Shown: in pieces, positions 1 through 64,000 of the stretch
Numbering within the stretch: position 1 is the stretch's first letter
Layout: the number at the start of each line of letters is the position of its first letter
Assembly (NCBI RefSeq): GCF_009601705.1
Contig: NZ_CP045687.1
Span: 1,152,630 to 1,216,629, forward strand
Length of the DNA: 64,000 nt
DNA from: Sulfolobus sp. E5-1-F
GTDB lineage: Archaea > Thermoproteota > Thermoprotei_A > Sulfolobales > Sulfolobaceae
Direction of reading: 5' to 3'
Notes under the pieces: generated by a model
Databases searched by the model: none
Seen by the model: only the letters and a program-made list of their open reading frames with translations
What the model was told of the DNA's origin: nothing
Position numbers and translations under genes: made by a program

Positions 1-371
1 AAATGGTTGGAATACTAGGATTGATAAACATAGGTAGAAAGACGTATCTAACCAAACCTAGCTGAGAACTTCAGTGCATGGAGATTTCTCTTATTTTATC
101 TTGATATGGAATAGAAAGTATTAAAACCGCATTGATTAGTGTTTTCTTTGTAAAAATGTGTTGTACTAAAGTAGGAGAAAAATAGTACGTCCGTTGGGGA
201 CAAGCGTAATTAACTGAAGTAGTAATGTTTGCATAATATTACTTCACGCTTATCCCCTATTAGTTTCACCATAAAAATGTGGAATCAATTATTCTAAACA
301 ATTCTATATAAATAAGTTGAAATCACCAAGGAGACGTGAATTAACCAGTATCACGGAAAGACCTAACTAAG
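1..371. other. Left-edge region without a supportable gene
   Basis: No convincing coding frame is visible. A short frame at the left edge, starting at base 3 and closing after about 20 codons, could be a start or the tail of a gene outside the window, but nothing identifies it. The main structure is the inverted repeat at 196-257, listed separately. The stretch lies downstream of the minus-strand gene at 372. Confidence 0.4.
196..257. repeat. Long imperfect inverted repeat (hairpin)
   Basis: The outer arms are GGGGACAAGCG (196-206) and CGCTTATCCCC (247-257), 10 of 11 complementary. An inner pair, GAAGTAGTAATG (216-227) against CATAATATTACTTC (232-245), pairs imperfectly around a short loop. 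The left arm has about 9 unpaired bases between outer and inner helices. The structure could be a decayed miniature transposon, a structured RNA or an element end. No coding frame explains it. Confidence 0.5.
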
Positions 372-1166
372 CTATGAATTGGTATAATATATCTGTATTT
401 CCCCATTTCCAACGAGGGCATGGATAACGGGCTTCGAGGAATTCGTTCCCGAACCGGGGATCGAGCTTACCCTCTCCCCATTTAGATAGATCTCTCCGTT
501 ATCTACGGTAGGAAAGATATTCATTGGTACATTGGTGTATACCTTTATATTCCCGTTACTCACCATTATTAAGTACGTCGAGTTAGGGTAATTTTTCGTG
601 AAGTTCAAGATTATCTCCCCATTTCTCACCACAGCGTTAAGGAAGTTGGCTCCACTGTTTTCCAAATTTATCACTCCGTTACTGGTAAAGATGTAACCTT
701 CGGAGACGTTAGTTGAACTCAGTTTTATGAGTCCATTGTCGCTCTCCAAGTAGATTAACCTTGAACTGATATTATACAAATATATCTCCCCATTAATTAC
801 GTTAACTGTTACGTTCTTGAAATAATTCGTCGGTAACTCCAAGCAAATATTTACGGATTGAAAGAAGTTGATGGGAGCCCTCACATAAACGTATAGAATA
901 TCATTTGATGTGTAGAATGAGACCTTTATATTGCTTAATAGAGTGAGGAGTCCCCTAGCGTAAACGGTAATATGAAGAGTTGAGCTGTTATCTCTTGTAA
1001 TACTAACGTTACCATCTATATCAACAACATATATACCCTTTATGTCGGGATTTATAGAAGCGATTTCGCTCTCAACCCTTTCAGGGTAGAAGAATAACGC
1101 TACTGCGACAACCCCTATGACCAGAATAAAGATGATCAGCGCTAGTTGAAGAGATTTCCTTATCAT
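372..1166 (-). CDS. DUF4097-like membrane-anchored beta-repeat protein
   Basis: Predicted to be a cell-surface protein held by one N-terminal membrane segment (about residues 8-27, with basic residues before it) and an outside beta-rich domain. The body has repeated units of the type N-G-E/V/N/L-I-x-hydrophobic (NGEIYLYN, NGLIKLSS, NGVINLEN, NGEIILNF, NGNIKVYT, NGEIYLNG, NGEIQIYY). This is the pattern of DUF4097/putative adhesin beta-solenoids. Many N-x-S/T sites fit a glycosylated surface protein of a thermoacidophile. It stands alone on the minus strand and no partner gene is obvious. The molecular role is unknown; the family call rests on the repeat pattern. Confidence 0.7.
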   Translation of the reverse strand: MIRKSLQLALIIFILVIGVVAVALFFYPERVESEIASINPDIKGIYVVDIDGNVSITRDNSSTLHITVYARGLLTLLSNIKVSFYTSNDILYVYVRAPINFFQSVNICLELPTNYFKNVTVNVINGEIYLYNISSRLIYLESDNGLIKLSSTNVSEGYIFTSNGVINLENSGANFLNAVVRNGEIILNFTKNYPNSTYLIMVSNGNIKVYTNVPMNIFPTVDNGEIYLNGERVSSIPGSGTNSSKPVIHALVGNGEIQIYYTNS

Positions 1167-1414
1167 AGCTATATGTTACTCCATTAATATATAAGGATTT
1201 TCTAGGGAAATGCTTTGTGAGGTTGTTCAATAAATCTCAATAGAATGATATTGGAGGTTAATCACTTTTACATGTAGAGAATAAATACTGTGCAACTGCA
1301 CCAATATACTATTCAATTGAACGTTAAATCCAAAATAAGTCTTAGCTACTATGATAGAGACCCTAATATTTTAGGCAAAAAATCTTAATCAGTAAATTTT
1401 GTAGAGGAAAAGCG

Positions 1415-1756
1415 ATGATACTACTTTACCTAATTTCGCTCATGATATTGGTACACTTAATAGGCTCAATAATATCATTTCTTGGAAAGACATTTCCTAA
1501 AAGGGTAGGAAATATCATAGCAATTTATGAGATTGTTTTTTACATTATCGTTGTAATATTTTATCCCAATATGGTAACCGTTCTACTGGCTATAGGGTAC
1601 TTATACTTAGTAATTCATGTGATCGGTGGCATTCTTTATATCAAGGGAAGTTTACATAAAATCTATTCTAATCCAAATGAACTCTTATATTACGGAATTT
1701 ATGAATTTGTAGAGATGATCTATTTAATTTCATTACTAATTGAGCTAGTAGTATGA
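1415..1756 (+). CDS. Small polytopic membrane protein, unknown function
   Basis: A 113-residue, very hydrophobic protein with about four membrane segments. The first starts directly at the N terminus (MILLYLISLMILVHLIG), and a loop with basic residues (GKTFPKRVGN) follows. No catalytic motif can be recognised. It lies between the DUF4097-like gene and the NarK-like carrier but is transcribed in the opposite direction to both, so it is probably a single-gene unit. I cannot assign it to a family. Confidence 0.55.
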   Translation: MILLYLISLMILVHLIGSIISFLGKTFPKRVGNIIAIYEIVFYIIVVIFYPNMVTVLLAIGYLYLVIHVIGGILYIKGSLHKIYSNPNELLYYGIYEFVEMIYLISLLIELVV

Positions 1757-1820
1757 GATTAGAATGCATAAAAAATCTTATATAGTTTAATATAGGTCGA
1801 TCAAAAAGTATATTATTTAG

Positions 1821-3074
1821 TCAATATATTTCCTTTCTTCCATATTTTCTTAGTAATTCTATGGAAAAGATAGCTGAGATCATACTAATAACGACAAATA
1901 CCGAAAATGCTGTTGAGAAATTTGTCATCGATGCAATATAACCCATTGCTGGAGGGATTAATAGTCCTCCTGCAGATCCTATTCCACCAACCCATCCCGA
2001 GGCACCACTAACGGCTTTAGGAGAGTACTTTGGAACTAGCTTGTAAACTGCGCCGTTGGCGATACCCATACCAATAGCCATCACAACTTCAGCAAGTATA
2101 GAGACTGTAAAAGCGTATGAGAACATGAATATTAAACTACCTCCTAACATCGTAATATATGATATAAGCGATATGAGCTCCCCACTAACTTTATCAGATG
2201 CATAACCACCAAAAACTCTTATCAGCGCAGTTATTAAAGAATACACTACACCAGTTAATATTCCCGCTTCAACTGGGGGAACGTGATAAAGTCCTTTCCA
2301 ATAAGTAGGTAACCATTCAGTTAAAGCCTCAAAACCACCAAATGACGTAAAGTACATAAACGTTAATAGCCAAACTTTTCCATCACTCACCGCAGTCTTT
2401 ATGGATTGTTTAAGAGAATCGGTTGGAATTATATTTATACCTAAATTGCGAGTTAGCCTTTCTGCCTCTTCCTTGGACCTCCCTTCCTTAATAAATTTAA
2501 TATAGGGTGGATCGATTGAGATTATTATGTAAATTATTATCATTGTTGTCAAAAATATTGCCCATGCTATGTAAGAGTATATTAAGCCTAGCGTTCCTAA
2601 TGCGAAAGGTAGGATTACTGTGAATATTCCTGGTGCGGTATTTCCTAAACCAGCAAATATTCCTAATGCGGTACCTTGCTTACTTTGTGGATAAAAATAT
2701 GAGACGTAAGTTATACCACTAGAAAATGTTGAAATACCAGTACCAGCAATAGCTCCAAAAATCAACAATAACTCATATATTAACATATGAGGGAACACAT
2801 AAATCTTCTCTAGAGTGTATATTATACCTATAAGTCCAATTAAACCAATAATTAGTTGAATAGCTAACACCCACCTACTAAGTTTATCAACTAATAGAGA
2901 GAATGGAATTCTAAGAAAAGCACCAGTAACAAGAGGAATAGCAACCAGCCAAGAACTCTCAATCAAATTCAGTTTTAGAATAGGACCAACCTTTAACACA
3001 GTAGTACCAAACAATGCAACAGCAGCAAATCCAGAAAAGAAGGCTAAAGTACCAGAGACCAATCCCCTATTCAC
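1821..3074 (-). CDS. narK: NarK-like nitrate/nitrite MFS transporter
   Basis: A 12-segment MFS carrier expected to move nitrate in and/or nitrite out across the cytoplasmic membrane. Two glycine-rich stretches match the nitrate-signature regions of the NarK/NasA family: GIFAGLGNTAPG in the first half and GWVGGIGSAGG in the second, with GMGIANGAVYKLVP just before the latter. It is divergent from narG across about 100 bp, which supports the substrate. The start is GTG at 3074; a TATA-like AT block near 3097-3110 lies about 26 bp upstream, giving an almost leaderless transcript. Antiport or symport mode cannot be decided from sequence. Confidence 0.85.
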   Translation of the reverse strand: MNRGLVSGTLAFFSGFAAVALFGTTVLKVGPILKLNLIESSWLVAIPLVTGAFLRIPFSLLVDKLSRWVLAIQLIIGLIGLIGIIYTLEKIYVFPHMLIYELLLIFGAIAGTGISTFSSGITYVSYFYPQSKQGTALGIFAGLGNTAPGIFTVILPFALGTLGLIYSYIAWAIFLTTMIIIYIIISIDPPYIKFIKEGRSKEEAERLTRNLGINIIPTDSLKQSIKTAVSDGKVWLLTFMYFTSFGGFEALTEWLPTYWKGLYHVPPVEAGILTGVVYSLITALIRVFGGYASDKVSGELISLISYITMLGGSLIFMFSYAFTVSILAEVVMAIGMGIANGAVYKLVPKYSPKAVSGASGWVGGIGSAGGLLIPPAMGYIASMTNFSTAFSVFVVISMISAIFSIELLRKYGRKEIY

Positions 3075-3121
3075 TCAAACTCACTTCCTCACGTTTTCAT
3101 AATTATAATTATTTTTAAACT

Positions 3122-3147
3122 TATACCCTAATCTATGAGGGGGTATA
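3122..3147. promoter_or_regulatory. Inverted repeat between narK and narG promoters
   Basis: TATACCC (3122-3128) and GGGTATA (3141-3147) form a perfect 7-bp inverted repeat with a 12-bp spacer. The right arm abuts the narG TATA box (TTTATAAT, about 3148-3155), 26 bp before the narG ATG. The left arm is just upstream of the narK promoter. A regulator bound here could control both genes. The regulator is not identified. Confidence 0.45.
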
Positions 3148-3178
3148 TTTATAATGTTAAATTCTTTCTATTACAAAA

Positions 3179-6100
3179 ATGACGTGGCAGAAATTTGAAA
3201 AGGGCAATAGAGAGTGGGAATCCTTTTACAGAAATAGATGGCAATATGATAAAGTTGTTAGAAGTACGCATGGCGTTAATTGTACTGGCTCTTGCAGTTG
3301 GATGATTTATGTAAAAGATGGTATTATAGTTACAGAGATGCAGGCACTGGATTATCCTATTATTAACCTTGAAATACCACCCTATGAACCTAGGGGCTGC
3401 CCTAGGGGAGCCAGCTTTTCGTGGTATGAGTACTCACCACATAGAATTAAGTATCCATATATCAGAAGGGTATTACTTGAATTATGGAGAGAAGAATTAC
3501 AAAAAACCAAAGATCCAGTTAAGGCATGGGAAAATATAGTAGAAGACCAAGAAAAAGCTAAGAAGTATAAATCCGCAAGGGGCAAAGGTGGATTTGTTAG
3601 GATTTCGTGGGATGAGGTGTATGAGTTAATTTCTGCTGCCTTAATATACACTATAAGGAAATATGGTCCGGATAGAATATTTGGATTCACTCCAATTCCA
3701 GCTATGTCGATGGTAAGTTATGCCGCTGGCACTAGGTTTCTCTCGTTGATTGGAGGAGTTGCAATGAGTTTCTATGATTGGTATGCGGACTTACCTATTG
3801 CATCCCCTCAAGTATGGGGAGAACAGACAGATGTTCCTGAGAGCGCCGATTGGTTCAATTCCACTTATATTATCGATTGGGGGACGAACATTCCACAAAC
3901 TAGAACCCCAGATGCTCATTTTTACTCTGAAGTAAGGTACAGGGGGACAAAAATAGTTGCTATCGCCCCAGATTACGCAGAATATGTAAAATTCGCTGAT
4001 TTATGGATTCATCCTAAACCTGGCACTGATGGTGCTTTAGCATTAGCTATGGCTCACGTTATAGCTAAGGAATTCCATGTAGATAATAAGGTGGACTATT
4101 TTGAGAATTATATTAAAAAATACACTGATGCACCTTTCTTGGTAATTTTGGAAGAAGAGGATAATAGGCTGGTACCGGGAAGATATTTAAGAGCCTCTGA
4201 TATAACTACAGTTGATAATGGTGAATGGAAATTAGTAGTATTTGATTTAAATAGTGATACCCTTTCAATCCCGAATGGGAGTATAGGTTTCAGATGGAGT
4301 AATGATAAAAAATGGAATTTGGAGCTTAAAGATAGTATATCGGGAAAAAATATTAACCCAGCGCTATCGTTATTAGGCATTCACGATCAGATAGTAAATG
4401 TAAGTTTTCCTAGGTTTGATGAAAAAGGATACATAGAAAGAGAAGTTCCAGTAAAGGTAATCAGAACCACCAAAGGGAAAAACGTTTACGTAGCTACTGT
4501 TTTTGATCTATTGTTAGCGAATTTAGGTGTAGGGCGGGAAGGTTTGAAAGGATATCCGAACAGTTATTATGATGATGTACCATATACTCCAGCATGGCAA
4601 GAGAAGATTACTGGCGTTCCGGCAGATTTAGCTATTCAAGTGGCTAGAGAATTTGCTCAGAATTCTGCTGAAACAAAGGGTAAATCTTTGGTTTTAGTAG
4701 GTGCAGGGACGAATCATTGGTTCCATAGTGATCTAATTTATCGTGCCATAATAACAATACTAATGTTAATAGGTGCAATTGGCGTTAATGGAGGAGGATG
4801 GGCGCACTATGTAGGACAAGAAAAAGTTAGACCTTTTGAAGGTTGGAACACTATTGCATTTGCTAGAGATTGGATTCCAGCACCTAGGTGGCAAAGTACT
4901 GGATTATGGGTATATATGCATACTGATCAATGGAGATACGAAGAAGTTCTAATGGACACATTGGCAGTTGGAAAAACAACATATAAACATCCTGCTGATT
5001 ATGTAGTATTATCGGCAAAAAAAGGTTGGCAACCATTTTATCCTCAGTTTAATGCTAACCCATTACATGTTGGTAAAAGCATAGAGGAGGTTTTAGCTAA
5101 ATTAGAGAACAATACCATTTCATTTGCGATTTCGGATGTCGATAATCCCGTTAACTTTCCTAGAATATTATTTGTATGGAGAGCTAATCTTTTATTCTCT
5201 AGCGGTAAAGGAAGCGAGTACTTTTTAAAGCATCTCTTAGGCACTGAGAATTCAGTTGAGAATAAAAACGAAGTAGCTAAAAATTATGTAAAGGAAATAA
5301 AATGGCGAGATCCTGCACCAGAAGGCAAACTAGACTTGTTAATTGATGTAAACTTCAGAATGGATAGTACGGCACTATATTCAGACATTGTTTTGCCTGC
5401 AGCAACTTGGTATGAAAAATACGATCTTAGTTCAACTGATATGCATACATTTGTTCATCCTTTTACTCCAGCGATAAATCCACCATGGGAAGCTAAAAGT
5501 GATTGGAAAACCTTTGTGGGATTAGCAAAGAAATTTTCAGAGATGGCATCTAGGTATTTTACTGATAAAACAACAGATGTAGTTTACCTTCCACTCCTAC
5601 ACGATACGCCAGATGAGATCGCTTATCCCCTATTAACTGATCCAGATGCGCAAATTTTAATGAAGGAAAAAATGATACCAGGCAAAACTATGGGAAAGGT
5701 ACTCTTAGTAGAGAGAGACTATTCAAAAGTTTATGAAATGATGATAACCCTAGGACCCCTAGTAAAAGATAAGAAGCTAAATTACTTTGGCATAGAAGTT
5801 AATTACTCCAAGGAATACGAAGAGTTGAAAGAGTCTCTTGGTGATTTTAACGGAAAACCCTTAATTAATGAAGATAAAAAGGTGACTGAAGCTATTTTAA
5901 GATTAAGTGGTTCTACTAACGGTGAGGTCTCTGTAAGAGAGTATAAATATTTAGAGGAGAAGACTGGGCTTAACTTTGAAAATTTAAGAGAAGGTATCGA
6001 AGAAATAAGGATTCAATTTGACGATATAGTTACCCAACCACGTAGAGTTATTGATAGTCCTATAGAGTCTGGAATAGTTAAAGGAGGTAGAACGTACTCC

Positions 6101-6700
6101 GCGTTTACATTTAATATCGAATATAACGTGCCATGGAGAACTTTATCTGGTAGACAGCACTTCTATCTTGATCATATGTTAATTAGAGAAGTGGGCGAGC
6201 AGTTACCAGTATATAAACCTCCATTAGAAATTATAAAAATAAATAAATCTGATCTAAATGGAATGTTAATAGCTAGATATTTGACCCCTCATGGAAAATG
6301 GCAGATACATTCAACATTCATGGACAATCTTAGAATGCTAACTCTATTTAGAGGAGGTCCAGTAATTTGGATAAGTGAGGAAGATGCTAAAAGTATTGGA
6401 GTTAAGGATAACGACTGGGTAGAGGTTTTTAATGAGAACGGGGTTATAGTTTGCCGTGCTGTAGTTACCAATAGAATTCCAAGAGGCACAGTAATTATGT
6501 ATCATGCGCAAGAAAGGACAATTTACGTTAAGCAAGCTAAAAATGGAAAAATGGGAGGATCACATAATGCAGTAACACGAGTTCATATTAAACCAACATG
6601 GCTCATTGGAGGTTACGCACAGTTCTCCTTTAGTTTGAATTATTATGGCCCAGTAGGTACTCAAAGAGATACAATAGTTGCAATTAGGAGGTTGGAATGA
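3179..6700 (+). CDS. narG: Respiratory nitrate reductase alpha subunit (molybdenum)
   Basis: Catalytic subunit reducing nitrate to nitrite at a bis-MGD molybdenum centre. The N-terminal FS0 [4Fe-4S] motif is complete: H31, C35, C39 and C74, with the NarG-type His first ligand and spacing as I recall for E. coli NarG. D204 in WYADLP is the likely Mo ligand by alignment from memory. GEQTDVPESADW and PQTRTPDAHF are NarG hallmarks. Length is 1173 residues, close to the usual 1200-1250. There is no Tat signal: the protein starts MTWQKFEKG, and an in-frame stop lies only 6 codons upstream (3158-3160), so no hidden export signal is possible. It heads narGHJI and is leaderless from the TATA box near 3152. 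Confidence 0.95.
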   Translation: MTWQKFEKGNREWESFYRNRWQYDKVVRSTHGVNCTGSCSWMIYVKDGIIVTEMQALDYPIINLEIPPYEPRGCPRGASFSWYEYSPHRIKYPYIRRVLLELWREELQKTKDPVKAWENIVEDQEKAKKYKSARGKGGFVRISWDEVYELISAALIYTIRKYGPDRIFGFTPIPAMSMVSYAAGTRFLSLIGGVAMSFYDWYADLPIASPQVWGEQTDVPESADWFNSTYIIDWGTNIPQTRTPDAHFYSEVRYRGTKIVAIAPDYAEYVKFADLWIHPKPGTDGALALAMAHVIAKEFHVDNKVDYFENYIKKYTDAPFLVILEEEDNRLVPGRYLRASDITTVDNGEWKLVVFDLNSDTLSIPNGSIGFRWSNDKKWNLELKDSISGKNINPALSLLGIHDQIVNVSFPRFDEKGYIEREVPVKVIRTTKGKNVYVATVFDLLLANLGVGREGLKGYPNSYYDDVPYTPAWQEKITGVPADLAIQVAREFAQNSAETKGKSLVLVGAGTNHWFHSDLIYRAIITILMLIGAIGVNGGGWAHYVGQEKVRPFEGWNTIAFARDWIPAPRWQSTGLWVYMHTDQWRYEEVLMDTLAVGKTTYKHPADYVVLSAKKGWQPFYPQFNANPLHVGKSIEEVLAKLENNTISFAISDVDNPVNFPRILFVWRANLLFSSGKGSEYFLKHLLGTENSVENKNEVAKNYVKEIKWRDPAPEGKLDLLIDVNFRMDSTALYSDIVLPAATWYEKYDLSSTDMHTFVHPFTPAINPPWEAKSDWKTFVGLAKKFSEMASRYFTDKTTDVVYLPLLHDTPDEIAYPLLTDPDAQILMKEKMIPGKTMGKVLLVERDYSKVYEMMITLGPLVKDKKLNYFGIEVNYSKEYEELKESLGDFNGKPLINEDKKVTEAILRLSGSTNGEVSVREYKYLEEKTGLNFENLREGIEEIRIQFDDIVTQPRRVIDSPIESGIVKGGRTYSAFTFNIEYNVPWRTLSGRQHFYLDHMLIREVGEQLPVYKPPLEIIKINKSDLNGMLIARYLTPHGKWQIHSTFMDNLRMLTLFRGGPVIWISEEDAKSIGVKDNDWVEVFNENGVIVCRAVVTNRIPRGTVIMYHAQERTIYVKQAKNGKMGGSHNAVTRVHIKPTWLIGGYAQFSFSLNYYGPVGTQRDTIVAIRRLE
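6686..6692 (+). promoter_or_regulatory. Shine-Dalgarno site deciding the narH start
   Basis: AGGAGGT inside the end of narG lies 9 bases before the ATG at 6702. It supports that ATG over the upstream in-frame TTG at 6678, which would put the ribosome site inside the coding region. Confidence 0.6.
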
Positions 6701-6701
6701 A

Positions 6702-8186
6702 ATGAAAGTATTAGCTCAATTTATGGGTGTGTTTAATTTAGATAAATGCATAGGATGCAACGCATGCACTGTGGCATGTAAGAACTTATGGACTAACCGA
6801 CCCGGTACAGAATATATGTATTGGAATAACGTGGAAACTAGGCCCGGTCCAGGGTATCCGTTAGAATGGGAAGATCAAGAAAAGTATAAGGGTGGATGGA
6901 TTCTAACCAAGGATGGGAAGTTGAAATTAGCTATAGGCGGAAGAATAGCGAGATTACTGGAGTTATTCCATAATCCCTATTTGCCTACGATTGACGATTA
7001 CTTTGAGCCATTTACTTATACATATGATAATCTAGTTAATGCTAAAGAATCAGATAAGCAACCAGTGGCAGAACCAGTCTCACTAATTACTAGCAAGAAG
7101 ATAGAATTAAGATTAGGACCTAACTGGAACGATGATCTAGCAGGAGGTTCAGAGAGTATACTACAAGATCCAAATATTAAAAAATTAGAGAATAAAATAA
7201 AGACCGATTTCGAAAACGTCTTCATGATGTACCTCCCAAGAATATGTAACCATTGTTTGAATCCAGCTTGTGTTGCTGCATGCCCTGCTGGGGCTATGTA
7301 TAAGAGAGAAGAAGACGGAATAGTTTTAAATGATCAAAACAAGTGCCGTGGATGGAGATTTTGTATAGCCGCATGTCCATATAAGAAAGTATATTATAAT
7401 TGGGTGACAGGTAAAGCAGAAAAGTGCATATTATGCTATCCTAGGTTGGAAACGGGTCAGATTCCCGCTTGTTTCCATGAATGTGTTGGAAGAATAAGAT
7501 ATCTGGGTGTTATGCTTTATGACGTTGATAGGATTGAATGGGCGGCATCTGCTAAAGATCCCAAAGAAATAATGGATAGAATGCTCGAGATAATCTTAGA
7601 TCCTTTCGATGATGAAGTGATAAAAAGTGCAAAAAGCAATGGAGTGACTGATGATTTTATAGAAGCCGCTCAAAGGACTCCAGTCTATAAAATGGTTAAA
7701 GTTTGGAAAATAGCCCTACCTTTACATCCGGAATTTAGAACATTGCCAATGATATGGTATATTCCGCCTTTAAGCCCAATTGTAGAGAACATCAAGGTGA
7801 AAAGTGATGAAGAATTCTTCCCTATTGTTGAGCACATGCGAATACCAATAGAATATCTAGCAAACATGTTTACTGCCGGTGATACAGAGAGAATTAAATC
7901 TGTCTTGAAAAAATTAATAGGCTTAAGAATTTACATGAGACAAAGAAGATTAAATAGGAATGTAGATGAAAAACTTTTGAAAGAAATTTCATTGGGAGAG
8001 AAAGATCTTGAAGAGATGTATAGAGTACTAGCTATAGCGAGATTAGAGGATAGATTTGTAATCCCCACTGCCCATAAGGAGAAGGCCTTAGGGTTTTTCG
8101 AAGAGACAATAGCCCCAGAGTATATTCAAGGTAGTAGAGGATTGCAACAAACTGTTAGAAGAGATTTGAGGTTGAAGAAAAAATGA
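6702..8186 (+). CDS. narH: Nitrate reductase beta subunit (iron-sulfur)
   Basis: Electron-transfer subunit carrying four Fe-S clusters between NarI haem and NarG. From the ATG at 6702 (494 residues) the first Cys group is C16, C19, C22, C26 (CIGCNACTVAC). A second ferredoxin-like pair follows in the middle (CNHCLNPACVAAC, then CRGWRFCIAAC). W218 replaces a Cys in CRGWRFC, the feature that gives NarH its [3Fe-4S] cluster. The start is chosen from the Shine-Dalgarno at 6686-6692 and the match of MKVLAQFMGVFNLDKC to NarH N termini. It follows narG with one base between and overlaps narJ by 4 bases. Confidence 0.95.
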   Translation: MKVLAQFMGVFNLDKCIGCNACTVACKNLWTNRPGTEYMYWNNVETRPGPGYPLEWEDQEKYKGGWILTKDGKLKLAIGGRIARLLELFHNPYLPTIDDYFEPFTYTYDNLVNAKESDKQPVAEPVSLITSKKIELRLGPNWNDDLAGGSESILQDPNIKKLENKIKTDFENVFMMYLPRICNHCLNPACVAACPAGAMYKREEDGIVLNDQNKCRGWRFCIAACPYKKVYYNWVTGKAEKCILCYPRLETGQIPACFHECVGRIRYLGVMLYDVDRIEWAASAKDPKEIMDRMLEIILDPFDDEVIKSAKSNGVTDDFIEAAQRTPVYKMVKVWKIALPLHPEFRTLPMIWYIPPLSPIVENIKVKSDEEFFPIVEHMRIPIEYLANMFTAGDTERIKSVLKKLIGLRIYMRQRRLNRNVDEKLLKEISLGEKDLEEMYRVLAIARLEDRFVIPTAHKEKALGFFEETIAPEYIQGSRGLQQTVRRDLRLKKK

Positions 8187-8683
8187 AGACATTACAATTA
8201 GTCAAAAAATTATTAGAATATCCTTCCATATGGATGAAGGAAAAAGAGGAGATCATAAATCAAATAATTCAGACTTCATCTCCTTATAGGCAATTTTTAC
8301 TTAGATTTCTGGAAAATATATCCAACTATAAACAACTCGATTTAGAGGAGATTTACGTAAATACCTTCGATAATAATGATTATACTACGCTATATATGAC
8401 TTACTATATAACAGGAGAGGAGAGGGAAAGAATAGGATTACCTAAAAGAGGTTTATTACTAGCCTGGTTAAAAGAGAGAGTAAAGATAGCCAACAATGAA
8501 TTGCCAGATTATTTACCAATATTATTGGAGTATCTAGATAATCATGACGATGAGGAAGTTAAAAAATTAATACAAGAGCCGATGAAAATTCTCTTAAACA
8601 GACTGAAAGAAAGAAATTCTATTTTTTATCCTCTTGTGTTTACAGCATATTTAGAACTTTATGGGGGGATAAATTATGAGTAA
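8183..8683 (+). CDS. narJ: Nitrate reductase assembly chaperone
   Basis: Helical TorD/DmsD/NarJ-family chaperone that holds apo-NarGH in the cytoplasm while the molybdenum cofactor is inserted. The family call rests on position, the helical composition and the pattern near residues 70-85 (TLYMTYYITGEERERIGLPKR is trimmed here to its core YYITGEERERIG). At 166 residues it is shorter than E. coli NarJ, which is usual for archaeal versions. It overlaps narH by the sequence ATGA and narI by 8 bases, so the four genes are almost certainly one transcript. It is not part of the final enzyme. Confidence 0.8.
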   Translation: MKTLQLVKKLLEYPSIWMKEKEEIINQIIQTSSPYRQFLLRFLENISNYKQLDLEEIYVNTFDNNDYTTLYMTYYITGEERERIGLPKRGLLLAWLKERVKIANNELPDYLPILLEYLDNHDDEEVKKLIQEPMKILLNRLKERNSIFYPLVFTAYLELYGGINYE

Positions 8684-9353
8684 TCTTTTCTGGATATTCT
8701 ACCCTTATACAACGATAACCATATTCTTCTCTGGATATATATACACATATTTTACGAGAAGATATTATTGGTCGGCAAGATCTTTCCAATTACTTTCGAA
8801 AAGTACACACTCCCTAGCCTCTAATTTATTCCACTACGGGATTATTGTAGTCCTTCTAGGACATCTATTCGGAATAGTCTTACCAGCCTCGGTACTGATC
8901 GCAGTAGGAATATCATATAGCCTTCATATAACTCTTGCGTTCTATCTAGGCGCAGTATTCGGAATAATAACTATAATAGGACTTATATGGCTATTAGCTA
9001 TTTCATACACTACTAGGGCAGTAAATTCCTTATCTATTACTGATCATCTAGTGTACATATTGTTAGCCTTAGTATTAATCACTGGACTCATTAATACGCT
9101 TGTAGTACATCCGGATTATGAAAATACAGTAGCTCCATGGTTTCAAGGACTAATAACGTTTCATCCTAATCCGAATCTAATGGAAAATACACCATTAATT
9201 CTGCAAATTCATATCGCCCTATCTTTCTTGCTGTATGCCTTGTGGCCATTCTCCAGATTAGTTCATGTGTTCACATTTCCAATAACGTATTTATGGAGAC
9301 CTTATATCGTTTACAGAAGACATGAATTTTATAAGGTATTTAAAAGAAATTGA
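8676..9353 (+). CDS. narI: Nitrate reductase gamma subunit (cytochrome b)
   Basis: Membrane di-haem cytochrome b that oxidises quinol (caldariellaquinol in this group, inferred) and passes electrons to NarH. Five membrane segments are expected in 225 residues. The four candidate haem ligands are H53, H63, H179 and H197. Their spacings (10 and 18) equal those of H56/H66 and H187/H205 of E. coli NarI. This exact match is strong evidence for function. It is the last gene of narGHJI; a decayed non-coding stretch follows. Confidence 0.93.
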   Translation: MSNLFWIFYPYTTITIFFSGYIYTYFTRRYYWSARSFQLLSKSTHSLASNLFHYGIIVVLLGHLFGIVLPASVLIAVGISYSLHITLAFYLGAVFGIITIIGLIWLLAISYTTRAVNSLSITDHLVYILLALVLITGLINTLVVHPDYENTVAPWFQGLITFHPNPNLMENTPLILQIHIALSFLLYALWPFSRLVHVFTFPITYLWRPYIVYRRHEFYKVFKRN

Positions 9354-10334
9354 TTTTTATTTTAGATTAACGCTTTATGGATTTTATCATAGTTTGAACG
9401 CTCTTCACAATCTAAGATTCTTTATATATTCAAGAGTAAGAGTTTCTTGAAAATAATTTATAGGAACGTTCTATATTGAATTTATACTGAAAAGAAGATT
9501 TTTGATCTTTGTTTGGGACAAGAAGAGGCCAGATCTCCCTATTAATCCGATAATTAAGTTATCACACTTTCTTTGCAATATTTTTGTTTTTATAAACTCA
9601 AAAGAATAAAAAATTATTATAGTCATATCTTCACTTCGCTTAGCAATGATATTAAGTACAAGGTTCTCGTCCAGCCTAAAACAAAAGAAATACAATAGAA
9701 CATCAAAGTAATGTTCCCATCCTTTACACTAAACTTAATTATCAGTGGTTTTACGTTTATTACTTCCTATAGTTGATATTCCATTTCTCTATCTCTCATA
9801 GATATACTCCACCTCTAAGATGTTTATCTTTCCTTCTTCGTTTCGATAAATTACTACTCTCGCTTCATGATATTCTACTTTACTCCAGTTGTCACTAAAA
9901 CGTATTATAATACAAGCCTCGTTATCTAGAATAATAGGAGAAATATTAATAATTTCTGATTAATTTTAACTATTGGATATAGTTGAATCAATAACAAGGT
10001 TAATGAATTGATTTTGTGGATTCATGTTCTAAAGCTAGTGAAGAAGTATCAAATCTTTTCTAAATTCCTCTCCGTTCTTTGAGGGATACTAAGGTTAATA
10101 GGGTGAAAGAATAGCGGAGTATAGCTTGACCTTGTTAAAGGTGATCTATCTAAACGTATTTTCAAGGGAGATAACTCCCTTAAATGAGGCATACTTTAGG
10201 GAAGTACAGTGTATTCTAGATCATCTGATATAATTTTACTATTAAATATCAAATAAGATGACTGCATGAGAACACTCCCATCTACTTGATAACTTGAATA
10301 TTAAAAAACATTATTATATTTCCTTAAACCTGAA
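9354..10334. other. Decayed 1-kb stretch with broken coding-like frames
   Basis: No intact gene is present, yet several short frames look protein-like. On the plus strand about 9460-9609 encodes a start-less frame containing RRFLIFVWDKKRPDLPINP. Plus 10090-10230 contains VFSREITPLNEAYFREVQC. On the minus strand 9471-9695 is open (74 codons) and 9789-9959 is listed separately. None has a good start or promoter. The pattern suggests remnants of genes lost between narI and the ferredoxin, perhaps through insertion-element activity, but I found no terminal inverted repeats. Confidence 0.4.
9789..9959 (-). pseudogene. Start-less protein remnant
   Basis: This frame runs 56 codons from a stop at 9960-9962 to TAG at 9789-9791 and has no ATG, GTG or TTG near its beginning. 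Its translation is hydrophilic and well-formed (for example RFSDNWSKVEYHEARVVIYR, then EGKINILEVEYIYER). It looks like the C-terminal part of a small globular protein whose start has been lost. The family is not recognised. Confidence 0.35.
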
Positions 10335-10655
<321 letters not shown>

Positions 10656-10788
10656 TCACCAAGCTACATTGTATTGTAAACTGCTAAAATAGAACTCGCC
10701 TAATGTTTTAGGTAGTTTTAAGGACTTGGTTATTTTTTGACTAAAATGTAAGGGCTATGTCTTATTTTAATACTAAACAAGTATAACC

Positions 10789-11244
10789 ATGGCGAGAAAA
10801 ATGATAGCCCTTCAGCATATAAGGGAAAAGGAAAAAGAGGCAAAGAAAAAATTAGGAATAGCTAAGACGATTGAGTTACCCATAGGCGGTTCCATGTTTT
10901 ATTTTGATATTCCAGACCATCCAATGGTATACGTTAGTGAAACAAGTGGAATAATCTACATAAACGGGTCAAGCTATTGGGAACCCGAACTACTCATGTT
11001 GAAAGACTTGAGTAATGAATTCGTAAATCAAACCATAGAGTTAGCTAAGGTAATTAGCAAACCCGTAACTAAGATTGACGATATTCAACTGGGATTAGAT
11101 GAGAAGAAAAATATTGAGAAGAGGAAATTTTACGTTCTAATTGGGGATACCATAGAGATAGGATTCTACTACAACCTTTACCTTCCAGACGGAAAGAGGA
11201 ACGGTATAGTGGAGATAATACCTTACTATAAGCAGTATAAATAA
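10789..11244 (+). CDS. Conserved-looking hypothetical protein, 151 residues
   Basis: Not recognised. It begins with a highly charged helix (residues 8-24, rich in K and E) and continues as a mixed alpha/beta protein with a beta-rich end (FYVLIGDTIEIGFYYNLYLP). There is no signal peptide, membrane segment or Cys/His cluster. It is 27 bp upstream of the hemerythrin-like gene on the same strand and is divergent from the ferredoxin. This suggests co-transcription with the hemerythrin/NnrS-like group and a role in redox or nitrogen-oxide stress, which is inference only. Confidence 0.7.
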   Translation: MARKMIALQHIREKEKEAKKKLGIAKTIELPIGGSMFYFDIPDHPMVYVSETSGIIYINGSSYWEPELLMLKDLSNEFVNQTIELAKVISKPVTKIDDIQLGLDEKKNIEKRKFYVLIGDTIEIGFYYNLYLPDGKRNGIVEIIPYYKQYK

Positions 11245-11271
11245 TAATAGAGTGTTCGTATTAGTGATAAT

Positions 11272-11712
11272 ATGCTATCACTTATTTTAACATTAGACCA
11301 CAGAAGACTTGAGGGCTTAATAGATGAATTTTTGGCAAATCCCAATCTTTCTCTTTACGACGTAATATGGAAAGCATATAAAAATCACATTTATTGGGAA
11401 GAGGAAATTCTATTCAAAAGGGTTACAGACACATCTTTATTTGCCATTATAAGAGGTTTGGAGACTGAACATGGGAGTATGTGGATACTACTAAAACAAA
11501 CAGAGGAATTGTTGAGATCTAATGAGATTGAAGGAGCAAAGGAGAAAATACGCGAATTCATGAGAGTACTTTTGGAGCATGATGGTGCTGAGGAGGGAAG
11601 CATATATCAGTTTTTAGAGTCCCTATCAGATGAGGAACAAGCTAAGCTAATCTTGGAAGACATAGCATTAGCAGAACCTCCAAGAGATTGGAAATGCCAC
11701 GCAATTACCTAA
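11272..11712 (+). CDS. Hemerythrin-like (HHE) diiron protein
   Basis: Four-helix protein expected to bind a non-haem diiron site and so O2 or NO. Candidate ligands lie at the expected helix spacings: H10, H39 and E43 (HIYWE), H67, H103 and E107/E108 (HDGAEE). Length 146 is normal for a single-domain HHE protein. It sits in a plus-strand run 10789-13522, followed after 47 bp by the NnrS-like gene. Hemerythrins near nitrate or nitrite respiration genes often deal with NO or repair of Fe-S clusters; that role here is inferred from context. A second, diverged hemerythrin-like gene is at 57363. Confidence 0.82.
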   Translation: MLSLILTLDHRRLEGLIDEFLANPNLSLYDVIWKAYKNHIYWEEEILFKRVTDTSLFAIIRGLETEHGSMWILLKQTEELLRSNEIEGAKEKIREFMRVLLEHDGAEEGSIYQFLESLSDEEQAKLILEDIALAEPPRDWKCHAIT

Positions 11713-11759
11713 TACCTTAGGTGCTTCATATAAATCCTTATTTTTAAAGGAAAAAGCAT

Positions 11760-12803
11760 ATGAGATTACCACTTTTACTGATGATCGTTGGAATATTATT
11801 ATTACTACTTGGAGGTATACCGGCGGTATTTGAATTCATGGACATGCAAGGGTTCTTCTTAGACCCTACAGCCTCTCTATTTCCAGCACACTGGTTTATA
11901 ATGATATACGGATTCTTCGGTGCCTTAATAGGAAACGAGATACTGGTAGCCCTAAGTATCGAATGGAGTGGAAAAACTGCTGATAATAAGTTAATAGTAA
12001 TCTATTTGTTGTCTATAATTTTTGCCTCAATCTCATTTCTTTTCATTAGCCAACAGTTGGGATTTATTTTTACTTTATTAGGCATGGCAATCCTTCTTTA
12101 TTATTCACGAGAATATTTGGGAACGTCAAAGTTAGGCTTACAACCTACAACTTACAACTGGTTACTGTTTTACTCAATTATGATATCAACTACAATTGTG
12201 GCACTTCAACTGGGATTAGGATATACAATACCTTATGTAAATCTAATATTCCCAGCTAGTATGATTTTGGCTGTAATGGATAGGGATGTAGCGCTTGTCA
12301 CTGGAATAAAGATAGCTAGACATTGGGAAAACGTTTTAGCCTTCATATTATTAATCATAGGGATGGGGGTTTACCCTAATGGTAGTGTTTTAATGTTTAT
12401 AGCCTGGATCTTGTCATTTCACGCTTCTGGGTTATACAGATTTAAGGGGAGGAAATATCCAATTCTCCACTTAACAACTGCATGGATATACCTTTTACTT
12501 GCATCAATATTTGTTTTCAACTACGACATATATATTCACGCATTGGCAGTGGGTTTCCTCTTCAACACGGTATTTGGAGTAGATGTAGTATTAATGGACT
12601 TGTTCGTAAACGCCTTTGAAAGAAGGATACGTATTAAGCCATCTTATGTTCCTTTCGTGCTAGTAAACCTCGGTTTAATGATGAGGTTTTTGTACGATTT
12701 TGGGTTGTCAATACCAATCCTTTTATTGTCTGCCCCGTTACAAGGAATTGGAATACTCTCATTTTTCGCACTAACACTTAAACAAGTGGTGATGACTAAA
12801 TGA
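11760..12803 (+). CDS. NnrS-like polytopic membrane protein
   Basis: A 347-residue protein with 10-11 predicted membrane segments. Two stretches resemble the NnrS family, known for protection against nitric-oxide stress: a His followed by a membrane helix and a polar end (FPAHWFIMIYGFFGALIGNE) and, near residue 260, HALAVGFLFNTVFGVDVV, which resembles the HALTVGAxGxMxLG motif of NnrS. Other His residues (H188, H221) could ligate metal. It overlaps the next membrane-protein gene by 4 bases (ATGA). Position beside narGHJI and a hemerythrin fits NO handling. The assignment is from motif resemblance only. Confidence 0.6.
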   Translation: MRLPLLLMIVGILLLLLGGIPAVFEFMDMQGFFLDPTASLFPAHWFIMIYGFFGALIGNEILVALSIEWSGKTADNKLIVIYLLSIIFASISFLFISQQLGFIFTLLGMAILLYYSREYLGTSKLGLQPTTYNWLLFYSIMISTTIVALQLGLGYTIPYVNLIFPASMILAVMDRDVALVTGIKIARHWENVLAFILLIIGMGVYPNGSVLMFIAWILSFHASGLYRFKGRKYPILHLTTAWIYLLLASIFVFNYDIYIHALAVGFLFNTVFGVDVVLMDLFVNAFERRIRIKPSYVPFVLVNLGLMMRFLYDFGLSIPILLLSAPLQGIGILSFFALTLKQVVMTK

Positions 12804-13522
12804 ACAGAGGTAAGGTTAGAAATCACGCACTGTATTTTTTAGGAGCCCTCACTTACGTAGTTGCTCTAATACCATTCCTTACTGTTAATCTAGTGAGGAC
12901 ATTAATACTTGTTCCAATAATAATTTATACTCTACCAATAATGGAATATTTACAACCCAAAGTCATGTCCCTAAAGATAGGATATAAGGACATACTATTA
13001 ATGATACCTCCAATTATTCCCTATGTGTTCCTCCCGTATAATGAGCAATCAGTTTACATTTTAATACCATTAGCACTAATGTTACTTACATTCACGTTAT
13101 ATCTTGCAAAATATACCATGTGGGGAAACGTAATAGGTACTGCGTTTGAAGCATCCATATCGATAGTATGGGGATTATTCGTCTATAACTTCCTATTCCT
13201 CATACCCTCAATATACTGGTTACTATACATCTTTGTTGGGGCATTATACGTGGAATACAAGATACCATTTAGAAGGCTAAATAAAAGGATCGTACAGATA
13301 AGTTGGATCATCTCATTAATTTCGCTAATAGCGTTAAGTTTAAAGAATCCAATCACCCTAATAACGTTGCTAGAGCCGTCAACTAGATATCTAATACCGG
13401 GAGAAAAGTTGAAGTCCACTAAGGAAATAAAGGATTTAGGTAAGAGAGGCTCAAAGCGAGATATGCTCTTTGTGGCACTATTAGCGATAACATATACATT
13501 GTCAATAGCATTCCCAATATAA
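12800..13522 (+). CDS. Polytopic membrane protein paired with the NnrS-like gene
   Basis: A 240-residue integral membrane protein with about seven hydrophobic helices and a cytosolic-looking basic segment near the end (KLKSTKEIKDLGKRGSKRD) before a last helix. No motif is recognised. The start codon overlaps the stop of the upstream NnrS-like gene, so the two are probably translationally coupled and may act as one membrane complex. No metal-ligand cluster is visible. Confidence 0.7.
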   Translation: MNRGKVRNHALYFLGALTYVVALIPFLTVNLVRTLILVPIIIYTLPIMEYLQPKVMSLKIGYKDILLMIPPIIPYVFLPYNEQSVYILIPLALMLLTFTLYLAKYTMWGNVIGTAFEASISIVWGLFVYNFLFLIPSIYWLLYIFVGALYVEYKIPFRRLNKRIVQISWIISLISLIALSLKNPITLITLLEPSTRYLIPGEKLKSTKEIKDLGKRGSKRDMLFVALLAITYTLSIAFPI

Positions 13523-13550
13523 ATGATACTGGAAAAGCGTATGCTATGAT

Positions 13551-13694
13551 GTGAAAAACCTCTTGCCCCCGTGTAAGGCACTTTTTGACAAATCTATCGT
13601 TAAAGCTAGACTTATCTTTCCTTTGTTAAAGAAAGCAGAGGAGAGCTTAAGTAGTGGGATAATAGGTATAAAAATGAAAAAATTGCATATATGA
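13551..13694 (+). CDS. Possible 47-residue small protein
   Basis: A GTG-started frame of 48 codons, 28 bp after the membrane-protein gene and ending 35 bp before tusA. The translation (beginning MKNLLPPCKALFDKS and then a basic amphipathic stretch with KKAEESLSSG) looks protein-like, with one Cys. No family is recognised. It could also be a gene remnant, as the open frame extends upstream to 13527 without a better start. Confidence 0.35.
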   Translation: MKNLLPPCKALFDKSIVKARLIFPLLKKAEESLSSGIIGIKMKKLHI

Positions 13695-13698
13695 CAAG

Positions 13699-13707
13699 TT
13701 TTATAAA
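13699..13707 (+). promoter_or_regulatory. TATA box of tusA
   Basis: TTTTATAAA is centred 26 bp before the ATG at 13729, the standard archaeal spacing, so the tusA mRNA is predicted to be leaderless. Confidence 0.6.
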
Positions 13708-13728
13708 CCTTAATAAGTATTCTATATT

Positions 13729-13971
13729 ATGTCTCAAGAGATTAAGATTGCGAAAACTTTAGATGCAAGGGGAATGTATTGTCCCGGACCAGTTTTAGAG
13801 ACAGCTAAGGCAATTAAACAAATAAATGTTGGTGAGGTTTTAGAGATATTGGCTACTGACCCAGCAGCTAAACCAGATATTGAAGCTTGGGCTAGGAGGA
13901 CTGGAAATCAAATACTAGATATACAACAACAAGGAGGAGTAACAAGAATATTAATTAAAAGAATGAAATAA
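13729..13971 (+). CDS. tusA: TusA/SirA-family sulfur carrier protein
   Basis: Small cytosolic sulfur carrier (80 residues, the full family length). The motif CPGP with the persulfide-carrying C18 sits at the end of the first strand, followed by the helix ETAKAIKQI. In sulfur-oxidising Sulfolobales TusA carries sulfane sulfur or thiosulfate between DsrE and heterodisulfide-reductase-like complexes; elsewhere it feeds tRNA thiolation and molybdenum-cofactor maturation. No dsrE or hdr genes are in the window. Its place at the end of the nar region would fit sulfur supply for molybdoenzyme maturation, but this is inference. It has its own TATA box. Confidence 0.9.
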   Translation: MSQEIKIAKTLDARGMYCPGPVLETAKAIKQINVGEVLEILATDPAAKPDIEAWARRTGNQILDIQQQGGVTRILIKRMK

Positions 13972-14015
13972 CCTTAGAGGATAACTAATTATTGTTGTTC
14001 CTTTTTTAAAAACTA

Positions 14016-15155
14016 TTATTTTCTTTCTTTAAATTTTGGTATTAAATTGATCGGATAAGGTTGTCTTATGTTCCATTCACTGCTCTTAAACGGTTCTCCA
14101 TTTACAGTCATTACTCTTTCAGCTACAATATCACAATACTTACATTCCTTACAGCTTCTCGTATCACAATCATTAGTGAAAAAGAATCTTATCCATCCCT
14201 CAGGGAACTTAGTATTATCTATCTTAATTGAAGTTAGTATAAAGTAGGATGAAGGCCCATTAACCATCTGAACAGCCTTTGTTGCAGCTCTCCCTTGGGG
14301 ATAACTAACGAGATCTAAGAGATCTCCTTCATACTTTCTCTCAGCAAAAGCCTTTACTACCTTTAATAACCAATCTGTCTTTTTATTTCTTCCAGCTATT
14401 TTAAATCTATTTATCCCTATCTCCTCATAATATTTTATATCCTCTGGTCTAATCCATCTGCTCCTTATCAAATTCGCTGGATCATTTAAAACATCCGTTG
14501 CACATAGTAATACTGGATACTCAAACCAAACGTCGTTTACTCCATTTACCATTGAAGTAAGTGAGGAGATATTATCGTGTGTAAGTCTAAATGGGCAACC
14601 ATAAAGACAAGAATTATTAAGTATTAGCTCTATTTCAAACCTATTACTTCTTGATAATATAGCGATTTCCTTTAGCAATTTGAAATCCCTATTTGCATCC
14701 TCATGTATTATAATAGTGTTTACACCTAAATTTACATACTCTTCAACTTCTCTCACATTGCGAATCCTGGAAAAAGATGATGCTGACACTTCTAAGTCAG
14801 GATATTCACTTCTTATAATTCTAATTAGAAAAGGCAATGCTATTATAAATCCATCAACTCCTAGATTTATCAATTTTTCTATTTCTTTCATTACTTTATA
14901 AATAAATTCCGTATCATATTCTTTACCCAGTAGCGTATTAGTATTCATCGTATAAAGAAATTTTATACCGTAGGCATGTGCTAAATCAATATGATGCTTG
15001 AACTGCTCTTCATTGATATCTGGTACAATAAAACCAGCCCTACCATGACCAGTTACTGTTCTCTTGAAACTTCCAAAAACATATTTGACCTCTGGATATT
15101 TTCTTAATCCCTCTAATAGAGAATCATCGAAATTTGTCGCAACTACCAACTTCAT
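14016..15155 (-). CDS. Peptidase U32-family protein with Cys cluster
   Basis: A 379-residue TIM-barrel-like protein of the U32 family, the group that includes UbiU/UbiV, RlhA, TrhP and YhbU. Members with conserved Cys bind [4Fe-4S] and act in O2-independent hydroxylations rather than proteolysis. Here Cys occur at NNSCLYGCPFR (about 187-191), LLCATD (about 218) and, near the end, NDCDTRSCKECKYC, enough for one or two clusters. This suggests a hydroxylase or RNA-modification role. It is convergent with tusA and monocistronic. The substrate cannot be read from sequence. Confidence 0.75.
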   Translation of the reverse strand: MKLVVATNFDDSLLEGLRKYPEVKYVFGSFKRTVTGHGRAGFIVPDINEEQFKHHIDLAHAYGIKFLYTMNTNTLLGKEYDTEFIYKVMKEIEKLINLGVDGFIIALPFLIRIIRSEYPDLEVSASSFSRIRNVREVEEYVNLGVNTIIIHEDANRDFKLLKEIAILSRSNRFEIELILNNSCLYGCPFRLTHDNISSLTSMVNGVNDVWFEYPVLLCATDVLNDPANLIRSRWIRPEDIKYYEEIGINRFKIAGRNKKTDWLLKVVKAFAERKYEGDLLDLVSYPQGRAATKAVQMVNGPSSYFILTSIKIDNTKFPEGWIRFFFTNDCDTRSCKECKYCDIVAERVMTVNGEPFKSSEWNIRQPYPINLIPKFKERK

Positions 15156-15589
15156 ATGATATCAGACTACTTATTAAAAATAAGATTAGCTAAGGTAAAA
15201 ATTAAAAGAAATAGTTTAACGGGGTTTTTCATACCTTTATCAGAAAAAATCTGCTTTAGCTTGCCATCTTACTCCTAATTCTGAGAAGAACGACACTCTC
15301 CTTGGCTGGTTGACCTAATAGGATGATATAAAATATTACTCACATTAATTAATTTAATTATTATTAAGCCCAATCTCAACTTGGCCTGCTCATAAATGAC
15401 TAACCTCATCATTAGCTAAAGAAGGTGAGGCCGGGAGTTAGGCTAGTAAATTATAATTTTATAGGAATAATTTCCCTATAACAACATTCTATTGAGATAT
15501 ATTGAAGAGCTAAATTTATATTTAAACGATACGATTCTATTAATTAGGCCAATGGATCGTATAATTTGTTTTGATTTGTATTTTGCCAA
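15156..15589. other. Intergenic region holding direct repeat copy A
   Basis: The stretch contains the 52-bp repeat copy A at 15173-15224. It also has G+C-richer patches around 15375-15445 (including GGTGAGGCCGGGAGTTAGGC) that stand out from the AT-rich surroundings. No gene is supported. Confidence 0.4.
15173..15224. repeat. 52-bp diverged direct repeat, copy A
   Basis: Begins ATTAAAAATAAGATTAGCTA and ends in GGGG. It matches copy B (17860-17911) in the same orientation at 47 of 52 positions with no gaps. The two copies bracket the DUF3782/nucleotidyltransferase island. Copy A lies 18 bp upstream of the start of the U32 gene and so probably overlaps its promoter. Confidence 0.75.
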
Positions 15590-16396
15590 TCAGCTTGATG
15601 GATATATTATTTCTATTCCCATATCTTTAGCCATTGCTTTAACTCTCTCAGGGTATCTATCATGGACAAAGGGTGTTATAACGTAAACTAAATTTACTTT
15701 AACATTCTTAACCTTTTCATACAGCTCTTTCTTCTTCTTTATTACTGGCAAGTCTCCTCTTTTTATAGAGGAAGTGATCTCAACCAATATAACATTTCCG
15801 TCCTTAATCACGATATCATATTCAACATCAGAAGGTTCATCATAAACATATCCATTCTTATCATAAAGCACTTCCCTAGAGATCTTCCAGCCACTACTAC
15901 TTAAAAGCTCGCTAATTCCTTGTCTAAAGGCGTCCTCATTCATAATTCCCCATCTAGCTCCAAGAGCCGTAACAATATTTTCTAACCTCTTTAAGTCCTC
16001 TTTCGTAGCCATCGCCTTTAGATCCTCCTTTGTAGCCATCACGCTCTTAATTTCCTCCACAGCCCTATCCAGCCTATCAACGTCTTGCTTCGTAGCCATC
16101 GATTTTAAGTCCTCTTTCGTAGCCATCGCCTTTAGATCCTCCTTTGTAGCCATCACGCTCTTAATTTCCTCCACAGCCCTATCCAGCCTATCAACGTCTT
16201 GCTTCGTAGCCATCACGCTCTTAATTTCATTAATATCCTTTTCTAGACTCTTTAAGTCCTCTTTCGTAGCTAAGCTTTGCCATGGAGTTATTTTAGCTAA
16301 AACCTGATATATTATCTCTGGTTTAGCAGTTAGAACGTCCACTAATATCGATGGATTATTGAGCAATACTTTTTTAATTTCTTCTTCTAGGCTCAC
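15590..16396 (-). CDS. DUF3782-type protein with internal repeats and nuclease-like C terminus
   Basis: A 268-residue protein in three parts. Residues 1-40 are a helical lead. Residues 40-140 are near-identical repeated helices built from ATKEDLK, ATKQDVDRLDRAVEEIKSVM units, probably a coiled coil. Residues 145-268 resemble a PD-(D/E)XK fold (VEYDIVI, then VILVEITSS). The usual Lys of the E-x-K motif is Thr here (EITSS), so nuclease activity is doubtful unless a nearby Lys substitutes. DUF3782 proteins are common in Sulfolobales and of unknown role. It lies inside the 52-bp repeat-bracketed island. Confidence 0.75.
   Translation of the reverse strand: MSLEEEIKKVLLNNPSILVDVLTAKPEIIYQVLAKITPWQSLATKEDLKSLEKDINEIKSVMATKQDVDRLDRAVEEIKSVMATKEDLKAMATKEDLKSMATKQDVDRLDRAVEEIKSVMATKEDLKAMATKEDLKRLENIVTALGARWGIMNEDAFRQGISELLSSSGWKISREVLYDKNGYVYDEPSDVEYDIVIKDGNVILVEITSSIKRGDLPVIKKKKELYEKVKNVKVNLVYVITPFVHDRYPERVKAMAKDMGIEIIYPSS
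15992..16214 (-). repeat. Tandem 114-bp internal repeat in the DUF3782 gene
   Basis: Bases 15992-16100 recur exactly at 16106-16214, a period of 114 bp or 38 codons, so the reading frame is kept. Shorter related 7-residue units (ATKEDLK) flank it. The near-perfect DNA identity points to a recent duplication and to a coil length that can change by recombination. Confidence 0.9.
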
Positions 16397-17027
16397 ATAT
16401 TAAATTACTCCTATAGAAATTTAAATCTACCTTGAGAGTGTCTCAACTACAAATAATCAAATAAATTGACATTATATATATTTATGTAAGATGATTCAGT
16501 GAGAATATTAATTCCCTAGGTTTTAATTTCATTTCATCAAAAAATTCGATGGGAATATATCAATAGGGAATAGGAAGGTTGTGATTTTTGTCTACTTATC
16601 ATATTTCTCTTGGTTCCTTCCTAGCATTAGAAGAAATATAAAACAATTACTAATAAAAATCTTGATCTAAGTTTATGTCTTATTCAATATAACGGAAGAG
16701 AAGCTAGTTTAAGCTTAACCTGTAGATTATAAACGCATAGCAATGACGAGTATGTTTGAGATTTTTCTTTATCGCACTATATAAGAATCTCATCTTACAT
16801 TGAAAAATATGATTAACTTTTATCCCCAAATTCTTCCACTTTGGTTACCATCTAATTAGAATAATTGAATTATCTATAACTATTATACTTTTTTGAGGAA
16901 CTATCGAGATTCATTGAAAGACGTTTAGTATAGTAGCGAGATTGATGGAAATCCTTAAACTCCACCAAAATCTCACAAACTATTGTCATATCTTATAACA
17001 AAGAGATTTTGTTGGTCACGTCCTAAC
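16397..17027. other. Gene-poor stretch in the accessory island
   Basis: No supportable gene. A minus-strand frame near 16880-17000 could encode about 39 residues starting MTIVCEILVEFKDFHQS but has no family match and no promoter that I can see. The rest is AT-rich with scattered stops in all frames. It may be residue of a deleted gene. Confidence 0.35.
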
Positions 17028-17764
17028 CTAACAATAATTCTTAATTTTCTCAAGATAATCTTTCACTTGTCTTCTTTCACTCTCTGAATTTAGATACTCA
17101 ATATCTAGTCTATTTAGTTGGGAGCAATAAACTAGAATAGTCTTATTTCGATCTTCAATGCTGTTCCAGAATTTCCACGCCTCTAAGTAGGTTAATATAA
17201 CCTCCTCTGGCGGAATTATGAAAACATGATAAGAGTCTACTTGTATCTTGAGAGGAGGCTTAAGTCTGTTATAAACTTTACCAACTATATCTATTCCTTT
17301 CTCTGATATTTCTCTTATCTTTGGTAAGTATATTCTAAGTCCAAAGTCTGAGATCTGCTTTAGTACTTGAATAACTAGATCAATTGCTTCTCCTTCGACT
17401 ATTATATCTACATCACCAGTCCTATAGCTTCTACCAGAATAAATTTCGGCTGCGAAACCTCCAACGATTATTATCCTACCTAGACCTTTTTCCTCTAAAA
17501 GTGTATTTAGAATTGCTAGAAATTTCAAAAAACGATCGGCTTCACTACCTTTTAACTCATCTATTCTTTGAAGTAGTTCCCTAAGCAGCCAGTCTTGTAG
17601 TATATTACTTCACCTTCCATCTTCCAACAACCCATTTCTTCTAATAATTTTACATTCTCCTCTCCTAATTTAGCCAATCTCCTCAAATCCTCTTCCTTAA
17701 TCTTACTTCCCCTTGGTCTCGGCCTATCCTCTAATAACTTTATTAATACCTTAGAATCTACCAC
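17028..17764 (-). pseudogene. Nucleotidyltransferase-like gene split by a -1 frameshift
   Basis: Two frames appear to form one gene. The first (17764 to 17561) gives 67 residues starting MVDSKVLIKLLEDRPRPRG. The second gives the nucleotidyltransferase fold: GGFAAEIYSGRSYRTGDVDI carries the G-G and D-x-D metal motif. As an independent gene the second part would need a TTG start at 17528, but its frame is coding-like further upstream (LRELLQRIDELKGSEADR), overlapping the end of the first. A -1 shift at CTTAGGG near 17580 joins them smoothly as GCLRELLQRIDEL. It may be inactive, a sequencing error, or programmed frameshifting. The fold resembles minimal nucleotidyltransferases or AbiEii-type proteins of toxin-antitoxin systems. 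Confidence 0.6.
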
Positions 17765-17859
17765 ATGAATATATATTTCCGGATTCTTAATAAATTTTTA
17801 ACTTTACGTAATCAAGGTTCACCGTATACACAAAATCACTCCAAAATAAATCTAGAAAA

Positions 17860-17911
17860 ATTAAAAATAAGATTAGCTAATGTAAAAATTAAGAGAAACA
17901 GCTTAGCGGGG
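17860..17911. repeat. 52-bp diverged direct repeat, copy B
   Basis: Second copy of the repeat at 15173-15224, same orientation, 47 of 52 bases identical (differences include G/T, A/G, T/C, T/C and A/G). It lies about 95 bp upstream of the frame-broken nucleotidyltransferase gene and about 40 bp past the end of the enoyl-CoA hydratase gene. Confidence 0.75.
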
Positions 17912-17951
17912 CCTATTATGAAAAATTTTCATATTTAGTTAGAAATTATTG

Positions 17952-18755
17952 TCATTTACCCTTAAATACTGGTTTTCTTTTTTCAAAGAAAGCTCTAGAT
18001 CCCTCCTTAGCATCTTCTGAGGCTAAAGCTTGATTTTGCATTTCCCTCTCTAAAGCAAACGCATTATACAAAGGCAAATCCATTCCTTCGTTCACTGCTA
18101 GTTTTGCAAATCCTATAGCTAATGATGGGCCTTTAGCTACTTGCTTCGCAAACTCAAAGGATTCCTCGAATAGTTTCTCCGGTTCTACTAATCTATCTAG
18201 TATTCCGAGTTCGTATGCCTCCTTAGGAGAGAGCGTCTTTCCGGTCACCATTAAGTATATTGCCTTAGACCTACCCAACAACCTTGCTAAAAATTGTGTT
18301 CCACCCTCTCCTGGTATTAGAGCTAAGTTAGCTACTTCCGGCATACCAAACTTTATATTTTCATCGTTAGCTCCAAATCTTAAATCACAAGCTAGCGCAA
18401 GTTCCAACCCGCCTCCCATACAATGCCCGTTTATACTTGCGATAATTAATTTTTTCGTAGACATCATCCTGAGCATAACCTCTTTACTGAACTGACTCGA
18501 TAAGCCAATATACTCCGGCGACTTGTCCTTTATTTCATTTATATCAAATCCCGCGGAGAAGAACCTAGGAATATTGCTAGTTATAACTATGGCTTTAACG
18601 CTCTGGTCAAATCTAGACTCAACTATTATGTTATCTAATTCTCTCAACATCTCAAGGTTATGTGCATTTGCTGGAGGTCTGTTTAGCTTAATAATTCCTA
18701 CTCCATCTTCGACTTCTATTTTGAAGTACTTTGGGCTTAACTCATTCAAACCCAT
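17952..18755 (-). CDS. Enoyl-CoA hydratase/isomerase family protein
   Basis: Crotonase-fold enzyme acting on CoA thioesters. Visible family features are FSAGFDINEI (oxyanion-hole strand), NGHCMGGGLELALACD, and MPEVANLALIPGEGGTQ with the conserved acidic residue. The start is taken as ATG 18755 because GGTGAG precedes it; a GTG at 18764 is possible. It follows the PaaA-like gene by about 9 bp on the same strand, so it probably acts in the same aromatic CoA pathway, either in ring opening/isomerisation (as PaaG/PaaF) or in later beta-oxidation. Confidence 0.88.
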   Translation of the reverse strand: MGLNELSPKYFKIEVEDGVGIIKLNRPPANAHNLEMLRELDNIIVESRFDQSVKAIVITSNIPRFFSAGFDINEIKDKSPEYIGLSSQFSKEVMLRMMSTKKLIIASINGHCMGGGLELALACDLRFGANDENIKFGMPEVANLALIPGEGGTQFLARLLGRSKAIYLMVTGKTLSPKEAYELGILDRLVEPEKLFEESFEFAKQVAKGPSLAIGFAKLAVNEGMDLPLYNAFALEREMQNQALASEDAKEGSRAFFEKRKPVFKGK

Positions 18756-18764
18756 CAGTCTCAC

Positions 18765-19535
18765 CTAGAAAACTCTTCTATTCCTATTTGTATCCGGTAA
18801 CTCTAGGCCTAGAGGAGTGACTAATTCTCTAACATCTTTAATGTATAGTTCCCTCATTTCATCATTTTTCATCTTCTTTATCCCATACTTATAAGCCAAA
18901 TCTATCGTAATCGACTTAGAGTGGCCAAACATGTCCAAGCCTCTAGGGAACCACTTATTTATTAATGCTTGTGCTAATTCCTTCTTTCCTTCCTCAACTA
19001 GTTTCTTAATACCAGTATATCCAAAGTTGATATGAAATTCCTCCTCCATAAGCATTGTAGGGATTATTCTAGATAAGGGACCAAAACTAGAATCCTCAAA
19101 GGCTAGTAACTGGTATAATCCTACTCTATCTATTAAAAAGGTAAAGCCTAGAGTATCTTCCCACATATTGAATGGAATATTAAACGCATCAAGCTTGTGT
19201 TTGCCCATTCGCCTAGATAGTAGATCTTCAGCTATTTTCTTTCCCTCCTCACCGAACTCCTTTAATATCTGAATTACTTGCCACCCATGTCTCATTTCAT
19301 CTACCATGATTCTTGAGATCGTTACCCTATCAGATAATTTAGGTGCGTGAATTAACCAAGGCATATGTTGTTCTATTGACGCAAATTCCGTATCTCCTTG
19401 AACGGTCAATAGCTTCAACAAGACTTCAACTCCTTCTGGTGGTAAATCGTAAATTGACTCAAACTTCCTTAATCCCTTATACTCTCCCCATCCAATTACT
19501 CTTTTAGGCTTTTTGTACTCTATGACAGTCATCAT
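18765..19535 (-). CDS. PaaA/BoxB-like diiron oxygenase subunit
   Basis: A 256-residue ferritin-like protein related to phenylacetyl-CoA epoxidase PaaA/PaaC. Diiron ligand candidates are complete: E50 or E55 in TEFASIEQH, E80-x2-H83 (DEMRHGWQ), the acidic WEDTLGF near 126, and E165-x2-H168 (EEEFH). It is divergent from a second protein of the same fold (19637), as if the two form an A/C heteromer. No PaaB, PaaD or PaaE gene is in the window, so the electron donor is unknown. A TATA box (19556-19564) gives a leaderless mRNA and abuts the 22-bp palindrome. The substrate is inferred to be an aromatic acyl-CoA. Confidence 0.75.
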   Translation of the reverse strand: MMTVIEYKKPKRVIGWGEYKGLRKFESIYDLPPEGVEVLLKLLTVQGDTEFASIEQHMPWLIHAPKLSDRVTISRIMVDEMRHGWQVIQILKEFGEEGKKIAEDLLSRRMGKHKLDAFNIPFNMWEDTLGFTFLIDRVGLYQLLAFEDSSFGPLSRIIPTMLMEEEFHINFGYTGIKKLVEEGKKELAQALINKWFPRGLDMFGHSKSITIDLAYKYGIKKMKNDEMRELYIKDVRELVTPLGLELPDTNRNRRVF

Positions 19536-19565
19536 TATAATACTTCTACTTGAAAGTATATAACG

Positions 19566-19587
19566 TTTTCTATCCGTAGATAGAAAA
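19566..19587. promoter_or_regulatory. 22-bp perfect-arm palindrome, likely PaaX-type operator
   Basis: TTTTCTATC-CGTA-GATAGAAAA has 9-bp perfect arms. It lies in the 101-bp gap between the two divergent diiron genes, touching the TATA box of the left gene and just upstream of the promoter of the right. A bound repressor would block both. The PaaX-like regulator at 22118 is the natural candidate, by context only. Confidence 0.6.
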
Positions 19588-19636
19588 AAGCGAAAAACAT
19601 AAAAGTTTCTAAAAATTAGATACTTAATGAGCTCCT

Positions 19637-20341
19637 ATGCAAAAATTTAGTAGCATAAAGGAACTATCACTAGATCTAAAGAACACCTTAATAGATATAA
19701 TAGCGTTGAGGGCGGACTTTGAATTAGCTATGGTAGAACAAATTTCACCTTGGTTAGTGAATGCACCAACAGTAGATGATAGGTTATTTTCAGCTAAGGT
19801 AGTTTCAGATGAACTTAATCACGGCTGGCAATTAGTGAGATTATTGGAAGAGTTTAACGTTAAGGATAAACTAGCGAAAATCGTAGATGCGAGATTGGGA
19901 ATTCACATGTTAGAGGTTTCCAATTTACCTTTATTTAACTGGGAAGATGTAATAGCGTTTGTATTTCTGGTAGATAGGGCCGGATTGTATCAGTTGAGAG
20001 CAATTAAAGACTGCTCATTTGAACCATTAGCAAATTTAGCCTCTAGCATGATTAAGGAGGAAGAGAGCCATTTATTTTACTCTGAGAACGTATTAAAAGC
20101 TTATCAGAATAGGAATAGAGTACAAGCTGCGCTTAACTTCTGGTTCCCTAGAGCTTTAGAGATGCTGTATAGAGCGAAATCCCTAAATGAGGCTCATCTT
20201 AGAGATCTTAATATTTCCGAATTAACAAATGATAAACTCATTGAGGAGTATGTAAGCTCAATTAATGAAGAAATAAGGAAGCTTGGATATACTGAAATAG
20301 ACTACGATAAAAATCTCCGTTATAATATTGTACTAAAGTAA
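19637..20341 (+). CDS. PaaC-like diiron protein, partner of the divergent PaaA-like gene
   Basis: A 234-residue ferritin-like protein with the same motif order as its divergent neighbour: E29 or E34 (FELAMVEQ), E59-x2-H62 (DELNHGWQ), E103 (NWEDVIAF) and E142-x2-H145 (EEESH). In bacterial PaaABCDE, PaaC is the structural partner of catalytic PaaA; here both proteins keep a full ligand set, so which is catalytic is open. It is followed after 69 bp by the benzoate-type CoA ligase. The phenylacetyl/benzoyl-CoA substrate is inferred from that neighbour. Confidence 0.75.
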   Translation: MQKFSSIKELSLDLKNTLIDIIALRADFELAMVEQISPWLVNAPTVDDRLFSAKVVSDELNHGWQLVRLLEEFNVKDKLAKIVDARLGIHMLEVSNLPLFNWEDVIAFVFLVDRAGLYQLRAIKDCSFEPLANLASSMIKEEESHLFYSENVLKAYQNRNRVQAALNFWFPRALEMLYRAKSLNEAHLRDLNISELTNDKLIEEYVSSINEEIRKLGYTEIDYDKNLRYNIVLK

Positions 20342-20377
20342 ATTGCGAGATTTTTACGTACTATATAAACTGCGTTA

Positions 20378-20387
20378 ACTATATAAA
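20378..20387 (+). promoter_or_regulatory. TATA box of the aromatic CoA ligase gene, with an upstream copy
   Basis: ACTATATAAA is centred about 27 bp before the ATG at 20411, so the transcript should be leaderless. The same ten bases occur at 20360-20369, an 18-bp direct repeat that could be a second promoter or a regulator site. Confidence 0.5.
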
Positions 20388-20410
20388 TTGGTTTTTAAAA
20401 TTAAATAATA

Positions 20411-22006
20411 ATGGCTACAAGATATGGCAGATTTTTAAACATAACTGATGCTTTATTCTCGAAATGGGATAATAGCGAGGCAAATAAGAGGATAGCAATT
20501 TATTATAAAGACGAAATTTGGTCATATCGCAAGGTAATAGAGGAAATAAACAAAGTAGGGAATGTTCTAAAGGAATTAGGAGTAGAGAAAGAAAATAGAA
20601 TATTGATGATAGCGTATGATACCCCTTTCTTCATATCGATTTTCTATGGTGCGATGAAAATTGGTGCAATCCCAGTACCAGTTAATACGTATCTGAAACC
20701 AGAAGAGTATCTTTTCCTATTAGAGGATACCGGAGCTAAGGTATTAGCAATCGAACCCGACATTTGGACTAAGTTAGCCCCATATCTTAAAGGTAGAGCT
20801 GATAGACTTAAACATGTAATTATTTTACCAGGTATATCCGAAGCACAAAAAATCACTTTGGAAAATCACGATCACAAAGCAGAGTTAGCATTTTATTATG
20901 GGCTTGTTTCAACAGCCTCTACTCATCTAGAACCTGAAAAGACTTCACCAAACGATATGGCATTTTGGCTCTATACGTCCGGAACTACAGGGCATCCTAA
21001 AGCAGCAGTTCACTTGCATAAAGATATATTAGTCGTTCTCGATACCTATGTGAAGAATATTCTCCAAATCAATGAAAAAGATAGACTATTCAGTGCGTCT
21101 AAACTGTTCTTCGCATATGGGCTAGGAAATGGATCCTATTTCGCCTTTGGTAATGGTGCTTCGACCGTTCTAATGCCAGATAGAGTTGAACCCAGAAAGG
21201 TATTGGAAACTATACATAAATATAAACCGACTATCTTCTTTGGAGTGCCTACTTTGTATAACGCAATCCTTCATGTAAAGGATTGGGAGAATTACGACTT
21301 AACTAGTTTAAGATTTTGTGTTTCTGCTGGAGAACCCTTACCCCCATTAATATATATTAAATGGAAAGAGAGATATGGTGTAGAAATTCTGGACGGCATC
21401 GGTTCCACTGAGGCTCTTCACATATACATCTCTAACGTTCCAGGTAATTCTAAGCCCGGCTGTACTGGGAAGCCAGTCCCGGGGTATGAAGTTAAAATAG
21501 TGGATGAAAACGGCAATGAGGTTCCACCTAAAACGGTTGGAGATCTTTACGTAAAAGGAGATAGTGTAGCAATGTTCTATTGGAACGATTACGAAAGTAC
21601 TAGAAAGAACATGGTCGGATTTTGGTTTAGAACTGGAGATAAGTTTTACAGAGATGAAGAGGGGTATTATTACTATGTTGGAAGGTCAGACGATATGATT
21701 AAGACTTCTGGGTTATGGGTTTCCCCAATAGAAGTGGAAGCAGCACTTTTAACACATCCAGCTGTTCTAGAAGCTGCAGTCGTAGGTATTCCAGATGAAG
21801 TGGGACTAGTAAGAGTGATTGGGTTTGTCACGTTAAAACCAGGATATTTGCCTAGTAGTGAATTAGCCGAGGAAATAAGGAATTATCTTAGGGAAAAATT
21901 AGACCATTATAAGGTTCCTAAAGAAATAAGGTTTGTTAATGAAATTCCTAAGACTGCAACTGGTAAGATACAACGATATAAGTTTAGAATAGGGGAGATC
22001 AAGTAA
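20411..22006 (+). CDS. Benzoate-CoA ligase-like AMP-forming enzyme
   Basis: A 531-residue ANL-superfamily ligase activating a carboxylic acid to its CoA thioester with ATP. Motifs: YTSGTTGHPK (P-loop-like), GIGSTEALHIYISN (adenylate contact), RTGDKF and the C-terminal Lys in PKTATGKIQR. The stretches GHPKAAVHLHKD and SAGEPLPPLIYIKW with DGIGSTE resemble benzoate/4-hydroxybenzoate-CoA ligases more than acetyl-CoA synthetases. Placement between the diiron genes and a PaaX-like regulator supports an aromatic substrate. Whether benzoate, phenylacetate or a hydroxy-derivative cannot be said. Confidence 0.83.
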   Translation: MATRYGRFLNITDALFSKWDNSEANKRIAIYYKDEIWSYRKVIEEINKVGNVLKELGVEKENRILMIAYDTPFFISIFYGAMKIGAIPVPVNTYLKPEEYLFLLEDTGAKVLAIEPDIWTKLAPYLKGRADRLKHVIILPGISEAQKITLENHDHKAELAFYYGLVSTASTHLEPEKTSPNDMAFWLYTSGTTGHPKAAVHLHKDILVVLDTYVKNILQINEKDRLFSASKLFFAYGLGNGSYFAFGNGASTVLMPDRVEPRKVLETIHKYKPTIFFGVPTLYNAILHVKDWENYDLTSLRFCVSAGEPLPPLIYIKWKERYGVEILDGIGSTEALHIYISNVPGNSKPGCTGKPVPGYEVKIVDENGNEVPPKTVGDLYVKGDSVAMFYWNDYESTRKNMVGFWFRTGDKFYRDEEGYYYYVGRSDDMIKTSGLWVSPIEVEAALLTHPAVLEAAVVGIPDEVGLVRVIGFVTLKPGYLPSSELAEEIRNYLREKLDHYKVPKEIRFVNEIPKTATGKIQRYKFRIGEIK

Positions 22007-22117
22007 TTTATAAAAATGAATTAAAACTAAAACCCTCTATAAAGAAGTAAATGAAGTTTTATAGCACTTGCTGTAACTAAGAAAATTTTTTAGTATTAAT
22101 CTAAAAGGTTATTATTA

Positions 22118-22918
22118 ATGAAGATACAGTCATTGTTCTTTACACTCTATGGAGATTATGTGAAGGATTCTGGAGGAACAATAAGTTCTAAAAGTTTAAT
22201 CGTAATCTTTAAGGAATTCGGATTTTCCGAAGGAGCGATAAGAGCAGGATTATATAGAATGAAGAAAGCTGGACTCATAGTAGGAATAAGAAGAGAAAAT
22301 AAGAAAATTAGCTATAAATTATCTGAGAAAGGTATGGTAAGATTATTGGAAGGAACTAAGAGAGTTTATGAAAAGGTAAGAAGAAAGTGGGATAATAGGT
22401 GGAGAATAGTAGTATATAATATTCCAGAGACCAATAGGGAACTAAGAGATAGGTTAAGGAGAGAGCTGAGGTGGCTTGGATTTGGCATGCTAGCACAATC
22501 AACGTGGATCTCACCAAACCCAATTGAAGATACATTAAAGAATTTCATCAACGATAATTATATTTCATCTAATGGCATACAAATAGACATTTTTGTTGCG
22601 AATTATCTAGGAGAACCTAAACGGTTAGTGGAAAAGTGTTGGAATTTATCTGAAGTTGAACAAGCTTATAAAGCGTTCTTAGAGAAATGGACTGGAGTCC
22701 TCGAAAAGGTAGGTAGTCTAAAAAGTAATGAGGCGTTCGTAACGAGGATACTACTTGTTCACGAATACAGAAAATTTCTGAACATAGATCCAGATTTACC
22801 GGAGGATTTATTACCTCAGAACTGGATAGGATACAAAGCATATGAGTTATTTATGAAGTTAAGGGAGGAACTTACTCCTAAGGCTAATGAGTTCTTCTAT
22901 AAGGTTTATGAACCATAA
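22118..22918 (+). CDS. paaX: PaaX-family transcriptional regulator
   Basis: A 266-residue regulator of the PaaX family, which in bacteria represses phenylacetate genes and is released by phenylacetyl-CoA. The N-terminal winged helix includes SEGAIRAGLYRMKKAGLI, the PaaX recognition region. The central domain has NRWRIVVYNIPETNRELRD and RRELRWLGFGMLAQSTWISP, both typical. The C-terminal helical domain is present, so the length is full. It follows the CoA ligase by 111 bp and probably regulates this cluster through the palindrome at 19566-19587, with an acyl-CoA as inducer. Confidence 0.88.
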   Translation: MKIQSLFFTLYGDYVKDSGGTISSKSLIVIFKEFGFSEGAIRAGLYRMKKAGLIVGIRRENKKISYKLSEKGMVRLLEGTKRVYEKVRRKWDNRWRIVVYNIPETNRELRDRLRRELRWLGFGMLAQSTWISPNPIEDTLKNFINDNYISSNGIQIDIFVANYLGEPKRLVEKCWNLSEVEQAYKAFLEKWTGVLEKVGSLKSNEAFVTRILLVHEYRKFLNIDPDLPEDLLPQNWIGYKAYELFMKLREELTPKANEFFYKVYEP

Positions 22919-23104
22919 TTACCAGTCTTTTCTAGTAGACCCAAACACATCTTACATAATAAACTCTTTTTACAGTTAAAGAAAAATATATGAGAATTCA
23001 ATTGATTTATATTTATAAAAGGTTTTTGATCTACCGATATGGATGGGTCTCTATTCAAAAAGATGAAACATTTTTATCCCCCTCATATCATGTATTAAAT
23101 CAAC

Positions 23105-23791
23105 ATGTGTAGAATGTTAGCATATAATGGAAATGATAAGGAGTACTTAAAGAGACTTACTAATTGTCTAGTTAAGGCATCACTAAAGGACCCACTAACT
23201 AACGAAACTCATGGGGATGGCTGGGGAATTGTAGCAATTACTAGTAATAATCTAATACATTATAGAAGTCATCTCCCAATATTTAAGGACGAAAATCTAG
23301 AGAAAATCCTAAACTTACTAGATGGTGAAATGAAAGTAATAATTCACGCTAGACAAGCTAGTGATAAAAAACTAGTCTCTCCTTATTATTCACATCCTTA
23401 CTTAGAAAGTACTCCAAAATCACTACTATTCTTAGCCCATAATGGTAGTGTTGACAAATATAGGTTAGGTAATGCACTGGGAATGGACCCCACGTTTATG
23501 GTTGATTCGGAACTTATTTCTAAATATTTGGCAACATATAGCGTTAAAGAAGTTGACAAGTTACAAGACTTTACACAATCCGCACTAAATCTCTTCATCA
23601 TGGAGATAAATAGGGCTGATAGGTCCTCTACTATCTACTTTTATAACTATTATAGGAAGGATAAGATGACAAGAAAGGAAGAGTATTATAAGTTGTACTT
23701 TAATAGGAGGGCTGTCTACTCTTCATCTTTAGCCTATACTGGTTGTGAAAAGGGTGAAGAAGTTAAGTTTGGGAATCTGGGAGAGCTATAA
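23105..23791 (+). CDS. Class II glutamine amidotransferase domain protein
   Basis: An N-terminal-nucleophile glutaminase with C2 directly after the initiator Met (MCRMLAYNG), as in EgtC/YafJ-like proteins. The glutamine-binding pieces are HGDGWGI, HARQAS and AHNGSVDKY. It has 228 residues and no attached synthetase domain, so an acceptor protein is needed. It shares its stop codon base with the start of a glycosyltransferase gene (23791), and a FkbM methyltransferase follows. This suggests amide or amino group installation on a sugar or glycan, an inference from the operon only. Confidence 0.82.
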   Translation: MCRMLAYNGNDKEYLKRLTNCLVKASLKDPLTNETHGDGWGIVAITSNNLIHYRSHLPIFKDENLEKILNLLDGEMKVIIHARQASDKKLVSPYYSHPYLESTPKSLLFLAHNGSVDKYRLGNALGMDPTFMVDSELISKYLATYSVKEVDKLQDFTQSALNLFIMEINRADRSSTIYFYNYYRKDKMTRKEEYYKLYFNRRAVYSSSLAYTGCEKGEEVKFGNLGEL

Positions 23792-24846
23792 TGATTAACA
23801 TTGTACTGAGGATACTCTGGAGTGGAGGTGTAACTAGAGTAGCTTTGGAAGAAGCTAGAAATATGAACGCTAAATTAATAGCCTATAGGAATGCTGGGAC
23901 TAAATACGATCTGTCAAACGTTAACTTACAAGTACTTTTCGAGAATAATAGCAGTAAGTTCATTTACAAGTTCATAACATCGATTTACGCTAAAAATAGG
24001 GGAGGCGTAGCAACAGTAGATTTGGATAGAATAATAAAGGCAAGAGATATGATAAAGGGACCAGCAATATTTCATGATCAATTCGCTGGAATAACAGGTT
24101 ATTTAAGGAAAAGAAAGTATGGTGAAGACTACGCCTTATATATTCATGAGACTTCTCTCGATAGTAAAAGCCTAAAATGGGCTTTTCCAAGAATGTTAGA
24201 GAAGAAAATAATAGGCAAGAGTAAGCTTACTTTAGTCAACAGTTATTGGAATAAAAAGATACTAAGTGAAAACGGATTTAGAGCAGAAGTAGTTTATCCT
24301 GGATGTTATCCCAAAGATAAAATTAACGTGGAAAGAGATAAGATCGTTTTAGCTGTATCGATGTGGGATGCTGGGAGAAAGCCAGAGATTTACGGCGAAA
24401 TTGCTAAGAAAATTAAGGGAAAATTAATTATGGCGGGATCTTGGGCAAGAGAGGATACAATGCGCGAGTTTATGAGTAAATATAAAGAGGTAATGGTTAC
24501 TGGACCAATAAGTGAGAAAGAATTACAAAATCTATACGATAAATCTGCAGTACTTATTAGGTTTGGTTTCAATGAGAAGGGTCCAGGAATGGGAGTTTTG
24601 GAGGCAATGGCTAGTGGAATGCCAGTTATAGTTAATGATGGTTTGGGAAGTAAGGAATTTATAAGGGATAATGGTTTCGTAGTTAGAGATTGGATGGAGG
24701 CTGTAGATAGGATAAATGAGATTTTAGAGGATGAGAATTTGAGGAGGAAAATGAGTTTAAGCTCGTGGGAGATTGCCAAGACTTTAAGCTGGAAAAATCA
24801 CGCCGAAAGGATAAAGGAATTAATGGAAGAGGCCAATTTGATTTGA
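23791..24846 (+). CDS. Glycosyltransferase family 4-like protein
   Basis: A 351-residue GT-B fold enzyme transferring a sugar from a nucleotide donor. The C-terminal donor domain has EKGPGMGVLEAMASGMPVIV, the glycine/acid motif of group-1 glycosyltransferases. The start is marked by GGVTRVALEEARN, the usual acceptor-domain loop. No membrane segment is seen, so it is cytosolic or peripheral. It is the second gene of a three-gene overlapping operon (start shares a base with the amidotransferase stop; stop overlaps the FkbM start). It may act on an N-glycan or surface polysaccharide. Confidence 0.85.
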   Translation: MINIVLRILWSGGVTRVALEEARNMNAKLIAYRNAGTKYDLSNVNLQVLFENNSSKFIYKFITSIYAKNRGGVATVDLDRIIKARDMIKGPAIFHDQFAGITGYLRKRKYGEDYALYIHETSLDSKSLKWAFPRMLEKKIIGKSKLTLVNSYWNKKILSENGFRAEVVYPGCYPKDKINVERDKIVLAVSMWDAGRKPEIYGEIAKKIKGKLIMAGSWAREDTMREFMSKYKEVMVTGPISEKELQNLYDKSAVLIRFGFNEKGPGMGVLEAMASGMPVIVNDGLGSKEFIRDNGFVVRDWMEAVDRINEILEDENLRRKMSLSSWEIAKTLSWKNHAERIKELMEEANLI

Positions 24847-25643
24847 GAATAGAGGAGTTAAAACCCAAACCTCCCTCATTAAGAGATTATCTTAGTGTTA
24901 AACCTTCAAATTTCTCATCTGGATTATTTCTATATTATACCTATTTAAAAACATACATTAACTTAAGGTATTTTAACAAGTTTCCTAAAATAAGCGAAGA
25001 ATATACTAAATTACTAAAGGTGAAATTTGATGATATGTATTGGTATGTGAGAAAGGAAAATCTAATTCATGATATTTGGATGATATTGCTTCACAATGAA
25101 CCAGAGGTTAGGAATTGGATTAGCTTTGAAAAGGGTATGGTATTTGTAGATGTAGGAGCATATATAGGTTCATATACCATAAGGGCTGGAAAAAGAGGTG
25201 CAAATGTTATAGCCTTTGAACCAAATCCTATCTCTTTCAAAATCTTAGAACTAAACGTTAAGGAAAATAAATTGATGAATAACGTTAAACTTTTCAATAT
25301 GGCTGTCTGGAGTACAATTTGTAAAATTGAGCTCTTTGCCAATAATGACATGACCTCAGCTTATGAGATTAGTGGTAACAAGATTTCGGCTGATGCAATA
25401 ACTTTGGATTCTCTTAGTCTCAAAAAGGTCAATTTATTAAAGATTGACGTTGAAGGTGCAGAGGTGGAAGTGTTGAAAGGCGCTACTAACACTTTGGATG
25501 TTACTGATAAAATTTTGATAGAAGTTAGGAAGGAATTCGAGAAAGAAGTAAATGAGTTATTACGAAACAAGGGATTTAGATTAGCTAAAGTCGACATGAC
25601 ATATGATAATATTGGAAATTTCTTATATGAGAGAGCTTCATAG
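24843..25643 (+). CDS. FkbM-family SAM-dependent methyltransferase
   Basis: Rossmann-fold O-methyltransferase. The SAM site is VDVGAYIGSYTIRAGKRG with the acidic FEPNP after the second strand; the FkbM family mark LKIDVEGAEVEVLKGA is near residue 205. The likely start is TTG 24843, which overlaps the stop of the glycosyltransferase (TTGA) and gives 266 residues. An upstream ATG at 24765 is in frame but would lie inside the preceding gene. The operon suggests methylation of a sugar. Confidence 0.85.
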   Translation: MRIEELKPKPPSLRDYLSVKPSNFSSGLFLYYTYLKTYINLRYFNKFPKISEEYTKLLKVKFDDMYWYVRKENLIHDIWMILLHNEPEVRNWISFEKGMVFVDVGAYIGSYTIRAGKRGANVIAFEPNPISFKILELNVKENKLMNNVKLFNMAVWSTICKIELFANNDMTSAYEISGNKISADAITLDSLSLKKVNLLKIDVEGAEVEVLKGATNTLDVTDKILIEVRKEFEKEVNELLRNKGFRLAKVDMTYDNIGNFLYERAS

Positions 25644-25759
25644 CAATTGTCGAATATGTAATTACTTTTCAGTTATTATATTTATTTAAGATTAATTAGT
25701 AATAGGAAAATACAGGGCCTTACAGTTAACTTTTTAACTATATCATTCTAATAATCCTC

Positions 25760-27427
25760 ATGGATTTATCGAAGTTACTAGAACCAATAAGAGTTGGCGA
25801 TGTTATTTTAAAGAACAGAATAGCCATGTCTCCAATGATTAGTAATTTAGGTACGCCAGAGGGCTATCCCAGTGATGCTCATATAGCCTACTTAGCTGAG
25901 AGAGCTAAGGGAGAAGTTGGATTAATAATAACGGAATATACATACGTTAATCATATAGACGCTAGAGGATCAGTTAACGAACTGGGAATGTACTCAGATG
26001 AGTTAACGCCAAAGTTCATGAGGTTAACTGAGTTAATTCACGCTTTGGGAAGTAAGATTTTCGTACAATTAGTTCACGTTGGTAGGAAGACTAGGAAGGA
26101 CATAATTTGGGGTAACAAACCTATAGCTCCTTCACCCATTCCTATAATGGACGAAGTAAGGGAGATGACGAAGGAGGATATAGAGAGAGTTAAAAACGAT
26201 TTCATAAACGCAGCGATAAGAGCTAAGAGAGCTGGATTTGATGGAATTGAACTTCACGGAGCTCATGGATATCTATTAGCCCAATTCTTATCACCCGCAA
26301 CAAATAAGAGGAGCGATAAGTATAAAGATGGTGTAAAGTTTGTAGAGGAAATCCTTAAGGGCATAAAGGAGAAGGCTAAAATCACTGTAGGTATAAGGAT
26401 CAGCGTAACCGAATTTGATAATGAGGGTTTAACTCCAGAGATTGTGGCTGAAATAGGTAAAAGGTTAGAAAAGGCCGGAATAGACTACATTCATTTATCA
26501 GCTGGTAGAGATGGTCCTTTAGGTTCTAGTATGCCATATTACTACAAGAGATTAGCATTTCTTGAAGAGGCAAAGATAGTAAGGGATGCAGTTAACATTC
26601 CAATATTTCTCGTTGGATCTATTATAACTCCGGAGGAAGCAATTAAGGCGAGAGAAATTGCTGATGTAGTCGTATTAGGAAGGCAATTGTTAGCTGATCC
26701 CTATTGGCTAGAGAAAGCGAAAAGGGATTTACCAATAAGACCATGCATTAGGTGTAATCAGTCATGTAGAGGGGTTGTATATAAAGAGGTAAGATGCGAT
26801 GTTAACCCAGAATTAGGCTGGGAATTGCTACCACCATTGGAGAAGGGCAAAGGAGAGGTTATCGTTGTGGGAGGAGGTGTAATGGGTTTGGAGGCTGCTA
26901 GAGTTTTAGCTTTAAGGGGCTTTACGGTAACCTTATATGAACAAACTAATAAATTAGGAGGTCAATTCCTACTCTACAAAGATCCGTGGAAAGTTAAAGA
27001 GTTTCAAGAGTTAATTAATTACTATGAGAGGGAATTAAGGAGACTTAATGTAGAGGTAAAGCTTAACTCTAAGATGGAGTGTTCAGACTGTATAATGGCT
27101 ATACCAGATTACGAAATACCTAAAATGCCGGACGTCAAGGGAGAAAAAGTGCTGATAGATTCTAACCTTTACGTTTATCATGACTACGCATTTGAATTGG
27201 CTAAATATAATGAGGTTTACATGACGGAGAGGTCATTCAAAGGATTGGACAGAACTAGGGAATACTTGCTAAGAAAGGAGTTAAGTGAAATTGGCGTGAA
27301 GTTTTTGGAGGATAGAAATAGCATAAAGTTTGACGTGGAAATACATAATATTGTTGATGATCAACCCAGTATAGGTAAGGCTGTACAAAGAGGTTATTGG
27401 TTAGGTAGAACTTTCAAGTCATATTAA
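25760..27427 (+). CDS. Old-yellow-enzyme/2,4-dienoyl-CoA reductase-like flavoprotein
   Basis: FMN-binding TIM barrel of the NADH:flavin oxidoreductase family ([38 protein letters not shown]), followed by a Cys group for [4Fe-4S] (CIRCNQSC, then C about 10 further) and a Rossmann FAD domain ([20 protein letters not shown]). At 555 residues it is about 100 shorter than DCR-type enzymes, and the C-terminal nucleotide domain is condensed. It may reduce enoyl or dienoyl-CoA substrates or work as an electron-transferring flavoprotein. It is monocistronic with a TATA-like CTTTTTAACT about 26 bp upstream. Confidence 0.83.
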
Positions 27428-27642
27428 AAACATTTCATCACATTTTTCAGCCCTGGCCACTCTAATCATTCAAAATAACATATTGTGTTAATTCTTTATT
27501 AAAGCTTATGAAGAACGTGATCAGTTGAAACACCCATACTATTTTAACTTGCCTAACTCTCATAAATAACTGAACAACAGAACAAAGGTATAATAAAACA
27601 GAAAGACAAAAAAGATTCTAGCTTTACGTTTTCCTAATTACT

Positions 27643-27843
<201 letters not shown>

Positions 27844-28046
27844 TCAAGTTATCGTTATGTTAATCTCTTAAATATACTTTACGGTTTTAACTCAAGTATA
27901 ACTTAAGGTATTATCATAAGACTAAAAAGGGTTAATCCTCTAAGAGAAGAATATAACTTATTTTCAGAAATATAGGTACTAAATAACAAACATTCAAAAA
28001 ACTTGATTTAGGAGAAGATTAAAATTTAAAAAGGTTTTAGTTAAGG

Positions 28047-28235
28047 TTAGGAATACCAGATCCAACCATAATATTTCTTTTCTTTTTGCAATGAACGCCA
28101 CTCTTCTGGAAACTCATTTCTCAGATATTCCTCTGGTAGTCTCGACATGTCGTAAGTAATCGGAATGCTACTCCAGTTGTCATTCTTTTTATCATCTTTT
28201 TTGTGACTAATTTTGAGACTTATCATACATTTCAC
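28047..28235 (-). CDS. Small hypothetical protein, 62 residues
   Basis: A charged N terminus (ISLKISHKKDDKKND) and an aromatic C terminus (EKKYYGWIWYS). A TATA-like TTTATAAATT on the minus strand (about 28258-28268) sits 26-27 bp before the ATG at 28235, supporting a leaderless real gene. A second Met at 28226 is preceded by GGTGA. No family recognised and no partner gene. Confidence 0.5.
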   Translation of the reverse strand: MKCMISLKISHKKDDKKNDNWSSIPITYDMSRLPEEYLRNEFPEEWRSLQKEKKYYGWIWYS

Positions 28236-28386
28236 CCTATCTATATATCTGACTTCTAATTTATAAACTTATCTAGCATAAGTTAAAAGGGTTAAAACGT
28301 ATAAAACCTTAGGAATACTTTCCCAATTTCAATGAATAATACTTTCACTGAACTGGATCTAATTCTTTTTTAGAAGAAATGGTAAT

Positions 28387-28605
28387 ATGTACCCGTACTT
28401 AGTCAGAGTAACTAGGAATACTTATTACATCATTATAGACTCAGAGAGGAACCCATTAGAATCATACTTGGTAAGGATAGTGTATAAGGATAAACGAGTA
28501 ATCAATTATTCGTGTAGTTGCAAGGGATTTGCAATAAGAGGGAAATGTAAACACATAGCGATTGCTAAAAATAAGGTGAGATTTATAAACGAGGAGAGGG
28601 AATGA
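28387..28605 (+). CDS. SWIM zinc-finger protein
   Basis: A 72-residue protein consisting almost entirely of a SWIM domain. The zinc motif is CSCKGFAIRGKCKHI, i.e. C-x-C then C-x-H. SWIM domains bind DNA or protein and occur in Sws1-type recombination cofactors, helicases and transposases. Here it is stand-alone. It overlaps the DUF1286 gene by 4 bases (ATGA), so the two are probably co-translated. Its function is not known. Confidence 0.82.
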   Translation: MYPYLVRVTRNTYYIIIDSERNPLESYLVRIVYKDKRVINYSCSCKGFAIRGKCKHIAIAKNKVRFINEERE

Positions 28606-29132
28606 ATCTTGTGAAGCTCAGAACCCACTACGTCTTCTCGACAGGTTTATTGACACTTCTGGACTCTATGCTCTTTCATGAATATTTTTACTACACTGTT
28701 ATCTTAAGCGGAATAGTTTCAGTAATTGGCAATTCATTGATTGATAGAATTGGTCATAAGGAGATTGCTACTAGGTACGGATATTTGCCAGTAAGGACAC
28801 CGTTAACGCATACAATTCCTAGGAGTGTAGCTTGGGGTATTGTATCCACAATACCAATCATTATCCTTCTTTTAATTTATTACTATGGATTTAGCTATCA
28901 CGAGTATTATTTCTCCCTTAACAATAAAGTAGTGTTACTAACATTGTTAAACGGTCTAGTTGTTGGACCCTCTCACATGTTCTTGGATATATTCACTGAA
29001 AAAGGAATTTACATTAAAAAACATGGAAGATGGAGGAGATTTGCCCTGGCGAATTTCAGATATGATAACCCTGCAATTAACGGTTTGGCAATTATTGCCG
29101 GTGCTATAATGATATATTTAGCTTACCTCTGA
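28602..29132 (+). CDS. DUF1286-type membrane protein
   Basis: A 176-residue membrane protein with His/Asp residues at helix ends: RTHYVFSTG near the start, NSLIDRIGHKE, RTPLTHTIPRS and PSHMFLDIFTEKG. This arrangement resembles the archaeal DUF1286 and the bacterial YdjM group of membrane metal-dependent hydrolases. DUF1286 proteins are frequent on Sulfolobus plasmids and proviruses, so past transfer is possible. It overlaps the SWIM gene. The substrate is unknown. Confidence 0.72.
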   Translation: MNLVKLRTHYVFSTGLLTLLDSMLFHEYFYYTVILSGIVSVIGNSLIDRIGHKEIATRYGYLPVRTPLTHTIPRSVAWGIVSTIPIIILLLIYYYGFSYHEYYFSLNNKVVLLTLLNGLVVGPSHMFLDIFTEKGIYIKKHGRWRRFALANFRYDNPAINGLAIIAGAIMIYLAYL

Positions 29133-29154
29133 AAGCTTTTTAAGATATATAACC

Positions 29155-29712
29155 TCAACCGATTTGTTGCACTAGAGCCCATCTCTCCACTAAATTCTTT
29201 CCTTCCTTTATTATCTTAAATCGACCAAGAATTTCTTTCCATTCATCCCCACTAACGTCCCTTTTATCTTTCATGATAAGGCTCCTTGTAACACTAATGT
29301 AAGCTAAGCCATTGTCCTTTATAATCCTCTTAATTTCCTTAAGAGCACCATTATGGTCTGAAGTACAGCATAGCATTAGGTTAGAGAAAACAAAGTCAAT
29401 ACTTTTATCTTTAATAAATTCTAACTTCTGAGCTGGAGCAACGTAGGGTATAACGTTATTCAAAGACATTTTTTGGACCTTTTCCTTTAATCTCCTTATT
29501 GCCCTATCGTCTGGGTCTACTGCATAAACGGTTTTCACAATTCTAGCAAGGATTACAGTAAAGAACCCTGGGCCACATCCCAAATCTACTACCGTGTAGT
29601 CTTCTTTTAGATATTCAAGAAATCTTGATAATATCTTATTAGGGGGAGAAACTAAAGACCTTAAAGGATTATCGAGGATTAAAGGATTAATGTATCTATC
29701 GTTTTTACTCAT
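29155..29712 (-). CDS. Class I SAM-dependent methyltransferase
   Basis: A 185-residue methyltransferase with motif [17 protein letters not shown], the acidic end of strand 2 (YAVDPDD) and a motif-IV-like [11 protein letters not shown]. It resembles the Methyltransf_11/UbiE-like group acting on small molecules. The C terminus is compact. It is convergent with the DUF1286 gene and divergent from the HAD gene at 29804. The substrate is not inferable. Confidence 0.82.
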
Positions 29713-29803
29713 TAATGTCTACATTTCTTTCTATCTAGTAAAGTTTTTCCCAATATTTTAGGGAGAACAAAAGCATATAACCTTAGAAATTTAGTAAAAG
29801 CAC

Positions 29804-30442
29804 GTGTATAGAGCGATTTTCTTAGATTTTGGAAACACATTAGTTGGTTTTAAACCAGCATTTTATGAGAAATTGCAAACTATTCTCAAAGAACACGGTT
29901 ACGATTTTGAAACTAAAAGGGTATTTAGAGCTTATGTGAAAGCCATGGCAATTAACAACTATTCCCAACCAACTGATATTAAGGAATTTCTATATAATTT
30001 GAATATCCCTCCAAATGATAAATTAATTAATGATATAAAGAGTTCTGATATAAGGGATGGGGAAGCTTTCGTATATGATGATGTGATTGAGTTTTTAGAA
30101 ACCATTAAGAGTATCAACATGAAATTAATCTTAGTAAGTAATTCATCACCTAGAACCAAAAAATTGTTGGAAGAGTTAGGATTAGTAAAGTACTTTGACC
30201 ATTTAGTCTTATCTCATGAGATTGGTATTGTCAAACCCAATCCTAAAATCTTCGCAATTGCGATTTCTAAGGGAGGATATCCAGCTTTGCATATAGGGGA
30301 TATATATGAAATTGATTACGTAGGAGCTAAGAGAAGCTATGTAGATGCAATCTTGTTAGACAGATACGATTTCTACCCTGAGATCATCGAAAAGGCAAGA
30401 AATTTAAAAGAGATAATTCCCAGAATTATGAAAAATCTCTAA
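29804..30442 (+). CDS. HAD-superfamily hydrolase
   Basis: A 212-residue phosphatase-like enzyme. Motif I is FLDFGNTLVG, where the usual second Asp is replaced by Gly-Asn (DFGNT), a common HAD-IA variant. Motif II is LVSNSS, motif III the Lys in IVKPNP, and motif IV HIGDIYEIDYVGA. The cap is the helical C1 type. It starts with GTG at 29804 (no nearby ATG gives a full motif I). The real substrate, often a sugar phosphate or nucleotide, is unknown. Confidence 0.85.
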   Translation: MYRAIFLDFGNTLVGFKPAFYEKLQTILKEHGYDFETKRVFRAYVKAMAINNYSQPTDIKEFLYNLNIPPNDKLINDIKSSDIRDGEAFVYDDVIEFLETIKSINMKLILVSNSSPRTKKLLEELGLVKYFDHLVLSHEIGIVKPNPKIFAIAISKGGYPALHIGDIYEIDYVGAKRSYVDAILLDRYDFYPEIIEKARNLKEIIPRIMKNL

Positions 30443-30454
30443 ATGTAAGGGAAA

Positions 30455-30492
30455 ATATTACCATAAATAGACTATATAGTTTATATTACCAT
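30455..30492. promoter_or_regulatory. Repeat/palindrome array upstream of the ECF transporter
   Basis: ATATTACCAT occurs at 30455-30464 and again at 30483-30492, with the palindrome ACTATATAGT (30471-30480) centred between them. The array lies 41-78 bp before the ATG of the S component and just upstream of its probable TATA (CTTTTAAATA, 30504-30513). It looks like an operator. Confidence 0.4.
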
Positions 30493-30532
30493 TATAGGAA
30501 ATCCTTTTAAATATTTATAGCAGATATTAAAT

Positions 30533-31258
30533 ATGGCATTCAATGGGATAAAGTTCGATACTTCAGTTCCTGGTATGATTCCTTGGGAAATAGTTACTAT
30601 CTATTTTATAGTTGGGCTGGCAATAGTTTTCTACTTCGCTAGGAGATTCGGTTTAAAGAGTTTTACAACTATTGATCTAGTCTATATCGCGGTAGGAGCA
30701 GCCTTTAGCGTGGTTTGGGAATTCTATATAGGCAGTTTCATTGGAAGATTTTTACCCAGTACACCTTTCATAGGAGTAGGATTTTGGGGGAGAATGTTCA
30801 TTCTACTTATCGTAGCTGCCTTAGTAAGAAAACCTGGTACTGGAATGTTAAGTTTGCTAATTTTCAACATACTATCAGACTTATTTTTCTATGGTTTTGG
30901 TGGAGAGCCGATGTATACAATTTATGAAGCTCTAACTTATGGGCTATTTCTCGACCTTGTTATTATTGGTAGTAGAGGTAAATTGTTCGGTATCGGGCAT
31001 AAAAGTACAGACGGGTCATCGGTTGCAACTAGAACTGTTTTGGGATTAGCTGTACTAGAAGGGATAATAATTGGTATATTGTTTGCAATTCCAGACCCAA
31101 TTTTTTATCTTGGCTTCTTTAGGCCATTAATAAGTGGGGCTATAGTAAACTGGGCTACTATACAATTTGACCTTCTAGCCTTTATACCAGGTGATGTGAT
31201 CATAGGAATCTTAGGAGCTTTAGCTGGGCAAAGGATAGCCAAGGCGGTGGGACAGTGA
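30533..31258 (+). CDS. ECF transporter substrate-binding (S) membrane component
   Basis: A 241-residue integral membrane protein with about six helices, of the ECF S-component type (YkoE-like by layout). The hallmark is its operon: it overlaps a double ATPase gene (GTGA) and is followed by the transmembrane coupling protein. The vitamin bound by the S component sets specificity. Thiamine or its pyrimidine precursor is a reasonable guess because YkoE-D-C systems have this gene order, but no diagnostic residue is visible. Confidence 0.75.
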   Translation: MAFNGIKFDTSVPGMIPWEIVTIYFIVGLAIVFYFARRFGLKSFTTIDLVYIAVGAAFSVVWEFYIGSFIGRFLPSTPFIGVGFWGRMFILLIVAALVRKPGTGMLSLLIFNILSDLFFYGFGGEPMYTIYEALTYGLFLDLVIIGSRGKLFGIGHKSTDGSSVATRTVLGLAVLEGIIIGILFAIPDPIFYLGFFRPLISGAIVNWATIQFDLLAFIPGDVIIGILGALAGQRIAKAVGQ

Positions 31259-32847
31259 AATTCGTGGAAATTAGGGATCTCCAAGTAACGTATTTAGGCA
31301 AGAATAAGCCCAGCCTAGTTGTAGATAAGCTTGATATAGAAGAAGGAGAGTCAGTTTTAATAACTGGAAGGTCGGGAAGTGGGAAGTCAACATTAGTAAG
31401 TGTTATTAACGGCGTAATTCCACACTTGATCAACGCTGAAGTAAAAGGAGAAGTTAGAGTTTTTGGACTTGACGTAAAGAGTACACCAACTCATGAAATA
31501 TCTAAATACGTGGGTACGCTATTACAAGATCCAGACACTCAAGCTTTTAATTACACTGTAATAGATGAGGTAGCTTTCGGCGTAGAGAACTATATGATAA
31601 GTAGGGATGAGATGGTAAAGAGGGTTGAAGAGTCGATGAAAATATGTGGCATTTCTCATTTGAGGGATAGAGAGATAAATACCTTATCTGGAGGAGAGCT
31701 TCAAAGAACTGTCCTAGCTTCAGTTTTAGCCACGAAACCTAAGGCTCTAATTTTAGACGAACCCACTTCTAATATAGACCCTCAAGGTACTAGGGAAATT
31801 TTAGAGTTAGTAAAAGCCCTCAGATCTGAGGGAATTAGCCTAGTCTTAGTTGAGCATAAAATAGAGAGAGTATTGCCCTTTGTGGATAGAATAATTGTAG
31901 TAGAAGAGGGAAAAATTGCTATAGATGTCAGAAAAGATGAGATTGTTGATAAGGCCGATTTCCTTCACTCTCTGGGTCTCGAAATACCAGATTATATGCT
32001 ATTTCTAAAGAAAAGCGGTTTTAAGAAAATAGATTATGAGTACTTAAGGAAAACTTACACATATAAACCACCTTCTAGAGTTGAGGGAAATGGAGAAGCT
32101 CTTTACGCAAGTGTAAAGGTTAAGACAAAAAGTGGAAGGTATTTAATTAATACCAAAATATCATTAAAACAAGGTACTATAACGGCGTTAATGGGTAAGA
32201 ACGGCTCTGGGAAAACTACTTTATTGAAGACAATTGTTGGTTTAATCGACAAGAAAAGGCTAATAGTAGAAGAAGAGAAGGTTGTAGTTAACGGTATAGA
32301 TTTAAGTAAGGCTAAACTAGTGGAGAGGGGAAAGTTCTTAGCGTATTTACCTCAGTTCTTTGACGTTATGTTTATAAAGAGAACCGTTGAGGATGAGATT
32401 AAGTTCTCAATGAAGAATAGAGGTATATATAACGAGAAGAGGTTAGAAGAAGTTATGAAGACGTTCTCTCTAGACGCCTATCGAAAGGAAGATCCCTTAG
32501 TTCTTTCCATGGGACAAAGGAGAAGAGTTGCAATGGCTTCGATACTAGCAGGTGGGGCTAAGGTCATACTGATGGATGAGCCGACAAGTGGGCAAGATTG
32601 GTATCATAGGCAAATCTTAGGAAAAGAACTCTTAGAATTAAGGGATAAGGGATATACTATACTGGTTGTAACTCATGATTCTAGATTTGTAGATAGATTC
32701 GCTGATTATTTATTAGTAATGAATGAGGGAAAAATCGTCTTAGAGGGAAAGCCGGAGGAGGTTTTCAGTAGATCACTAAAGCATGGTATAGAGCCTCCAT
32801 TAGAATACGAATTAGGAGGATTGATAAAAAATGAACAATTTAGTTGA
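31255..32847 (+). CDS. ECF transporter double ATP-binding protein
   Basis: A 530-residue fusion of two ABC ATPases. Domain 1 has Walker A GRSGSGKST (38-46), signature LSGGELQR and Walker B LILDEPTSN. Domain 2 has Walker A GKNGSGKTT, Walker B VILMDEPTSG and a degenerate signature LSMGQRRR. It energises vitamin uptake with the S and T components. The start is GTG 31255, overlapping the S-component stop. It overlaps the T component by 17 bases. Confidence 0.92.
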   Translation: MKFVEIRDLQVTYLGKNKPSLVVDKLDIEEGESVLITGRSGSGKSTLVSVINGVIPHLINAEVKGEVRVFGLDVKSTPTHEISKYVGTLLQDPDTQAFNYTVIDEVAFGVENYMISRDEMVKRVEESMKICGISHLRDREINTLSGGELQRTVLASVLATKPKALILDEPTSNIDPQGTREILELVKALRSEGISLVLVEHKIERVLPFVDRIIVVEEGKIAIDVRKDEIVDKADFLHSLGLEIPDYMLFLKKSGFKKIDYEYLRKTYTYKPPSRVEGNGEALYASVKVKTKSGRYLINTKISLKQGTITALMGKNGSGKTTLLKTIVGLIDKKRLIVEEEKVVVNGIDLSKAKLVERGKFLAYLPQFFDVMFIKRTVEDEIKFSMKNRGIYNEKRLEEVMKTFSLDAYRKEDPLVLSMGQRRRVAMASILAGGAKVILMDEPTSGQDWYHRQILGKELLELRDKGYTILVVTHDSRFVDRFADYLLVMNEGKIVLEGKPEEVFSRSLKHGIEPPLEYELGGLIKNEQFS

Positions 32848-33796
32848 TCAAATAATAAGTTGGGTAATTGTTCTCTACGGATCTGCAGTACCAGCTTTAT
32901 TTGTGATTTTCTTAGTGGGTATAACGGGTTTAAGGGAAATAACGCGTTATGAGAGTGGAAATACGTTTCTCTACAAGTTAAATCCCGTTATAAAACTAGT
33001 ACTTACAATTGTAGTAATGACTGTAGCTGCTACTACTATATGGTGGATAGGTGCTATATTGACCTTAATTCTCCTATTATCATATCTAACGTTGAATGAG
33101 GGAGTAAGGAAATTCGGATATGCGTTCTTTCTGACGCTTTCGACAATATTAGGTGGAACATGGAGCATTGCTCCTTATACTCCACCTAGTATATTACAAT
33201 TAGCCTTCCCTAATGTGAAACAATTTACGGTTATTTGGACCTTCCCATCGTATTTCCAAGTCATGGGTTATGAGCAACAATTGACGTTAGAAGCTCTAAT
33301 TTACGGTCTTCAGACTGCATTTAGAGTAGCCCCAGTCTTATTATCAGCATTACTATTTATTACTACAACAACTGGGTCTGATATATTCAGGATGTTCACT
33401 AAAATAAAGATACCTATAGCAATAACGTTTTCAGTGTTAGTTGGCATAAGGATGATACCTAGGATATTCGAGCTATTGGATACTTCAGTGAAGATGCAAT
33501 ATATAAGAGGTTTAGGATACGGTAAGCCAAGGATAATATCATCACTGTTAATAGTTTACGCAATATTTGAGGCGATAATACCAACTATGGTATATTTATT
33601 TAGGGGAGCTAAGAATTTAGCAATTTCTGCTGATACTAGGGGATTTAGGGCTTATCCAAGTAGGACTAGTCTAGTAGAGCTTAAGTTTACTAGTCTTGAC
33701 TATTATGGCTTAATGATAATCGTAGCTTTAATAATTTTAGCAATAGTTGCTAATTTATTGGGATTTGGGAGAACGATACCATACGTTGGAGCTTAA
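32831..33796 (+). CDS. ECF transporter transmembrane coupling (T) component
   Basis: A 321-residue membrane protein linking the ATPases to the S component. EcfT features are the N-terminal helical bundle (RYESGNTFLYKLNPVIKL) and the long coupling region near the end with SADTRGFRAYPSRT, equivalent to the A-R-G coupling helices of EcfT. It is the last gene of the three-gene operon. The longer N terminus (about 35 residues with one hydrophobic helix) is slightly unusual. Confidence 0.88.
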   Translation: MNNLVDQIISWVIVLYGSAVPALFVIFLVGITGLREITRYESGNTFLYKLNPVIKLVLTIVVMTVAATTIWWIGAILTLILLLSYLTLNEGVRKFGYAFFLTLSTILGGTWSIAPYTPPSILQLAFPNVKQFTVIWTFPSYFQVMGYEQQLTLEALIYGLQTAFRVAPVLLSALLFITTTTGSDIFRMFTKIKIPIAITFSVLVGIRMIPRIFELLDTSVKMQYIRGLGYGKPRIISSLLIVYAIFEAIIPTMVYLFRGAKNLAISADTRGFRAYPSRTSLVELKFTSLDYYGLMIIVALIILAIVANLLGFGRTIPYVGA

Positions 33797-33893
33797 TTTT
33801 TATTTATTAAAAAAATGGTAAAAATAAATAATTTCATGATAATCAATTAAAAAGAAGATATCTTTATCTACAAGAATTAAGATAGTTAATAAC

Positions 33894-35174
33894 ATGTCAA
33901 ATAAAGATTTAACAACCTCATTAAAAGTAGCAATATCTGCAAACCTAGGTTGGGGATTTGAGTTATTTGATCTCGTTGTGTATTTATATGTCGCAAATAC
34001 TATAGCCCCATTATTTTTCCCCGCAACAGATAAGACCGCCAGTCTGCTCGAATTCTTACTGACTCTAGTAGTAGGATATTTTGCTAGACCAATAGGTGGT
34101 ATTTTCTTCGGGCATTATGGTGATAGGATAGGAAGGAAAAGATTATGGTTTATTTCTCTTCTAGGAATGGGATTAGTGACAATATTTATAGGATTTTTAC
34201 CAACCTATTATCAGATTGGAATACTTGCAACTATATTATTGGTTATACTAAGGATTCTACAAGGTTTCTTCTTAGCGGGAGAGTGGGGAGGAGGAATGAC
34301 CTTAGTAACGGAATTCGCTCCAGACACGTTAAGAGGACTTCTAGGGGGTTTGCAACAAGGTGGAGCAGCTTTAGGCTTAATATTTGCAGTTATAGCGAAT
34401 GAGGTAGCGTTAGCTTTAGCACCCGGAACAGCTTTTCAAACATTAGGTTGGAGGATAATGTTCTGGTTCGGGGCCATCCCTTTAATAATAGCTTTAGCGG
34501 TTAGATGGAAAGTTGGTGAAAGTGTGGAATGGTTAACTAAGGTAGCCGATAAACCTGAAAAAATACCAATAGCCACTGTATTTAGAAGATGGTGGAAGAT
34601 GGTCATCATAGCAACTATTGTATTATTTGCCAATGGTTCTATATATTACGGTATAATAGCTTATATGCCAACCTTCCTAGCTCTACATACAAGTTTATCT
34701 AGTTATGAAATAGATAATATTGTGCTAGCAACAAACTTAATTTGGTTATTTATATCTCCTTTGACAGGTTATTTAAGTGACGTCTTAAAGAGAAGAAAGT
34801 TACTGATTGGTATTTTAGGATTCGTAATCGGAATACTGGTTTATCCAATAATCTCCTTATTGTACACTGGATCCTACATTTCAGGAATTATAGCAGGCAT
34901 TATTATGGGATCCTTGTTCGCATTTCAGTACTCAATTTTCCCTGCATGGTTATGTGAAAATATATCTACTAATGTTAGATATTCATATATAGCTTTCTCA
35001 ATAAACCTAGGCGTAGCGTTCTCCTCGTTCGCACCTTACATAGTAACCGCGCTAGGTTTAGCTTTTAATAATCCAGTACTAGGAATTGCGACTTTCGATA
35101 TTTCAGTAGCCATAATAGGGGGAATAACTGCATTACTGTCACCACCCGATAAGGTAGGAACAAGCCTACAATAA
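33894..35174 (+). CDS. MFS transporter, metabolite:H+ symporter type
   Basis: A 426-residue, 12-segment carrier of the ProP/ShiA/KgtP-like group. The typical motif GHYGDRIGRKRLW lies between segments 2 and 3, and GEWGGG in segment 4. It is related to the carrier at 44990. It is convergent with a CoA ligase gene and close to a CoA transferase gene, so a carboxylic acid substrate is plausible. No further discrimination is possible. Confidence 0.85.
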   Translation: MSNKDLTTSLKVAISANLGWGFELFDLVVYLYVANTIAPLFFPATDKTASLLEFLLTLVVGYFARPIGGIFFGHYGDRIGRKRLWFISLLGMGLVTIFIGFLPTYYQIGILATILLVILRILQGFFLAGEWGGGMTLVTEFAPDTLRGLLGGLQQGGAALGLIFAVIANEVALALAPGTAFQTLGWRIMFWFGAIPLIIALAVRWKVGESVEWLTKVADKPEKIPIATVFRRWWKMVIIATIVLFANGSIYYGIIAYMPTFLALHTSLSSYEIDNIVLATNLIWLFISPLTGYLSDVLKRRKLLIGILGFVIGILVYPIISLLYTGSYISGIIAGIIMGSLFAFQYSIFPAWLCENISTNVRYSYIAFSINLGVAFSSFAPYIVTALGLAFNNPVLGIATFDISVAIIGGITALLSPPDKVGTSLQ

Positions 35175-35179
35175 TAACT

Positions 35180-36814
35180 TTAGCCTATTTTTTCATTCTC
35201 TCTTTTTCTGAGTTCAAATCGCTTAAGTTTTCCAGTTTCTGTCCTAGGTAATTCTTTCACATATTCTATTTCCCTAGGATAAGCATAGGTTGCTAACTTG
35301 TCTTTAACTAGTTGCTGTATTTCTTTTGTCAAGTTATCTGACGCTGAAAAATCTTCCTTTAATACTATAAACGCTTTAATTACATTTCCCCTTAAAGGAT
35401 CTTGTTTACCTATTACTGCTACATCTTGAACTGCAGGATGTTGTAAGATTACTCTTTCTATTTCTTCTGGACCTAGCCTATATCCAGAAACCTTTATCAC
35501 ATCATCAGCCCTACCCTTAAACCACAAATAACCTTTCTCGTCCATAATTCCCACATCACCTATTAAGAACCAATCTCCTCTAAACTTCTTTGTAGTGGCC
35601 TCAGGGTTTTTAAAGTAGCCCAAAAATAGTACTGGATCTCCGTTTTTCACAGCAATATCTCCGATTTGATTAATTACTGGATTACCGTTCTCATCGATAA
35701 CCCCTACCTCATGTCCGGGTGTAGGTTTACCTACAGATCCTATTTTTCTCCATACAGAATTATTAACTGCAACTAAATTAGCCTCAGTACATCCATAGAA
35801 CTCATTTACATTAGGGCTTAGCTCCTTAATTGCCCAGTTAATTAACTCCTCACCTACTGCTTCTCCTGCACTGCTTACAGCCCTTAATTTTAGATCATAC
35901 TCTTTAGATGGCTTCTCCACATCCCTTCTGATCATCCTTAACGCGGTTGGCGGTATAAAGGCACAAGTAACTCCATATTTTTGCATTATTGCCAAATGGT
36001 CTCTTGGACTAAACTTCCCTTCTCTCCTATAGGCTATTATAGGTTTACCAAAGTAGAGACTTGGTAGTATTACGTCACCTAAGGCACCTATCCATCCCCA
36101 ATCAGCCGGAGTGTAAAAAACATCATTATCTTTAGGTGCCATTTCGAAGTACAATTGATAAGCAGGAATATGACCTAAGAGAAATCTGTGAGCGTGAAGA
36201 ACACCTTTAGGTGCTCCAGTACTGCCAGAGGTATAAAATAATTGAGCGGGTTCTTCACTATCAGTTTCTACAGCATTAAACTCAGCACTCTCTTTCCTTA
36301 TCTCATCAAATCCCACTACATCTTTCGAATCTTCACCTACTAATACAATATTAATAACATCCTTAATTTTCCCAATTACACTTTTTCTATCCGTGACTAG
36401 AACTTTAGCTCCACTATGCCTTAACCTATACTCAACTGCTTCAATTCCCATTAGAGGGGATATAGATAACGTAATCGCTCCTAAACGATAGACGGAAAGA
36501 ATGGTAATTATAGTTTCTAGCCTTGGTTGAAGATAAACTCCCACAATGTCTCCTCTTCCTATCCCGAACCTTTCCTTGAAAAGTTTAATGAAGGCGTCAG
36601 ACAATCTTTTAATTTCACGAAAAGTGTAAACTCCTTTATTGCCTTCTTCATCTTCGTAGTATAATGCAATATTGTCACCTAATCCTTCCCTAATTTTCCT
36701 ATCTAATATTGCCTCACCTATATTAAATTTCCTAGGAATCTCCCACGCAAATGACTTCATCAATTCTTCATATGTGGAAAATTTTATCTTTCTCAGATCA
36801 ATCTCAAGATTCAT
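35180..36814 (-). CDS. Acyl-CoA synthetase (AMP-forming, acetyl/propionyl type)
   Basis: ANL-family ligase of about 544 residues. Motifs: FYTSGSTGAPKGVLHAHR, the tryptophan-containing YTPADWGWIGALGD typical of ACS/medium-chain ligases, FYGCTEAN, and C-terminal RTETGKLKRFEL with the catalytic Lys. The start is set at ATG 36814 (MNLEIDLRKIKF) since a longer frame to 36895 would cover the divergent promoter; ATG 36838 is an alternative. It is divergent from the CoA transferase, perhaps a shared fatty or dicarboxylic acid route. Confidence 0.87.
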   Translation of the reverse strand: MNLEIDLRKIKFSTYEELMKSFAWEIPRKFNIGEAILDRKIREGLGDNIALYYEDEEGNKGVYTFREIKRLSDAFIKLFKERFGIGRGDIVGVYLQPRLETIITILSVYRLGAITLSISPLMGIEAVEYRLRHSGAKVLVTDRKSVIGKIKDVINIVLVGEDSKDVVGFDEIRKESAEFNAVETDSEEPAQLFYTSGSTGAPKGVLHAHRFLLGHIPAYQLYFEMAPKDNDVFYTPADWGWIGALGDVILPSLYFGKPIIAYRREGKFSPRDHLAIMQKYGVTCAFIPPTALRMIRRDVEKPSKEYDLKLRAVSSAGEAVGEELINWAIKELSPNVNEFYGCTEANLVAVNNSVWRKIGSVGKPTPGHEVGVIDENGNPVINQIGDIAVKNGDPVLFLGYFKNPEATTKKFRGDWFLIGDVGIMDEKGYLWFKGRADDVIKVSGYRLGPEEIERVILQHPAVQDVAVIGKQDPLRGNVIKAFIVLKEDFSASDNLTKEIQQLVKDKLATYAYPREIEYVKELPRTETGKLKRFELRKRENEKIG

Positions 36815-36871
36815 GAAATAACTATATTTTTCTACCATTAAATTATTTTCGTATATTATACTGTATAAAAC

Positions 36872-36879
36872 TTTAAAAG
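36872..36879. promoter_or_regulatory. TATA box of the CoA-transferase gene
   Basis: TTTAAAAG lies 26 bp before the ATG at 36902, predicting a leaderless transcript. The sequence is nearly palindromic (CTTTAAAAGG) and could also serve the divergent CoA synthetase. Confidence 0.5.
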
Positions 36880-36901
36880 GAAACGCTATCAACATCTAAA
36901 T

Positions 36902-37999
36902 ATGTATAGAGTTATCGAGCTAGGTCATGTTATATCAGCTCCCTTTGCTGGCGAGATGTTAGCTCATTTAGGATTTGAGGTAATAAAGGTAGAACCTATT
37001 CAAGGTGATCCCAGCAGAAGAGATGATGTCATGGGGGATTCCATGTTTATTTTTAATAACAGAGGTAAGAAGTCAATTGCAATAGACCTAAGGAGTAAGA
37101 AGGGAAAGGAAGTCTTTTTAAAGCTAATTAAGGAATCTCACGTGCTTATAGAAAATCTATCCCCATATACAATGGAGAAGTTAGGATTCGATGAAAAAAC
37201 TCTCTTCTCACTTAATCCAAGTTTAGTCTATTGTTCAATAAAGGGCTATCCTAAGGGAAAATACGAGAATTTACCAGCCTTCGGTACAATCATAGAGAGC
37301 GTTAGTGGGATAATGGATGCTAATGGAAAAGCTAGATTACCAGCATCGATCACCGATATGAATACTTCAACTTACTGTGTAATCACTATACTTTACGCGT
37401 TATTGATGAAAAAACCTGGACATTATAGGGTGAATATTGTGCAAGCTGATGCAGTTTGGTTGGGATATTATTTGATTGAATATGAGAAATTTGGAAAGGT
37501 TTTTGAGGGAGGTAAAGACGAATTACCTTTTTGGGCTCCATATGAGCTATTCCGAAGTGAAGAGGGAGATGAATTTTATTTGGCAGTAAACGATGACGTT
37601 AAATTCAGCAAGTTATGCAAACTATTAAGATTAGAGAATTTGCTAAATGATGAGAAGTTTAGAACTAACTCTGCCAGAGTAAAAAATAGAAAGGAATTAC
37701 ATGAACTGTTACAAGATAAGTTCAGTAGAATGAAACTCGATGATATAATTAACTTACTAAGTGAGAATGATATACCAGTAGCCAAAATGAATAAGTTAAA
37801 AGATGTTGTAAATGCTGACTTCATAGAGTGGGAAAAAAGATATAATAGCAATATACTAATTCCAAAGCTTCCATTACCTGGCTCTTTAGATAATAAAAGG
37901 GAGCCTAATTTAGGGGAAAATACCATGGAGATACTAAGGGAATTAGGATACAATGAAGAGGAAATAAAAGTAATGATCAAAGAAAATATAGTTAAGTAG
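36902..37999 (+). CDS. CaiB/BaiF family III CoA-transferase
   Basis: Transfers CoA between carboxylic acids through an aspartyl-CoA intermediate. The first 100 residues fit the family well: RVIELGHVISAPFAGEMLAHLG, VIKVEPIQGDPSRR, NRGKKSIAIDLRS, LIENLSPYTMEKLG. The catalytic Asp is expected in ITDMNTSTYCVITIL (SITDMN). 365 residues is slightly shorter than average. The leaderless start at 36902 is supported by its TATA box. Substrates are unknown, but the divergent CoA synthetase suggests shared acid activation. Confidence 0.87.
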   Translation: MYRVIELGHVISAPFAGEMLAHLGFEVIKVEPIQGDPSRRDDVMGDSMFIFNNRGKKSIAIDLRSKKGKEVFLKLIKESHVLIENLSPYTMEKLGFDEKTLFSLNPSLVYCSIKGYPKGKYENLPAFGTIIESVSGIMDANGKARLPASITDMNTSTYCVITILYALLMKKPGHYRVNIVQADAVWLGYYLIEYEKFGKVFEGGKDELPFWAPYELFRSEEGDEFYLAVNDDVKFSKLCKLLRLENLLNDEKFRTNSARVKNRKELHELLQDKFSRMKLDDIINLLSENDIPVAKMNKLKDVVNADFIEWEKRYNSNILIPKLPLPGSLDNKREPNLGENTMEILRELGYNEEEIKVMIKENIVK

Positions 38000-38006
38000 G
38001 AAAAAA

Positions 38007-38594
38007 TTAAATATAATTTAGTACTTCTTCCATCTGCGTTATTGAAGCGACATATCCATTTAAAGTGACTTCTATTAATGTTGTACCCTTATATGCTATT
38101 AGTATAGTATGTGGGTATGGAGAAGTAGATGCGAAGTAAATTACCCTATACCCATTATATTCAGTAGAGTTATAGATTAGCATGAAGTCATGTGAGAAGT
38201 GATGGTGATGTTCGTCCTGTATGAAATGAGATAAAGGAAGAACAAAATGACTAACGTTTGAAGTGAATTGAACTACGTTTATCACCATTTTAACTTTAGT
38301 ACCATTTATATTCCCTACAAGTACTTCATGATCTAGTGACTTGACATGTTGCGGATATGGTATAGTAACGTTAGTACCATTGGCATAGTATATAGTAATA
38401 TTTTCTGTAGAATATACTTTCAAATAAGTTTGGTTTTGCAAAACTTCCCATGATCCTCCAAAGATTGTCTGAGCTTCAGAAGAGGAGAGAGCAACTATTT
38501 TGGATGAAGAACTAATAAGGGCTGACATCGTAGTTACTGAAATTGCAACTACGGCTATTGCGAGAATTCCAGCGATTAGCAGTTTTGTTTTCAT
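38007..38594 (-). CDS. Membrane-anchored extracellular protein with His cluster (paralogue 1)
   Basis: A 195-residue protein: N-terminal membrane helix or signal (LLIAGILAIAVVAISVTTMSALI) and an outside domain with several N-x-S/T sites. The core AQTIFGGSWEVLQN is shared with the protein at 39032 (AEAIFGGNWEVLQN), and the rest aligns along the length, so these are tandem paralogues. Paralogue 1 has an inserted QDEHHHHFSHDF, which could bind metal and is missing in paralogue 2. It is not recognised as a known family. Confidence 0.7.
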   Translation of the reverse strand: MKTKLLIAGILAIAVVAISVTTMSALISSSSKIVALSSSEAQTIFGGSWEVLQNQTYLKVYSTENITIYYANGTNVTIPYPQHVKSLDHEVLVGNINGTKVKMVINVVQFTSNVSHFVLPLSHFIQDEHHHHFSHDFMLIYNSTEYNGYRVIYFASTSPYPHTILIAYKGTTLIEVTLNGYVASITQMEEVLNYI

Positions 38595-39031
38595 TAAAGA
38601 TGAAGCTTGCTTGCAAATATTTAAACTCTTTCGAAATAGGTTTGTTAATCAGTATTTAGAGATCCCTTTTTCACTCATGAACGTAAGTCTAGAACTCATT
38701 AAACACTGTGGATTTAGTCATAAAGCGCTTGATTTGACGCCTCAAAATTACCAAGTCCACTGACGCTCTTACGTTAGCTTTCTTTTTTTAGGCTGTATTT
38801 AAAAGCGTTCAATAGTATACCTACATTGGTTTATCCTTAACCCAAGAAATTGCTCTTATGCTCATTCTGTTCATGCACGTCTTAAGAATTCTATTTCCCT
38901 TTGTTTTCTATTCATCTTGTGTCCTAGTATATTACACCTTACTACACTTGAATACTTCCCTAAATGTACAAAGTGTGGCTCTGAGGATAATCGTACCTAT
39001 ATAGTAACTTGTACGTAGTCAAGTAGAAGAT
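38595..39031. other. Spacer between paralogues with possible transposase debris
   Basis: No intact gene. On the plus strand, 38942-39005 encodes YFPKCTKCGSEDNRTYIVTC, a zinc-ribbon-like fragment of the kind found at the N terminus of transposases, closed by a stop and without a start. A second coding-like fragment (38680-38763) ends CGFSHKALDLTPQNYQVH. They may be pieces of a decayed insertion sequence; no ends were identified. Confidence 0.35.
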
Positions 39032-39553
39032 CTAACTTTGCAAGTCACTTATTAATTCCTTAATCTGAGAAAATGAGGCTTTGTACCCATAAAGTGTTAT
39101 TTCAACTAGCGTTGATCCCATAAAAGCGACTATAACTGTTCTAGGATACGTAAAAGAGGTTGCCGAATAAATTATGCAATATCCATCATACTTATAGTAA
39201 CTGTTATTGATAGTAAAGATCTCATTCCAACTCACATTTGATGAGAACTTCACAACAACTATTACCATCTCTACGTTAGTATTATTTAGTAGATTACCTA
39301 CAAGTGTTTCTTGTTCAATCGACTTCACTTTTATTGAATGTTGTGTAGTGATATTTGAACTGTTAACGTAGTACATTGTTATCGTGCTAATATACTTTAA
39401 ATTAGTATCATTCTGTAGAACTTCCCAATTTCCACCAAAGATCGCCTCAGCCTCTTGAGGGGAGAGTAAAAGATCATTTGAGGGATATAGCACTATTAAA
39501 GCAAAAGAAATTATAACTATTAAAACTACAAAAATCAAGAGTTTCTTATCCAT
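39032..39553 (-). CDS. Membrane-anchored extracellular protein (paralogue 2)
   Basis: A 173-residue protein similar throughout to the one at 38007: N-terminal hydrophobic helix (LLIFVVLIVIISFALIVLY), then AEAIFGGNWEVLQND and a C-terminal VEITLYGYKASFSQIKEL matching paralogue 1 VEVTLNGYVASITQMEEV. It lacks the His-rich insert. Both genes are minus strand, 437 bp apart, each with its own start. The function is unknown; a surface role with possible metal binding in paralogue 1 is inference. Confidence 0.7.
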   Translation of the reverse strand: MDKKLLIFVVLIVIISFALIVLYPSNDLLLSPQEAEAIFGGNWEVLQNDTNLKYISTITMYYVNSSNITTQHSIKVKSIEQETLVGNLLNNTNVEMVIVVVKFSSNVSWNEIFTINNSYYKYDGYCIIYSATSFTYPRTVIVAFMGSTLVEITLYGYKASFSQIKELISDLQS

Positions 39554-39587
39554 ATGGATATGCGGAGTCCTATAGCTATTTAAATTT

Positions 39588-40748
39588 TCATCTCTTAACT
39601 ATAATATTATCGTTCCAAAACATCTTGAAGAAAGCTATTGCGGTAATGACAACGGGTATTACTAAGGACGACATAGAGAGTGATAACCCAACTATTTCTG
39701 ATACAAATCCGATTATGGCTGGAACTACTAGGAATAATAAATTGTTATAAGCTAAGAAATACGAATTCACTGCGTTCCTTTCAGCTATACTGGTAGCTCT
39801 ACTTATCATTATAGTAGCCATAGGAAATATTGAGCCGTGAGGTATCCCCAGTAGCGCTATAACTACTAGAAATATAGAGTAATTAGGAGCGTATAATATT
39901 CCGAATAACCCCAAAATCGTTATAATGATAGAGATTAACATTGGCGTTCTGAGGTTTTCAAATGGTCTAATGGTCATCGTAAGTCTAGTCAAGAAAGACA
40001 TTATATAGAATGGCAAAAAGACAAAGTACGCATCAAAGCTAGGTAAGTTGAATCTATCCTTAGCTAATATTGCTAAGAAAGTCGTGAATGCTGCGAATGG
40101 TATATTATAAGTGGTAATCGATAAGGCAGCTGCTATTAGACCCTTATTTTTAATCACTGAAATTCCACTATTTTCTCTCTTAACATCTGGGAATCTAATT
40201 CTCGATGCAATTATAACACCTATGAACGCTAATGGAATAAACCATAAGAATATACCCCTATAGTCATATTTTGTTAGTAAATAGACTTCAATTGCTGGGC
40301 CTAGGATCAAACTGGTACTAAGGCTAGTTGAGTATAAAGATAGTAATCTCTCGACTGATCTCTTATCACTTGCTAAACTCGCGGCAGTCACTAGATTAGG
40401 CATTACTAAACCAAATGCAACTCCAGCGAAGATTGAGATTATCCATATTGATAATGAGTTAGACAGATAATAAAGTGGTAAAGAAAGTAAAATTACAACA
40501 TTGGATATTATAAGTACTCTCTTTCTTACCTTGGAATTAAGTTTAGGATTAATAAATGTTGTAGAGATAAAATTGAAGGCAAATAATAAGGCTGACAAAA
40601 GACCAACCAACGAGTTAGATAGTTGAAGGCTATATTTAGCCAATAGTGGAACTGTAGTAGTAACCATGTTATTAGTGGCCCTTGCTGAGATTGTCATTAA
40701 CACAAGGATTATAGCTGAGTAAAACAATGAGTGTTTTGAGCTGTCCAT
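39588..40748 (-). CDS. MFS transporter
   Basis: A 12-segment carrier of 386 residues. The start is placed at ATG 40748 since a TATA element (TTTAAATTTAA, about 40771-40781) is 26-27 bp upstream; a TTG at 40769 would lie inside the promoter. Typical MFS loops are degenerate (NPKLNSKVRKR) and the substrate cannot be inferred. It is divergent from the helicase gene. Confidence 0.78.
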   Translation of the reverse strand: MDSSKHSLFYSAIILVLMTISARATNNMVTTTVPLLAKYSLQLSNSLVGLLSALLFAFNFISTTFINPKLNSKVRKRVLIISNVVILLSLPLYYLSNSLSIWIISIFAGVAFGLVMPNLVTAASLASDKRSVERLLSLYSTSLSTSLILGPAIEVYLLTKYDYRGIFLWFIPLAFIGVIIASRIRFPDVKRENSGISVIKNKGLIAAALSITTYNIPFAAFTTFLAILAKDRFNLPSFDAYFVFLPFYIMSFLTRLTMTIRPFENLRTPMLISIIITILGLFGILYAPNYSIFLVVIALLGIPHGSIFPMATIMISRATSIAERNAVNSYFLAYNNLLFLVVPAIIGFVSEIVGLSLSMSSLVIPVVITAIAFFKMFWNDNIIVKR

Positions 40749-40868
40749 GGCAAATAATGTAGTTGACAAGTTAAATTTAAACTTACTTACAAAAGTAGTA
40801 AACGCATAAATTTTTTTATTGCTCGAATAAGCATAGCTTTATTAGACTAACACGAGCAGTTACCCATT

Positions 40869-41900
40869 ATGTTTGAAAATTTAAGTGAAGAACTAAGAAA
40901 GGCTTTGAATGAAGCTGGCTACATTAAGCCTACCAAAGTTCAAGAAGCTGTAATTCCGGAATTGATGAACGGTAAGAGTGTAATAGTTCAAGCTAAAACA
41001 GGATCTGGTAAGACTGCAGCATATGTTATTCCAATTCTAGAACGAAATAGTTCGGCTTTAATTTTATCACCTACTAGGGAATTGGCAATACAAATTCTAG
41101 ATGAGATAAGGAAACTAGGGAAATACAAACAAATTGACGTTAGCTTGGTAATAGGCGGAATGAGTTACGATGATCAAAGACAATCCAAGATAGTTGTTGG
41201 TACCCCAGGTAGGCTTTTGGATCTATGGAGTAAGGGTAAGATTGACTTCTCTGCTTACGATTTTGTTGTAGTTGACGAGGCGGATAGGATGCTAGACATG
41301 GGTTTTATAGATGATATTAGAATGATATTGAATCACTGTAATCCTAAAATCACGGGGTACTTCTCAGCTACAATACCAGATGAAATTATGACTCTTGCAA
41401 AAGAGTTCTCTAAGGACCTTAGAGAGATCGTATTAGATGAATATAAACCAGTGGAGGAGGTTAAACAGAAATTCGTGAAGGTTAGGAATGATTGGAGTGA
41501 TAAAGTATCGAAATTATTGGAGGAAATAAATGGCGAGAAAATTCTAGTATTCACTAGGACTAGGGATAGGGCTAGGAAATTATTCTACTTATTAAAGGGG
41601 AGGGGAGTAAATGTGGGACTTTTAAGTGGTGATATGCCTCAGAGCGTTAGATTGAAGAACTTTTATGGATTTAAGAAAGGAAAGTACAACGTTCTAGTTG
41701 CAACTGATTTGGCTTCAAGAGGAATCGACATTATAGATGTTAACAAGGTAATAAACTTCGATATTCCAAGGGATGTGGAAACTTACATACATAGAGTAGG
41801 AAGGACTGGCAGAATGGGAAGAGTAGGCCAAGCAATAACGTTCTATACGTTCAGAGAAGCTGATATGATTAAAAGAATTAATAACTTGCTTGCAATTTAG
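40869..41900 (+). CDS. DEAD-box RNA helicase
   Basis: ATP-dependent RNA helicase, 343 residues, the minimal two-RecA core. Motifs in order: Q-motif region [12 protein letters not shown], Walker A AKTGSGKT, Ia [56 protein letters not shown] and [13 protein letters not shown]. It lacks N- and C-terminal extensions, so it relies on the core for RNA binding. In Sulfolobales such helicases help RNA remodelling in ribosome or mRNA turnover. It is followed closely by the thermopsin gene, probably not co-regulated, as the latter has its own promoter. Confidence 0.93.
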
Positions 41901-41904
41901 GAAA

Positions 41905-41915
41905 ACGTTTTTATT
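41905..41915 (+). promoter_or_regulatory. TATA box of the thermopsin-family gene
   Basis: CGTTTTTATTT lies about 26 bp before the GTG at 41938. It favours that start over an upstream ATG (41890) located inside the helicase gene. Confidence 0.5.
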
Positions 41916-41937
41916 TTTGAACATTCATTTCCCTTAT

Positions 41938-43608
41938 GTGATAAGGAATACAATATTAGCTCTCCTTTTGCTCTTTCCAACACCATTAATTGTAATCTCA
42001 TTACCCACTGGAGTAGTAGCTTATAACGGTCCTATATACACGAATCAAGTATTAGGATATGCGAATGTGACATCTTTATTAGCTTATAATGCATCTGGGT
42101 CAAAACTTGGAGTTCCACCTTATGGCGCTTCGCTTCAATTGAACGTTATGCTACAAGTTAACACTAGTAGTGAAGAGTACTATTTCTGGTTACAAAATGT
42201 AGCCGATTTCATTACAAATGAAAGTAAGGTATTCTTTAGTAATAATATTTGGAACTCAACAACTCCTTTCGCTGGAATAAACAACGTAACTGGAAAAGGT
42301 GAAATATATCCTACCTTAGAACTTTTCTCTCATTCCTCGTATTACGCTTATGGCACTTATTATACTAATTACAATTTTCCCTTTTCGTTTTACCTTATAA
42401 TAAATGAGAGCTATGATACTCAAGGAGTATATGTTAGTTTCGGTTATGTTATTCTTCAGAATGGAAGTATAACTCCGCCTAATCCAATATTTTACGATAC
42501 GGTTTTCATCCCTGTCAATAACTTAACTTCAGCCTCAATTATAATAGCCAATCAGACTACTCCTAGCGTAAATTTAGGTATTATAACATATTTAGGAGAC
42601 TACTTAGATGCTGAATTGGTATGGGGAGGATTTGGAAATGGTGAATCTACGACCTTTTTAAACATGTCTTCTTTCCTAGCACTATTGTATATCAAAAACG
42701 GTAAATGGGTACCATTTTCGCAAGTATATAACTACGGGAGTGATACAGCGGAATCAACTAATAATTTACGTGTTACCATATACAAAAACGGTGATGCTTA
42801 CGTCACAGTTGGTGAACAAGAACCAGGATTGTTGACTACTAATTTTGGCCCCTCAATTCCAGGTTTCTTATATTTAAATATTAGTAGTAAAGTACCATTT
42901 CTGATTAATAACGTCCTTTCACGTAATTTCTCTGGTTACGTTTCAGCCCCAATTAGTTTGGGCTTCTTTACGAATTATTCCATTAACTCATCATCCTTTG
43001 CAGTCCTTCATGGAAGCTATCCTAGCTTGATAGAACCCAATGTCAGTTGGTTCAAGATTATAAACATTATACCAAATTACACATATTACTACTTGGTGAA
43101 AGTAAACTCATCAATTCCAGTTATTGCTATTGTAAATGGCAAACAAGTTACCTTAAACAATACAAATTGGTTTGCTCAAGGTACTCAAATCAATATAATC
43201 AATTACACATATTATAATGGTAGCAATGAAAGATATATCATTTCATCAATTTTTCCATCCCAATCGTTTAACATTAGCTCACCTTTAAACGTAAACATAA
43301 CCACGATAAAACAATATCGAGTTATAATAAACTCTAATGTACCGGTATATTTGAATGGCAAAAGGGTTAATGGAAGCGTATGGATTAACGCCAATACAGC
43401 TGTTAAAATAAATGCAAGCATTCCCTTTTATGAAGTGGGAAGGTTTATCGGAAATTATAACTTAACATCAGGTGGAACCTTAGTGGTGAATGAACCGATA
43501 GTTGAGACATTACAATTGTCCATAAATACTATGCTTTTATTAGAAATGACGGTGGCAATAGCAGTATTAGCCATTGTCATAGCGTTGATACTAAGAAAGA
43601 GAAGATAA
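41938..43608 (+). CDS. Thermopsin-family (A5) protease, membrane anchored
   Basis: Secreted acid protease family specific to thermoacidophiles. From GTG 41938 (556 residues) there is a clean signal peptide ([19 protein letters not shown]), a thermopsin domain ([42 protein letters not shown]) with many N-glycosylation sites, then a C-terminal beta domain and a membrane helix ([21 protein letters not shown]) with a basic tail. The anchor and length differ from classic secreted thermopsin (340 residues). It likely degrades peptides at the acid outer face. Catalytic residues of A5 are not certain, so I name none. Confidence 0.88.
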
Positions 43609-43610
43609 CG

Positions 43611-44114
43611 TTATAGTGTAACTTTTTTGAACCTTAGCCTTACGTGAATATATGCCAAAGATAACCCTATGAGCATTGAGACAATTATAAGCCCTAACGT
43701 ATTTAGATTAATTATGGGCTTCATGGGCGAATATAGACTTATACCTTGAACTACAAGAAGAGATAGCCCTAAAGCCATTGTACCTATTATTACGTATTTC
43801 AATTTGTTATTTACCTTCTGAAATTGTAACCTTCTTCTCCATAATTCCCCTGTAAAGTAAAATATTATAATTCCAATTGTAATGAAGATGTATTTCACAA
43901 ATATGGTATATAGAAATAACTCCCACCATTCAACAAGATGATGCAACTCATACAATTGAATAAAAATGAAGGAAGAGTAGAATATCATCCAATCAACTAA
44001 TCTGCTATTTTTAAAGGGACCATAAATTCTGATCCAAGGCATCTTAATTACATCTTTTAATCCCGGATCTGCCGTCCTATTTATTATCCTTACTGGATCT
44101 TCAAGATACCACAT
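43611..44114 (-). CDS. Polytopic membrane protein
   Basis: A 167-residue integral membrane protein, about four helices, with a charged cytosolic N terminus (YLEDPVRIINRTADPGLKD) and a pair of His at YELHHLVEWWELF. It shares a base pair with the preceding gene (TAATG), so it is co-translated with the YdjM-like protein. No family recognised. It may work with that protein as a two-part membrane enzyme. Confidence 0.65.
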   Translation of the reverse strand: MWYLEDPVRIINRTADPGLKDVIKMPWIRIYGPFKNSRLVDWMIFYSSFIFIQLYELHHLVEWWELFLYTIFVKYIFITIGIIIFYFTGELWRRRLQFQKVNNKLKYVIIGTMALGLSLLVVQGISLYSPMKPIINLNTLGLIIVSMLIGLSLAYIHVRLRFKKVTL

Positions 44115-44482
44115 TACCCCCTATTTTTCCTTATGTTACCATCATAGTCTAGTTCGTAATTCTTAACTAATCTACCAAAAGGGAAAAACAACTCTACACC
44201 CCTATCTGTAGGCGATGTAAGTAGATCTAAGGCTATATGAAGAAATATTCCTAGTCCTAAGTAAAAGTTAAAATAAGTTACTAACAGAGCGAAAAAGACG
44301 TTGTGGAATAGAGCCCTATGCAGTTGATATTTTGCAAATATTTTCCTCTTAGTGAACACATATTCCCTATCCAGATCAGGTATTGCCGCTCCGATCCCTA
44401 CCAAAACAGCTAAGGTTATATCATTATGAAAGAAAATTAAGCCAAATGCTAAAGCTAGTGTTATGTGACTGTGTAAATTCAT
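44114..44482 (-). CDS. YdjM/DUF457-like membrane metal-dependent hydrolase
   Basis: A 122-residue membrane protein with a His/Asp pattern: NLHSHITLALAFG, IPDLDREYVF, and LHRALFHNVFFALLV. This matches the LexA-regulated YdjM-type inner-membrane hydrolases (G-x-x-L/I-P-D-L-D, H-R-x-x-x-H). It shares a start base with the downstream gene. A phospholipid-related substrate has been suggested for such proteins; this is inference. Confidence 0.72.
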   Translation of the reverse strand: MNLHSHITLALAFGLIFFHNDITLAVLVGIGAAIPDLDREYVFTKRKIFAKYQLHRALFHNVFFALLVTYFNFYLGLGIFLHIALDLLTSPTDRGVELFFPFGRLVKNYELDYDGNIRKNRG

Positions 44483-44989
44483 ATTATGTTGTTACCTTTT
44501 GTTGTCATAATAAATTTTATGGCAACATGAAATCAATAAACCTCTTGGTTACATAATTTAAGCAATTAACTCAAAAATTTTGCTATATGAAAAATTGAAT
44601 AGCTAAAAAGAGAAAAATTGATAGAGTTTATGAAACGTGAGAAGAAATAAATGGATTGTAGAATCTAAAAATATTGTTATTTTAAAAAGATATTTTTCTC
44701 TGCAAAATTTATCATAGATAGTTTCAGATTTCTAGAATTTATTATATTAAAGCTCGTCTTTGCACGGATACTACTATTTAACCAAAATAAGATTTGTAAA
44801 GTTTAATTAATGTTATTGAGAGAAGAGTTATCTCTTTAAGGTTATAGATTAAGTGAAAACTTTTAAATCCATTATTATCTTTAACTAGAACCATTTCAGT
44901 TATATTTAAAAAACTCTCTTCATCATAATAAATTGATGTTAAACTTTTAATGGAAAAAAATTTAAGACATTAAAAACAATTACCGAAAT
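44483..44989. other. AT-rich intergenic region, no gene seen
   Basis: About 500 bp with stops in all frames. It holds promoters for the diverging genes at 44482 (minus) and 44990 (plus); a TATA-like TTTAAGAC lies about 25-30 bp before the carrier start. No repeat or RNA gene is recognised. Confidence 0.4.
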
Positions 44990-46273
44990 ATGAAGGAAGA
45001 AACAAAAGTTTCAATCGCAGCTATGATAGGTATAGCATTCGAATTTTACGACTTTTTAATATTCGGTTTCGTAGCTAGTATTTTAGCCAGCCTATTCTTT
45101 CCATCTGGAAATAAAATAGTGTCACTTCTTGACACACTTGCAGTATTTGCTACGGGTTTTGCTGGTAGACCTCTAGGTGCAATAGTATTTGGTCATCTAG
45201 GTGATAAAATAGGAAGGAAATATACGTTAATAATCACAATGACATTAATGGGTTTATCGTCATTATTCACGGGTTTACTACCGAGTTACGCTGCAATAGG
45301 TATTTTAGCACCTGCATTGTTAACAATTTTGAGATTGCTCCAAGGATTTTCGCTGGGAGGTGAATTCGGAGGAGGAATTACTCTCTCAGCGGAATTTGCG
45401 GATCCTAGGAAAAGAGCTTTCTATACCGGAATTGCTCAAATGGCCCAAGGTTTAGGACCACTAATGGCTACTGGATTAATATTCATCTTCAGTAGTTTTA
45501 TGCTACCTAATACTTTCGCATCTATAGGCTGGAGAATACTTTTCATAATTGGTGCATTTATAGCAGTAATAGGAGTCATTATAAGACTGAAAATTTCTGA
45601 ATCACCAGTATTCAAAAAGGTTAAGGAGAAGAACGAGATTTCTCATTTTCCATTAGTTGATGCGTTCAGAATGTATTGGAAAAGAATACTGTTGGGTTTA
45701 GGGTTCATAATAGGTGGAACTACGATGACATATGCTACTAGTGTTTTTGCATCATCGTATCTAGAAACCGTAATAGGAGTACCTGCACGAGTTGTTTCAT
45801 TAGCATTAACGATAGGATACATTGTCGAAACAATATCTATAATCTTGTTCGCAATGCTTGCTGATAAAATTGGGAGAAAGCCATTGATGGTAGCAACTGC
45901 AGCAGGCTTACTAATCCTTGTATATCCATATTTCTACCTAATCTCTACTGGCCAATTCGCACTAATATTGCTAGCTCAAATAATATATTCCGTGGTAGGT
46001 TCAATGTCAACTGGTGCATATGCAGCCGCATTAACAGAGTTATTCCCAACCAAAGTAAGGTATACAGCATTATCCTTTGATTACCATGTGGGAGTCGCAG
46101 TATTTGGAGGAACAACGCCATTTATTGCAAGCTACTTGATTTACGCTACTGGTTATAGATTAGCACCAGTATATTGGGGAATAGCTGGAATGATTGTGAC
46201 GTTAATAGCGTATTTATTGTATAAAGAAACTAAAGGGACAACATTTGAGGGACAAGAAATAGTAAAAAGATAG
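44990..46273 (+). CDS. MFS transporter, metabolite:H+ symporter type
   Basis: A 427-residue, 12-segment carrier related to that at 33894. Motifs: GHLGDKIGRKYTL between segments 2 and 3, GEFGGG in segment 4, and ADKIGRKPL in the second half. The stop overlaps the start region of an amidohydrolase gene, so both are one unit. This suggests uptake of an amide, cyclic amide or small carboxylate for that enzyme. The next gene is a CoA ligase. Confidence 0.85.
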   Translation: MKEETKVSIAAMIGIAFEFYDFLIFGFVASILASLFFPSGNKIVSLLDTLAVFATGFAGRPLGAIVFGHLGDKIGRKYTLIITMTLMGLSSLFTGLLPSYAAIGILAPALLTILRLLQGFSLGGEFGGGITLSAEFADPRKRAFYTGIAQMAQGLGPLMATGLIFIFSSFMLPNTFASIGWRILFIIGAFIAVIGVIIRLKISESPVFKKVKEKNEISHFPLVDAFRMYWKRILLGLGFIIGGTTMTYATSVFASSYLETVIGVPARVVSLALTIGYIVETISIILFAMLADKIGRKPLMVATAAGLLILVYPYFYLISTGQFALILLAQIIYSVVGSMSTGAYAAALTELFPTKVRYTALSFDYHVGVAVFGGTTPFIASYLIYATGYRLAPVYWGIAGMIVTLIAYLLYKETKGTTFEGQEIVKR

Positions 46274-46281
46274 TGATAACC

Positions 46282-47508
46282 ATGGAACTAGCTATAAGAA
46301 ACGGAATAGTTTTTAATGGAAAGGAATTAATAGGGAAAGTTAACATCTATATTAGAGAAGGAAAAATCGTAGAAGTGTCTAGAGAAGATCACAGTGCAAA
46401 AATGGAAATTGACGCTAAAGACATGTTCGTGATGCCGGGATTAATTGACGCTCATATTCATCTTTCTGGAATCAAAGGTGGTAGTCTATTAAAGATAATG
46501 TTTGAGAAACCGGAGTATAGAGTACTTCGCTCTAGTAAATGGCTAGAAAAATTATTGTTAGCAGGATTTACAACTGTCAGAGATTGTGGAGAAACAGTGT
46601 CTTTAGCCTTAAAGAGAGCTGTAAATGAAAGGATTATAAGCGGACCTAAGGTAATTGCTGCAGGGAAACCTATTACACAGACTTTTGGACATGGAGAATT
46701 GAGCCATGATGTACCGTTAGAGTTTTCAAAAACTATGAGCTTTTCAGAATTTTGCGATGGAGTGGAATCATGTATTCACGCAGCCAGGAAAGTTCTAAGA
46801 GATGGTGCTGATTTCATCAAAATATTTGCAACTGGTGGAGTATTATCACAGAGGGATAGACCAGAACACCCTCAGTTAAGTTATGAGGAAATTAGGGCGA
46901 TAGTAAACGAAGCTGAAAAAGTAAATACTTACGTAGCAGCTCACGCTCATGGAGATAGAGGAGCAAGAATTGCAATAGAGGCTGGGATAAAAACGTTAGA
47001 ACACGGTACTTTGCTTAAGGATGACACGTTGAAGTTAATGAGGGAGAAAAACGTAACGCTAACTCCGACATTGACTATTCAAGAGTTAATATACAAATAC
47101 GGTAAACAGATAGGAGTTGATGAGTGGGGACTTCAAAAGATAGTCTCTGTAAGGGAAAGTGTCTCAGAAGTAGTTAGAAAAGCTAAAGAGTATGGGGTTA
47201 CAATAATAAGTGGCACCGATTTAGGTTTTGAAACTGGAATAGAGGAGATTGATATTGGAAAGAATTGGATGGAGACGGTTTTACTAGTTGAGAGAGGAGG
47301 ACTATCTCCAATAGAGGCTCTGAGAGCTTCGACCTATAACGCTGCTATGGCAATTGGAATTAACACTGGAAACATAGAGATTGGAAAAGACGCTGATATT
47401 ATAATTATTAACGGCGATCCTACACAAAATATAAGGGATATCTCTAATGTTATACATGTAATTCAAAATGGGAAATTAGTAGTGGAGAATAAGTCGATTA
47501 AGAGTTAG
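46282..47508 (+). CDS. Amidohydrolase (imidazolonepropionase/prolidase-like)
   Basis: Metal-dependent hydrolase with the TIM-barrel amidohydrolase marks: metal site DAHIHLSG, DGADFIKIFATGGV, AAHAHGDRGA with its His, EHGT, and the late Asp in SGTDLG. Family neighbours hydrolyse Xaa-Pro dipeptides or cyclic amides such as imidazolone. The start is ATG 46282, 9 bases past a GTG that overlaps the carrier stop; GTGAT may act as the ribosome site. It is followed by a CoA ligase at 47567. Confidence 0.85.
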   Translation: MELAIRNGIVFNGKELIGKVNIYIREGKIVEVSREDHSAKMEIDAKDMFVMPGLIDAHIHLSGIKGGSLLKIMFEKPEYRVLRSSKWLEKLLLAGFTTVRDCGETVSLALKRAVNERIISGPKVIAAGKPITQTFGHGELSHDVPLEFSKTMSFSEFCDGVESCIHAARKVLRDGADFIKIFATGGVLSQRDRPEHPQLSYEEIRAIVNEAEKVNTYVAAHAHGDRGARIAIEAGIKTLEHGTLLKDDTLKLMREKNVTLTPTLTIQELIYKYGKQIGVDEWGLQKIVSVRESVSEVVRKAKEYGVTIISGTDLGFETGIEEIDIGKNWMETVLLVERGGLSPIEALRASTYNAAMAIGINTGNIEIGKDADIIIINGDPTQNIRDISNVIHVIQNGKLVVENKSIKS

Positions 47509-47566
47509 TGTTTTTCCCTTTTCATTTTTTCCCAACATTTTTAAGTTTTAAATGTATAATTAATTT

Positions 47567-49063
47567 ATGGTAAGTTATGAGGAGATTAGAAGAAGCTTCT
47601 CGTGGAGTGAGATAATTAATTATTTAGATAAAAGTCCATTAGACGTTTTAACTTCTCATGATGGTATAGCGGTTAAGAGGCTCTCTAATGAGATTATAGA
47701 GGAGATAAGCTTCAGGGATCTTAAAAGAAAGGCGTTAAGACTTGCCTTATATCTTAAGGAGTTTCATAACGCTAAGAAAGGAGACGTAATAGCAGTATTA
47801 GCTTCAAAGAAAATTCAACAAGTTATAGTACTTTTAGCAACTCTATCATTAGGAGCAATTTATCAGCCATTATTTACTGCATTCGGGCCCGAAGCAATTA
47901 GGATGAGGACTAGAGACGTGAAACCAAAAGTTATCTTTTGTCAAGACGATCAAAAGGATAAGGTAAATGATGCAATACCCTTTTCCAAGTTCGACGAATT
48001 ATTAAGTTACGGTGAATTAAAAGAGATTGAAAAGATAAATTGGGATGACCCTATAATATTACTTTACACTTCTGGAACTACGGGAACACCTAAAGGAGCT
48101 CTAATCGCTAAGAGGTTATTACTTAACACTTATGTCTACATGAAGTATGGTATAGGTATTAGGGAGAATGACGTATTTTGGAATCCCGCAGATCCTGGAT
48201 GGGCTTACGGATTGTATTATGGTATAATAGGACCGCTAATGTTTGGAAAAGCCGTAATCTTTCTTGACGAACCATTTAACCCTGAAAGAACAATGGAGTT
48301 CCTAGAAGAAAATAAGGTCACCAATTTTGCCTTTGCACCTACTGCGTATAGAATGATAGCCGGAACGGTTAAGAGGAAATACGGTTTAGTACTAGAAAGA
48401 GCTAGTTCTGCCGGTGAGCCACTTAACCCAGAAATTATAAAGTGGTTTATGGATAAGTATAATGTTAGTATTAAAGACCATTATGGACAAACTGAGGTTG
48501 GAATGGTGGTTTATAATGGCTGGGGATATGAGGCCAACCTAAAGGTAGGAAGTATGGGACTGCCTGCTCCTGGTTATGAAGTAGATGTATTAGAAGATAT
48601 TATAGCTGTCAAGAGAGATTCTCCAGGTTTCCACTTCTTAGGATATTTAAATAATCCAGAGAAGACTAAGGAGTCATTTAGGGGAGATTGGTACTTGACT
48701 GGTGACAATGCGTATAAGGATGAAGAAGGATATTTCTGGTTTATTGGAAGGAAGGATGATGTGGTTAAGGTATCCGGTTACAGAGTAGGTCCATTTGAAG
48801 TTGAGAGCATTTTATTAGAATTTCCCGCAGTATTAGAATCTGCTGTTGTTGCTGATGAAGATCCGATACGAGGACATATATTGCACGCTTATATTGTTCT
48901 TAAAAGTGGATATAGTCCAACTGAGGAACTAAAGAAGGAGATTATCTATTTTGTAAACACTAAATACTCTAAGCATGTGCATCTAGAAAAGGTTGACTTT
49001 GTTGATAAATTACCAAAGACTGAGAGTGGTAAAATACAAAGATATCTACTTAAAAGAAAATAA
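47567..49063 (+). CDS. Acyl-CoA synthetase, medium-chain/acetate type
   Basis: A 498-residue ANL ligase. Motifs: LLYTSGTTGTPKGALIAKR, FWNPADPGWAYGLYYG (the W/P-rich loop of ACSM/acetyl-CoA-like enzymes), DHYGQTEVG, and PKTESGKIQRYLL with the catalytic Lys. It is probably part of the 44990-49063 unit and would activate the acid formed by the amidohydrolase, though its own TATA (TTTTAAATG) is present upstream. Substrate length unknown. Confidence 0.87.
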   Translation: MVSYEEIRRSFSWSEIINYLDKSPLDVLTSHDGIAVKRLSNEIIEEISFRDLKRKALRLALYLKEFHNAKKGDVIAVLASKKIQQVIVLLATLSLGAIYQPLFTAFGPEAIRMRTRDVKPKVIFCQDDQKDKVNDAIPFSKFDELLSYGELKEIEKINWDDPIILLYTSGTTGTPKGALIAKRLLLNTYVYMKYGIGIRENDVFWNPADPGWAYGLYYGIIGPLMFGKAVIFLDEPFNPERTMEFLEENKVTNFAFAPTAYRMIAGTVKRKYGLVLERASSAGEPLNPEIIKWFMDKYNVSIKDHYGQTEVGMVVYNGWGYEANLKVGSMGLPAPGYEVDVLEDIIAVKRDSPGFHFLGYLNNPEKTKESFRGDWYLTGDNAYKDEEGYFWFIGRKDDVVKVSGYRVGPFEVESILLEFPAVLESAVVADEDPIRGHILHAYIVLKSGYSPTEELKKEIIYFVNTKYSKHVHLEKVDFVDKLPKTESGKIQRYLLKRK

Positions 49064-49067
49064 AAAA

Positions 49068-50549
49068 TTAAGGCTCTAATTTCTCCTGCTCCCTTCTTCT
49101 TTCTAATCCTAAATATATAGCTAGGCTTAAAAATAGTCCCAAGTACCAGCCATAATCATATAGCAAGGATAGTTTAGGAATTAGAAATCCTATTACTGGT
49201 ATAGAGAACCCTATTATCATTGCAATTATTGCATTAATGTTATAACCTGACATGTACCAATATATTCCATCTGGCTTAAATAGATCTGCAAGTTTAATTT
49301 CAGTTTTCCTTAGAATCCAGTAGTGAGCAATCATGACTCCTGCAACAGAACCTAGACCAGCACCAATCAAATTTATCACGTTTTCTATACTTGAAGCGTT
49401 ATTATACCATAGCCATGGTGCGTAAAGCAAACCTAAGATAGCCGATATAAGGGCTGATTTAGACCAAGTATTGAGCTTCTTTGGGAATAGGCTTATCAAG
49501 TCGTAAACGGGTGAGACGATATTAGCTGCAACATTAACTGAAATTGTTGCAATAACGAGACTAATTCCTAAGATAAGCGTTATGTAAGAATCGTTAGTAA
49601 AGAGATACATTATATTTACTGGGTTCACATAATTAATTGCCTCACTACTTGGAATATGGTAAATGTAAATCACTGCGGATGCTAGACCAACTGCTATAAG
49701 GCTGAAAAGCAACGTAAGGATAGGTAGACCAATAGTTTGCCCTATTAGTTGGTCCTTCTGACTTCTTGAAAATCTAGTAAAGTCTGGAATGTTTAGAACT
49801 AGGGTTGCCCAAAAGCCGGCCATTGTGGATACTGCTAAGGCTATGTTGGGCAATGAAACGTCACTACCCTTTATTTGAAAGAGTGGTGATATACCATTTG
49901 AAAGAGTAATCACGTGAATCATTAAACCTCCTAAGATTACTATTACCAAGGGACCAGCAATTAGTTCAAATTTCTTTATCTCATCCATTCCCTTAAACAA
50001 GACTAGCACGTTAAGGAACCAGAAGAGAAAGAACGAAATTGCAAGATGAAGTGGCATTCCTAAGAAGTTAGCCGAGATCGTTGACCATGAGGGGTAAAAG
50101 ATTGAGATGAGTGCATCCAATATTAGGCCACCCGCATAGGTCTCAACAGAGAACCAAAATAACGCTGAAATTGCCCTCATTATTACCGGTATTCTTGCAC
50201 CCTTTATTCCAAACATAGGTCTAATTGATGAGGGAAATGGAATCCCCCATTTTGTACCTATATGGCCGTTTAGATAGAGTGCTATTAGCAAGGTAAAGTA
50301 AGCTACCGCTATAATCATTAAGGCTATTAGTGGACCGAATTCAAACGTTAGTAAACCAGCAAGCATAAATGCGGGAACATTGTGTATCATTCCAGCCCAT
50401 ATGGTAGTATAGTTGATCCATGTCCATGTTTTTGCGTTTTTAGGGAGTGGTGCTATGTTTGGATTATAGTAATTATCTGGTACTATAGCCTTTCCTTGTC
50501 TATATTCTGTCAAGTCCAAATTAACCTGGTTTGTTTCTTGTTCCGACAT
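49068..50549 (-). CDS. NCS1-family nucleobase/cation symporter
   Basis: A 493-residue carrier with 12 segments, LeuT-fold. The NCS1 pattern is visible at segment 1 (TWTWINYTTIWAGMIHNVPAF) and later (KWGIPFPSSIRPMFGIKGA; FSRSQKDQLIGQTIGLP). NCS1 members carry uracil, cytosine, allantoin, hydantoin or thiamine. With an amidohydrolase next door, a cyclic amide such as a hydantoin or allantoin is attractive but unproven. It is convergent with the CoA ligase. Confidence 0.87.
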   Translation of the reverse strand: MSEQETNQVNLDLTEYRQGKAIVPDNYYNPNIAPLPKNAKTWTWINYTTIWAGMIHNVPAFMLAGLLTFEFGPLIALMIIAVAYFTLLIALYLNGHIGTKWGIPFPSSIRPMFGIKGARIPVIMRAISALFWFSVETYAGGLILDALISIFYPSWSTISANFLGMPLHLAISFFLFWFLNVLVLFKGMDEIKKFELIAGPLVIVILGGLMIHVITLSNGISPLFQIKGSDVSLPNIALAVSTMAGFWATLVLNIPDFTRFSRSQKDQLIGQTIGLPILTLLFSLIAVGLASAVIYIYHIPSSEAINYVNPVNIMYLFTNDSYITLILGISLVIATISVNVAANIVSPVYDLISLFPKKLNTWSKSALISAILGLLYAPWLWYNNASSIENVINLIGAGLGSVAGVMIAHYWILRKTEIKLADLFKPDGIYWYMSGYNINAIIAMIIGFSIPVIGFLIPKLSLLYDYGWYLGLFLSLAIYLGLERRREQEKLEP

Positions 50550-50944
50550 CTTTCACTATTGCTAAAAAGCGGTATATAAATTAAACTGATTAAAAGGGGA
50601 AGTATTTTTAATCTAATTATGAGTTAGGAAATACCAAAAGTTTTCAATATTGTCAAATTATATTTCTCTAATTTAATAGAGTTGATGTAACTAGATAAGA
50701 TGAGAAAAAGGCTTATACAATATTATATATCTATTATCTATTGGGTGTGTTTTTTGACATATAATAATTCTGAGAAAAAATTGAGAATTCATCCTAGTTC
50801 ATCTCTTCTTAGGTTGCCAGTTTAGTAAGAGTACTATCACGTATTTTCGAATTACGAAATCATTTCCTATTAAGTTGTACAATTAACGTATACTTCTTTA
50901 GATGTTACTTTAAAAAGACCTATCTTACTTCGTAAACAAATTGT
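50550..50944. other. Intergenic region with promoters, no gene
   Basis: It separates divergent genes (NCS1 minus, APC plus). It is AT-rich, with TTTAAAAAGACC about 26-35 bp before the APC start as a likely TATA. No gene or repeat of note was seen. Confidence 0.4.
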
Positions 50945-52795
50945 ATGACAAGCATAAGTAACTCAGATAAATTGTTAAGGAAAGAGTTAAGTCTCTTGGA
51001 TCTTACCTTTTTATCTTTAAGTGCAATGATAGGTTCAGGTTGGTTATTAGCTTCCTTAAGCGTTGCTTCAATAGCTGGACTATCTGGAGTCTTATCTTGG
51101 GTAATAGCTGGGATAATGGTAATGTTTATAGGGTTAGCTTATGCAGAACTCGGAAGTTCAATACCTAAAACTGGTGGAATAGTTAGATATCCAGTTTATT
51201 CCCACGGAAGTTACACCGGATTTGTTATAGCATTCCTTTACCTACTCTCCGCAATCTCTACACCTTCTATAGAAGCTTTAGCAACAATCGAATACTTGAC
51301 AAGTGTGAATCCTACTTTGAGTCATTTGCTTACTATTTCAGAAGTCGTTAATAATACGCCAGTTACTATATTAACGCCTTTAGGACTATTGCTTTCAACT
51401 CTTCTACTATTTATCTATTTTTTAGTGAATTATTATGGTATAAAGGTCTTAGGGAAAACGAATTCTGCTATAACAGTTTGGAAATTGATCATACCGGTCG
51501 TTACATTTATATTACTATTTTTTGCTTTTAAATCAAGTAATTTTATAAATTATGGAGGAATATTCCCTAAAAGTGTTGCATCGAATTATATTGGCCCAGT
51601 CGGTATGCTATATGCAATACCCTCTGCTGGGATAATTTACTCGTATTTAGGATTTAGACAACCCATAGAGTATTCTGGAGAAGCTAAGGACCCCGAAAAG
51701 ACCGTATGGAAAGCCATAATTCTCTCAATAGTAATTGCCATATTAATTTACACTTTCCTACAAATAGCTTTTATAGGCGCAATAAATTGGGTATCTGCTG
51801 GAATAACCCCCGGCAATTGGTCAGCGCTATTGAGCAGTAAGTGGGCTAATAGTCCATTCTACAGTGAGTTAGAAGCTGAGGGTCTCGCCTTGGCTGGAGC
51901 TTGGGGATATGTACTTTTAATAGATGCAATTATATCTCCCAGTGGAACTGGATTAGTTTATACTGGGACATCAGCTAGGACCCTTTATGGTTTATCAGCA
52001 GAGGAATATTTCCCGTCAATATTCAAGAAATTAAATAGTTATAGAATACCTATATGGTCCTTAATAGTATCTTTAATAGCCAGTATCGTTTTCTTGCTTC
52101 CATTTCCAAGTTGGTATTTATTAGTAGGATTCAACTCCTCAGCTACTGTACTTACGTATATCATGGGCGGTATAGGTTTACAGACGTTGAGAAAAACAGC
52201 CCCGGATTTAAAGAGAGGAATTAAGATACCTTTTGCAAGCATTATAGCACCGATTGCTACAATAGTTTCCTTGCTGATAGTTTATTGGTCAGGATTTACA
52301 ACATTGTTTTATATAGTCTCTGCTTTATTTATTGGAATTCCAATCTTCTGGATGAATTATGCAGTGAAAATGCTAGGAATAAAGAAATGGCTTGGCATTA
52401 GCTTAGGATTATCACAGTTAGTTGCAAACATCATATTGTCAATAATAGGATATTATGAGCTAATTTTAGATAACGATTACCCTATACTATACTTTGCATT
52501 GTTTACATTGATAGCATTAATTCCCGTAATAATTGCTTATCTAACTGTAAACTCTAATGGAAAAGAACATTTGAAGAGTGGATTTTGGCTTATGGGCTTG
52601 ATTCTTGCTATTTACATTATCAGTTATCTTAGTGAATTTGGACCATTAGGCAACTCTGCGCTTATAACATTTCCTTACGATATTATAATAATTTCAACTA
52701 TAGGTATAATATTTCATTATATAGCAGTTTTGAGCGGTTTTAGAACTAGAGAAATAGAGGAAATTATTGAGGATCAGAAAGAGAAAGGAGATTAA
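50945..52795 (+). CDS. APC-family amino acid permease
   Basis: A 616-residue carrier with 14 or so segments. The APC start motif is LSLLDLTFLSLSAMIGSGWL, and unwound segment 6 has the expected FLGFRQPIEYSGEAKDP (segment YLGFRQPIEYSGEA). The length exceeds the usual 450-500 because of extra C-terminal helices. The downstream gene (310 bp away) is glutamate dehydrogenase, so amino acid import with later deamination is possible. Confidence 0.87.
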   Translation: MTSISNSDKLLRKELSLLDLTFLSLSAMIGSGWLLASLSVASIAGLSGVLSWVIAGIMVMFIGLAYAELGSSIPKTGGIVRYPVYSHGSYTGFVIAFLYLLSAISTPSIEALATIEYLTSVNPTLSHLLTISEVVNNTPVTILTPLGLLLSTLLLFIYFLVNYYGIKVLGKTNSAITVWKLIIPVVTFILLFFAFKSSNFINYGGIFPKSVASNYIGPVGMLYAIPSAGIIYSYLGFRQPIEYSGEAKDPEKTVWKAIILSIVIAILIYTFLQIAFIGAINWVSAGITPGNWSALLSSKWANSPFYSELEAEGLALAGAWGYVLLIDAIISPSGTGLVYTGTSARTLYGLSAEEYFPSIFKKLNSYRIPIWSLIVSLIASIVFLLPFPSWYLLVGFNSSATVLTYIMGGIGLQTLRKTAPDLKRGIKIPFASIIAPIATIVSLLIVYWSGFTTLFYIVSALFIGIPIFWMNYAVKMLGIKKWLGISLGLSQLVANIILSIIGYYELILDNDYPILYFALFTLIALIPVIIAYLTVNSNGKEHLKSGFWLMGLILAIYIISYLSEFGPLGNSALITFPYDIIIISTIGIIFHYIAVLSGFRTREIEEIIEDQKEKGD

Positions 52796-53105
52796 TTGAA
52801 AAAATGTTACTGTGAATCCTAATGAAAACTTTTTAGTAGAGGAACTATGCCTTACTTTAGCTCGAAAAATCCTACTAAAATAATGAAAAGTAGAAACTGT
52901 TTATTGTAATGGCTGTAAGCTTCAAAACAGTTTCTAAAAAATCAATAATAACTAAAAATCTTTTATTACATTTTGATAGCATATCAATTAATAAATTCCC
53001 TTTTTATATCGTTTTGACTTTTTCACCTAAAGAAAATTGTGAGTAAAGTAAATTTTAAGGCTATGCTGGAAAAAATTTTTATTCTTAAAAAACGATATTA
53101 TAACG
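52796..53105. other. Region between permease and gdhA with a strong inverted repeat
   Basis: Besides the perfect 12-bp inverted repeat at 52891-52936, only the gdhA promoter region is seen (AATTTTTATTCTT near 53070-53082). No gene. Confidence 0.4.
52891..52936. repeat. Perfect 12-bp inverted repeat
   Basis: TAGAAACTGTTT (52891-52902) and AAACAGTTTCTA (52925-52936) are exact complements around a 22-base loop. It could be a hairpin in the 3' end of the permease mRNA, an operator for gdhA, or a small RNA. It is about 170 bp upstream of gdhA, too far for a classic archaeal operator. Confidence 0.7.
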
Positions 53106-54365
53106 ATGGAAGAAGTTCTTAGTTCGAGTCTCTATACTCAACAAGTCAAAAAGTTATATAAAGTCGGAGAATTATTGGGTCTGGATAACGAAACTTTAGA
53201 GACTCTTTCTCAACCCGAAAGGATAATTCAAGTTAAGATACAAATTAGGGGATCAGACGGCAAGTTAAAGACGTTTATAGGTTGGAGAAGTCAGCATAAT
53301 TCTGCACTAGGCCCCTATAAGGGTGGAGTTAGGTACCATCCTAATGTTACGCAAGATGAAGTGGAAGCGTTATCCATGATAATGACGTGGAAAAACTCAT
53401 TGCTATTATTACCATATGGAGGAGGAAAAGGCGGAATTAGAGTTGACCCTAAAAAGTTAACTAGGGAAGAGCTAGAACAATTATCGAGAAAGTATATTCA
53501 AGCTATTTATAAATATTTAGGTAGTGAATTAGATATCCCAGCCCCAGATGTGAACACAGATTCGCAAACCATGGCTTGGTTCCTAGACGAGTATATAAAG
53601 ATAACCGGAAAAGTTGATTTCGCAGTATTTACAGGGAAGCCGGTGGAGTTAGGCGGAATAGGTGTAAGACTATACAGTACTGGACTTGGAGTTGCTACCA
53701 TAGCTAAAGAAGCTGCAAGTAAGTTTATAGGAGGTATTGAAGAGGCTAGAGTAATAATTCAAGGATATGGAAATGTTGGCTATTATGCTGCCAAATTCCT
53801 AAGTGAAATGGGAGCTAAAATAGTTGGAATTAGTGACTCTAAAGGCGGAGTAATTAATGAGAAAGGAATAGATGTTGGAAAGGCTATGGAAATAAAGGAG
53901 AAAACTGGAAGCGTTATAAACTACCCCGAGGGAAGAAAAGTAACAAATGAAGAATTGCTAATATCGGACTGTGATATATTAATACCTGCAGCGCTTGAAA
54001 ACGTTATAAATAAGTTTAATGCTCCTAAGGTTAAGGCTAAGCTAATTGTAGAAGGTGCAAATGGTCCATTGACTGCAGACGCTGACGAGATAATGAGGCA
54101 GAGAGGTATAGTTGTTGTTCCGGATATACTTGCTAATGCTGGTGGGGTTGTTGGGAGTTATGTGGAGTGGGCTAATAATAAAATGGGAGAGATAATAAGT
54201 GATGAAGAAGCTAAGAAGCTTATAGTTAACAGGATGAACAATGCGTTTAATACACTGTACGATTATCATCAAAAGAAGTTAGAAGATCAGGATCTAAGAA
54301 CTGCTGCTATGGCGCTAGCTGTAGATAGAGTAGTAAGAGCCATGAAAGCTAGAGGTCTATTATAA
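53106..54365 (+). CDS. gdhA: Glutamate dehydrogenase
   Basis: Interconverts glutamate and 2-oxoglutarate plus ammonia with NAD(P). 419 residues, the usual hexameric archaeal type. The substrate site is [11 protein letters not shown], with the Lys-rich [13 protein letters not shown] carrying the catalytic Lys; [14 protein letters not shown] follows. The Rossmann motif is [13 protein letters not shown], and [13 protein letters not shown] is near the end. A TATA-like TTTTTATT lies about 26-30 bp before the ATG, giving a leaderless transcript. Confidence 0.96.
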
Positions 54366-54393
54366 GCACTTTTTTCCTTCCTTTTTATTTCAC

Positions 54394-54696
54394 TCAATCA
54401 TAACCTATTATAAACATTTTATCCTTAAGCTTATAGGAATAAAGAATTGTAAGATTAAAATTGCTTCTCGACATAGATATAAGCTCATCTTTTACCTCTT
54501 CATTTTTCATATTATGTGGAACTATTACTACATAATACTTAGCAGTAGGTACAAAAGTCTTGAAAAATTTCTGGGCGTCAACTATCAAATCTGGACTAAA
54601 GTGCTTTATAAACTTCATATTTCCACTTCTACTTATCATTTGAATTAGGCCGTCCTCGATATGTTGAGATAATTCGTTAATTGGTACAGTAGACAT
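54394..54696 (-). CDS. Small paralogous protein of unknown function (copy 1)
   Basis: A 100-residue soluble protein, homologous to that at 56452: FFKTFVPTAKYYVVIVP matches FFTTFIPDSIKYFVVVSP, and both have the layout helix, strand, helix, strand. No Cys or motif. The two copies flank the drug exporter at 54815. Convergent with gdhA. The family is not recognised; possible ligand-sensing or regulatory role is inference. Confidence 0.65.
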   Translation of the reverse strand: MSTVPINELSQHIEDGLIQMISRSGNMKFIKHFSPDLIVDAQKFFKTFVPTAKYYVVIVPHNMKNEEVKDELISMSRSNFNLTILYSYKLKDKMFIIGYD

Positions 54697-54814
54697 TATT
54701 TCTACAAATTTTTTTCCATATTAATAAGTATTTATGTATCGTACCTCATAGGAAGTATATAGGATTTGTATAAATTGTACTGTAGTACTTAAATAGAAAA
54801 AATAAGTGGAAATT

Positions 54815-56233
54815 TCACGCATGCTGTCCTGCCTTAATTACGTAATTCCTAGTGAATAGAGCAACAATAAGATTTAGGAACATTATACCGACTGCAGCAG
54901 TGTACATGTAATGAAAGGCAGAATAAGAGGGTACTTGAGCTACTGGTATAAACTGATTATTATAATCGTATATTATCCACGTAGTGTAAGTGTCCATAAA
55001 TACTGTTGAAATTACCGGGCCAATTGAACTTCCGATAGTTCTTATTAAAGTGTTCATACCTATTCCTATTCCCCTTTGTTCCTCTGGTAAAGATACTGCA
55101 ACCATGTTAACTAGTGGAATCATAATATTGACTAACCCTACCGCTGTTATCATAACATCTAATACAACTTCATACACGGTATATCTAAAAGTGTCTAATA
55201 ATAAGTAACCAACAATGCTAATTAGAGAACCTACGATAAGTAATGGCTTAGGTCCAGTGTTGTTAATTAATCTTCCAACTATTGGTCCAACAATCATCAT
55301 CACTAACGCTACCGGTGCCATTAAGATCCCAGACTCTATTATTGATAAGCCTAGTCCATAAGGCTTAGGCAGTTGAAGATAGTAAACTAGTCCCGTAAAC
55401 ATAAGAAACATTCCAGCTCCAGATATTAGCCCAGCTATATTTGCGACCATTATATTTCTTATTCCAAATAAATCAAGTCTCATTAAAGGTTCATTTGTTC
55501 TTCTCTCTACCCATAAAAATATGGGAAATGCTATTACTGAAATTACAACTAATAATAACTGACTAATTGAAGTCCAGCCAACACTAGGACCATTAGATAA
55601 ATATACTAATAATGGAACCACTGTTAACATAAGGAACGTAGCACCCAAATAATCTATCTTCTCCTTAGTCTTCTCGGGTATTTCGACTATGTACTTTGCG
55701 GAAACTATTACCAAAATTATCGATAGTACAAATGCAGTGTGAAAGGCATAAGGCCATCCCAGATCTTGAACTATATAGGAACCAATTAGTAGTCCTAAAG
55801 CTGGGCCAGCTGCGAGCGTTGCACTTAAAATACCTTGAGCCCAAGCTACCCTCTCTTTAGGAAATAGATCAGTTATAATCGCTATAGCAAGAGGAAACGT
55901 CGCATAGCCTAGCCCTTGAATCGCTCTAGCGAAAATTAAAAAGTAGATGTTTGTTGAGAACCCAGCTAATAATACGGCTAGCGAATAAAAGCCAATTGAC
56001 AAGAGGTAAACTTTCTTCTTTCCATACCTATCACCTAGTTTTCCAAAAAGCGGTGATGCAATTGCACCGACTATAAGGTAAGCTGATGTAACCCAAGCAA
56101 CAGTCGTTGCTGTAGTAGAGAATTGATCTTCAATTTTCGGCAAAGCAGGTATGACCATAGTCTCTACGTAATTTACTAAAGTTAGCATAAGAGTAAGAGT
56201 AATTAATGTGCGCATGATACTTTTTGAATCCAT
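54815..56233 (-). CDS. DHA2-type MFS drug exporter
   Basis: A 472-residue, 14-segment carrier. Motif A GKLGDRYGKKKVYL is after segment 2; ILSATLAAGPALGLLIGSY is the antiporter motif C region in segment 5. Members expel drugs, dyes or organic acids in exchange for protons. It is flanked by the two small paralogues at 54394 and 56452; with the right copy it shares a divergent promoter region of about 218 bp, so a regulatory link is possible. Confidence 0.88.
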   Translation of the reverse strand: MDSKSIMRTLITLTLMLTLVNYVETMVIPALPKIEDQFSTTATTVAWVTSAYLIVGAIASPLFGKLGDRYGKKKVYLLSIGFYSLAVLLAGFSTNIYFLIFARAIQGLGYATFPLAIAIITDLFPKERVAWAQGILSATLAAGPALGLLIGSYIVQDLGWPYAFHTAFVLSIILVIVSAKYIVEIPEKTKEKIDYLGATFLMLTVVPLLVYLSNGPSVGWTSISQLLLVVISVIAFPIFLWVERRTNEPLMRLDLFGIRNIMVANIAGLISGAGMFLMFTGLVYYLQLPKPYGLGLSIIESGILMAPVALVMMIVGPIVGRLINNTGPKPLLIVGSLISIVGYLLLDTFRYTVYEVVLDVMITAVGLVNIMIPLVNMVAVSLPEEQRGIGIGMNTLIRTIGSSIGPVISTVFMDTYTTWIIYDYNNQFIPVAQVPSYSAFHYMYTAAVGIMFLNLIVALFTRNYVIKAGQHA

Positions 56234-56451
56234 GGAGTAAAGGACACCATAAAGGCAAATAAATTTTTCGATATATCTTTTTCAATAGACGTCAAAAAAA
56301 TAGCTTACAAAATTGCGGAAAGATAACCTTTAGAGAGTTTAAGAAACTAGATAGAAATCTCCCAGTAAGAAATAGTTTAGTCGTAAGTCTCCATTATTAC
56401 TAGAAACAACTAAAGGAGTTAAATTAATATATAACTTAGAATCAATTATAC

Positions 56452-56802
56452 ATGATGAAACAATTAAGTGTTAAAGAACTTGATTACTATCTTGACGATG
56501 ACTTATTAAAGCTATTAAATAAAGAAGATATAAGATACATATACCTTATAAACGTAAAAATTATATCGAACTTTGAAAAATTCTTTACCACGTTCATTCC
56601 TGATAGTATAAAATATTTCGTGGTAGTATCTCCTGATTTACCGATTAAGATAATTAAGGAGAGTTTAGCTAGAGCTAAAGACGCCTTAGAAGTCTCTTGC
56701 TATATCTCATCAAAGTTACTCCAGAAATCGATGATAGTAATAGGATTACAATCGGTAAGTAAGAAAGAAGAAGTAAAAGAACCTTCCGGTTCCCTTGCAT
56801 AA
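56452..56802 (+). CDS. Small paralogous protein of unknown function (copy 2)
   Basis: A 116-residue homologue of the 54394 gene with a short charged C-terminal tail (SKKEEVKEPSGSLA). It starts at tandem ATGs (56452, 56455). Its core has the same strand-helix pattern but little exact identity beyond FFTTFIPDSIKYFVVVSP, implying an old duplication. It is divergent from the drug exporter. The role is unknown. Confidence 0.65.
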   Translation: MMKQLSVKELDYYLDDDLLKLLNKEDIRYIYLINVKIISNFEKFFTTFIPDSIKYFVVVSPDLPIKIIKESLARAKDALEVSCYISSKLLQKSMIVIGLQSVSKKEEVKEPSGSLA

Positions 56803-56811
56803 TATTACCTC

Positions 56812-57306
56812 TTATTTTCTCTTTTTCCTATTTTGCAAAAGTGTATATAAGCCTAGTGAAAATATTGCAACTAACACCATTACAATAACCCCATTATTAT
56901 AAAAAGTGTTTAAGGTTAATGATGACGAATAGGTAGTTATCAACGAGATATTTGTGAGGTTATTACCAAAATTGCCATTATCGTTAGATTGTGTGGAGTT
57001 TATTGTAATGTTTGCGTAATAGATTCCATTATAAATTATTGAGAAAGCGGTGTTAATAAGATAATAAGGTACTATTATTTCAGAGAAATTCGTTAAGTTC
57101 CTTATTTCTAATATTCCCTTAATTGTTTGAGGTTCTATTGTAAAATTCTTTACACTTATTAAAAATTTTATACCAATCGTGGAGTTCTCAACATCTTGAA
57201 CTATCGGGAAATTCTGATTTACGTTAACGTATATTATGTAATTGCCCAACATGAACGTTTTCGAAATTACTGCAATTGCTAGTATTAGAAGCAATAAAAG
57301 TCTCAT
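56812..57306 (-). CDS. Membrane-anchored extracellular protein, unknown
   Basis: A 164-residue protein with a signal peptide (RLLLLLILAIAVISKTFML), an outside domain rich in N-x-S/T sites (for example NLTNFS, NITINST, NNLTNIS) and a C-terminal helix (GVIVMVLVAIFSLGLYTLLQN) with a basic end NRKKRK. This is the layout of many surface proteins in Sulfolobales. No family is recognised. It is convergent with the 56452 gene and close to the start of the hemerythrin gene on the other strand. Confidence 0.65.
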   Translation of the reverse strand: MRLLLLLILAIAVISKTFMLGNYIIYVNVNQNFPIVQDVENSTIGIKFLISVKNFTIEPQTIKGILEIRNLTNFSEIIVPYYLINTAFSIIYNGIYYANITINSTQSNDNGNFGNNLTNISLITTYSSSLTLNTFYNNGVIVMVLVAIFSLGLYTLLQNRKKRK

Positions 57307-57362
57307 TATTACTTCTACAATTTACTCCCCTTAATATAAGTTTTTTTAATCTCCCAAGATTA

Positions 57363-57779
57363 ATGAAAATTGTGGATATAATAGAACTTCTTAAATTCGA
57401 ACATGCTATATTTAGGATAAGATTCTATTTTTTAGAAAAAATTGACGATCCTTGGCAAGAATTGGAAGCAGTACATAACTTTATAGTTAATGTCCACGCT
57501 AAGATGGAGGACCTATATGTCTTCAAAGATATACCAGAAGCTAAACCTTACTCTAACGACCATAAACTAATTGAGAAGTATGGAGACTCAATAATAAAAG
57601 AGAAGAGAAAAGAATGGCTACCTAGGTATGTAAAGATAGTATTAGATCACAATATGAATGAGGAGAAATATATATTTCCTAAGGTAAAGGAGAAAAAAGG
57701 TTTAGCCTTGGATATAATTGAACAATATGGTTTTGAAAATTACCAAAAGATGACTGGTATAGATATAAGAGATTTCTAA
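57363..57779 (+). CDS. Hemerythrin-like protein (second copy)
   Basis: A 138-residue four-helix protein from ATG 57363; a longer frame to 57276 would overlap the start of the opposite-strand gene. Candidate diiron ligands: H14, H38 or H45 with E49, H67, H96 with E100 or E101 (DHNMNEEKYIFP). It differs from the hemerythrin at 11272 in loops and spacing. The stop overlaps the stop of the TFS-like gene by 3 bases. A role in O2 or NO binding is family-based inference. Confidence 0.72.
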   Translation: MKIVDIIELLKFEHAIFRIRFYFLEKIDDPWQELEAVHNFIVNVHAKMEDLYVFKDIPEAKPYSNDHKLIEKYGDSIIKEKRKEWLPRYVKIVLDHNMNEEKYIFPKVKEKKGLALDIIEQYGFENYQKMTGIDIRDF

Positions 57780-58054
57780 ATGTTATAAACAAAATTACAC
57801 GCCATGCACCTATACAATCTTTTCCTTTTATTAAGTAATATTGCTCTTACCGAACCACATCTAGGACACAGTGATATAGCAACTCTACCCTCTAAGGTCT
57901 CCCCATCAGCGATTATAGTCTTATCATTTTCATGAGAGATATTCTCCTTTAGTATCACTTTTTCTACATCATGATCAGAGTATTTACACCTACTGCAGAC
58001 CATTTTGTTACCTTTTACCTTCATCAAGGAACCACATTTAGGGCAAAAACGCAT
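57776..58054 (-). CDS. TFS-like double zinc ribbon protein lacking the catalytic acidic pair
   Basis: A 92-residue paralogue of archaeal transcript-cleavage factor TFS (TFIIS/RPB9-like). The N-terminal ribbon is CPKCGS and CSRCKYS; the C-terminal ribbon is CPRCGSVRA and RLYRCMAC. In true TFS the C-terminal hairpin carries an Asp-Glu pair that enters the polymerase active site. Here the hairpin is about 8 residues shorter and reads LLNKRKR, basic with no acids, so it cannot stimulate cleavage in the normal way. Known Sulfolobus paralogues include TFS4, an RNA polymerase inhibitor; this protein may belong to such a non-cleaving class. Confidence 0.78.
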   Translation of the reverse strand: MRFCPKCGSLMKVKGNKMVCSRCKYSDHDVEKVILKENISHENDKTIIADGETLEGRVAISLCPRCGSVRAILLNKRKRLYRCMACNFVYNI

Positions 58055-58071
58055 ATCTAAAAATGAGTCTT

Positions 58072-58848
58072 TTAATCATAAAAGCTTGCAGCTAGCATAC
58101 TAACTCCAGGCCAAGGTGTGTCATATCCTAAAATCTCAGCCTTCTTAGGTTTAACAAACCCTAAGAGCATGTATAGAGTATTTAGATTTCCTTCAGGCAT
58201 GGCAGATTGATACTCCTTAGGATATAGTTCGCCAATTTTCAATATTTTATCAAACTCGCCTGATTTTATCAGATCCATTAGTATTATATCAAACTTTGTA
58301 GGTTTAGGAGTTATCTTGAAGTAGAATAGGTCTAGTCTGTGAGTTGGTGAACCAGTAGCTAGGAATAATACTTTCCTTCCCAGTTTCCTTACCGCGTTTC
58401 TAATCTTTTCACCTACAGCATAGTGTGATTCTGGGCTATTGTCAGTAATGGATATTGTTACTACTTTTGGCTTATACTCCGGAAACATGAATAAAAGGGG
58501 GATCCACGCACCATGATCTAAACCCCATCTGTTATCCTCTTTTATGATTCCATCGGAACCCTTTACGATTTCGTTTACTAGTTCTACATCATTATATGCC
58601 TCATAACAATACTTGTAGGTCTCTTCTGGGAAACCGTAATAGTCTTGTATACACTCTAATTTCTCACTGTTTTCTATATAATAATCCCCAGTCCATGATA
58701 TGAAATGAGGACTAGATACGATTATTGTATCTGGCTTATATTTTTCAATGACACTCTTTCCTATATTTCTGAGTAGATCCTTCCACTTGTTTTCCTCAAT
58801 AAGGATAGTAGGAGAACCATGAGATATAAATAATCCAATTGTCATCAT
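58072..58848 (-). CDS. LigB/DODA-type class III extradiol dioxygenase
   Basis: Iron-dependent ring-cleaving dioxygenase of 258 residues. His motifs: FISHGSPT (first ligand), [19 protein letters not shown] (second ligand and acid/base), and [10 protein letters not shown] near residue 170. The arrangement matches the 4,5-DOPA dioxygenase-like branch. It could open a catechol formed by the HpaBC hydroxylase encoded 2-4 kb away, but it is in a separate unit. It is followed by the TFS-like gene 17 bp away. Confidence 0.85.
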
Positions 58849-59263
58849 AAAATCCTCTCTCTAAGTTAAAATAAAAAACTAAGTTAACTTATGGTAACTG
58901 CTACTGGATCTTTTTATCTTCATATATGCTTGTTTCTCTTATTCTATTTTTCCAATTTTTACACGAATATTTATAAATTTTGCTATATATTCTTGTGAGG
59001 CCGTTAGTTTTCATATCTCCAGTCTTAAGGGATGTGGATAACAATTTCATGCATTTGAAAATTAGTTTAAATTCCTCCTAATCACTCTAGTCAAACGCTT
59101 TAATTCTAACGAAACTCTAGAAAAAGATCAAGAATCGCCAAATCTTGTCTTGTGAAAATCTAAATCATATGTTAAGTTGAAAACAAACTGAGACTTAATT
59201 TAATTTGAAATTCATACTTTTTCATTGGTAGCTATATAGTGGTATTTGTTAGAAAATCTTTAA
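58849..59263. other. Intergenic region with direct repeat copy 1
   Basis: Apart from the exact 148-bp direct repeat at 59043-59190, the stretch contains promoter-like AT runs for the dioxygenase gene. No gene is seen. Confidence 0.45.
59043..59190. repeat. Exact 148-bp direct repeat, copy 1
   Basis: Begins AATTTCATGCATTTGAAAAT and ends GAAAACAAACTG. It is identical base for base to 60007-60154 in the same orientation, offset 964 bp. The first 21 bases are nearly self-complementary. Together with copy 2 it brackets the vapBC operon. No open frame spans it. Confidence 0.95.
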
Positions 59264-59677
59264 TCAAGGAAAGACAAAATATTTTGAAATCTCTGGAAAA
59301 TTTCTAACTCCCCTTAATAGTTTTTCATCTGCAGTTAATATTACGTCTCCTACTTTCTTTGCCAAAGCTATTAATGAAGCGTCATAAGTTGTTAAGCTAT
59401 ACTTTAAGCTAATGTCATAGGCAGTCCTAGTTAATTCCTTTCCATTCACTACAATACATAGATCAACAAAAGATAAAGCTCTAATTAATATCTCATCCCC
59501 TTTCTCTTTACTTAGTTCATTCCTCACTATCCTTTTACGAATTACGTTAGGGAATTCATAAAATATTAGATCAAGAAAGTAACATTCCTCAACTTTTTCA
59601 ATTTCTCTCCTTATAAAATCGGTCATTTTCTCTGGAAAATAAATTGCAAACAGAGCAGAAGTATCAATGATAGCCAT
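59264..59677 (-). CDS. vapC: VapC-type PIN-domain toxin
   Basis: A 137-residue PIN ribonuclease. The acidic metal site is complete: D5 (IIDTSALF), E41 (FYEFPNV), D99 (TTYDASL) and D117 (LTADEKLL). It is translated with the upstream vapB (14-base overlap). VapC cleaves specific RNAs when free of VapB. In Sulfolobus such modules are linked to heat and stress responses. The pair sits between two exact 148-bp direct repeats. Confidence 0.9.
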   Translation of the reverse strand: MAIIDTSALFAIYFPEKMTDFIRREIEKVEECYFLDLIFYEFPNVIRKRIVRNELSKEKGDEILIRALSFVDLCIVVNGKELTRTAYDISLKYSLTTYDASLIALAKKVGDVILTADEKLLRGVRNFPEISKYFVFP

Positions 59678-59900
59678 CTCTATCTTCTCTTACAAGTTCT
59701 GCCGAGGGCGAGTAATGTCCATGAGATTTTAAGAGTTCCTCTCTAATCACGTCTGCCTCTCTTAATTCTCTCCTCATTTTTTCCTTCCTCACGATCTCCT
59801 CTAAATACTTTCTAACTAGCTCCGGGTAATCTATTCCTAACTCTTCTAACTCCTTCTTTAACCTCTCGTCAACTCTTATTGATATAACAGTAGTAGTCAT
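59664..59900 (-). CDS. vapB: VapB-type ribbon-helix-helix antitoxin
   Basis: A 78-residue antitoxin. The N-terminal ribbon-helix-helix DNA-binding part is VISIRVDERLKKELEELG, and the C-terminal half is charged and disordered-looking for VapC binding (REELLKSHGHYSPSAELV). The start is set at ATG 59900 (MTTTVISIRV); a longer frame from 59924 is less likely. It precedes and overlaps vapC, and should autorepress the operon. Confidence 0.87.
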   Translation of the reverse strand: MTTTVISIRVDERLKKELEELGIDYPELVRKYLEEIVRKEKMRRELREADVIREELLKSHGHYSPSAELVREDRDGYH

Positions 59901-60006
59901 TATGTTTTCTTCTCTTGTAAACATTTAAAGTTTACTCACTAGTATTGACATAAAGAGATATGCTTATTATTCTACATATCTTCTTCTTTTTGTGAGTATT
60001 GACAAA

Positions 60007-60154
60007 AATTTCATGCATTTGAAAATTAGTTTAAATTCCTCCTAATCACTCTAGTCAAACGCTTTAATTCTAACGAAACTCTAGAAAAAGATCAAGAATC
60101 GCCAAATCTTGTCTTGTGAAAATCTAAATCATATGTTAAGTTGAAAACAAACTG
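60007..60154. repeat. Exact 148-bp direct repeat, copy 2
   Basis: Identical to 59043-59190. It is immediately upstream of the vapBC promoter. Sequences just outside the repeats differ on both sides (59042 C against 60006 A; 59191 A against 60155 G), so the 148-bp unit is sharply bounded. Confidence 0.95.
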
Positions 60155-60169
60155 GAAACTTTATATGAT

Positions 60170-60340
60170 TTATACTACATTAGCAAAATTATTATCCACA
60201 CTCAAACTCCAGCACAATTTATATATTTCTAGCATAAACCTATTTCGAATATAAGTCCACATCATCTGGTTATGTACTTGATATACCGATCTCCTCCCCA
60301 CTCTAAAGAGTCGTTGTTCTTTTGCCAATATAGACTTCAC
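60170..60340 (-). CDS. Possible 56-residue protein or remnant
   Basis: GTG-started frame reading MKSILAKEQRLFRVGRRSV and onward, basic and helical. It is just after hpaB on the same strand and ends before the 148-bp repeat. The frame stays open upstream into hpaB. No family recognised. It could be the truncated end of a gene disrupted by the repeat or cassette. Confidence 0.3.
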   Translation of the reverse strand: MKSILAKEQRLFRVGRRSVYQVHNQMMWTYIRNRFMLEIYKLCWSLSVDNNFANVV

Positions 60341-60363
60341 AGCTAGCTCGATACTGCTGACCG

Positions 60364-61835
<1,472 letters not shown>

Positions 61836-61839
<4 letters not shown>

Positions 61840-62786
61840 TTAGACCACCCCTTTAATTGACCTGTGGAAATGTCCTCCACGGGAACCCACTCATTTAACC
61901 AAGATTGAGGAATCGGTCTACTCCAGAAATCACTTCTGTACCTATATTGATCATGGGTCCAAACTACTGGTTTCCATTTATCCGGATCCAATACTACGTA
62001 ATCATTTGTAAAAAATTCTATTCTATTTCTATCGAAATCTCTCAAATAAATATAATAACCTTCTGTCGCTCCATGTCTACCTGGTCCTCTCTCTATATTA
62101 TCCCATAATCCTACCGAAGCTAAAATATCAGCTGCCTTTATAACATCCCTAACGTCATGAACGTAATATGTCTCATGATGAAAACCTGGGAAGTTTTTAT
62201 CAGATCTAGCTATTGCAATTTCGTGAGAATCCCCTCTTTTAGTTAACCATACAACAGTTCGATTTCCATCTTTATCCAAATACATCTCAGTTTCGTAATA
62301 ACCCATTATTTTCCTAAGAAAATCAGTTTCTTTCTCTAAATCGTTCACAATATAATTCACATGTGCTAATCTTACCGGGCTTACGCCTCTATGCTTATGG
62401 AACGCTAACCTCAGATCTCCAACATACTCCATTTCATAATATAGGAAAATTGGGATACCTTGAGGAGTTTCAAATAATAACCCGTCACTTACCCCTTTTT
62501 CCCTAAATCTCATCACTTTAAGACCTAAACCCTCTAATTCTCGCTTTGCCTTATCCAGCTCCTCTCCCTTAGTAACCCTTAGCCCAATATAAGATAAACC
62601 AGCAGAATTTGCCTTCTTTAATATTAAACTGTGATGCTGACCTTCTTCTATACCCCTCAAGTAAATGTAGTCGCCATCCTTTTCCGTCTCCACAAGTCCT
62701 AAAAGCTCTGAGTAAAAATATCTGGCCTTATCTAAATCGCTAACTCTTATACACACATGGGATACGCGTAAAATATTGATCATCAA
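61836..62786 (-). CDS. hpaD: VOC-type extradiol dioxygenase (homoprotocatechuate 2,3-dioxygenase-like)
   Basis: Class I ring-cleaving enzyme of 316 residues with two vicinal-oxygen-chelate repeats. The metal triad lies in the second half: H in LAHVNYIV, H in FHHETYYV and E in [26 protein letters not shown] is close to the HPCD/BphC signature. Together with HpaBC it would take 4-hydroxyphenylacetate to the ring-opened product. It overlaps hpaB (4 bases). Confidence 0.87.
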
Positions 62787-62837
62787 ATCACAAAGTGTAA
62801 AAAGGATAAATTAACCAACCATTAAACTGATTTAAGG

Positions 62838-63305
62838 TTATTTACATAATTTCCAATAGTTTCTATTATAATAGACTAAGGGCGAGAAATTATCTCTTAG
62901 AACCTTTCCATTAACTACCTCACCTACTACTATGGTATGATCACCAATATCAATAGTCTTATACTTTCTAGCTTCTATGTAAGCGTAACTATCAGCCAAT
63001 ATGGGCATTCCGTTTAAACCTTCAAAGAACTTTACCTCCTTGAATCTTTCCTTTACAGGTTTAAAAGCAAACGTATTGAATATTTTCTCATCTTCAACAA
63101 AATTTACTATGAAACCATTGCTCTCGATAAAAGGTACATCATTACCCTTAATTTTATCTGCTGTAAACATAACTAATGGTGGGTCTAAAGAAAGAGAATT
63201 AAACGTGTTAACTGTCATTCCTACTAAATTATCACTCCATTTAGTTGTAACTACTACTATTCCTAGTGGGAATAATCTCATTATGCTTCTTATTGTCTCA
63301 CTCAT
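62838..63305 (-). CDS. hpaC: Flavin reductase, HpaC-type
   Basis: NAD(P)H:flavin oxidoreductase of 155 residues giving free FADH2 or FMNH2 to HpaB. Split-barrel motifs: FPLGIVVVTTKWSDNLVGMTVNTFNSLSLDPP shortened here to its start LGIVVVTTK, SLSLDPPLVMF, and GDHTIVVGEVV near the end. It is followed by the hpaD gene after 52 bp; all are on the minus strand after the MFS gene, one likely operon. Confidence 0.88.
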   Translation of the reverse strand: MSETIRSIMRLFPLGIVVVTTKWSDNLVGMTVNTFNSLSLDPPLVMFTADKIKGNDVPFIESNGFIVNFVEDEKIFNTFAFKPVKERFKEVKFFEGLNGMPILADSYAYIEARKYKTIDIGDHTIVVGEVVNGKVLRDNFSPLVYYNRNYWKLCK

Positions 63306-63360
63306 GAGAGTACATACTTAAAAAAATTATTTAAGTTTATCATTAAACTGAGTTGATATC

Positions 63361-64000
63361 TTAAGGAGAAACCTCATCCAATCTCTTGTTAGCTGACCTA
63401 TGACCTATTGATATCGCAATTATTGTTGAAATTACTTGAAACAAGGCTATCAGCAAAAACACCTCTATTGCCAAGGTTGTAGTAACGCCAGAAGCTATCA
63501 GAGAACCTATAAAAGAGGAAATTGCAATAATCCCTATCCCACCCCCTATATGACCTACACCGTCGCATAAGGCAAAACCAGTACTCCTAGCTCTCGTAGG
63601 AAAACTCTCAGCAGTCCAAGCATATGAAGTAGGAACCCATAAATTGAACCCATAAAAGAGAATTATAGATCCTAGGAAAGATAAAACGACGTTGGTACCT
63701 GCTATAGCTATTAATAACCCCCCCAATTATTGTGAAGATTACTGAAATGGCTGTCCATGTCTTTCTTTCAAGTCTGTCTCCAATAAAGAAAGTTGTTATA
63801 GGAACCAATATGAAACCTAAAACGCCTATTGCTGCAATCATTCCAGCTTCTGGTGGAGCAAATCCTAACGAGGCTAATACAGACGTTAAACCAGCTGCCA
63901 AGGTATAGACGGTCATATAACCAAATAACCACATCGAGACCAGTATACTAAACCTCTTTATGTAAATTGAGGAACTAAATACGGTCTTTAATGCATCCAA
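63361..64000 (-). pseudogene. MFS transporter, frame-broken and cut by the window end
   Basis: Minus-strand carrier entering from the right edge. Residues from 64000 to about 63725 read ...VSMWLFGYMTVYTLAAGL...SVIFTIIGG. The correct continuation GGLLIAIAGTNVVLSFLGSI is one base out of frame. The switch falls exactly at a run of seven G (minus strand), bases 63718-63724; six would restore one frame. Downstream segments are normal (WTAESFPTRARSTGF, the sugar/aromatic acid carrier motif). It may be a real frameshift, a sequencing error or slippage. The hpa genes next to it suggest uptake of aromatic acids. Confidence 0.8.
63718..63724 (-). other. Run of seven G at the MFS frame break
   Basis: Seven C on the plus strand. 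The upstream frame reads I-I-G-G-V-I across it; the downstream frame L-L-I-A-I is entered if one base is skipped. The site fits polymerase slippage or an assembly miscount. Confidence 0.8.

Follow-up and report, generated by a model that had tools for sequence, protein, structure and literature searches.

A probable Box-like, two-subunit aromatic acyl-CoA epoxidation module with an independent paralogous partner in Sulfolobaceae

The two described systems closest to the locus analysed here are BoxB/BoxA/BoxC of Azoarcus/Aromatoleum evansii and Burkholderia, and PaaABCE. In the crystal structure of BoxB, Gln116, which adjoins the iron ligand Glu120, hydrogen-bonds benzoyl-CoA, and Thr119, Ser123, Phe193, Phe203/Phe206 and Thr210 also place this substrate (PMC5489048). 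A lysine bridge, Lys68-Glu49, has been described for PaaA, and BoxC, which has two glutamates in the PaaF positions, co-purifies with BoxB (PMC4498308). As far as archaea are concerned, a survey from 2026 on the phenylacetate pathway gives cases only in Halobacteria, and the part of it available to us mentions neither Sulfolobus-type genera nor BoxB (PMC13186573). The literature searched, of which only partial text was available so that this is weak evidence, likewise holds no mention of an archaeal BoxB or of a protein pair of the kind described below, and no paper in it was found to name the Sulfolobus solfataricus protein SSO1313; the accessible text of a phenol-growth paper on that species contains nothing on ring oxidation, paa or SSO1313.

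The locus lies in the complete 2.54 Mb genome of Sulfolobus sp. E5-1-F, within what we call the window, i.e. the whole stretch of 64,000 nucleotides that was analysed, and comprises genes for a crotonase-fold enzyme, two diiron proteins designated A and C, an aryl-CoA ligase and a PaaX-type regulator (Table 1). A preliminary description of the sequence had presented these five genes as one compact unit. All five reading frames, their positions and their families were borne out, and the unit is kept across the genus, with the correction that there are two divergent units and not one, since the crotonase and A are encoded leftward and C, the ligase and the PaaX-type gene rightward. The naming of a benzoate-type CoA ligase and of a PaaX-type repressor in the same description also holds, the former passing TIGR02262 and the latter having N-terminal, central and C-terminal PaaX domains that all exceed their Pfam cut-offs. 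The crotonase reading frame opens with a GTG at 18764, the conserved start probably being the ATG at 18755.

Table 1. Features of the locus (positions in the window)
Feature	Position	Strand	Length and basis
Crotonase-fold enzyme, proposed ring-opening BoxC-like partner	17952..18764	-	269-270 aa; ECH_1 190.8 bits
Diiron protein A, BoxB-like, proposed catalytic epoxidase subunit	18765..19535	-	256 aa; PF05138, residues, model, tree
Divergent promoter region between A and C	19536..19636	.	101 bp; genus alignment
Conserved block TAACGTTTTCTRTMCGT, candidate operator of the PaaX-type regulator	19561..19577	+	genus comparison
Diiron protein C, paralogue of A, proposed structural partner	19637..20341	+	234 aa; SSO1313 (PDB 4mud) orthologue
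Aryl-CoA ligase, benzoate-CoA ligase family	20411..22006	+	531 aa; TIGR02262 528 bits, subfamily cut-off 375.25
PaaX-type repressor	22118..22918	+	266 aa; PaaX, PaaX_M, PaaX_C over Pfam cut-offs

The five genes are found together in all six genus relatives, which places the grouping far beyond chance, and one of these relatives (G015, loci L029 and L028) carries two full copies of the module at distant sites. The ligase of genome G014 (L027:8967-10560) is divided into two overlapping reading frames, likely by a frameshift or a sequencing error. The closest relatives of the host and the match to 4mud suggest a position within Sulfolobales in or near Saccharolobus. In a second genus of the family, probably Sulfolobus and represented by two genomes, the module genes are spread over no more than about 7 kb and their order is altered, and in Metallosphaera yellowstonensis a short degenerate counterpart of C comes after crotonase and A, with the ligase adjoining. 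PF05138, the Pfam family of both diiron proteins, occurs in 6 of 398 sampled genomes of the phylum, all six belonging to the host genus, the second genus or Metallosphaera, and this patchy spread suggests either gain by transfer or wide loss. Elsewhere in the window, 15590-16396 (-) encodes a protein with repeated MATKEDLK/MATKQDVDRL units followed by a distinct C-terminal part, and 25760-27427 (+) an Old-yellow-enzyme-like FMN/FAD oxidoreductase, shorter than the long forms in NCBIfam and with no link to the module.

Both diiron proteins match Pfam PaaA_PaaC (PF05138) well above its cut-off of 28.5 bits, A with 97.7 and C with 86.1 bits, but the PaaA/PaaC-like identity they had been given at the outset does not stand, since the tree and AU tests put both on the BoxB side. 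In the PF05138 tree, which is unrooted and has its Thermus rows on long branches, A, C, BoxB and archaeal and Binatia relatives are split from PaaA and PaaC with a support of 97/91, or 100/99 when the long Paracoccus row is left out; the BoxB-like proteins of marine group II and Binatia are found on the same side as A, and C forms a clade of its own. Grouping A with PaaA is rejected by the AU test (p 2.6e-6), as is grouping C with PaaC (p 8e-4). The BoxB residues and the absent lysine bridge considered below also speak against a PaaA assignment of A, and C is an independent paralogue and not an orthologue of PaaC. The tree gives a clearer answer than the NCBIfam models, which are ambiguous on A: its score is 106.7 bits with TIGR03225 (BoxB) and 91.3 bits with the PaaA model, both far below cut-off (499.1 bits for the TIGR03225 equivalog), and the BoxB match spans profile positions 81-261. 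With 256 residues against about 470 in BoxB, A is without the C-terminal part of the latter. It should also be mentioned that the A proteins of Metallosphaera and Thermoplasmata score slightly to clearly higher with the PaaA model than with the BoxB model.

On alignment, A has all six diiron ligands (E120, E150, H153, D211, E240 and H243 in BoxB), and five of the seven second-shell positions of BoxB are kept (Q116, T119, S123, F193, F206), F203 being changed to T and T210 to I. The lysine bridge of PaaA (K68, E49, E72, D126) is on the other hand absent, with I and H in the columns of K68 and E49. PaaA of E. coli, Haloferax and Paracoccus have the Lys68-Glu49 bridge and only F193 in common with the BoxB set; in the PaaA encoded on a Thermus plasmid T119, S123 and F193 are present and Q116 is absent. 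The predicted model of A (pLDDT 93.4) matches SSO1313 (4mud) with a Z of 29.2, BoxB with 27.8, PaaA with 25.6 and PaaC with 22.7.

Diiron protein C corresponds directly to SSO1313 (E 1.3e-112 against PDB 4mud), and its own predicted model reaches a pLDDT of 92.5. That each of the two proteins has a full ligand set, as first described, is correct, with six of six ligands in A and in C, and the set is complete in C of every genus member with a full-length C. The accompanying notion that two ligand-complete subunits distinguish the system from the bacterial ones is weakened. A second subunit that keeps its ligands is no mark of novelty, since PaaC of Haloferax keeps all six as well (PaaC of E. 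coli and Paracoccus having lost several), and the partner itself has lost ligands outside the host genus: in the counterpart of the Sulfolobus genomes the first ligand Glu is replaced by Lys and a later Glu by Asp, and in that of M. yellowstonensis three ligand positions are lost. The latter protein (L022:7933-8523) is a degenerate form of 196 residues, below Pfam detection and with several iron ligands gone. Furthermore, C is without the BoxB substrate residues except F206, and since Q116, T119, S123 and F193 are replaced in it by R, F, M and S, respectively, C is unlikely to bind the same substrate as A. Judging from the ligands, kept in the genus and partly lost in the Sulfolobus and Metallosphaera counterparts, C is probably a structural partner of A.

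The ligase has the motifs FFAYGLGNG and GIGSTExLHI common to solved benzoate-CoA ligases. By gene order its counterpart in S. solfataricus may be SSO1314, annotated as acetyl-CoA synthetase and, according to a proteomics paper, among the proteins regulated under nickel. The crotonase keeps both catalytic glutamates, which PaaG is without on sequence comparison, and is the best match of the genome to the BoxC model, although its 54.9 bits are far from the cut-off of 712.3. In the crotonase tree, a split with a support of 98/99 sets PaaF-, PaaG- and other hydratases apart from a group made up of the neighbours of A-type or BoxB-like genes (in Sulfolobales, Thermoplasmata, Kariarchaeota and marine group II), BoxC and one Thermus enzyme, the position of BoxC being unsure because of its very long branch of 3.4 changes per column. 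In Kariarchaeota, Thermoplasmata and marine group II, A or a BoxB-like gene has a crotonase gene beside it, and this adjacency is stronger evidence for a shared task than the tree position of BoxC. The crotonase is possibly a one-domain analogue of BoxC.

The preliminary description had further remarked that the partners known from Paa and Box systems are missing from the window, and had suggested a search of the genome for them. Tested family by family over the whole genome, the absence of PaaB, PaaE, BoxA and BoxC extends beyond the window: there is no PF06243 match for PaaB (positive controls being found in Thermus, Deinobacterium and Haloferax), no TIGR02160 match for PaaE, no BoxA match over cut-off, only ferredoxin-like fragments of at best 25 bits, no BoxC match over cut-off, and no PF05138 protein other than A and C. 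The proposal of an aromatic acyl-CoA oxygenase module without known PaaB, PaaE, BoxA and BoxC partners is accordingly supported in a complete genome. As a separate observation, the annotated PaaE on a plasmid of Haloferax larsenii (L201:6562-6732) has 56 residues against about 350 in bacterial PaaE. As regards electron supply, the reading frame at 10335-10649 (-) encodes a single small ferredoxin 7 kb from the module and nothing links it to the latter; a general ferredoxin is a plausible donor.

The PaaX-type regulator scores 220.6 bits with TIGR02277, below the equivalog cut-off of 264.55. In the genus alignment the region between A and C has TATA-like boxes in both directions and, between them, the conserved block TAACGTTTTCTRTMCGT, which occurs once per genome in six genomes of the genus, twice in the genome with two modules and nowhere else in these seven genomes, a reversed-pattern control giving 0 matches. 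This distribution makes the block a candidate operator of the PaaX-type regulator. It is confined to the A-C region and does not occur at the PaaK-like cluster discussed below, so that no sign of co-regulation of that cluster by way of this block was found. Scans for Sigma-70 promoters and terminators stayed below the level of shuffled sequence, as is to be expected in an archaeon.

Judging from the sequences, the locus probably constitutes a module for aromatic acyl-CoA epoxidation that is Box-like and has two subunits. The tree position on the BoxB side, the AU rejections and the BoxB substrate residues of A argue for this, as do the closer match of the A model to BoxB than to PaaA or PaaC, the ligase with its benzoate-CoA ligase score and pocket motifs, and the crotonase, which has two glutamates, is split from the PaaF/PaaG type and lies beside A or BoxB-like genes. 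The same reading is favoured by a partner C that lacks the substrate residues and, in Sulfolobus and M. yellowstonensis, has lost ligands, and by the marine group II clusters, which add an aldehyde dehydrogenase gene and PaaH-, PaaG- and PaaF-like genes, such as a pathway with ring opening would require. Against it stand the low score of A relative to the BoxB cut-off, its missing C-terminal part and the changes at F203 and T210, the occurrence of T119, S123 and F193 in the Thermus plasmid PaaA, the better PaaA-model scores of A from Metallosphaera and Thermoplasmata, the thiolase and PaaK-like ligase genes that follow A in M. yellowstonensis, the long branch of BoxC, which makes its kinship with the crotonase uncertain, and the lack of a recognisable reductase. 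That the module more specifically represents a class of archaeal benzoyl-CoA epoxidases not described before, with a half-length BoxB-like subunit, an independent paralogous partner, a one-domain BoxC analogue and no reductase of its own but a general ferredoxin, is a suggestion we make tentatively.

Setting out from the observed gene content, conservation, partner absence, tree positions and conserved residues, we infer the following for substrate, reaction, the roles of C and the crotonase, regulation and electron donor. The ligase would make benzoyl-CoA or a substituted benzoyl-CoA, and A, BoxB-like without the BoxB C-terminal part, would activate O2 and epoxidise the ring, by analogy with BoxB at the 2,3-position. 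C would be a paralogue that came to serve A in a structural or accessory role, a change parallel to that of bacterial PaaC but independent of it, and the crotonase adjoining A would remove or open the epoxide as BoxC does. Later steps, i.e. aldehyde oxidation and beta-oxidation, would be provided by genes elsewhere, perhaps including the PaaK-like cluster. The PaaX-type protein would repress the divergent A and C promoters until released by acyl-CoA, and the electron donor would be either a general ferredoxin system or a reductase that has escaped recognition.

The cluster in question, at 178.9-183.8 kb of the genome (L133:7920-12756), holds PaaK-like, DUF35, thiolase, PaaF-like, PaaG-like and PaaI-like genes and is one reason to consider instead a Paa-type phenylacetyl-CoA epoxidase reduced to A and C and feeding that cluster. 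The PaaX-like regulator would agree with this, and in M. yellowstonensis, where A lies upstream of thiolase, DUF35, PaaK-like and PaaH-like genes and a benzoate-type ligase is also nearby, the thiolase and PaaK-like ligase after A make phenylacetyl-CoA a possible substrate. A PaaK-like gene is however present not only in every genome of the family with a PF05138 protein but also in 13 of 21 without, and the cluster occurs in many family genomes lacking the diiron pair; its presence is therefore no proof of one pathway with the module and rather indicates independence from A and C. In addition, PaaB and PaaE are absent from the genome, A is excluded from PaaA and C from PaaC, A has BoxB residues and no lysine bridge, and the local ligase is of the benzoate type, all of which makes a reduced Paa system rather unlikely. 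The cluster could nonetheless supply lower-pathway steps, and the module need therefore not be the whole pathway.

The Box-like architecture might also act on a different CoA thioester, such as that of a hydroxy-, amino- or arylacrylic acid. The top-scoring solved match of the ligase is the anthranilate-CoA ligase 4wv3 (444 bits, against 409 for 2v7b), the substrate of a ligase within TIGR02262 is not readable from sequence, and BoxB F203 and T210 are changed in A. We nevertheless find another thioester improbable, since 4wv3 reads FFTFGTGGN where the ligase and benzoate-CoA ligases read FFAYGLGNG, and since Gln116, Thr119, Ser123 and Phe193 of BoxB are all kept in A. The six ligands in C of all genus members with a full-length C could furthermore be taken to mean that both subunits are catalytic in the host genus, each with its own iron centre, instead of forming a catalytic and structural pair. 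This is very improbable, given that C has only F206 of the BoxB substrate residues, that ligands are missing from the corresponding proteins of Sulfolobus and M. yellowstonensis, that Haloferax PaaC keeps six ligands too, and that in comparisons of the same genomes conservation is higher for A than for C (e.g. 88% against 67% identity for G012).

If the Box-like reading is true, thermoacidophilic archaea have a hybrid route for benzoate-type acids, by CoA ester and O2, that is now annotated as phenylacetate degradation. The split into catalytic and structural diiron subunits would then have arisen twice, in parallel, in one enzyme family, with intermediate stages still visible: one genus keeps six ligands, a second is short of one or two, and a third has a degenerate partner. 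The module also provides a setting for the crystal structure 4mud and raises the sharp question of what reduces the iron centre without BoxA or PaaE.

Compared with its relatives, the module resembles the BoxB-like proteins of marine group II and Binatia in the shared Q116, T119, S123 and F193 and, in marine group II, in the adjacent crotonase, but those proteins are longer, about 370-380 residues, and in marine group II an unrelated protein of 186-205 residues follows in place of C. The latter (e.g. L038:8991-9569) has its gene immediately behind that of the BoxB-like protein in most of the marine group II loci compared, at least 57 in number, belongs to no Pfam or NCBIfam family over cut-off, and is possibly a partner or reductase-docking subunit; a 192-residue representative was considered as the BoxB C-terminal part or as C and gave no meaningful match to either. 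PDB 4mud is the structure of a direct orthologue of C, but was deposited only as a phenylacetic-acid-degradation-like protein and without the partner A. With PaaABCE the module shares two related diiron-fold proteins of the same Pfam family, a CoA ligase, a crotonase and a PaaX-type regulator, but here PaaB, PaaE and the lysine bridge are missing, A and C do not group with PaaA and PaaC in the tree, and C is not a PaaC orthologue. With the Box system it shares a ligase of the benzoate-CoA ligase family, a diiron protein in which all six ligands and five substrate-facing residues recur, and a crotonase with two catalytic glutamates alongside. BoxB is however a monomer of about 470 residues with no structural subunit (PMC4498308), where here a 256-residue protein is accompanied by a paralogue of 234; BoxC has about 550 residues and two crotonase-like domains against one here, and BoxA is part of the Box system, with none over cut-off here. 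Since defining features of each system were tested and found to be missing, the module is a member of neither Box nor Paa, but Box-like with an independent partner subunit.
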